Of a DNA stretch of 33,041 nt, positions 1 to 33,041 are shown piece by piece (within the stretch, counting starts at the first letter, position 1; every line of letters starts with the position of its first letter). Source of the DNA: Planctomycetota bacterium. Lineage in GTDB: Bacteria; Planctomycetota; Phycisphaerae; Tepidisphaerales; Tepidisphaeraceae. Location: positions 1-33,041 of the forward strand of contig JBCDKH010000017.1 in assembly GCA_038746835.1 (NCBI GenBank), in the 5' to 3' direction. The position numbers and the translations under genes are program-made. The notes under the pieces are model-generated. The model was not told the origin of the DNA, searched no databases, and saw only the letters and a program-made list of their open reading frames with translations.

Positions 1-345
1 AATCTGCCCCAGGAAGCCGCAGCGTTGCTGAGAGAAGCCGGCTACGACGCTGTCACGGTGATCGACCAAGGCCTCGAAGGTGGCGCGGATGACCCTCTCG
101 CTGAGATCTGCCGGGCAGAGGGCAGGGCACTCGTCACGCTCGACCTCGATTTCTCAGACATTCGTTCTTACCCGCCCGAAGAACACTCCGGCATCATCGT
201 CCTCCGCCCACCGACGCAAGACGTGGTTGCCGTCCTGGCCTTAATCAGGGCGATGCTTCCAGTGTTGGAGACCGAGCAGCTGACTGGCAGCCTTTGGATT
301 GTCCGAGAACATTCGCTCCGCATTCGATCCGGAGTCGATGAATAG
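1..345 (+). CDS. DUF5615-family PIN-like protein (5' truncated by window edge)
   Basis: The reading frame is open from base 1 and ends at TAG 343-345. Its first codons give NLPQEAAALLREAGYDAVTV, which matches the start of DUF5615 proteins just after their usual (M)xxLLDEN motif, so about 6-8 residues lie outside the window. Acidic residues of the PIN-like fold are visible, including the TLDLDFSD motif, followed by the GIIVLRP strand typical of the family. DUF5615 proteins are thought to be ribonuclease toxins of type II toxin-antitoxin modules, often paired with a DUF433 antitoxin directly upstream; that partner would be outside the window. An internal TTG at base 25 could be mistaken for the start, but the upstream residues fit the family. 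Function is inferred from the family. Confidence 0.75.
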   Translation, partial: NLPQEAAALLREAGYDAVTVIDQGLEGGADDPLAEICRAEGRALVTLDLDFSDIRSYPPEEHSGIIVLRPPTQDVVAVLALIRAMLPVLETEQLTGSLWIVREHSLRIRSGVDE

Positions 346-573
346 TCAGCGGCAAGTGGAAGAAGTGATTTTTATTCGCTCCGACTTACGGCTGGGGCAA
401 AGCTGATATTCGAAAAAGCTCTCATCTTCTTGAGAACGAATGTAACGTCACTTACTGTAACTCCTGCAGCCTGCTCCATAATTGACGCAACAGAACTCGC
501 CCGCTATGAAAAGCGGCCGCCGATCAACGACGCCTAGCTGCCGGAGTTTGATAAACGGCGATGAGGCTCAACG

Positions 574-3099
<2,526 letters not shown>

Positions 3100-3141
3100 C
3101 TACGAACAAAAGCCGACACGGACGCATCCGCGGGGGCGAGC

Positions 3142-3171
3142 ATTGTAGGCGAACGGTCGCACTTTTGACAG
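3142..3171 (-). promoter_or_regulatory. Candidate sigma-70 promoter of gyrB
   Basis: On the minus strand a TACAAT box (3147-3142) lies 18 nt downstream of CTGTCA (3171-3166). These match the -10 and -35 consensus at 5/6 and 4/6 positions. The box is about 60 nt upstream of the gyrB ATG. The assignment rests on consensus matching by eye only. Confidence 0.4.
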
Positions 3172-3215
3172 TTTGACGGTGGGTTGGACGATCGCTCGCA
3201 CGAAACTACAAGGAT

Positions 3216-3328
3216 GTTTCTCGTGACGCGGTTAGCGGAGAGCGTCAGCGAGCCTCTGGATGAGTCAGCGTTTCCGGAGGCACCGACACGCAAAAGGCTC
3301 GCTACCGCTCACCGCGAAGCGTTGAAAC
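3216..3328. repeat. Long interrupted palindrome (family A, copy 1)
   Basis: The left arm 3227-3255 (CGCGGTTAGCGG, an 8-nt interruption, AGCGAGCCT) is complementary to the right arm 3295-3316 (AGGCTCGCTACCGCTCACCGCG). Outside these, GTTTC at 3216 pairs with GAAAC at 3324-3328. The element fills most of the gap between gyrB and the PTPS gene. Its left arm resembles the left arm of the element at 27981 at about 21 of 25 positions, so the two appear to be one family. Confidence 0.65.
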
Positions 3329-3361
3329 CTGCGATTGAGCCGCGTTCCTAACCTCTCAGCG

Positions 3362-4219
3362 ATGTATCGCCTGAGCCGAGAGGTCCGCTTTGCGATCGAC
3401 CTGACGACGCCGGAGGATCGGGCTGTCGGGGGACGCAACGGCTACGCGGGCAAGCCGCCGATCACGGGGATCGGGCAGATCTACTACGCCCTGGTCGTCA
3501 CCGTCCGCGGCGAGCCGAGCGTTGGCGACGGGTACATCGTCAACATCAAGGACGTCGACGGAGCGGTACGTGAGCGCGCGTTGCCGGAGATCAAGCGGGT
3601 CGTGCGTCGCATGTGCCGGGCCGGATTTGACGGCAAGGCTGAGCCGGTGGGCGGGCTCCACCTCCTGCGCGACGTCTTTTCGAAGCTGGCGGACGCGTTT
3701 TCGCCACATGTGCTCGACACGATCGAGCTGAAGCTGTCGCCGCACACGCGTCTGATCGCTATGGAGCGACCGGGAAACACGCCGATGACTTACCTCAAGC
3801 ACACGTTCGAGTTCGCCGCCAGCCATCGCCTGCACAACCCGGCCAAGACCGACGAGGAGAACGTCGCCATCTTCGGCAAGTGCAACAACCCGCACGGCCA
3901 CGGGCACAACTACCAGTTCGAGGTCACCCTCCGCGGCGAGCCGGACGAGGACGGCTTCCTCATCAACTTCTACGACCTCGAACGCATCGTCGACGAGGCC
4001 GTAGTCGAGCCGTTGGATCACAAGCATCTGAACATCGAGGTCGCGGAGTTCCAAGACGGCAACCCGGATCGACTGAACCCGAGTGTCGAGTTCATTGCCA
4101 AGGTCATCTACCGCCGCCTGCAGAAAGCGCTCGGTGGCGAGCACGCGGAATTGGACGCGGTCACCGTCTGGGAGACGCCCAAAACCTGGTGCGAGTACCG
4201 CGAGCCGGCGGGCGTGTAA
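3362..4219 (+). CDS. 6-pyruvoyltetrahydropterin / 6-carboxytetrahydropterin synthase-like protein, two PTPS domains
   Basis: PTPS/QueD enzymes convert dihydroneopterin triphosphate into tetrahydropterin products for queuosine or biopterin synthesis. The C-terminal half (residues about 142-285) has the whole active site: zinc histidines H155 (AASHRLH) and H180/H182 (NPHGHGHNY), catalytic C174 (FGKCNNP), D219-H220 (LDHKHLN) and E271 (VWETP). The N-terminal half (1-135) follows the same fold outline. GIGQIYYALVVTVRGEP aligns with GHGHNYQFEVTLRGEP, and GYIVNIKDVDGAV with GFLINFYDLERIV, but its zinc histidines and cysteine are gone. ATG 3362 is preferred because the sheet strand begins there; TTG 3335 would add nine residues. 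The CNNPHGHGHNY signature is closer to PTPS proper than to typical QueD. The stop lies 8 nt before msrA. The exact product cannot be told from sequence. Confidence 0.85.
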   Translation: MYRLSREVRFAIDLTTPEDRAVGGRNGYAGKPPITGIGQIYYALVVTVRGEPSVGDGYIVNIKDVDGAVRERALPEIKRVVRRMCRAGFDGKAEPVGGLHLLRDVFSKLADAFSPHVLDTIELKLSPHTRLIAMERPGNTPMTYLKHTFEFAASHRLHNPAKTDEENVAIFGKCNNPHGHGHNYQFEVTLRGEPDEDGFLINFYDLERIVDEAVVEPLDHKHLNIEVAEFQDGNPDRLNPSVEFIAKVIYRRLQKALGGEHAELDAVTVWETPKTWCEYREPAGV

Positions 4220-4227
4220 CGTCGGCC

Positions 4228-4821
4228 ATGGCTGTCATCGACCCGAAGACGTTCCCGAAGCCGACGAGCGACCTAGACCAGACCGGCGAGCAGCAGGTCG
4301 TTCTCGCAGGCGGCTGCTTCTGGTGCACTGAGGGCGTCTTCGAGAAGCTTCCGGGCGTGACCGACGTCACCAGCGGCTACACCGGCGGCGAGGACGGGCC
4401 GACGAGCTATGAAGCCGTCTGCCGGGGCACGACTGGGCATGCCGAGGCCATCCGAATCACGTACGACGCGGACCAGATCACCTTCGGCCAGCTGCTCCGG
4501 ATCTTCTTCGCCGTCGCCCACGACCCGACACAGCTCAACCGCCAGGGCAACGACGTCGGCACGCAGTACCGCTCGGCCATCTTCTACGCGAACGAAGACC
4601 AGAATCGCGTCGCGGCCGAGTACATCCAGACGCTCGATGACGCCGGCGTCTTTCCGAGTGCGATCGTGACGACGCTCGAGCCGCTCGGCGAATTTCTCGA
4701 GGCGGAGGCGTACCACCAGGACTTCATGCAGCACAATCCGTGTCAGCCGTATGTCTGTGCGACAGGCCTGCCGAAGGTTCGCAAGCTCGACGCGTGGCTG
4801 GCTTCGGAGGCGGCAGCGTGA
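4228..4821 (+). CDS. msrA: Peptide-methionine (S)-S-oxide reductase MsrA
   Basis: Reduces the S-epimer of methionine sulfoxide in proteins, a cytoplasmic repair function. The 197-residue protein carries the catalytic [17 protein letters not shown] block near residue 28, the SGYTGGE substrate loop, the [11 protein letters not shown] block, [23 protein letters not shown], and a C-terminal NPCQPYVC segment that can supply resolving cysteines. The motif GCFWCTE, with a second cysteine three residues after the nucleophile, replaces the commoner GCFWGAE and is seen in one MsrA subgroup. The ATG at 4228 begins 8 nt after the PTPS gene. The stop TGA overlaps the GTG start of the next gene, so the genes are probably co-transcribed. 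Confidence 0.95.
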
Positions 4822-5315
4822 GGCGTGGTCGCACGCTGCTGAAGTGGCTGCCGCTGATCATCAAGGGCCTCTCGTGGTGGCTGTCGCGACGAAAGCGGTC
4901 GCCGTCGCGGAGCCAATCGTCACCGATTCGTCCGACGGGTGCTTCCACGTCGGAACCTGCGGGTCGTAGACCCGCGGCTATGGGGTCCTCGGGACCAGTT
5001 GCAGAAGCTTTTCGCAGCCGCCGATCCGACGTCGTCCTCGAAGACGCTGGCGTCGTGGTCAAGACGCTGCCCGACGACAACGAGGGCAGCCGGCACCAGC
5101 GGTTCATCGTCGACATGCCAGGCGGCGTGAGCATCCTCATCGCCCACAACATCGACCTCGCCCCACGCGTCCCGCTCCGCGAAGGCGACACCGTCGCGTT
5201 CAAAGGCGAGTACGAATGGACCGAAAAGGGCGGCACCGTGCACTGGACCCATCACGACCCAAAGCAATGGCACGAGGACGGCTGGGTCGAACACGACGGG
5301 AAGCGTTACGGCTAG
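4818..5315 (+). CDS. DUF3465 domain protein with N-terminal hydrophobic segment
   Basis: The DUF3465 domain covers about residues 67-165. Its characteristic blocks are visible: HQRFIVDMPGGVSILIAHNI, DLAPRVPLREGDTVAFKGEY and the closing WTHHDPKQWHEDGWVEHDGK. The role of the family is unknown; the fold may be OB-like, which is only an inference. The chosen GTG start overlaps the msrA stop as GTGA. It gives a basic tail and a short hydrophobic stretch (LLKWLPLIIKGLSWWL), possibly a membrane anchor. Residues about 27-66 are low-complexity S/R/P-rich linker. This linker includes codons derived from a REP-like hairpin (4955-4979) that also occurs between other genes of the window. The next gene follows after 9 nt. 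Confidence 0.75.
   Translation: MRRGRTLLKWLPLIIKGLSWWLSRRKRSPSRSQSSPIRPTGASTSEPAGRRPAAMGSSGPVAEAFRSRRSDVVLEDAGVVVKTLPDDNEGSRHQRFIVDMPGGVSILIAHNIDLAPRVPLREGDTVAFKGEYEWTEKGGTVHWTHHDPKQWHEDGWVEHDGKRYG
4955..4979. repeat. REP-like hairpin inside the DUF3465 gene
   Basis: The segment ACCTGCGGGTC-GTA-GACCCGCGGCT forms a stem. It matches the intergenic copy at 12607-12630 at all but a few positions, and the match continues into GAACC on the left and GGCTA on the right. Here it is read in frame as residues about 46-54 of the DUF3465 protein. Confidence 0.6.
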
Positions 5316-5324
5316 GCTGCTCAC

Positions 5325-5984
5325 ATGAGCAAAAAAGCAATCATCGTTCAGGGCGGTTGGCAGGGTCATGAGCCGGCACAGGTGGCGGAGCGGTTTCGGG
5401 GGTATCTGGCGGACGAAGGCGTCGAGGTCACGGTCAGTGACACGCTCGCTGCGTTCGACGACGGAGAACACCTCAAAACGCTCGATTTGATTGTCCCGAT
5501 ATGGACGATGGACTCGATCGCGCAGGAGCAGTCGAAGAACGTCCGCGATGCCGTCGCCGAGGGAACGGGCCTGGCCGGATGTCACGGCGGGATGTGCGAT
5601 GCGTTCCGGCAGGACGTCGATTGGCAGTTCATGACTGGCGGCCAGTGGGTCAGCCACCCGGGCAATGACGGCGTCGACTACACGGTCAACCTCGGGCCCG
5701 AGCACGGCGAACTCAACGAGGGGCTCTCCGCGTTTCCCGTCAAGAGCGAGCAGTACTACCTGCACGTCGACCCGGCCGTGAAAGTCTGGGCGACGACGAC
5801 CTTCCCCGTCGCCGACGGGCCCCATTCGCCCAACGGCGAAGTGAAGATGCCGCAGGTCTGGACGAAGATGTGGGGCAAAGGCAGGGTGTTTTACAACGCG
5901 CTGGGCCACGTCGATTCGGTCTTCGACGCCTCCCCGAACGCGGCCGAGCTGATGAAGCGCGGCTTCCGCTGGGCGATGAGGTAA
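5325..5984 (+). CDS. ThuA-like domain protein
   Basis: A 219-residue protein of the ThuA family, which has a class I glutamine amidotransferase-like fold and is often linked to sugar use. The start KKAIIVQGGWQGHEPAQVAE is the first strand and loop. It is followed by LDLIVPIWTMDSI, the AVAEGTGLAGCHGGMCDAFR nucleophile-elbow-like segment, the GGQWVSHPGN loop and the late block KMWGKGRVFYNALGHVDSVF, which is very typical of ThuA proteins. There is no signal peptide. The ATG lies 9 nt after the DUF3465 gene. The precise reaction is not established for this family; ThuA and related members act on keto-sugars. Confidence 0.85.
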   Translation: MSKKAIIVQGGWQGHEPAQVAERFRGYLADEGVEVTVSDTLAAFDDGEHLKTLDLIVPIWTMDSIAQEQSKNVRDAVAEGTGLAGCHGGMCDAFRQDVDWQFMTGGQWVSHPGNDGVDYTVNLGPEHGELNEGLSAFPVKSEQYYLHVDPAVKVWATTTFPVADGPHSPNGEVKMPQVWTKMWGKGRVFYNALGHVDSVFDASPNAAELMKRGFRWAMR

Positions 5985-6013
5985 ATCAGCAGCAGCGGCG
6001 GTAGGCTCCAGCC

Positions 6014-6709
6014 ATGGCCCGCGGCGGCACCATCGTCACCATCGACGGACCGGCCGGCACCGGCAAGAGCACCGTCGCGCGCGAAGTCGCCCGGCGGCTC
6101 GGCTTTGCCTTCCTCGATACCGGCGCGATGTACCGGGCGGTCGGCCTCGCTGCGCTGCGGCGTGAGGTCGACCTGGACGACGTCAAGGATCTCGAGTTCG
6201 CCGCCAAGCACGCGCGGGTCGAGTTCGACTGGGAGACCGACCCGCCGGGCGTGCTGCTCAACGGTGAGCCGGTCGGCCACCTCCTTCGCGGCGGCGACGC
6301 GACCCGCGCTGCCAGCTACGTCGCCACCGTCCCCGCCGTCCGCGAGCGGCTCGTCGAGCAACAGCGTCAAATCGGCGAGACGTTCGCCGGAGCCGGCCTG
6401 GTGACCGAGGGCCGCGACCAGGGCAGCGTCGTCTTTCCGCAGGCGGCGGTGAAGGTGTTCCTGTTCGCGACGGAGGACGAGCGTCTGCGCAGGCGCGTCG
6501 CCCAGCTTCGTTCCCGCGGCGAGGTCGTCGACGAGCAGGCCGTCCGCGAGGACATGCTCGACCGCGACAAGCGCGACGCCGGCCGCGACGTCGCGCCGTT
6601 GGTTGCAGCGGACGACGCGCTTCAGCTCGACTCGACCGGGCTCGCAGAAGACGAGGTCGTCAACCGCATCGTTGACGAGGTCGCAAGCTGCACGAGTGCG
6701 TCGACGTGA
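6014..6709 (+). CDS. cmk: (d)CMP kinase (cytidylate kinase)
   Basis: Phosphorylates CMP and dCMP with ATP in pyrimidine nucleotide metabolism. The 231-residue protein has the P-loop DGPAGTGKSTVAREVARRLG at the start, the LDTGAMYRAVGLAAL substrate block, the TEGRDQGSVVFPQAAVKVFL block near residue 132, and the LID-like arginine run RLRRRVAQLR with RDKRDAGRDVAPL. Residue identities differ slightly from the common GRDIGTVVFPDA (Q and S replace I and T). The ATG start sits 6 residues before the first strand. It ends the plus-strand run that began at the PTPS gene; the gap from the ThuA gene is 29 nt. Confidence 0.95.
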   Translation: MARGGTIVTIDGPAGTGKSTVAREVARRLGFAFLDTGAMYRAVGLAALRREVDLDDVKDLEFAAKHARVEFDWETDPPGVLLNGEPVGHLLRGGDATRAASYVATVPAVRERLVEQQRQIGETFAGAGLVTEGRDQGSVVFPQAAVKVFLFATEDERLRRRVAQLRSRGEVVDEQAVREDMLDRDKRDAGRDVAPLVAADDALQLDSTGLAEDEVVNRIVDEVASCTSAST

Positions 6710-6772
6710 TCGCACGCGCGGGGTCGAAGCTGAACGAGCATCTTTTCAAGGATGTTTGAAGTCATTTCTCCC

Positions 6773-6850
6773 GAAGCCGTAGAGCAGAGCGAAGCGTCGC
6801 GCCGGGCGCGGCTCAGACCCGGAGCGACGCTTCGCTCTGCTCTCGGCTTC
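6773..6850. repeat. Long palindrome between cmk and the GHMP kinase gene
   Basis: The left arm 6773-6800 begins GAAGCCGTAGAGCAGAGCGA. It is the reverse complement of the right arm 6824-6850 except for one extra base. Weaker complementarity extends outward to about 6757 and 6866. The arms match no other element in the window. There is no T-run, so it is not a classical terminator, although it could act as a hairpin in RNA. Confidence 0.7.
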
Positions 6851-6914
6851 AAGAGATGAAGTCCGAAGAGCGGGTCGTGTCGCGTGACGAACGAGCTCTG
6901 CTCTAGTCTCCGGC

Positions 6915-8342
6915 ATGGATCTCGCGACTCTCGAACCCGTCCCGGACTTGCTGCGTCGGGTGCGTTCGGAACTCGCTGCATCGTTCGCGACCGACAAACC
7001 GTTGCGGGTTGCCCGCGCACCGGGTCGGCTCGACGTGATGGGTGGAATCGCGGACTACATGGGGAGCCTTGTGCTGGAGATGCCGCTGCAGGTCGCGGCG
7101 GCCGTCGCGTTGCAGGAGCGCGACGATCGTCAGATCCAGGTCTTCAGCTTCAACCTGCTCGACGACCATCGGCCGTTCCAATTCCAAGTCCCGCTCGACG
7201 CACTCGCCAAACCGCTGGACGAGCTCCGACGCGACCTCGACGCCCCCGGCCGACAGTGGGCCGGGTACGCGGTCGGGCCGTTGGCGGTGCTGCATGACGA
7301 AGGCCTGATCGACGTTGCCAAGCTCGACCGCGGGTTCAACCTCGCGATCCTCTCGACCGTCCCCGAAGGCGGCGGCGTCTCGTCCTCAGCCGCGTTGGAA
7401 GTCGCCGCGATGAACGCCTTCGTCGGCCATTTCGACGTCCAGCCGCTCGTCGACGACCCGGTCCGACTCGCCGCCCTGTGCCAGAAGGCTGAGAACCAGG
7501 TCGTCGGCGCACCCTGCGGCGTAATGGACCAGATCGCCAGCCACATGGGCCAGGCCGGGATGCTTCTCAAAATCCTCTGCCAACCGCACGAAGTCCAAGG
7601 CACGCTGCCTCTGCCGGACGGCGTCGTCGCGGTCGGGCTCAACACGGCCGTCAAACACGCCGTCGGCGGCGGGGCATACGGCAAGACCCGCACGGCCGCG
7701 TTCATGGGGCACCGCCTTATCCTCGACGAGATGCGCAAACTCGGCGAGGCCGGCGGCAAGACGATGACCGGCGATCCGACCGACGGCTACCTCGCCAACC
7801 TCGACCCCGACGACTACAAGCAGCTCTTCCGGCCAAGGTTGCCCGAAACCCTCGCCGGCGCTGCGTTTCTCGACCAATTCGACTCCCACAACGACCCGGC
7901 AACGACGATCGACCCGGCCGAGACGTACCACGTCCAGGCGGCGGTCGACCATCACGTGCTTGAAGCCCAGCGTGTCCGCCGATTCGCCGACTTCCTCGAA
8001 CGCCTCGACCACCACGGCCGCGACAAGGCCCTGCGATCGGCGGGGCACCTGATGTACGCGAGCCACAAGAGCTACACCGACAACGCTGGCTTGGGCGCAG
8101 CCGAGGCCGACTTGGTCATCGAGCATGTCAAGCAGCACGAACCCGCCGGCCTCTTCGGCGCCCGCATCACCGGCGGCGGCTCCGGCGGCACCGTGGCGGT
8201 CCTGCTGGAAGACGCACCGTCCGCGTGGTCTGCGATCGACGTGATCCAGGAGGCTTATAAAAGTCGCTACGACCAGGCACTGACGCTGCTTCGAGACTCT
8301 TCCCCTGGAGCGGCGGAGACGGGAAGCCATGTCGTTGGCTGA
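6915..8342 (+). CDS. GHMP-family sugar kinase, L-arabinokinase/galactokinase type
   Basis: Phosphorylates the anomeric hydroxyl of a free sugar. All three GHMP motifs are present in 475 residues: ARAPGRLDVMGGIADYMGS (33-51), TVPEGGGVSSSAALEVAAM (148-166) and ITGGGSGGTVAVL near 418-430. The wording GRLDVMGGIADYMGSLVLEMP, the block CQKAENQVVGAPCGVMDQIA and the long insert with FDSHNDPATTIDP resemble the kinase half of plant L-arabinokinase (from memory) more than E. coli GalK, which has GEHTDYN at the first motif. The sugar could therefore be L-arabinose rather than galactose; this is inference. The final codons (SHVVG then TGA) run into a palindromic element that supplies the stop codon, so the C-terminus may have been altered by it. 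It starts at ATG 6915, 205 nt after cmk. Confidence 0.85.
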   Translation: MDLATLEPVPDLLRRVRSELAASFATDKPLRVARAPGRLDVMGGIADYMGSLVLEMPLQVAAAVALQERDDRQIQVFSFNLLDDHRPFQFQVPLDALAKPLDELRRDLDAPGRQWAGYAVGPLAVLHDEGLIDVAKLDRGFNLAILSTVPEGGGVSSSAALEVAAMNAFVGHFDVQPLVDDPVRLAALCQKAENQVVGAPCGVMDQIASHMGQAGMLLKILCQPHEVQGTLPLPDGVVAVGLNTAVKHAVGGGAYGKTRTAAFMGHRLILDEMRKLGEAGGKTMTGDPTDGYLANLDPDDYKQLFRPRLPETLAGAAFLDQFDSHNDPATTIDPAETYHVQAAVDHHVLEAQRVRRFADFLERLDHHGRDKALRSAGHLMYASHKSYTDNAGLGAAEADLVIEHVKQHEPAGLFGARITGGGSGGTVAVLLEDAPSAWSAIDVIQEAYKSRYDQALTLLRDSSPGAAETGSHVVG

Positions 8343-8450
8343 ACCGCGAAGGAGCAAAGAGACGAAGAGCCGCGAAGCTGATCTGAATGAGCAGCTGCGA
8401 CTCTAAATCCTTCGCGGCTCTTCGCTTCTTCGTCCCTTCGCGGTTCAGCC
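8337..8450. repeat. Long palindrome (family B, copy 1) overlapping the kinase stop codon
   Basis: Two 41-nt arms, 8337-8377 and 8410-8450, are reverse complements at 36 of 41 positions. The left arm begins GGCTGAACCGCGAAGGAGCA; TGA 8340-8342 inside it is the stop of the GHMP kinase. The phrase GAAGGAGCAAAG followed by GAAG recurs in the element inside priA (26614-26712), so both are assigned to one family. Confidence 0.75.
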
Positions 8451-8507
8451 AGACGACTTGAACTTGCCAAACGCCCCGGCTGCTGCCAACGTACCACCGT
8501 CGCAGGC

Positions 8508-9713
8508 ATGGATGCCGCAACGTCGACCAATCCGCTTCAGCAGCACGCGATTCGCGTGTGGAGGCAGCTTGCGCTGTTCAACAACTGGCCGCTGCTCGTG
8601 GCGGTCGGCGTGCTGGCGGGTGTCGGGCTGTTGACGATCGGCAGCGTCGACCCCGGCGAGGCCAAGCGGCAGGGCGTCTTCCTCACCATCGGCCTGTGCG
8701 CGATGCTCGCGTTCCAGGCCGTCAACTACGCCAAGCTCGGGCGCCTGGCGCTGCCGTTCTACGTCCTGAGCCTGCTGCTCGTCGGCGTGACGGTGGTCGG
8801 GGGCGTGATCGGTCTGCCGTTCGTGCCGCGGACCAACGGCGCCTGCAACTGGATTCGCGTCGGCCCGCTCAGCGTGCAGCCGGCGGAGCTGATGAAGGTC
8901 AGCTTCATCATGCTGCTCGCCCGCCACCTGCGGTACCGCGAGACGCAGCGGACGCTCAAGGGCCTTGTCGTGCCGCTGCTGCTGGCGGCGGTGCCGATGG
9001 CGTTGATCCTGAAGCAGCCGGACCTGGGCACGTGCATCGTCTTCGTGCCGACGACGCTGGCGATGCTCTTCGTCGCCGGGGCGAAGCTGCGTCACTTCGC
9101 GATGATTTTCGGCGTCGGGCTCGTCACGCTGCCGATTCTGTGGCTCAGCGGGCAGTCTCACGTGCCGCTGCTGAAGCACGGGCCGGACGTCGTCAAGGAG
9201 TACCAGCGCGACCGCGTCGTGGCGATGTTCAAGAACGACGAGTCGACGCTCCAGGGCACCGGCTACCAGCAGTTCTACGGCCTGGCGGCGATGGGCTCGG
9301 GCGGGCTAGGCGGCAAGGGCGTCGGCGTGACGCCGATCGGTCACAAGGTGCCCGAGAGCCAGAACGACATGATCTTCGTCGTCATCGGCGAACAGTTCGG
9401 CTTCGTCGGCAGCTTCGTCGTCATCGCGGCCTACTGCGTGCTCTTCGTCGCAGCGATCGAGGTCAGCACGCACACGAAGGAACCCTTCGGCCGGCTCGTC
9501 GCCGTCGGCGTGACGGCGGCCTTGGCAGGCCAGGCGTTCGTGAATCTGGCAGTCGCGACCAAGCTGATGCCCGTGACGGGCGTCACACTGCCATTCGTGA
9601 GCAGCGGCGGCAGCAGCCTGATCGCCAGCTTCATGGCCATCGGCATCCTCCTCAACGTCGGCCAACACCGCCCAATCCTCCTCAGCCGCGAGGCGTTCAG
9701 CTTCGGGAACTAA
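8508..9713 (+). CDS. rodA: RodA/FtsW-type SEDS peptidoglycan glycosyltransferase
   Basis: An integral membrane enzyme of about ten helices that polymerises lipid II into glycan strands. Family blocks are seen in order: GACNWIRVGPLSVQPAELMK near 110-130, the ILKQPDLGTCIVFVPT block near 170, a long extracytoplasmic loop with YQRDRVVAMFKN, GTGYQQFYGLAAMGSGGLGG, KVPESQNDMIFVVIGEQFGF and the terminal TLPFVSSGGSSLIASFMAIG. The QPAELMK and QPDLGT forms favour RodA over FtsW, but the two are hard to separate. The MPESxTDFIF-like block reads SQNDMIF here. The ATG start gives a 26-residue cytoplasmic tail before helix 1. The gene stands alone between a palindromic repeat and a 313-nt gap; the usual partner penicillin-binding protein is not next to it. 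Confidence 0.9.
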   Translation: MDAATSTNPLQQHAIRVWRQLALFNNWPLLVAVGVLAGVGLLTIGSVDPGEAKRQGVFLTIGLCAMLAFQAVNYAKLGRLALPFYVLSLLLVGVTVVGGVIGLPFVPRTNGACNWIRVGPLSVQPAELMKVSFIMLLARHLRYRETQRTLKGLVVPLLLAAVPMALILKQPDLGTCIVFVPTTLAMLFVAGAKLRHFAMIFGVGLVTLPILWLSGQSHVPLLKHGPDVVKEYQRDRVVAMFKNDESTLQGTGYQQFYGLAAMGSGGLGGKGVGVTPIGHKVPESQNDMIFVVIGEQFGFVGSFVVIAAYCVLFVAAIEVSTHTKEPFGRLVAVGVTAALAGQAFVNLAVATKLMPVTGVTLPFVSSGGSSLIASFMAIGILLNVGQHRPILLSREAFSFGN

Positions 9714-10026
9714 CCAGCTTTCTGATCCATGCGTCCAGTCTGTCTGATGCGACTGCAGTGATGCATTGGCACTGGGCATGACCTGACGCGGAGCATCGGC
9801 CGCCACTTAGGCACGCGGGCCATGCAGGACGGTTCGACTCGCGTTACAGGCAGACCAGCTGAGGTTTTAACGGTCCGGAGACCCTTTCCAAGCGTGTTCA
9901 GCGCACGTCATTTCCTTTACTGGAAGGTTCTCCCTGACTTGTGACGCGCTCGTGAAGGTGTACATTGACACAAGATGTCGCGTCTGGCGGCGTCGGGAGA
10001 GACGACCTGCTTGAGGGGATTCCGCC
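9714..10026. other. Intergenic region without a recognised gene
   Basis: No credible reading frame or RNA gene was found in these 313 bases. The last 90 bases hold a candidate promoter for the PEP-CTERM gene. Unlike most gaps in this window, no long palindrome was seen here. Base composition looks less GC-rich than in the flanking rodA gene. Confidence 0.5.
9939..9966 (+). promoter_or_regulatory. Candidate promoter of the PEP-CTERM protein gene
   Basis: TTGTGA (9939-9944) and TACATT (9961-9966) are separated by 16 nt. They match the -35 and -10 consensus moderately well, 60 nt upstream of the GTG start at 10027. Consensus matching by eye only. Confidence 0.3.
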
Positions 10027-11004
10027 GTGCATTACAACAGTCCATCCAGCCACCGCCTCACCAAGACGCCCAAGCTCATCGCGGTCGTCTTGTGTTTGCT
10101 TGACGTCCTCTGGCCAGCTGCGGCTGTCGCATCAACGGTTGGCTGGGACGACGACGACTTTTTAATCTCAGGCTTCGACAGCAATACAATCGGAGTTTTC
10201 GACCATGATCTGACGTTCAAGGGCAACCTCGTCACGGGCTTCGATCGAGTTACCGGGCTCGACTTTGACGCGGCCGGCAATCTCGTCGCGGTCGGACGTG
10301 GCCCCGGCCAGGTTCGGGTCTTCAGCCCCGAAGGAGTGCAGCTCTCCAGCTTCGTCAACAGCGATATCCAAGCAGCAGGCGACCTGAGGGTCGGACCCAG
10401 TGGCGACTATTACGTAGGCGGAGTCCTGTCCAGCGGATTTGGCGTGATGGAGTTCACGCCAAATGGAACGACGGGCCGGACCTTTGACACGGACCCCTTC
10501 GCTACGAGTTTGGCCGCGTTACCCGGCGGCGTGCTTTGGGTGAGTGGTGGGCTGGCCGAAGACGGCATTAGCGTGTTTGACATTTCTAACGGCAATGACA
10601 TCGGAACGATTAACTTCGACAACGGGCAATTCGACGCCCGAACGATGAGGTACAGTCAGGCGACTGAAACGGTATTGATGTTGGATGGCCTGAGCGGCGT
10701 TTTCGAGAGGCAGACCGACGGGCACTTTGTCCGTTCGTTTACCGCGAACGGCCTTGAACGTCCCCTTGGCATCACCAGGGGGCCGAACCGTGACGTTTTC
10801 GTCACCGATTTGGATGACAACGGTGTCTATCGCTGGAGCGCTGACGGCACGTTCGTTGGATTCATCGCTCTCGGCGATGGCCTGGAGACTCCTGTCAACA
10901 TCCTTTGGACCGGCAACAGCCCGACTGTGATCCCAGAACCGGCCTCAGCCACATGCTGTCTCGCAATCCTCGGCCTCGCCACGCTCCGACGGCGGGTGTC
11001 ATGA
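10027..11004 (+). CDS. Exported beta-propeller-like protein with PEP-CTERM sorting signal
   Basis: A 325-residue secreted protein. The N-terminus has a basic stretch and a hydrophobic core (KLIAVVLCLLDVLWPAAAVA), so it is probably cleaved near residue 36. The body repeats strand motifs such as FDRVTGLDFDAAGNLVAVG, GDLRVGPSGDYYVGG and RPLGITRGPNRDVFVTDLDD. These look like NHL/SMP-30-type propeller blades, suggesting surface binding rather than a known catalysis. The C-terminus is a clear PEP-CTERM tripartite signal: VIPEPASA, a hydrophobic helix and RRR at the end. Such proteins are cleaved by an exosortase (EpsH/XrtA type), which is not in this window. GTG at 10027 is the only usable start, because an in-frame TGA lies five codons upstream. 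Confidence 0.8.
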   Translation: MHYNSPSSHRLTKTPKLIAVVLCLLDVLWPAAAVASTVGWDDDDFLISGFDSNTIGVFDHDLTFKGNLVTGFDRVTGLDFDAAGNLVAVGRGPGQVRVFSPEGVQLSSFVNSDIQAAGDLRVGPSGDYYVGGVLSSGFGVMEFTPNGTTGRTFDTDPFATSLAALPGGVLWVSGGLAEDGISVFDISNGNDIGTINFDNGQFDARTMRYSQATETVLMLDGLSGVFERQTDGHFVRSFTANGLERPLGITRGPNRDVFVTDLDDNGVYRWSADGTFVGFIALGDGLETPVNILWTGNSPTVIPEPASATCCLAILGLATLRRRVS

Positions 11005-11145
11005 ATGGGTAACGCCGCCCCGCACTCTGCCCGGTCGCTCTTAAGCAAGGCGCTGCGTCGAGGTCAGGCCGGGCACGAGCTCACCATCCGCCAGGGTCCA
11101 GCGGACAGAATGGTCCCGCCCAGCGTCGAGTGCAAAGGTATCTGC

Positions 11146-11640
11146 ATGCAGAGGATTGTGTGCGTCGTTCTGGGGTGCCTGGTCTTCGCTGGGTTCGGCT
11201 GTGTCGGAAAGCGGTCGACGGAGCCGTCGTTCGGGCCGTCGGCGATTGAGTTGAGTCAGACGTTCAGCCGCGTTGTGGATGACCAGCTGCAGGTCGACGT
11301 GGAGTTGCTCGACGGCTTCGGCGACTCGGTCAAAGGCTCGGGCGTGTTGACGTTGCAGCTGTTCGACTACGAGCCCGACATTCCCGAGGTGAAAGGCCGG
11401 CAGGTGATGTCGCCGCGGCGATACGACCTGGGCGAGCCCGACGTGCAGCGGCAATTGTGGCGGCGGGTTAGCCGGACGTACTACGTCGAAATCAACGTGG
11501 CCGGCCTGCGAGCGGATCGGACGTACCTGCTCCAGGCGACCTACGCGGCGAAGCCGGAGACGACGACACGGCCGGGGGAAGTCGAAGGGCAACTCCGGTT
11601 TTTCGACGACGCGACGCTCAAGCCACGCGGCAGCGATTGA
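11146..11640 (+). CDS. Putative lipoprotein of unknown function
   Basis: The ATG at 11146 gives a type II signal peptide, MQRIVCVVLGCLVFAGFGC, with lipobox FAGFGC, so a lipid-anchored product of 164 residues is likely. The frame is open further upstream to 11005, but those codons do not look like protein and would bury the lipobox. The mature part contains blocks such as DDQLQVDVELLDGFGDSVKG, LTLQLFDYEPD and YYVEINVAGLRADRTYLLQA, consistent with an immunoglobulin-like beta-sandwich. No family was recognised. The gene is followed after 55 nt by the PspA-like gene and may be co-transcribed with it. Confidence 0.7.
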   Translation: MQRIVCVVLGCLVFAGFGCVGKRSTEPSFGPSAIELSQTFSRVVDDQLQVDVELLDGFGDSVKGSGVLTLQLFDYEPDIPEVKGRQVMSPRRYDLGEPDVQRQLWRRVSRTYYVEINVAGLRADRTYLLQATYAAKPETTTRPGEVEGQLRFFDDATLKPRGSD

Positions 11641-11695
11641 CGTCGCATCTCGCAAGTAGCGACAAACGCGTCGGCTGCGTTATTGTGCGGCCGAC

Positions 11696-12523
11696 ATGTT
11701 TCGAGCAATCGCGAACCTCTTCCGCAAGATCGGCTACCTCCTCACGGGCAAAATCGACGAAGCCGGCGACGGCCTGTCGAAGAACCCGCAGGTCATCCGT
11801 GCCAACTTCGACCGCATCATCGAGGAGAAGAAGGCCCGCATCGGCCAGTACAAGGACGCCGTCGCCCGCATGATCGCCCAGGAAGAGGGCAAGATGGCCC
11901 GGATCAAGGACCTTTCGTCCGAGATCGAGCGGCTCGAAAAGCTTAAAGAAGGCGCGGCCGGTAAGGCCAAGAGCGTCGTCGAATGGCTCAAGGGCGAAGG
12001 CAAGAGCATGGAGGAGATCAAGGCGAATGACGACTACCAGAAGTGCCTGGCCGCGTTCAACGACTTCTCGTCCTCGCTGAAGGAGAAGGAGCAGCACGTC
12101 GCCGAAATCGAAGCGGACCTGAAAGAGATCACCGGCACGATCGGCCATCACAAGGTGCAGCTGCAGGGACTGCTCCGCGAGATCGACAAGATCAAGGCCG
12201 AGAGCAGCGCGACCGTCGCCGACGTCATCACGGCGCAGGAAGAAAAGCAGATCAACGACATGCTGGCCGGCGTGAGCCAGGATCGGACGGGCCGCGAGCT
12301 GGAAGAGCTTCGCGAGTTGCGTCAGCAGGCCAAGGCCGGGGCCCGCGTCAGCCGCGAGCTGGCCGGGACGGACACGAAGGTGCAGGAGGAAGAGTTCCTC
12401 GAGTACGCGACCAAGAGCGCCGCCGCCAGCGAGTTCGACCGCCTAATTGGCCTCGCCGAGGACGCCGACACCCAACCCGCCGCCACCGAGCAAGCGGAGC
12501 CGGTGCGGTTGCCAGAGAACTGA
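11696..12523 (+). CDS. PspA/IM30-like coiled-coil protein
   Basis: A 275-residue protein made almost entirely of charged heptad helices from about 40 to 230. The opening MFRAIANLFRKIGYLLTGKI is an amphipathic helix of the type used by PspA/Vipp1 to touch membranes. It is followed by NPQVIRANFDRIIEEKKARI, which resembles the PspA start with its conserved helix. A late block RELEELRELRQQAKAGARVS recalls other PspA/IM30 relatives. PspA proteins form ESCRT-III-like assemblies that protect or remodel the inner membrane. A tail of about 30 acidic and proline-containing residues closes the protein. The pspF, pspB and pspC partners are absent. The assignment to the superfamily is moderate; it could be a generic coiled-coil protein. 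Confidence 0.6.
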   Translation: MFRAIANLFRKIGYLLTGKIDEAGDGLSKNPQVIRANFDRIIEEKKARIGQYKDAVARMIAQEEGKMARIKDLSSEIERLEKLKEGAAGKAKSVVEWLKGEGKSMEEIKANDDYQKCLAAFNDFSSSLKEKEQHVAEIEADLKEITGTIGHHKVQLQGLLREIDKIKAESSATVADVITAQEEKQINDMLAGVSQDRTGRELEELRELRQQAKAGARVSRELAGTDTKVQEEEFLEYATKSAAASEFDRLIGLAEDADTQPAATEQAEPVRLPEN

Positions 12524-12552
12524 TCTCCTCTGATCGTGAGTGTCAGGCCCGT

Positions 12553-12630
12553 AGCCGCGGGCTTACAGCCCGCGGTCCGGTGAACGCGGGGGGGCTCGCT
12601 GTCTGAACCGCGGGCTGTAGTCCCGCGGCT
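12553..12630. repeat. Inverted pair of REP-like hairpins
   Basis: Two 24-nt hairpins in opposite orientation, 12553-12576 (AGCCGCGGGCTTACAGCCCGCGGT, given here in two parts: stem AGCCGCGGGCT, stem AGCCCGCGGT) and 12607-12630, match each other at 22 of 24 positions once one is reversed. This head-to-head layout is like the BIMEs of enterobacteria. A third copy lies inside the DUF3465 gene at 4955-4979. Confidence 0.75.
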
Positions 12631-12658
12631 AGGCAACTACCCCGTCGCAAGAATCCCG

Positions 12659-13462
12659 ATGCCAGGCCACTTCGACAGCATCGGCTTTCCCGCGGACGAC
12701 GATGCGGCGATCGAGCGGTACATGCGGCAGGCCCTGGCCGAGGGTGACCAGTACGAGGTGCTGGGGGCCGAGCCGGGCTGGGGTGGGAAGTACGTCTGCT
12801 GGGATGCCGGCGGCGGGGCGCAGCTGTGGCTCGGCGTGAACGAGCAGGGCGAGGCCAAGGCCGTCGATCCGCACTTCGCCGGCCGTGGTCGGGCACGGAT
12901 CACACTGGAACGAAGCTACGACTACGAGCAGGCCCCACCGGCGGGTGGTGTATACGCGTGGGTGGCTGTCGGGACTCAGGAAGAGACGCGGGCGGGGCTC
13001 GATCTCCCCGCGTTCGCGCGGTTCTACGACATGGCTTGTGACGTCGACGGCAACGCCGACGTGCAGGTGGCCGCGTTCTGCCACGGCGGCAGCGTTTTTC
13101 TGGACGACGACGACTACGCGCGACACGTCGCGGCCGAGGCGAAGGACAACCCGCAGCTCGCATTCGCCGTCGAGTCGTTCCTGCCCATTGGCCTGCTCAG
13201 CGACGGCGAACTCCCGCCGGCAACGGCGCGGGTCAGCGGACGCATCCTGGAATCCTCGCGGCGGACGAATGCGGCAACGGGCCGGTCGTTCTGGTCGATG
13301 CTGGTTCGCACCGTCGGCATGACGGTCGACGTCGTGGCGTCCGACGAGCAACTCGACGGCGACGCGTCGTCGGGGGCGGTGTTTGCCGGTTCCTGCTGGC
13401 TTAGCGCCGTCCCGGTAGAAGGCGCGGGCACGGGCGGAATGAAGATGGAGATCATTGCCTAA
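12659..13462 (+). CDS. Conserved protein of unknown function
   Basis: A 267-residue, acidic, apparently cytoplasmic protein without signal peptide or membrane segments. It opens with MPGHFDSIGFPADDDAAIER. It then has GGGAQLWLGVNEQGEAKAVD and PHFAGRGRARITL, and later blocks VQVAAFCHGGSVFLDDDDY, SFLPIGLLSDGE and a RVSGRILESSRRTNAATGR stretch. This order resembles a family of uncharacterised proteins that I recall from actinobacteria (same opening, PHFxGxxRxRxxL block and xGRVLEAxxRTNxxTGxxF block), but that is from memory and no function is known. The ATG follows a REP-like repeat pair. The 3' end overlaps the convergent gene at 13452 by 11 nt. Confidence 0.7.
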   Translation: MPGHFDSIGFPADDDAAIERYMRQALAEGDQYEVLGAEPGWGGKYVCWDAGGGAQLWLGVNEQGEAKAVDPHFAGRGRARITLERSYDYEQAPPAGGVYAWVAVGTQEETRAGLDLPAFARFYDMACDVDGNADVQVAAFCHGGSVFLDDDDYARHVAAEAKDNPQLAFAVESFLPIGLLSDGELPPATARVSGRILESSRRTNAATGRSFWSMLVRTVGMTVDVVASDEQLDGDASSGAVFAGSCWLSAVPVEGAGTGGMKMEIIA

Positions 13463-14276
13463 CGAATCGTCGCAGCGGTCTTGCCCAGTCGGGCGGGTCA
13501 TCGGCTGGTGCGGCGAGTTCCTGGACAACGGCAACGACGCCGTCGATCTGCAGCGTGAGCGTCAGGGGCGTTCCGTCGGATCGAAGTGCGAGCGTCGGCC
13601 GGAGGCGTTCGAGGTGATCCGTTGAGAATGCGACCGGCCGGAGCTCGGTGGAAGATGGAAGCTCGACTGTCGTCCGGCCGCCGTCTTCGAAGGGGCGAAG
13701 GAACGTCCAGCGAAGCTCGCCGACGTCCGCCTCGCGTACCGCGACCCTTGGCCGAGTCCAGGCGATGAGCAGCAGCAGGCCGATCGAGACAGCCGTGCCG
13801 GCGAGTCGGTAGCGAACGGGAATCGGCAGGACGAGCGACACCAGTCCGGCCAGCAGAACGACCAGCAGCGTCACTCGATGCCGCATCGGCCGAACCGGTT
13901 GCCACGCGGCGACGGCGTCGTAGGCCCGTGGCTCGACCGTCGACGGTCGGGCCGGTTCGTTGACGATGATCGGCACGTTGATCGTCTCGCCGTTGATCGT
14001 GACGGGCCAGGCTTCCAGCAGACCCGCCGGCACGAGGCTCGGCACGCGCACGCGTCCTCCGCGATGTGGCCAGGTCGTGGTGAAGCCGCCGCTCGTCAGC
14101 GTTGAGTTGCCGTTCGGAATGTCCGAGACGTCGACTAGGGCGTAGGTGCCCGGCGTCACTTGTTCGTCGACGAGTACGAGCGTCGCCGCGTTCGCAACGC
14201 CAGCGATTAGCAACGCGACGGCCGCGCTTACAGCTCCAGCTCGACGGCCAGTCGGAGCACCTCCGCCACGCTCCAT
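13452..14276 (-). CDS. Signal-peptide membrane protein of unknown function
   Basis: The ATG at 14276 gives a signal peptide: a basic start (MERGGGAPTGRRAGAV), a hydrophobic core (SAAVALLIAGV) and a cleavage site near ANA-AT. The frame continues upstream, but only as a shadow of the debranching enzyme gene. The 274-residue product has an extracytoplasmic part with TPGTYALVDVSDIPNGNST. Two adjacent hydrophobic segments follow (VTLLVVLLAGLVSLVLPIPV and LAGTAVSIGLLLLIAW), then a C-terminal cytoplasmic beta-rich region. No family was recognised. It overlaps the end of the debranching enzyme gene by 49 nt in another frame, so it is probably translated from the same transcript. Confidence 0.6.
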   Translation of the reverse strand: MERGGGAPTGRRAGAVSAAVALLIAGVANAATLVLVDEQVTPGTYALVDVSDIPNGNSTLTSGGFTTTWPHRGGRVRVPSLVPAGLLEAWPVTINGETINVPIIVNEPARPSTVEPRAYDAVAAWQPVRPMRHRVTLLVVLLAGLVSLVLPIPVRYRLAGTAVSIGLLLLIAWTRPRVAVREADVGELRWTFLRPFEDGGRTTVELPSSTELRPVAFSTDHLERLRPTLALRSDGTPLTLTLQIDGVVAVVQELAAPADDPPDWARPLRRFVRQ

Positions 14277-16219
14277 GCCTGGGCGAAACATCCGCCCGGA
14301 CGGTACGGGTGCTCGGCGTCCAAGAGCTCCGGCAGGCTTCCGATGCAACCGCCGCGCTCCAGGTCCTGCAGCAGCGGACGAAGCCACGTCCGGGCACGAC
14401 GCACACTCGCCGGCTGCCGGCCTGTCGTCTTCAGGTGCGCATCCAGGAACGGCCCGATCAGCCACGGCCAGACGCTGCCCTGGTGGCCGGCGCGGTGACG
14501 GTCATTGCGTGTGCCGGTGAAACGCGAGACGTACTCGCGCTCGCTCGGAGCCAGCGTTCGAAGCCCGTGGGGCGTCAGCAGGTTGCGTCGGACGACGTCG
14601 ACGACCGTCCGCTGGTCGTCCAACTCCAGCGGCGAGTGCTGGAGGCTGACGGCGAAAATCTGATTCGGCCGGAGGGTCTCGTCGCGCTCGTACCGACCCG
14701 GCGACTCGCGGACGACGTCCGCCAAGCCACGACCGTCAGGCAAGACGTACGCCTCGACGAACGATCGTTTGACGTCCTCGGCCCGGTCGTCTTTGAGGAG
14801 GCACAGTGCGTGGTACCAGAGCGCGTTGATCTCGACCGGCTTGCCGTTGCGGGGAGTGACCGGCAGACCGTCGAGGTCGCCGTCCATCCACGTCAGTCGC
14901 GTCGTCGGAGTGCCGGCGTGGACGAGTCCGTCGGCCGGGTCGACGCCGATCGAGTCGCGAGTGCCGTTGGTGTACCCCTCGACGATCGCGTGGCACGTCG
15001 GCTCCAGCACCGCGTCGAAGACATCGCGGTCGCCCGTCGCCCGAAGGTACTTGAATGACGCGTCAATGAACCAGAGGCTCGTGTCGACGGTGTTGTAGTT
15101 CGGCTGGCCGGTCTGGCGGTCGAAGTCGCTGGGGATCATGCCCTCGCTCACGAAGGCCGCGAACGTGCTGAGCACTTGGCCGGCGACAAGGTGCCGGCCC
15201 GTCGACAGCAAGAGGCCCGGCAGCGCGATAAATGTGTCCCGGCCCCAGTCGCGGAGCCACGGATAGCCGGCCATGATCGTCGTACCCGGTGCACCATCAG
15301 GCCGACGACGGCGCACGACAAAGTCGGCGGCGGCACGGGCGAGTCGGCGCTGTGGCACCGTCGGCAATGTCCGGCCGTTCGACGCCTCGGCCCGCCTTGC
15401 CAATTCGGTCGACCAGTCGAGTTTCGGCATCGCCCCGAGTGACGCCCACAGTGTGACCGCGCCTTCGCCCGACGTCTCAGCGACGTAGCGGCCTGGCGTG
15501 AAGAGGTCCTCGCGATCGTCGTTGCCGCGTTTGGCCTCCATCGGATACGTCTGGCCGTACCACCAGTCGGGCTCTTTCTCGAAGGGCAACGCCTCGTCAT
15601 GGGCGTCGTGGGCGCGAAGGCGAACGTCGATGGCGTCGGTCTCGATTCGCAGGTCGCCCGACTCGTCGCGCGAGACGCCGACGCCCAATTGGCCCGATCG
15701 CTGAAGTTCGTGCAGGTCGCGAAGGCCGGTAAACGGAGACAGTTCTAATCGCGTCGCCAACTCCGGCCGATCCGACGGCGGGCGAACCAGGAATCGGACG
15801 CCGGTCACATTGCGGTGCCAGCAAACGAAGACCTGCTTGAACACCTTCACGCCCGACGCGTCAAACTCCCACTCGGCCACGTCGTCTGCGAGGCGAAACC
15901 GCCGCAGCCGTGTCGGACCGTCACCACTGAGTCCGTAGCGGAAGTAGCCGCCCCACAGGTCGTGCGACTGATCGTCGAAGCTGAGCCGACAGCCCCAGCG
16001 AGACAGGGCCATCACACGTGCGGCGGGCGGGCGATTCGTTGCCGCGAGCGTCGCGTGGTAGCGACGCGTCGAGACGTCGGCGACCGTCCCACTCGCGTAG
16101 CCGCCCAGGCCGTTGGTGAGCAGCCACTCGCGATTGACGGCCGGACGAAGCTCACCGTAGGTCTCCAGCTCGTACGCGTCTGGCGAGGTCTCGCGTGTCA
16201 GCTCGAAGGACGTCGCCAT
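14228..16219 (-). CDS. Glycogen debranching enzyme (amylo-alpha-1,6-glucosidase, archaeal/bacterial type)
   Basis: Hydrolyses alpha-1,6 branch points in glycogen-like glucans. The 663-residue protein starts with the GDE N-terminal domain (REWLLTNGLGGYASGTVADV, then TRRYHATLAAT). It ends with the (alpha/alpha)6 catalytic domain of family GH133, with the blocks TTIMAGYPWLRDWGRDTFIA, NYNTVDTSLWFIDASFKYL, TWMDGDLDGLPVTPRNGKPV and VEINALWYHALCLL. The aspartates in RDWGRD and TWMDGD are the expected catalytic region. Family length is about 640-720. The ATG at 16219 fits the usual short lead before the first domain. The gene lies 15 nt downstream of the AstA-like gene and overlaps the next gene. No other glycogen genes are in the window. 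Confidence 0.93.
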   Translation of the reverse strand: MATSFELTRETSPDAYELETYGELRPAVNREWLLTNGLGGYASGTVADVSTRRYHATLAATNRPPAARVMALSRWGCRLSFDDQSHDLWGGYFRYGLSGDGPTRLRRFRLADDVAEWEFDASGVKVFKQVFVCWHRNVTGVRFLVRPPSDRPELATRLELSPFTGLRDLHELQRSGQLGVGVSRDESGDLRIETDAIDVRLRAHDAHDEALPFEKEPDWWYGQTYPMEAKRGNDDREDLFTPGRYVAETSGEGAVTLWASLGAMPKLDWSTELARRAEASNGRTLPTVPQRRLARAAADFVVRRRRPDGAPGTTIMAGYPWLRDWGRDTFIALPGLLLSTGRHLVAGQVLSTFAAFVSEGMIPSDFDRQTGQPNYNTVDTSLWFIDASFKYLRATGDRDVFDAVLEPTCHAIVEGYTNGTRDSIGVDPADGLVHAGTPTTRLTWMDGDLDGLPVTPRNGKPVEINALWYHALCLLKDDRAEDVKRSFVEAYVLPDGRGLADVVRESPGRYERDETLRPNQIFAVSLQHSPLELDDQRTVVDVVRRNLLTPHGLRTLAPSEREYVSRFTGTRNDRHRAGHQGSVWPWLIGPFLDAHLKTTGRQPASVRRARTWLRPLLQDLERGGCIGSLPELLDAEHPYRPGGCFAQAWSVAEVLRLAVELEL

Positions 16220-16234
16220 CGCATTACCACGCTA

Positions 16235-17266
16235 TCAGTTAGAACGCAGCCGTACCACCAGACCCTGATCGTCCGACTGCCAACGTGTCGCACCGGCGAT
16301 ATCGGCAGGGATCACCGCGTCGTCACCGGCGGAGCGCGCCTCGACGAACACCGGTCGCGGTTGCTCTTTGACCAGCAGCAAGTCGGGCTCCTCGGGCTCC
16401 TCGGCGACGCGGATGGCAATTTGCCGGCTCTCGCGGACAGCCCGGATGTCCGAGAGCTTCGACTCCAGCGTCGGCCCGCCGTCGAAGATGTCGACGAGGT
16501 TGATGAACGTGAAGCCCTCGCCTTCCAACACGCGACGGGCGGCGGTCGATTCGATGTGCTCCACGCCGATCACCGCGCCGGCGTCGGGCGGGAGCATCTC
16601 GATGTAGATCGGGTGGTCCGGCATCAGGTCGGCGATGATCTGCTTCTCGGCGAAGCTCAGCCGATCGGCCACATCAAACGGCACCTCGAAGAAGTGCCTG
16701 CCGACGGCGTTCCAGAAGGGGCTCTCGCCGTTGGCGTCGAGTCTGCCGCGTAGCTCGGCAACGACGTGGGCATCGAAGGCCGACGGCCGCAGCGCCATGA
16801 ACAGGAAGCGTGCGAGGCTGAGCATGCGTCCGCGTCCGCCGCCGCGGTGATCCGGGTGTAGGAAGAGCCCGCCGACCTCGGCCGGCCCGCTGTGGTCCTC
16901 GGCGAGGTGGAGGCTCTTGATCAGTTTGTCGACGCCGAGGGCCGCGCTGGCGTAGTGCTCTTCCTCGATGCGATAGCCGTAGAACGGCTCAAAGCCACCG
17001 GTTTTGCTCTGGACGGCCGACGTGCCGACGATCTCGTGAGCCTCGCCGTCGCGGTGCTCCATGACGAAGACGTAGGTCTCGCCAGCGGGCTTCTCGGGCG
17101 GGTCGTCGAAGGCAGCGAGGCTCCTGCTGACGCGACGGGCGAGTTGTTCGCGATCGCCCGAGAGCGTCGTGATGGTGCCGCCCGTGAGCGTCAGCAGGTC
17201 GAACAGCGCGTCGACGTCGTCTTGTGTCGCCGGCCGGACGAGGTACACGCGGGCATCATGCCGCAC
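16235..17266 (-). CDS. astA: Arginine N-succinyltransferase-like acetyltransferase (AstA family)
   Basis: AstA transfers succinyl from succinyl-CoA to arginine in the first step of the AST arginine catabolic pathway. The 343-residue length fits. Diagnostic blocks are YLVRPATQDDVDALFDL at the start, the CoA-binding stretch GGLFLHPDHRGGGRGRMLSL with ARFLFMA, SPFWNAVGRHFFEVPFDVAD with LSFAEKQ, and NLVDIFDGGPTLE. The start is GTG 17266; GTG 17248 is an alternative six codons later. The downstream AST genes (astB, astC, astD, astE) are not next to it. Instead a glycogen debranching enzyme follows after 15 nt, so an orphan role with another acyl donor or substrate is possible. Confidence 0.85.
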   Translation of the reverse strand: MRHDARVYLVRPATQDDVDALFDLLTLTGGTITTLSGDREQLARRVSRSLAAFDDPPEKPAGETYVFVMEHRDGEAHEIVGTSAVQSKTGGFEPFYGYRIEEEHYASAALGVDKLIKSLHLAEDHSGPAEVGGLFLHPDHRGGGRGRMLSLARFLFMALRPSAFDAHVVAELRGRLDANGESPFWNAVGRHFFEVPFDVADRLSFAEKQIIADLMPDHPIYIEMLPPDAGAVIGVEHIESTAARRVLEGEGFTFINLVDIFDGGPTLESKLSDIRAVRESRQIAIRVAEEPEEPDLLLVKEQPRPVFVEARSAGDDAVIPADIAGATRWQSDDQGLVVRLRSN

Positions 17267-17293
17267 AAAGACCGATCGACCAACCCGTCGATC

Positions 17294-18214
17294 TCAAGGG
17301 TTGCTGAAAACGTTCGTGATGACGGGCGTCGGCCGCTGCAGCTGCTGGCCGACGATCGGGAATCCGATGATCGGACGCGTGCGGAAAAACGGCCCGAATC
17401 GGTAACCGAAGCCAAAGGCGTCCGGGTCGTAGTAGCGGCCGTCGAATCGCGGCTGCTGTGCGGCGAAGGCCTCGCGCCTTGCGAAGTCGAGCGCGAGGTC
17501 GGCCGATCGCTGGGCAGCTTCGGCATAAGCACGGGCCGCGGCCGCATCGATTCGAAGACGACGGGCCTCGGCACGCAGCGTCGCCAGCTCGCCATCGGCA
17601 GAGACGGCACGCTCGACCTCGGCCAGAGCTTCGCGGACGGCATCTCGTGCGGCGTCGACTCGAAGACGGGCCGACGCGACGGCCTGCGAGTCGGCGAAGG
17701 CTTCCTTCTCACGGGCGGACTGAAGCAGGTCGTAATCGAGTGCCTGAGCTGCGAGCGCGCGGGTCGTCGCCGACGCGGGCTCGCCGGCTGACCGAAGGCG
17801 GGCCAGACGGGCGTCGATCGACGCTGCGAGATCCCCGGCGGCCGCGTACTCGGGGTCGAGGCTCAGTTCGTCGACGACGTCCTGCTTCGCTCGGACCAGA
17901 TCGGTCATCGCAGCGGAGAGCTCGTCGCGAGCAACCTCGACGGCAGGTGTGACGCGGTTACGGACCTCGGCCTCCCGCGCTTGCGCCAGGACCCTTGCTT
18001 CGTTCGCGGCGAGTCGAAGCCGGACGGCTTCGGCGTGGGAGGGCGCGACCTCGCTCGCGAGACGCGTCGGGAATCCCGTCGAAGGCTGTTCCTCGGCAGC
18101 GGGTGGCGTCGCGTTTGCGTCCTGAGCGTTCCAGAACGGACTCGCCGCCTGCTGGGCGAGCGCGGGCGTGCCTGAGAAAGCGAGCAGTGCGACGAGCGCG
18201 ATCGGTCGGTTCAT
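17294..18214 (-). CDS. Secreted alanine-rich coiled-coil protein of unknown function
   Basis: The ATG at 18214 begins a good signal peptide, MNRPIALVALLAFSGTPALA, with cleavage before QQA. The frame is open further upstream but without coding character. Residues about 85-270 are long alanine/arginine/glutamate-rich helices with heptads (for example RLRLAANEARVLAQAREAEV and LRIDAAAARAYAEAAQRSAD). The tail turns into a Gly/Phe/Pro-rich stretch (DAFGFGYRFGPFFRTRPIIG). No family was recognised; an envelope location is inferred. It is the first gene of an apparent minus-strand operon with the AstA-like, debranching enzyme and membrane protein genes, since the gap to the next is 27 nt. Confidence 0.65.
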   Translation of the reverse strand: MNRPIALVALLAFSGTPALAQQAASPFWNAQDANATPPAAEEQPSTGFPTRLASEVAPSHAEAVRLRLAANEARVLAQAREAEVRNRVTPAVEVARDELSAAMTDLVRAKQDVVDELSLDPEYAAAGDLAASIDARLARLRSAGEPASATTRALAAQALDYDLLQSAREKEAFADSQAVASARLRVDAARDAVREALAEVERAVSADGELATLRAEARRLRIDAAAARAYAEAAQRSADLALDFARREAFAAQQPRFDGRYYDPDAFGFGYRFGPFFRTRPIIGFPIVGQQLQRPTPVITNVFSNP

Positions 18215-18285
18215 GGCTTGGTCCTTCCAGGCAAAAGACACACCGGGGTGCTCCAGGTTGCAGGGAAATCGCGTCTTTGCGTCCC

Positions 18286-18376
18286 CGTTACGGGGGTTCG
18301 CTCCGCTCACCCCACGGCTTCATCCCGATGATTGCACACCGAAGCCGTGGGGTGAGCGAAGCGATCCCCCGGAACG
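18286..18376. repeat. Long palindrome between divergent genes
   Basis: Two 36-nt arms, 18286-18321 and 18341-18376, are reverse complements at 33 of 36 positions. The core CGCTCACCCCACGGCTTC is perfectly paired, and a 19-nt loop separates the arms. It lies between the starts of the divergent genes at 18214 and 18446, so it cannot be a terminator for either of them. It would have to be a mobile or regulatory palindrome. Confidence 0.75.
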
Positions 18377-18445
18377 AGCGTCCAACCACCCACAACTCCC
18401 CAAACGCACGATCTTCCACCACCTCCACCGCGCTACGCTGCCTCC

Positions 18446-19486
18446 ATGAGCACCTCCCGCGGCGACATGGACCTGGACTACCTCAAACAACTCTCCAACG
18501 CCTTCGGCGTCCCCGGACGCGAAGAACGCATCCGCGACCTCCTCAAGCCCAAGTTCGACGAGGTGTTCGACGACGTCTCCGTCGACACCATGGGCAGCCT
18601 CATCGGTGTCAAGAAGAACGAGGGCAAGCCGCGCGTTCTGCTCTCTTGTCACATTGACGAGATCGGCTTCTACGTCCGCCACATCGACGATCGCGGCTTC
18701 CTCCGCGTCCAGAACGTCGGCGGCTTCGACACGCGCAACCTGCTGGCCCGCCGTGTGACGGTCATGACGCAGTCGGGCGACATGCAGGGCGTCATGAACC
18801 CCGGCGGTCGGCCGATCCACATCGCCAAGGACGAGGACAAGAAGAAAATCCCGGAAATCCAGGAGTTCATCATCGACCTAGGCCTGCCGGGCGAGCAGGT
18901 AAAGGAAAAGGTCCAGATCGGCGACCCCGTCGCCCTCGTCCAGGAAGCGTCGCAAATCGGCGAGACGATCGTCGGCAAGTGCATGGACAACCGCGTGGCC
19001 GCGTGGGTCGTGCTCGAAGCGTTGAAGCGGACGCCAAACCCGAACTACGAGGTCATCCTCGCCGCGACGGTGCAGGAGGAAGTCGGCCTTCGCGGTGCCG
19101 GTCCGGCGGCGTTCGCGACCGAGCCGGACCTTGCGATCGCGCTGGACACGACGCTCTGCGTCGACACGCCCGGCGTGCCGGACGAGGAGCGCGTCACCAA
19201 GCAGGGCGACGGCGTGGCGATCAAGATTCTCGACAGCAGCTCGATCAGCAACCGCGCCTTCGTCGACGAAATGGCCGCCGCTGGGAAGGCCAAGGGCGTC
19301 AAGTTCCAGTTCAGCGTCCTGCCCCGCGGCGGCACCGATGCCGCGGCGATCCAACGGAGCCGGTCTGGCGTGAAGACAATCACGTTGGCAGTCCCGACGC
19401 GGAACATCCACACCGTGACGGAGATGGTTCACCTGGACGATCTCGACAGCGCTGTGAGCCTGATCGCCGCGTGGCTCGCTGCGTGA
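18446..19486 (+). CDS. M42-family metallo-aminopeptidase (glutamyl aminopeptidase/endoglucanase-like)
   Basis: A cytoplasmic two-metal aminopeptidase that trims peptides, usually as a large tetrahedral oligomer. The 346-residue protein shows the metal ligands and catalytic residues in order: SCHIDEIGF (H and D near 69-71), KCMDNRVAAW (D near 180), VQEEVGLRGA (the E-E pair near 212), IALDTT (D near 235) and RNIHTVTEMV (H near 321). The typical PRGGTDAAAIQ block is present. The usual AHMDEIG reads SCHIDEIG here, and the late motif has HT in place of HS. The ATG at 18446 is used; a second ATG eight codons later is possible. It faces tsaD tail to tail across an inverted repeat. Confidence 0.9.
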   Translation: MSTSRGDMDLDYLKQLSNAFGVPGREERIRDLLKPKFDEVFDDVSVDTMGSLIGVKKNEGKPRVLLSCHIDEIGFYVRHIDDRGFLRVQNVGGFDTRNLLARRVTVMTQSGDMQGVMNPGGRPIHIAKDEDKKKIPEIQEFIIDLGLPGEQVKEKVQIGDPVALVQEASQIGETIVGKCMDNRVAAWVVLEALKRTPNPNYEVILAATVQEEVGLRGAGPAAFATEPDLAIALDTTLCVDTPGVPDEERVTKQGDGVAIKILDSSSISNRAFVDEMAAAGKAKGVKFQFSVLPRGGTDAAAIQRSRSGVKTITLAVPTRNIHTVTEMVHLDDLDSAVSLIAAWLAA

Positions 19487-19493
19487 TCGGACG

Positions 19494-19579
19494 GACTGCG
19501 ACCCACAGGGTCACAGCTACCGACTTGCGTTGAAGTCAGCTCGGTGTACTGGGTAGCTGCGACCCTGCGGGTCGCAGTC
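19494..19579. repeat. Inverted repeat between convergent genes, possible bidirectional terminator
   Basis: The 28-nt arms 19494-19521 and 19552-19579 are reverse complements at 26 of 28 positions. The right arm contains a small perfect palindrome, GCGACCC-TGC-GGGTCGC. The element fills the gap between the M42 peptidase stop and the tsaD stop, ending just before the latter. It could fold in transcripts from both sides. No T-run is seen. Confidence 0.65.
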
Positions 19580-19580
19580 G

Positions 19581-20612
19581 TCAGTCGCGGACGGTGGATT
19601 CTGCGAGGAAATCGAGCCCCGCAACGTCGCCCGAAGCGAACTGCCTCGCGCCCAGCCCGGCGATCATCGCGGCGTTGTCGGTGCAGTACGGCCACGCGGG
19701 CACGAACGCGGGCACGTCGAGCTTCTCCTGGACCGCTTGTCGCAAGCCCCGGTTGGCAGAGACGCCGCCGCCGAGGACGACGCTCTTCGCGCCGGTCTGG
19801 TCAACGGCGCGCCGAAGCTTCCTGACGATCGTCTCCACGCACGCCGCCTGGAAGGACGCCGCGGCGTCGGCGACCTGCTGCTGGCTCACGTCTGCCAGAG
19901 TTCGAGCCCGCCCCTTCTCGCCAAAGACCGCATACAGCAGGGCCGTCTTGAGCCCGCTGAAGCTGAAGTCGAGCGATGTCGGGCCCAGCATCGGCCGGGG
20001 AAGGTTCAGCGACGTTCCGTCGCCCGTCTGTGCCAACTTGTCGATGATCGGCCCGCCGGGATAGCCGAGGCCGAGCATCGCCGCGGCCTTGTCGTAGGCC
20101 TCGCCGACGGCGTCATCGATGGTCCTTCCGATCCGCCGGACGTCGAGCCAGTCGACGACGTGGTAGAGCGACGTGTGCCCGCCGCTGACGACGAGCCCGA
20201 CGGCCGGCAGCGGCGGATCGAGCTCGGGCTCGCCATCGGCGAAGATCCGGACGCTGTGCAGGTGGGCCTTGACGTGGTCGACCGCGACGATCGGCCGATC
20301 GAAGACGAGCGACAACGCCTTGGCCGCAGTCGTGCCGATGACGAGGCTGCCGATCAGGCCAGGTCGATGGGCGACGGCGATCGCATCCAGTTGCCCGTCA
20401 TCGACCTGTGCCTCGGCCATCGCCTGTTTCACGACTCCGACGATTGCCTCGACGTGGGCTCGTCCGGCGACCTCCGGCACGACGCCGCCGAAGTGGGCGT
20501 GTTTGGCGACCTGCGATGCGACGACGTTCGACAGGACGTGCCGGCCACGCACGATCGCGGCGGCGGTCTCGTCGCAGGTGCTTTCGATGCCGAGGACCGT
20601 CGGCCCGCTCAC
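19581..20612 (-). CDS. tsaD: tRNA N6-threonylcarbamoyladenosine transferase TsaD
   Basis: Transfers the threonylcarbamoyl group to A37 of ANN-decoding tRNAs, with TsaB and TsaE. The 343-residue protein has the ASKHA opening VLGIESTCDETAAAIV, the NVVASQVAKHAHFGGVVPEV block and EVAGRAHVEAI. The metal-binding histidines are in VDHVKAHLHS, and the ATP-site blocks are VSGGHTSLY, DDAVGEAYDKAAAMLGLGYPGG, SFSGLKTAL and VLGGGVSANRGLRQ. The frame runs upstream to 21041, but only as a shadow of ctpA; the true start is GTG 20612, where MSGPTVLGIEST fits the family. GTG overlaps the ctpA stop as GTGA, so the genes are translationally coupled. Confidence 0.95.
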   Translation of the reverse strand: MSGPTVLGIESTCDETAAAIVRGRHVLSNVVASQVAKHAHFGGVVPEVAGRAHVEAIVGVVKQAMAEAQVDDGQLDAIAVAHRPGLIGSLVIGTTAAKALSLVFDRPIVAVDHVKAHLHSVRIFADGEPELDPPLPAVGLVVSGGHTSLYHVVDWLDVRRIGRTIDDAVGEAYDKAAAMLGLGYPGGPIIDKLAQTGDGTSLNLPRPMLGPTSLDFSFSGLKTALLYAVFGEKGRARTLADVSQQQVADAAASFQAACVETIVRKLRRAVDQTGAKSVVLGGGVSANRGLRQAVQEKLDVPAFVPAWPYCTDNAAMIAGLGARQFASGDVAGLDFLAESTVRD

Positions 20613-22036
20613 AACGTCTCCTGAACGGCCGCCGGCTCGACGACGTCGCCCCGGCCGGTCGGCTGGAGCAAATCGACCAATAGTACCTCGTACGCCCGCC
20701 AGACCTGCCGTGGCCAAATCGGGCCGTCTTGTTCCGGGCGGCTGTCTTCGCCCTCTGCGAGTGGCACGTCGACGTCGACCTCGACGCCGCTGCTCACGCC
20801 GCCCGTGCGATCGACGATTCGGCCGTCGGGCAAGTGGTAATACGCCTCGGTGAGACGCAGAAAGCCAAACCGACCGTCCGGCCCGCCAATCGGTAGCGGG
20901 ATCTGCACGCTGCCCTTGCCGAACGTGTCCTGGCCGACCAGCGTCGCCCGGCCGTGGTGCGACAGGGCACCGGCGACAATTTCGCTCGCGCTCGCCGACG
21001 CACCGTCGACGAGCAACACCAGCGGCACGGTCGTCAGCCAATCTGGTACCTCTTCGGGCCGATCGACGCGGTGAAGGGTTCGCTGGGCATTTCGGCCGTC
21101 TTCGAAGGTGATCAGCTGGCCGTCATCGAGGAACAGGCTCGCGAGTCCGACGGCTTCGGTGAGTTGGCCGCCGGGGTTTTGGCGTAGGTCGAGCACAACG
21201 CCATCCAGCGGTTCCAGAGCCAGGAGGGCGTTGGCGACCTTGGCCGTGCAGTTCGGCGTGAACCGCTCCAGCCGCACATACGCGATGCGCGGGAGCTCAC
21301 CCGACCCGAAAGCCACTTCCGCCGGAACGTCGGCCGCCTCGATGAGGAATCGCGGCGAGCCGTCGTCCTTCCGAGCGATGCCTTCCAGCACCGGCGATTC
21401 GACGCTGGCGCGGGTGATGTCGAAGGTGAGCGTTGTGCCGTCTCGGTCGACACCGATGGTCACGTCGGTGCCGGCCGGGCCCATGATGTAGTCCTGGGCC
21501 TCTCGAACGGTCAGCGGCCGAATGTCGATGCCGTCGGCGGAGACGAGGATGTCGCCCGCCTTCAGGCCGGCGTCGAGCGCGGGGCTCTCGGGCAGGACGC
21601 GTGTGACGCGAATTCCGCCGGACGGCTGAAGCATGGTGAAGGCATCGTCGTCCGCGTTGACGGCCAAGATGTTCACGCCGATGCCGACGTAAACGCCGCC
21701 GAGGGCGTTGTTGAATGATTCCGCCTCGGCCGGCGGGATGTAGCCGGTGTTGTCATCCGTCGTCAGCCGAAGCATTCCTTCAATCGCGGCCTGGCGAAGG
21801 ACGTCGGCCTCGATCTCTCGGACGTAGCCGGTTTCGACGCGGTCCTTCACTTCGAGCAAGGTTTTGACGAAACTCGCCTCATCCGCGTCGACGGCCCCGC
21901 CGCCGAGGCTGGCTCCGCGGAGGACGAGAACCGCCAAAACCAGCGTGACGATGCCCCAGGCGACACGCTGCGGCTCGACCTTGGACAAATGCCCATCGTT
22001 TGCCGCGGCAGCTTGCTCGGTGGTTTGATCAGCCAC
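20609..22036 (-). CDS. ctpA: S41 family C-terminal processing peptidase (CtpA/Prc type) with PDZ domain
   Basis: A periplasmic serine protease that trims or degrades envelope proteins. The 475-residue protein has an N-terminal anchor (VAWGIVTLVLAVLVLRGAS, residues about 24-42), a peptidase lead domain, and a PDZ domain (GVYVGIGVNI to about residue 215) with the typical PALDAGLKAGDILVSADG. The catalytic domain has VVLDLRQNPGGQLTEAVGLA, the serine in DGASASASEIVAGAL near 349 and the lysine in QDTFGKGSVQ near 373. The start is GTG 22036. A tail of about 45 residues with acidic character follows. It is the first gene of a two-gene operon with tsaD. Confidence 0.92.
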   Translation of the reverse strand: MADQTTEQAAAANDGHLSKVEPQRVAWGIVTLVLAVLVLRGASLGGGAVDADEASFVKTLLEVKDRVETGYVREIEADVLRQAAIEGMLRLTTDDNTGYIPPAEAESFNNALGGVYVGIGVNILAVNADDDAFTMLQPSGGIRVTRVLPESPALDAGLKAGDILVSADGIDIRPLTVREAQDYIMGPAGTDVTIGVDRDGTTLTFDITRASVESPVLEGIARKDDGSPRFLIEAADVPAEVAFGSGELPRIAYVRLERFTPNCTAKVANALLALEPLDGVVLDLRQNPGGQLTEAVGLASLFLDDGQLITFEDGRNAQRTLHRVDRPEEVPDWLTTVPLVLLVDGASASASEIVAGALSHHGRATLVGQDTFGKGSVQIPLPIGGPDGRFGFLRLTEAYYHLPDGRIVDRTGGVSSGVEVDVDVPLAEGEDSRPEQDGPIWPRQVWRAYEVLLVDLLQPTGRGDVVEPAAVQETL

Positions 22037-22143
22037 GGAGTAACGCTAGCGGCGCTGTGACTCGGCTTTCTTGAAAAGGCGACGGAAGCGAAACCGGGCA
22101 CCGACTTTGCGAGCAGCAGCGGGACTGGTTCACGCATTTCGCT

Positions 22144-22977
22144 ATGTACAAGCTTTCCGCCAACGGGCACACCATCACCTACCACGACAGTGACCCGTCG
22201 GGCAACGGCTCGAGTGGCAAGCTTCCGACACTGCTGCTCCTTCACGGCTTTCCACTGCACTCGGCCGTCTGGAACGACGTCGCCGAACGCATGACCGGCA
22301 AAGCCCGAGTGATTCGTCCGAACCTGCGCGGCTTCGGCACGTTCACCAACGACGCCGACTTCGGCATGCACGAGCTCGCAGCCGACGTCCGGGCACTCGT
22401 CCTCACGCTCGACCTGCCGCCGCTGATCATCGCCGGGCTGTCGATGGGCGGTTACGTGGCGCTCGACTATGTCCGCAACTGGCAGGAAGGCGTCATCGGC
22501 CTGGGTCTGGTCAACACGCGATCGGGAGCCGACGCCCCCGAAGCCAAACCCGCCCGCGACGAAATGGCCGCCACGGCCAAGCGACGCGGAACGCCGACCG
22601 TCGTCTCGGCCATGCACCCACGCATGCTAGCGCCCGAGGCGTACGAGCAGCGACCGGCCGTCTCCGAGGCTTTGCTGCGAATCATGCTCGACACGCCGGC
22701 CACGACCATCGCAAGGGCGTCTCGCGCGATGCGCGACCGCGACGACTACTCGCAAGACCTCCGATCCTTCGACGGCCCGATCTCGATCGTCGCCGGTGAA
22801 GAGGACCAGATCGTCCCGCTCGCCGAGAGCCGAGCCATGGCGGACGCGGTGTCGTCCGCACGGCTCGACGTCCTGCCGCACTGCGGGCACATGTCACCGG
22901 TCGAGTCCCCGGCCGAAGTCGCGGTGGCCCTGTCGCGTCTCGTCGACGACTCCCAGAAGTCCACGCTGCTCAACTAG
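22144..22977 (+). CDS. Alpha/beta hydrolase
   Basis: A 277-residue single-domain hydrolase. The oxyanion block LLLLHGFPLHSAVWNDVAER, the nucleophile elbow IAGLSMGGYVAL (serine near 103), the acid IVAGEEDQIVP (aspartate near 220) and the histidine in LPHCGHMSPVESP near 250 form the usual triad. A cap with methionine-rich helices lies in between. The sequence resembles small-molecule esterases, lactonases or 3-oxoadipate enol-lactonase-like proteins; the substrate cannot be assigned. The ATG 22144 is 107 nt from the divergent ctpA start. Its last 8 bases overlap the end of the convergent sigma-like gene. Confidence 0.85.
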   Translation: MYKLSANGHTITYHDSDPSGNGSSGKLPTLLLLHGFPLHSAVWNDVAERMTGKARVIRPNLRGFGTFTNDADFGMHELAADVRALVLTLDLPPLIIAGLSMGGYVALDYVRNWQEGVIGLGLVNTRSGADAPEAKPARDEMAATAKRRGTPTVVSAMHPRMLAPEAYEQRPAVSEALLRIMLDTPATTIARASRAMRDRDDYSQDLRSFDGPISIVAGEEDQIVPLAESRAMADAVSSARLDVLPHCGHMSPVESPAEVAVALSRLVDDSQKSTLLN

Positions 22978-24097
22978 TTTCGCGTCGGTCATGAACGAGT
23001 TCGCGTAGAGCTTCGGCGAGGATGTCGCGCATCCGCTTCGCCTGCTGGTGGGCGTTGGCGATCGACACGCCGAGGAGCGACACGATCGAGTCGGTGTCCA
23101 GCGGGCACCACGCAAGCTCGTAGCGGACCGCACTCTGTCGATCGCTGACGTAGCGGAGCCGCTGCGCCGCACTGGTGCCGAAGCGGGCGTCGCGTTCGTC
23201 GGCGAGTTCGTTGAGCGCCAGCTCCAGCTTGTCACGACAGTTTCCGTGGGCCGACTCGATCAGCTCGACGGCGCGTGGTCGATCGACGTTGTTGGCCGAG
23301 GCCACGCGTGAGACTGCGGCATCGAGCAGCCGGGCCACGGAGGTGTCGTGACGATCCAGCGTCTGCCAGAGCTGCAGGCCGAGCAGAACCCATGCGGCCG
23401 ACGGCCCATGTGCGCACGGCTCGCTCTTGATTGCCGCCTCGATCGTGGACATCACTGTCTCGGCATCCGGCGGCGTCGGGGCCTCGTCCTCTTCGGCGAC
23501 CAGGCGGTTGAAGGTCGTCGCCGTCAACGAAACCTCCCGGCCGCCGGCACGCCGTGCTTTGGCGTAGTCGAGTGCTCGCAGCCGAACGATGCGTCGCGGG
23601 GCGAGCCAAACCTCGATCGGCAGCCGGCCGACCTCGTAGTCGCCCAGCCGATCCTCGGCCGGGTCTTCGAGCCGCTCCATCTCGTGGACGACGAAGTCGC
23701 TCGCGAAGTCGTGTCGCTCGTCCGGGCTCAGGAGCGTTGCAACGCCTTGCCGGTCGCCGAGCGTCGTACGGACCCGCTGGTCCAGGCGCACCCAGAGCCA
23801 CGCCCGATCCGACGGCTGTGCCGATCCGGTCGCAATGGCGGCGGTCCGAACGACCTCGTCCACCAGACGCGTCACGACCGATTGATCGCTGATCGCCTCC
23901 GGCCGAATGACGGCCTCGCGCTCCAGGCGACGAGCAACGACTCCTGCGAGCCGGATGTCGCCGCGTGGATGATCGGCGAGGGCTTGCTCGACTTGAGCGT
24001 CGAGAACGTGCTCGTCTGCGACGCAAGCTGGAAGACGATCGGCAGGCAGCTCGGCATGCCAAGGGGTCAACTTCGACAGGTGGCCGTAGGGATTCAT
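22970..24097 (-). CDS. Divergent RNA polymerase sigma-factor-like protein
   Basis: A 375-residue protein with two stretches that read like ECF sigma parts. Residues about 163-192 contain WLAPRRIVRLRALDYAKARR followed by GREVSL, like region 2.4 and its linker. Residues about 335-365 contain TDSIVSLLGVSIANAHQQAK with RMRDILAEAL, like the region 4 helix-turn-helix. Between them lie some 130 unassigned residues, far longer than in ordinary ECF factors. The N-terminal 150 residues are helical and not recognised. It may be an atypical sigma factor or another HTH regulator; this is a moderate inference. ATG 24097 is preferred to the frame's earlier start at 24133 because MNPYGHLSKLTPWHAELPAD begins the more protein-like part. 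It lies 98 nt after pabB on the same strand. Confidence 0.5.
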   Translation of the reverse strand: MNPYGHLSKLTPWHAELPADRLPACVADEHVLDAQVEQALADHPRGDIRLAGVVARRLEREAVIRPEAISDQSVVTRLVDEVVRTAAIATGSAQPSDRAWLWVRLDQRVRTTLGDRQGVATLLSPDERHDFASDFVVHEMERLEDPAEDRLGDYEVGRLPIEVWLAPRRIVRLRALDYAKARRAGGREVSLTATTFNRLVAEEDEAPTPPDAETVMSTIEAAIKSEPCAHGPSAAWVLLGLQLWQTLDRHDTSVARLLDAAVSRVASANNVDRPRAVELIESAHGNCRDKLELALNELADERDARFGTSAAQRLRYVSDRQSAVRYELAWCPLDTDSIVSLLGVSIANAHQQAKRMRDILAEALRELVHDRRETS

Positions 24098-24195
24098 GGC
24101 GTCACTCCGGATAAGGCGATTGCGGGCGTTCATTGCCCGACGCCACGGAGGACGACGTCTGTCTCGCGTTCATGCGCGCGACTCGAGGTTTTTCT

Positions 24196-25359
24196 TCAGC
24201 CCGCCGCGGCGAGAAACGCGCGAGCCTTCACGAGCGTCTCCTCGTACTCGGCTGCGGGCTCGCTGTCGGCCACGATGCCGCCGCCAACGGGGATGTGCAG
24301 CCGGCCATCGACGTGCGTCGCGGTGCGGATCGCGACGTTGAACGTGGCCGAGCCGTCGGCGTCGAGTCGGCCGATCGCCCCGCAATACGGCCCGCGCGGC
24401 GTCGGCTCGAGCTCGTCGATGATTTGCATTGCACGGATCTTCGGAGCTCCGGTGATGCTGCCGCTCGGAAACGTCGCCGCCAGCACGTCCGCAAGGCCGA
24501 TGTTCTGGCGAAGCTGACCTTCGATCGTCGCAACGCCGTGGTGGACCGTCGGGTGCGTTTCGACCGACCGCGGCGACGTGACGATGACGCTGCTCGTCTC
24601 GCAGACCCGGCCCAGGTCGTTGCGTTCGAGGTCGACGATCATGTTCAGTTCGGCCGCGTCCTTGGTGCTGTCAAGCAGGCTGGCCGCAGTGTCCCCGGCG
24701 GGTCGCGTGCCCTTGATCGGCCGGGTCTGGATGCGGCCGTCCGGCTCGATTCGCAGGAAGAGCTCGGGCGAGTTGCAGACGATTGCCGCATCGCCGATCT
24801 GCAGCACGCCGCCGAAGCGCGCCGGTGTCGCCGTGAGAAGTCGCTCGTACAGCAGCTCCGCGGGCGGTGGGCGGTCGACGATCAGGGTTTGGGCAAGGTT
24901 GATCTGGAAGACGTCGCCCGCCTCGATGTAGTCGATGCAGCGGCGAACGGCGGCCAGGTAGTCGTCGCGCTCGAACGTGCTCGTCCAATCTTCGGATGAC
25001 GTCGACGGGCGGGCCTGCGGTCTCGATGGTTCGTCATCACGAACCGGCACCCGACCAAAGGCGAAACGCGGCGTCGCCGTCGGCCGCGTCGGCCGGACGC
25101 AGGCTTTGGGTTCGAACGTCTGACCGAGCTCGTACCCGAGGTAGCCGACCCACGCGTGGCCGTCGTCGCCGCGGCGTTCGCTGTCGAGCCATCGCAGGGC
25201 ATCGACGTCGCTGTCGAAGGTTTTGACAGCCTCGCCGCGACGGATGAGCCTGCGTTCGACAAGCACCACGTCCGCCGTCGCCTGCGACAGCTGCCACGGC
25301 AGGTCGTCGTAGCTGGAATCGAGTCGGACGCGGAACAAGACACCGTTTATACGAATCAC
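24196..25359 (-). CDS. pabB: Aminodeoxychorismate synthase component I (PabB)
   Basis: Makes 4-amino-4-deoxychorismate from chorismate for folate synthesis, with a PabA amidotransferase not seen here. Chorismate-binding blocks are present: GDVFQINLAQTLIVDRP, the ETRPIKGTRPAG-like site (PIKGT with the lysine typical of PabB, against PIAGT in TrpE), ELNMIVDLERNDLGRVCE, FPSGSITGAPKIRAMQIIDE, RGPYCGAIGR and VGGGIVADSEPAAEYEET. The length is 387 residues from GTG 25359. A TTG at 25470 would add 37 residues, but these are encoded by a long palindrome (25392-25451) and have no family character, so GTG is preferred. It lies downstream of priA with a 117-nt gap. Confidence 0.88.
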   Translation of the reverse strand: MIRINGVLFRVRLDSSYDDLPWQLSQATADVVLVERRLIRRGEAVKTFDSDVDALRWLDSERRGDDGHAWVGYLGYELGQTFEPKACVRPTRPTATPRFAFGRVPVRDDEPSRPQARPSTSSEDWTSTFERDDYLAAVRRCIDYIEAGDVFQINLAQTLIVDRPPPAELLYERLLTATPARFGGVLQIGDAAIVCNSPELFLRIEPDGRIQTRPIKGTRPAGDTAASLLDSTKDAAELNMIVDLERNDLGRVCETSSVIVTSPRSVETHPTVHHGVATIEGQLRQNIGLADVLAATFPSGSITGAPKIRAMQIIDELEPTPRGPYCGAIGRLDADGSATFNVAIRTATHVDGRLHIPVGGGIVADSEPAAEYEETLVKARAFLAAAG

Positions 25360-25391
25360 GACATCACGACGCTTGCGTTCTTTTGTCTTGT

Positions 25392-25451
25392 CGAGCCGAG
25401 CGTGAGCGAGCGGGTCTGTGACCGGACCCACTTGCTCACGCTCGGGGCTCG
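25392..25451. repeat. Palindrome between priA and pabB
   Basis: The left arm 25392-25416 (CGAGCCGAGCGTGAGCGAGC then GGGTC) and the right arm 25425-25451 are reverse complements except for a 2-nt indel and two mismatches. The 8-nt loop makes it a compact hairpin. It either separates the two genes or, if pabB starts at TTG 25470, encodes part of its N-terminus. Confidence 0.65.
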
Positions 25452-25476
25452 CTGCACCGGACGGTCGCAAGCCACA

Positions 25477-27942
25477 TCACATCAGGTTGACCGGGTCGAC
25501 ATCGACTGCGAGTCGATCGGTCTGACTCAAAGCACCCGCACCACGTGCCCTCGCCAGCACTCGCTGCAGCGGCATTGCCTGCGGCGAGCGCAGGACGATC
25601 TGCTGCCGGAAGTAGCCGGCGATCCGAGAGATCGGGCACGGCATCGGCCCGTCGATGTGGACCGACTCGCCTTCCGAATCAGCGGCGTCGGAGAGCTGCC
25701 CGGCCAAGACCTCGGCTCGCGTGAGCAGCTTCTCCTCGTCGCGGTCGCGCAGGATGATCCGCACCATTCGCCCGAACGGCGGCAGCCCGGTGACCCGGCG
25801 ATGCTCCAGCTCGCGATCGGCAAAGCCGACGTAGTCCTGTTTCGTCGCCGCCCGGATCGCCTCGTCGAACGGGTTGAACGTCTGCAGCACGACACGCCCC
25901 GGCACCTCGCCGCGGCCGGCACGTCCGGCGACCTGCGTGATGAGCCCGAACGTCCGCTCGGCCGCGCGGAAGTCGGGCAGGCCGAGGCTCGTGTCGCCGC
26001 TGACGACGCCGACCAGCGAGACGTTCGGAAAGTCGAGCCCTTTGGCGATCATCTGCGTGCCGAGGAGCACGTCGATCTCGCCGTTGGCGAAGCGTTCCAA
26101 CACGCGCTCGTAGTCGCCAGAGCGTCGCATGGTGTCGGAGTCGACGCGCTCGAAAGTGAGGTCGGGAAACTTGCGTCCCATCTCCTCTTCCATCCGCTGC
26201 GTGCCAAGGCCAAAGAGCGAGAGGTTGCCGCCCGACCGCTTGGCCGCGTCGTCGAGCGGATCGACGGCCAGGCAGTAGTGGCAGTGGAGCTGACCCGTGT
26301 GCAGAGCCTTGCGAAACGACGCCCCGACGTCGCCGTGTCCGGCCGTGCGGTGGTACGTCATCGTCGCGTCGCAGAATCGGCAGCAGACCGGCTCGTCGGT
26401 GCTCGGGTTGTAGACGAAGCTCGCGTATCCGCGGCGATTGAGCAGCAAAATCGACTGCTGCCCGACGTCCTTGGTGTGCCGAAGCAAGTGCTCCAACCGC
26501 GGCGACAGCAGGTGCACGCCTTTCCGCATCCGCGCCGCCTCCTTGAGATCCACCACTTCAATCGTCGGCATCGGCCGATTCGCGACACGGTTTGGCAAAT
26601 GATGCAACTCGCTGATGCGCGAAGACGCGAAGGCAGTGAAGGAGCGCGAAGCAGAAACAGCGTATTCATGACCGACTTCGCGCTCCTTTGCTCCTTCGTC
26701 TCTTCGCGCATCATCGATCCACGTCCGTGCTCGCTGATACGACTCCAACGACGGCGTCGCACTCCCAAGCAACACGGGGCAGTCCGCCAGCTGGGCTCGC
26801 TTGATGGCGACGTCGCGGGCGTGGTAGCGCGGGGCGGTGTCTTGCTTGTACGAGGACTCGTGCTCTTCATCGACAACGAACAGGCCGGGGTTCGGGACGG
26901 GGGCGAAGATGGCCGAGCGGGCACCGACGACGACCTCCGCCTGGCCAGTGGCGATCTGTTGCCAGTACTTGTGCCGGGCCGTTTGAGACAGGCCGCTGTG
27001 GAGAACGGCGACGCGTGGGAAGCGGCTCTTGATGCGCCTCGTCGTCTGCGGCGTGAGCGCGATCTCCGGCACGAGCAGCACCGCCTGCCGGCCCTTCGCC
27101 AAAGCCTCGGCCATCAGGCGCAGGTAGACCTCGGTCTTGCCACTGCCGGTGACGCCGAGTAGCAGATGCGTCGCGAAACCGCCGTCGCGCACGTTCGGAG
27201 CGACGGCGTCGAAAACGCGCTGTTGATCCGGGTTGAGCGAGACGCTCGACGGCGTGACAGGCGATGGCTCGAGTTCACTCAGCGTCGGCAGGTCGGGCAC
27301 CGTCTCGATCGCGACAACGCCGAGCTTGGCGAGCTTCTTCACCGTCGGCGGCGTGACGCCTGCGTCGCCGGCGAGTTTGACGACGTCGATCGTCTCACCC
27401 TCGTCGAGCTGCATCAGCCGAGCCAGAAGCGTGCGTCGCTTCTTCGCCGTGGTGGCTTCGAAACGTTCCTGAAGCTCGTCGCGGGAGAGGATCGGACGCA
27501 CGACGCTCGTGTAGCCGAGGCCGGTCTTGGACTTCACCGCGCCTGGAATCATGCTTTCGAGCACGAGGCCGAGCGCGCAGCAGTAGTAGCGGCCGATCCA
27601 GAGCGCCAGCTTCATCATGGCCTGATCGACCAGGACGCGGTCGTCCTCGATGCCACGGACGGGCTTGAGCTTGGCCGCCGAGACGCCTGCAGCCTCGGCG
27701 TCGAAGGTCTCGGCGACGTCAACGACAAAGCCGAACTGCGTCCGATCCTTCCGCCCCAAGGGCACCCGCACGCGCTGCCCGGCACGCAGCGTCGGCCGAA
27801 GCGCCGGCGGGACGACGTAGGTCAGCGTCTTGTCGACCGCTCGCTCCAGCGCTACCCGGGCGAACGGTCCTTCAGCGCTCTGCGTGTCCGAAGCCCGACT
27901 CGGCTCCAGCAGCAGCTCTTCGAACAGGACCTCGTTCGCCAC
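25477..27942 (-). CDS. priA: Primosomal replication-restart helicase PriA with in-frame insertion
   Basis: Restarts stalled replication forks by binding fork DNA, unwinding and loading the replicative helicase. From GTG 27942 the protein has 821 residues. The 3'-binding domain opens with FARVALERAVDKTLTYVVPP. Helicase motifs are GVTGSGKTEVYL near 265, VVDEEHESSYKQ near 355, GSATPSLESY near 393 and the second lobe GTQMIAKGLDFPNVSLVGVV with TQVAGRAGRG. Residues 411-443 are an extra 33 codons made of a palindromic element. Only two cysteine pairs (CRFC near 520, CHYC near 553) of the usual four are present. The frame is open up to 29100, but that part is a shadow of the opposite gene; GTG 27972 and 27981 are alternative starts. 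Confidence 0.92.
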   Translation of the reverse strand: MANEVLFEELLLEPSRASDTQSAEGPFARVALERAVDKTLTYVVPPALRPTLRAGQRVRVPLGRKDRTQFGFVVDVAETFDAEAAGVSAAKLKPVRGIEDDRVLVDQAMMKLALWIGRYYCCALGLVLESMIPGAVKSKTGLGYTSVVRPILSRDELQERFEATTAKKRRTLLARLMQLDEGETIDVVKLAGDAGVTPPTVKKLAKLGVVAIETVPDLPTLSELEPSPVTPSSVSLNPDQQRVFDAVAPNVRDGGFATHLLLGVTGSGKTEVYLRLMAEALAKGRQAVLLVPEIALTPQTTRRIKSRFPRVAVLHSGLSQTARHKYWQQIATGQAEVVVGARSAIFAPVPNPGLFVVDEEHESSYKQDTAPRYHARDVAIKRAQLADCPVLLGSATPSLESYQRARTWIDDARRDEGAKEREVGHEYAVSASRSFTAFASSRISELHHLPNRVANRPMPTIEVVDLKEAARMRKGVHLLSPRLEHLLRHTKDVGQQSILLLNRRGYASFVYNPSTDEPVCCRFCDATMTYHRTAGHGDVGASFRKALHTGQLHCHYCLAVDPLDDAAKRSGGNLSLFGLGTQRMEEEMGRKFPDLTFERVDSDTMRRSGDYERVLERFANGEIDVLLGTQMIAKGLDFPNVSLVGVVSGDTSLGLPDFRAAERTFGLITQVAGRAGRGEVPGRVVLQTFNPFDEAIRAATKQDYVGFADRELEHRRVTGLPPFGRMVRIILRDRDEEKLLTRAEVLAGQLSDAADSEGESVHIDGPMPCPISRIAGYFRQQIVLRSPQAMPLQRVLARARGAGALSQTDRLAVDVDPVNLM
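26614..26712. repeat. Palindromic element (family B, copy 2) in frame inside priA
   Basis: The left arm 26614-26651 (GATGCGCGAAGACGCGAAGG onward) and the right arm 26676-26712 are reverse complements at about 31 of 38 positions. The whole is 99 bp, exactly 33 codons, and begins and ends on codon boundaries of priA. The words GAAGGAGCAAAG and CGCGAAG are shared with the element at 8337-8450. It encodes residues DARRDEGAKERE and onward, ending ASSRI. Confidence 0.75.
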
Positions 27943-27980
27943 AAGACAACGTAGGTGGTGCTCGTCGATCACCCGAAACA

Positions 27981-28076
27981 CGGTTAGCGGTGAACGACAG
28001 CGACCACGGATGCGATGCGTTGTGGCTTCTGCGTGATTGCGGTCGCTTTTCGCTCCTGTACCCACTGTCGCTAACG
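27981..28076. repeat. Interrupted palindrome (family A, copy 2) between divergent genes
   Basis: The left arm CGGTTAGCGGTGAACGACAG then CGACC (27981-28005) is partly complementary to the right arm 28041-28076 (GGTCGCTTTTCGCTC to GTCGCTAACG), with several unpaired bases. The left arm matches that of the element at 3227 at about 21 of 25 positions. It fills the gap between the priA and membrane protein genes, so their promoters must lie in or around it. Confidence 0.5.
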
Positions 28077-28083
28077 TGGCGGG

Positions 28084-29091
28084 ATGGCGTCGGACGCGGC
28101 AGATCAGGTTCCAGGCAGCAAGACCGGGCTCACAGGTCGTGGTCTGACGAGCCTGAAGGAAGCCATCGCCGCGAGTCTGGCAACGCCACTGGTCGTCGCG
28201 GCGGCAGTCGTGTCGGCGGTGCTGTTTTTCGTCGGGGGAATGGTCATCGGCTTCCCGACCGACGGAGGCAGCGACACGCTGCTGCTCCACCAGGCCGTCG
28301 GGCCGGCGATGCTGGTGCTGGCGATTGTGCTTCTCGTCGTCGGCACAGCGGCTGGGACGATGCTGGCCGGACGCGTCCGCTACGACGCCGGCTGGGCGGC
28401 GGCGCTGGTCGGATTGCTGGTGCTGCGTCACGTGGGCGAGTCGATCTACTACACGCTCGATGATGCCGGCACGGGCGTTTTTGTGACGATGCTGGTCGAG
28501 CTGCTCGTCCTCTCGGCCGTCACGACTGGGCTCTGGTCGCTGCTGCACCTGGGACGCGAGAAGGGCGCGATGAGTCCGGCGTTGCGTCGCTGGCTCGAAC
28601 TGCCCGGCGCCAAGACCCGCACGGCTGACCGTGCGACCAAGGGCGACTCGTGGCAGACAGGCTTGGCGCACCTCGGCACGGCGACGGGCGTCTGCGGGCT
28701 TGTCGTCTACTTCGTCGCCCAGAATGATGATCCGATGCAGACCACCGTCGCCGTCGGTCTGGGCGGCTGGCTCGGGGCACTTGCTGCGCACGCGAATGTG
28801 CCAGCCAGGCCCGCGTACTGGTCGTTCGCCGCGCCGCTGATCGTCGGCGTGGTCGGGTACGTCGCAGCGATGCTCTTCACCGACCCCGTCCGACTCGCCC
28901 TCGGCGAGCCAGGAGGACCGCTGAAAGCCCTCGCCATGCCACTCCCGGCCGAGTACCTCGGAGCAGGCATCCCGATGGCGATGTACGGCTACGTCCGCGC
29001 CCGCACCAAGCAGGCTGAAGCCGTGGCCGGCGTTGCGGGTGCAGTCGCAGTCGACACCGCAATTGAAGCCGCCGCATCGTCTTCGTCTTAA
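28084..29091 (+). CDS. Polytopic membrane protein of unknown function
   Basis: A 335-residue protein with about eight hydrophobic helices. Examples are LVVAAAVVSAVLFFVGGMVI, PAMLVLAIVLLVVGTAAGTM, WAAALVGLLVLRHVGESIYY, VFVTMLVELLVLSAVTTGLW, then after a polar loop of about 50 residues GVCGLVVYFVAQN, VGLGGWLGALAAHA, YWSFAAPLIVGVVGYVAAML and a final GAGIPMAMYGYV segment. The last 30 residues are alanine-rich with a serine tail. No family was recognised, and no signature of a transporter or enzyme was seen. The ATG 28084 stands at the edge of a palindromic repeat. trpB begins 9 nt after its stop, so co-transcription is likely. Confidence 0.7.
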   Translation: MASDAADQVPGSKTGLTGRGLTSLKEAIAASLATPLVVAAAVVSAVLFFVGGMVIGFPTDGGSDTLLLHQAVGPAMLVLAIVLLVVGTAAGTMLAGRVRYDAGWAAALVGLLVLRHVGESIYYTLDDAGTGVFVTMLVELLVLSAVTTGLWSLLHLGREKGAMSPALRRWLELPGAKTRTADRATKGDSWQTGLAHLGTATGVCGLVVYFVAQNDDPMQTTVAVGLGGWLGALAAHANVPARPAYWSFAAPLIVGVVGYVAAMLFTDPVRLALGEPGGPLKALAMPLPAEYLGAGIPMAMYGYVRARTKQAEAVAGVAGAVAVDTAIEAAASSSS

Positions 29092-29100
29092 ACTCGGCAC

Positions 29101-30297
29101 ATGGCTGCCGCAACGACGACCTCAACCCGCCGTGGCTACTTCGGCCGATTCGGCGGGACCTTCGTGCCCGAGACGCTCGTCAGCGCGCTCGATCAACTCG
29201 ACGCAGCTTATCAGGAAGCCAAGGTCGATCCGGCCTTCAACGCGGAACTGGCGACGCACCTTCGCGATTTCGCTGGAAGGCCGACGTTGCTCGTACCGGC
29301 CGATCGGCTCAGCGACGAGGTCGGCGGGGCACGCATCTGGCTCAAGCGGGAAGACTTGCTCCACACCGGCGCGCACAAGATCAACAACACCATCGGTCAG
29401 GCGTTACTCGCCAAGCGAATGGGCAAGACCCGCCTCATTGCCGAAACCGGCGCGGGCCAGCACGGCGTCGCGACGGCGACGGCGGCGGCGAAGTTCGGCT
29501 TGCCGTGCGACGTCTACATGGGCTCCGAAGACGTCCGCCGACAGTCGCTCAACGTGTTCCGCATGCGGTTGCTCGGGGCCAACGTCATCGAGGTCGACTC
29601 CGGCAGTCGCACGCTAAAAGACGCGACCAACGAAGCCATGCGCGACTGGATGGGCTCCAGCGGCGAGACGCACTACATCCTCGGCAGCGTCGTCGGCCCG
29701 CACCCGTTCCCGGCGATGGTGCGCGACTTCCACCGCTGCATTGGCGACGAGTCACGACGTCAATTCATGGAACACAACGGCGGTGATCTGCCCGAAGCCG
29801 TCGTCGCCTGCGTCGGCGGCGGCAGCAACGCGGCCGGGATGTTCGCCGCATTCATCGATGACGACGGCGTCCGCATCATCGGCACCGAAGCCGGCGGCCG
29901 GGGCAGCGGGGCGGGCGACCATGCGGCACCGCTCACCTATGGCGAGCCCGGCGTCCTCCACGGCAGCCTCAGCTACGTGCTCCAGGACCCCGACGGCCAG
30001 ACGCGACCGGTTCACAGTGCCTCGGCCGGTCTTGACTATCCCGGCGTCGGCCCCGAGCACGCGTTCTGGAAAGACGAAGGCCGCGTCGAGTACGAGGCCG
30101 TCTCCGACACCGACGCTCTCGATGCCTTCCAACGCCTCGCCCGAACCGAAGGCATTCTGTGCGCCTTGGAAACCGCTCACGCCTTCGCCTCCGCCGAACG
30201 CCTCGCCCGCGAAATCGGCCCCGGCGGCAACGTCCTGGTCTGTTGCAGCGGCCGAGGCGACAAGGACTGCCAGGAGATCGCCCGGCTGCTTGGATGA
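29101..30297 (+). CDS. trpB: Tryptophan synthase beta chain
   Basis: PLP enzyme joining indole and serine to make tryptophan. The 398-residue protein has [20 protein letters not shown] at the start, the PLP lysine in [20 protein letters not shown] near residue 95, the [20 protein letters not shown] block, [20 protein letters not shown], the phosphate-binding [12 protein letters not shown] and the C-terminal CCSGRGDKD. The GAGQHG and HKINN signatures identify the canonical TrpB1 type. No trpA is adjacent, which is unusual for the canonical type that works with TrpA; it must be elsewhere. It sits 9 nt downstream of an unrelated membrane protein gene. Confidence 0.96.
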
Positions 30298-30312
30298 CCT
30301 CGCGTCTTCGCG

Positions 30313-30587
30313 TTACCGGAGTCGTGCCAGCACGCCGTCGTAGTCGGCGTGAGATCCGATGAAAAACCAAACGATCGTTTCATGATCCGGCTTCACACCC
30401 AAAGCCCGGTAGTGAATGCCGATGCGGACTGACCAGATTGAGAGTCGACGGTTGAGCAGTTTGAACTGCAATCCCAGTGATCCGGGTTGGCCTGCCACTG
30501 TCGGTAACTGCGTCGAGCAAGATTCCGAATCGACGGCGGAAGTTTGGCGAACTGCCTGACGAAATCCTGGTCGAGCTCCGAGTTCAC
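30313..30587 (-). pseudogene. Frameshifted ParE/RelE-like toxin gene
   Basis: Two minus-strand frames join into one toxin-like protein. From GTG 30587 the first reads VNSELDQDFVRQFAKLPPSI and reaches QWQANPDHW. The second frame reads LQFKLLNRRLSIWSVRIGIH, continues YRALGVKPDHETIVWFFIGS, and ends HADYDGVLARLR. The IWSVRIGIHYRAL and VWFFIGSHADYD blocks are characteristic of a ParE/RelE-like toxin family. The break is near 30470-30485, and one missing base after the His codon (CAC) would restore a 91-residue frame. The GTG overlaps the antitoxin TGA as GTGA. The frameshift may be real inactivation or a sequencing error; the second part shows no further damage. Confidence 0.75.
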
Positions 30588-30802
30588 AATTCGTCCCAAT
30601 TGGTTGGGACTGCTTTGCCTTCAGCGCGCCGCTCGAGTGCACGCTTCGCGAGAAGTTCGAGCTGATCCGATGTCTCGGCAAACCACCTCTCCCACTGGCG
30701 ATCGGCCTCGAGTTCAGCGACGATCAACTCGGCAATCGCGTCTTGGCGATCGTCCGGCAGCTCTCTCACCCGCTCAAGCGCTTGTTCGAGCGTCTGGGTC
30801 AT
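30584..30802 (-). CDS. Antitoxin-like small protein, partner of the frameshifted toxin
   Basis: A 72-residue acidic helical protein, MTQTLEQALERVRELPDDRQ onward, ending GKAVPTNWDEL. The pattern of a leading helix with ELPDDRQDAIAELIVAELEA and a C-terminal tail that would wrap the toxin is usual for small antitoxins encoded directly before ParE/RelE-type toxins. The ATG 30802 is supported by TCTGCTAAG-like spacing and the protein pattern; the frame upstream to 30991 crosses the tRNA gene and is not coding. The stop overlaps the toxin start by 4 nt. It would bind its own promoter together with the toxin, and a palindrome lies just upstream. Confidence 0.75.
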   Translation of the reverse strand: MTQTLEQALERVRELPDDRQDAIAELIVAELEADRQWERWFAETSDQLELLAKRALERRAEGKAVPTNWDEL

Positions 30803-30811
30803 CTCTGCTAA

Positions 30812-30819
30812 GTGTACAC
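30812..30819. promoter_or_regulatory. Palindrome GTGTACAC upstream of the antitoxin
   Basis: A perfect 8-bp palindrome 10 nt upstream of the antitoxin ATG. The position fits an operator used for autorepression by a toxin-antitoxin complex. It is short enough to occur by chance. Confidence 0.25.
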
Positions 30820-30840
30820 GTTTACAGCAGCCGCGTTCGT

Positions 30841-30869
30841 TTGCCCGCTGTCGCGACGTGGCGTAGTGT
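30841..30869 (+). promoter_or_regulatory. Candidate promoter of tRNA-Phe
   Basis: TTGCCC (30841-30846) and TAGTGT (30864-30869) are spaced by 17 nt, and the -10 ends 11 nt before the tRNA. The -10 match to consensus is weak. Confidence 0.25.
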
Positions 30870-30880
30870 GTCGGCTCGCC

Positions 30881-30953
30881 GGTCGGGTAGCTCAGTTGGT
30901 AGAGCGAACGACTGAAAATCGTTAGGTCGCCGGTTCGAACCCGGCCCCGACCA
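30881..30953 (+). tRNA. tRNA-Phe (anticodon GAA)
   Basis: A complete cloverleaf of 73 nt was folded by hand. The acceptor GGTCGGG pairs with CCCGACC, the D arm GCTC with GAGC, the anticodon stem AACGA with TCGTT around loop CTGAAAA (anticodon GAA at 30914-30916), and the T arm GCCGG with CCGGC around TTCGAAC. The discriminator is A 30953. The 3' CCA is not encoded. The gene is flanked by a toxin-antitoxin pair on one side and an AbiEii-type gene on the other. Confidence 0.96.
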
Positions 30954-30987
30954 CTGTGACGTCGCGAAGTTGGACGTCGACCGGCAA

Positions 30988-31809
30988 TCAAGCAACAGAG
31001 GCCGAGAAGGCTTCGGCCTCTCGCGTGAGTTGGCCTGTCAGACGGGTCAGCTGCACCACTGCCTCTATCCCGTCAGTGACCGACGTCGGCTGCCACCGCT
31101 GTTGCGAAGCTTCTCGGGAGGCGACGACGGACCGTTGCTGGAAATCGGTCAGCTCGGCAGGCGTTCGACGGGTCGAGCGCACGCTCGCGAGTCTCGACAG
31201 GTCGCCGCGAAGCTCCGCGACGTTGATGAGGTCATTTTCGAGCATCCAGGCAACGTCCGTCAGGTCGTGCTTGCGTGGGTTGTCGATGGCCACAGGCCGA
31301 AGCGTGGCGATGATCTTCATTGCAGCGACGCCCGACGGGGTTGCGACGCGAAGTCGGTTGCTTCCATCAAGATCGAGGCGAACCGTCCGTTCACTCGTGG
31401 TGACGCCAGCGCCTTGCGAGAGCTGAATCGCCAGCAGTTGCCGGGCGTGGTCTTTCCACTCGTCGCCTGCCGGCAGGAAGCGGTCGATGTGCTCGTTGAG
31501 CATGCGGCGGACGTTGCTCAGGATCAGGCGTTGCTGCTCCTTCGTCGCGGTCGGCCCGTCCCAGCGGAGATCAACGTCGCCGGTGATGCGGGGCAGGCCA
31601 TGGAACAGGGCCAAGACGACAGAGCCGGTGAGGACGAATCGGGATCGCAGTTCTGGGTGGCAGGCCATCGCCTGCACGACCGCACGCTCGACGATCCGCT
31701 TGCGGCCGGCTTCGATCGGAGCCTGATTTTGTTCGCACCAGGCCTCCAGCTCCTCGGGACCGGCCGGGGCATGCAAGTCCGCCGGATTCAACGTGACGGG
31801 CTCGGGCAC
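30988..31809 (-). CDS. AbiEii-type nucleotidyltransferase (putative type IV toxin or abortive-infection protein)
   Basis: A 273-residue protein with the nucleotidyltransferase motif RFVLTGSVVLALFHGLPRIT followed by GDVDLRW (motif I with the two acidic residues of D-x-D). A later block AAMKIIATLRPVAIDN with RKHDLTDVAWML is like the helix holding the lysine and the RxxRDxxDL motif of AbiEii/AbiGii proteins. AbiEii transfers GMP or other nucleotides to tRNA and is toxic until its AbiEi antitoxin acts. No AbiEi partner is seen on either side, so the gene may be an orphan or a related minimal nucleotidyltransferase. It starts at GTG 31809 with MPEPVTLNPADL. The gene ends 35 nt from the tRNA-Phe, convergent with it. 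Confidence 0.7.
   Translation of the reverse strand: MPEPVTLNPADLHAPAGPEELEAWCEQNQAPIEAGRKRIVERAVVQAMACHPELRSRFVLTGSVVLALFHGLPRITGDVDLRWDGPTATKEQQRLILSNVRRMLNEHIDRFLPAGDEWKDHARQLLAIQLSQGAGVTTSERTVRLDLDGSNRLRVATPSGVAAMKIIATLRPVAIDNPRKHDLTDVAWMLENDLINVAELRGDLSRLASVRSTRRTPAELTDFQQRSVVASREASQQRWQPTSVTDGIEAVVQLTRLTGQLTREAEAFSASVA
30997..31021. terminator. Hairpin after tRNA-Phe
   Basis: AGAGGCCGA (30997-31005) pairs perfectly with TCGGCCTCT (31013-31021) around a 7-nt loop, 44 nt downstream of the tRNA. It lies inside the last codons of the convergent AbiEii-like gene and could stop transcription from both sides. No T-run follows. Confidence 0.5.
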
Positions 31810-31859
31810 GCCCGGCGACGGTACCTCATTCTGCTTGCAAGTCTGGAGGTCAGCGGTAC

Positions 31860-31874
31860 TTTGACGACGTCAAA
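31860..31874. promoter_or_regulatory. Perfect palindrome TTTGACG-A-CGTCAAA
   Basis: A 15-bp perfect inverted repeat in the 98-nt gap between the divergent AbiEii-like gene and the exported protein gene. It is placed where an operator controlling either gene would be. The evidence is symmetry alone. Confidence 0.35.
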
Positions 31875-31907
31875 CGTGCGAGAACGTCCTCAGCGGGGAG
31901 ATTGAAC

Positions 31908-33041
31908 ATGAAGTCATCAGGTGTCTCAGCAATCGTGCGTGCGGCCCGAAACGCCATCGAGCCGCTCGAAGATCGGCGCCTGCGGTCGGCGTCTGCGCCA
32001 CAGCTTTTTCCAGGCGATTCCGTCAGCGACACGCTGGTTTCGGGTGGCGTGAACCGGTACTTGCTCTCGGTTCCGGCCGGGCAGATCGTGACGATCGATG
32101 TCGATGGAGATTTCAGCGGAAGTACGGCAATCTTCGACTCTGCCGTCACCCTGCGGACGACCGGTGGCACCGTCCTGGCATCCAACACCGGCTCAGCCGA
32201 GGAGGCCAATGGCAGTAAAAACGATCATGGCTGGCTCGAGTATGAGTTCGATCAAGGAGGCGACTACTACGTCGACGTCTCAAGTGAAACCGGTGACTTC
32301 GGAAGCTTCCTGCTCGAGGTGCAGGACGGTGACGCCAACGACACGCTGAATGAAGCCAACTTCGACTGGTCGACCTACTCCGTCACCGAAGGCGTCATCG
32401 GGCACCCGGGCGACGTCGACATCCACGAGATCTTCATCCCGACGGACGCCGAGTACGCCTTCGACATCGACACGACGGCCAACATCTCAACCGCCGGGCT
32501 CGACAGCGTGCTCCGCGTCTTCGACGACCAAGGCGCGGAGATCGGGTTCAACGACGACGGATTTGCCATCAGTGAGCTGCCGAGTAGCACAGATTTCGAA
32601 TCCTACCTCGAACTCTTTCTGCCCGCGGGGACTTACTACGCCGGCATCAGCGCGTTCAACAACCTCGACTACGATCCGCTGACAGGCACCGGAGATGTCA
32701 ACACGGCTGTTCTGAGGCAGACCGGGCGCTACGACCTGCGGGTTACGCCTGTGGACGACGTTACGACCCTGATCCCGAGGTTCGACCTTTCGGGCCAGTT
32801 CCGTTTCGACATCGACATCGACAGGCCGTTGCAGGGTGGTTCGTTCTCGCCAAATTGGGACCTGTTCAACCAGACGACCGGCGAGATCTTCACGGACGCC
32901 GACTTCACCGTCTTTCCGATCATCGCACCGACCTTCACGGTGTTCGAGCTGACTCCGAATGTCACGCTTCCGGACGGCGAGTACGTGTTCGTCTCGCCAG
33001 GCAGCTTGCTGATCGATGTCAACAGCATTCCTGTCGACAGC
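31908..33041 (+). CDS. Large exported protein with PPC-like domains and planctomycete N-terminal signature (3' truncated by window edge)
   Basis: The frame is open from ATG 31908 to the last base (378 codons) with no stop, so the C-terminus is outside. Residues 19-27 read IEPLEDRRL, the LExLExR-type signature found near the start of large planctomycete surface proteins, preceded by a basic stretch (VRAARNA). The rest is beta-rich and acidic. Two segments, about 40-130 (DTLVSGGVNRYLLSVPAGQI, then YEFDQGGDYYVDVSSETGDF) and about 150-280 (HEIFIPTDAEYAFDIDTTAN, then YLELFLPAGTYYAGISAFNN), look like bacterial pre-peptidase C-terminal (PPC) domains, which bind surfaces. Cell-envelope or extracellular location is inferred. 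No enzyme domain is visible in the part given. Confidence 0.75.
   Translation, partial: MKSSGVSAIVRAARNAIEPLEDRRLRSASAPQLFPGDSVSDTLVSGGVNRYLLSVPAGQIVTIDVDGDFSGSTAIFDSAVTLRTTGGTVLASNTGSAEEANGSKNDHGWLEYEFDQGGDYYVDVSSETGDFGSFLLEVQDGDANDTLNEANFDWSTYSVTEGVIGHPGDVDIHEIFIPTDAEYAFDIDTTANISTAGLDSVLRVFDDQGAEIGFNDDGFAISELPSSTDFESYLELFLPAGTYYAGISAFNNLDYDPLTGTGDVNTAVLRQTGRYDLRVTPVDDVTTLIPRFDLSGQFRFDIDIDRPLQGGSFSPNWDLFNQTTGEIFTDADFTVFPIIAPTFTVFELTPNVTLPDGEYVFVSPGSLLIDVNSIPVDS

Follow-up and report, generated by a model that had tools for sequence, protein, structure and literature searches.

Rickettsia palindromic elements (RPE) are palindromes of ~100-150 bp that occur in many copies and in several families, and are found in frame in unrelated genes, where they add a few dozen residues to the protein (PMC10969869, PMC6649704). 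REPs are mainly intergenic, with some located in frame in replication and repair genes, and in two Xanthomonas species recB carries different REPs at nearly the same position (PMC3733652). REPs in general are also recorded in planctomycetes, and REPs within genes in other phyla (PMC3733652); the text of that article does not mention priA. Intragenic MITEs (ERIC, QMITE and the like) are short non-autonomous inverted-repeat elements with occasional in-frame fusions (PMC10969869). For the planctomycete group considered here, searches of the open-access literature, including searches with literal repeat strings, returned no reports of such in-gene palindromes. To this extent, the remark in the initial annotation that no such planctomycete report was known agrees with the literature.

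In this study, we analyzed a palindrome located inside priA of a planctomycete. The window, i.e., the whole stretch of 33,041 nucleotides analyzed, is contig C17 of the source genome (G000), which comprises 335 contigs. The priA gene, encoding primosomal protein N' (replication restart helicase), is on the minus strand at 25477..27942 and is complete, extending from GTG at 27942 to the stop at 25477 (821 aa). Its product contains PriA_3primeBD, DEAD, Helicase_C and PriA_C domains (Pfam), matches TIGR00595 above the cut-off of this model, and is matched by solved PriA structures (PDB chains) in sequence as well as in predicted fold. Its PriA relatives among planctomycetes suggest that the source organism probably belongs to the class Phycisphaerae. 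Of its eight zinc-binding cysteines, this PriA has lost four, which are replaced by N, T, A and S (A1 columns 701, 704, 757 and 760). The lost residues are the first and the last pair, all of which 25/25 other aligned PriA sequences retain, and judging from the alignment they would be one whole zinc site. With these residues lost, full function of the protein as an essential helicase is an assumption.

The full stem of the palindromic element spans 26609..26717 (109 nt), and a covariance model built from its family (see below) matches 26612-26715 with an E-value of 5.5e-18. The core, 26614-26712, is 99 nt or 33 codons long and starts on a priA codon boundary; that it is codon-aligned and keeps the helicase frame, as originally proposed, was borne out in coordinates and phase on the complete gene. 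One arm (26612..26651) is composed of the units GCGCGAAG, ACGCGAAG, GCAGTGAAG and GAGCGCGAAG. It is followed by a 24-nt loop (26652..26675), which varies among copies, and by the other arm (26676..26715), which is complementary to 26612-26651. The fold energy of 26614-26712 (RNA parameters) is -63.5 kcal/mol vs -31.3 +/- 3.2 in 200 dinucleotide shuffles (z -10), none of which was equally good. The element had been described as a near-perfect palindrome. Its strength and its 24-nt loop stand, but the arms are gapped by one-base bulges (the stretches that pair without gaps measure 25 nt, at 88%, and 13 nt, at 100%) and the stem is longer than proposed. Because this stem can be traced out to ~26609-26717, the figure of 33 codons represents one choice of border, and the exact border is unfixed.

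Counted from the GTG at 27942, the insert corresponds to PriA residues 411-443, between helicase motif III (GSATPSLE) and the LPNRV block, and the distance between these two motifs is 48 residues. In an AlphaFold model (814 residues; alignment of 26 sequences), residues ~411-440 form an extended helix followed by a low-confidence loop, with pLDDT values of 32-62 vs mostly 80-95 in the adjoining helicase blocks. In the model, such low values fit a tolerated surface insertion, and they may come in part from missing homologues.

We compared this loop with those of other bacteria. The stretch from GSATPSLE to LPxRV is 12-26 aa in eleven other members of the bacterial family vs 48 aa here, and 15 aa in 7/7 Phycisphaerae read outside the family. 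Gaps between PriA matches were also small in other listed members of the class, and the stretch after GSATPSLE was short in ~45 named bacteria from many phyla. A PriA search of a wider contig collection, which gave mainly distant bacteria, served as the control for loop length. The initial annotation was therefore right that other PriA proteins pass almost directly from GSATP to LPNRV, the loop being ~15 aa in other bacteria. Loop length inside the family varies between 12 and 136 aa (the latter counted by hand), and the nearest PriA by sequence in this part of the protein, that of G016, has 66% identity and a loop of 12 aa. All relatives compared for the insert belong to other genera, none being congeneric with the source genome. 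A gap opposite residues 411-443 is present in these relatives as predicted, but the net gain relative to those with loops of 12-24 aa is 24-36 residues, with the border unfixed, instead of a clean 33. Relatives carrying the same 33 residues in non-palindromic DNA were looked for by alignment and were absent.

The priA element is a member of a dispersed repeat family. A second copy in the window, which is intergenic and of terminus type GGCTGAACCGCGAAG, was identified at 8336..8451 by its fold and the covariance model. Sequence words shared by the priA element and a palindrome at 8337-8450 had been pointed out previously, and both elements indeed score with one covariance model (E 5.5e-18 for the priA copy and 6.7e-20 for the intergenic copy at 8339-8449, both among the 16 training copies). 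When the 99-bp element was used as the BLASTN query against the source genome, one match (74%) spanning almost the entire element and ~20 arm-sharing loci were detected, and more loci were matched with a better conserved copy as the query. Sixteen copies align on one plan, with four ~8-nt GCGAAG-type units per arm and a variable loop. The model derived from these copies gave 71 strand matches in the source genome and matches in 21/26 genomes of the family; these counts are lower bounds, since only 133 candidates were scored per genome. In fetched stretches of the source genome we read 33 loci, a census that covers targeted stretches and is likewise a lower bound. The arms thus recur at >30 dispersed loci, contrary to the possibility, raised at the outset, that the genome has no other copy of them.

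Across the 16 copies, 95.6% of stem cells are paired vs <=53% in slid controls. Double-changed stem cells number 39 vs 14 in shuffles and <=4 with the partner slid by up to three columns, and 13 stem pairs show changes on both sides. This covariation indicates that the stem was preserved as a stem during divergence of the copies; variable loops together with co-varying arms also fit correction of one arm from the other. One copy (L250 2255-2380, G000:C168) looks like a fusion of two subfamilies, its arms having different end types, GGCTGAACCGC in one and GCGATCTCTG in the other. The window also contains four palindromes of other families (6781-6843, 12552-12631, 18286-18376 and 19494-19579), apparently all intergenic, and an Rfam scan of the window detected one tRNA and nothing else.

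In at least five relatives, the same PriA loop is filled by palindromes from a variety of unrelated repeat families. These inserts include a (GGGTATC)n palindrome in G020 (z -6.9), a GTGCCACCGGCGGC palindrome in G021 (z -7.4), a (GGCACGGA)n palindrome in G012 (z -8.7) and, in G001, an outer (ACGCGGGG)n palindrome that encloses a (GTGCAAA)n palindrome (z -12.5). The nested insert of G022, a congener of G001, is larger and likewise remains open; the nested loops of these two species are 95 and 136 aa long. The inserts of G020, G021, G012 and G001 are each repeated elsewhere in their own genome (combined insert query). Other copies of the 224-nt G001 insert match at 76-82% over the full length, and the arms of the G012 insert recur dozens of times. 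In every PriA-loop insert read, the frame is kept and there are no stops. The loops of G003 and G004 contain suggestive inserts and were left out of the count of repeat-derived inserts. G003 priA (L051) has a second long insert in the linker before Walker A (A1 columns ~257-335); it contains RHHGLEARATETS, which resembles another planctomycete repeat (HGRDARAT type). Overall, this loop of PriA tolerates insertion and was struck independently by several unrelated palindrome families within the bacterial family.

Outside priA, two more of the 33 source-genome loci are in frame within Pfam-supported genes, purL and an ABC exporter gene; with the priA copy, these agree with the proposal that this repeat family lands in genes. 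The purL copy is between the linker and the AIRS domain, in a stretch of 69 aa vs ~43-50 aa in insert-free relatives (~20-26 aa longer). A palindromic insert is present at the same purL loop in G022 and, more weakly, in G025, and a second purL loop bears a palindromic insert in G015. In G010 purL (L278), this second loop has a direct repeat, KTGTGTVSSSD occurring twice, so other repeat types would appear, from the sequence, to enter it as well. The copy in the ABC exporter is between the membrane and ATPase domains (TMD-NBD linker), where the linker is 86 aa long; in most relatives whose linker is clearly recognizable, it is 56-64 aa. The priA and ABC exporter copies, the only two clear cases, are read in the same phase and give similar peptides, and this phase is the one most often open (36/58). 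Several long ORFs that span copies but lack Pfam support were excluded from the gene count. The in-gene count leaves out low-scoring copies in L244 and L250, which adjoin GNAT-like ORFs, and a copy in L248 that lies shortly upstream of yebC. Among the 34 loci inspected in G012, only the one in priA was flanked on each side by domains of a Pfam-supported gene. In-gene copies are thus the exception, as expected if most coding insertions are lost.

We consider it highly probable that the priA segment represents a copy from a dispersed family of palindromic repeats, inserted in a permissive surface loop and translated as ~33 extra residues. The sequences themselves show its membership in the family, the insertion relative to other bacteria, the in-frame, stop-free reading, the independent hits in the same loop, and the purL and ABC exporter copies. 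The repeats would insert widely across the genome, and selection would purge gene-breaking copies, leaving intergenic copies and rare in-frame copies in loops and linkers; the priA palindrome would be translated as extra residues and be close to neutral. In a copy, about 48% of reading frames lack stops vs 19% in shuffled sequence of equal composition, so a good proportion of insertions could preserve the frame and remain open. Copying to new places would depend on some machinery, for which a RAYT-type Y1 transposase acting in trans is one candidate. Y1_Tnp genes are present in 26/26 family genomes. This candidate is a guess, because only 3/18 inspected Y1_Tnp genes have a repeat copy nearby, one of the three being a strong match; the source genome has only three weak Y1_Tnp matches, with no repeat copy beside any of them. 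Inspection by eye of the flanks of 30 copies revealed no consistent target-site duplication, and the element borders are fuzzy.

Other explanations have to be weighed against this one. The PriA loop could be a favoured landing site and not just a tolerant one. The entry of single-stranded or hairpin DNA would then be coupled to replication restart or to one mechanism common to many unrelated palindrome families, and the segments would be kept because they change PriA; in the PriA studied here, this would accompany the loss of one zinc site. We regard this as improbable. To about the same small degree, the palindrome may have arisen in place, by expansion or template switching in a native low-complexity linker. 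The arms are indeed runs of ~8-nt units, the loops vary among copies, the arms co-vary as if one were corrected from the other, and target-site duplications are not visible. However, the arm sequence, the unit register and the overall plan are common to >30 dispersed copies in the source genome, and the composite element inserted in G001 is complete and also occurs elsewhere, at 82% identity over 224 nt.

It is very unlikely that the insert is transcribed and then skipped, with ribosomes bypassing the hairpin as described for the mitochondrial palindromic elements of the yeast Magnusiomyces. Bypassing elements would likewise look like a strong hairpin inside a coding region, to follow the passage of PMC6649704 that cites this precedent, but they need neither a preserved frame nor absence of stops. 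Here, ~10 inserts that are wholly or partly independent of each other (six genomes with one in priA, ~4 with one in purL and one with one in the ABC exporter) are all in frame and stop-free, whereas by chance a random frame of the element is open in only 48% of cases and the frame is kept in one third. An assembly or binning artefact of the draft genome is hardly credible. The source genome is in 335 contigs, palindromes break assemblies, and of two G022 contigs that overlap in priA, C500 (L264) and C104 (L045), one ends exactly inside the palindromic loop. Yet the insert under study is mid-contig, and the frame is intact to either side of it. The G012 genome, assembled as one contig of 7.19 Mb, carries a palindrome of its own at this site, and C500 reads through the loop in G022.

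If insertion into a permissive loop is the correct explanation, dispersed repeat DNA would supply new peptide segments to core enzymes, i.e., to PriA and two other proteins. In-gene palindromes have so far been viewed largely as a peculiarity of Rickettsia, along with scattered REP cases. In this planctomycete group, several unrelated repeat families lead to the same outcome, and one loop of a core enzyme was filled independently across genera. These loops form a natural series of replicates, which may help to see how repeat DNA becomes protein and how much foreign peptide a helicase tolerates, and which also bears on whether sites reflect survival or targeting. There is also a warning for annotation, in that such inserts resemble lineage-specific domains and can break assemblies.

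With respect to known systems, the priA element family, like MITEs, comprises short non-autonomous inverted repeats with occasional in-frame copies in genes. It differs from MITEs in that it has no recognizable terminal duplication, no parent transposon was found, and the centre varies among copies. It is like REPs, REPINs and BIMEs in consisting of dispersed palindromes that are mainly intergenic, with some in frame in genes. Those elements, however, have units of 20-40 bp, a GTAG/CGTC tag and often a linked RAYT, whereas the repeats described here are unit arrays of ~95-160 bp; the termini of 30 copies read carry neither GTAG nor CGTC as a tag at the stem base, and there is no clear RAYT link for this family. 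There is also a likeness to RPE, which the initial annotation aptly offered as an analogy. Size (~100-150 bp of palindromic DNA), the many genomic copies, and in-frame, stop-free insertion in unrelated protein genes (here priA, purL and the ABC exporter) are common to both, and the planctomycete repeats appear to work like RPE, a likeness of behaviour for which we claim no kinship in sequence. In contrast to RPE, the present repeats occur in another phylum, have arms of tandem ~8-nt units and are mostly intergenic, and unrelated families of them enter one PriA loop in different genera, including palindromes within palindromes.
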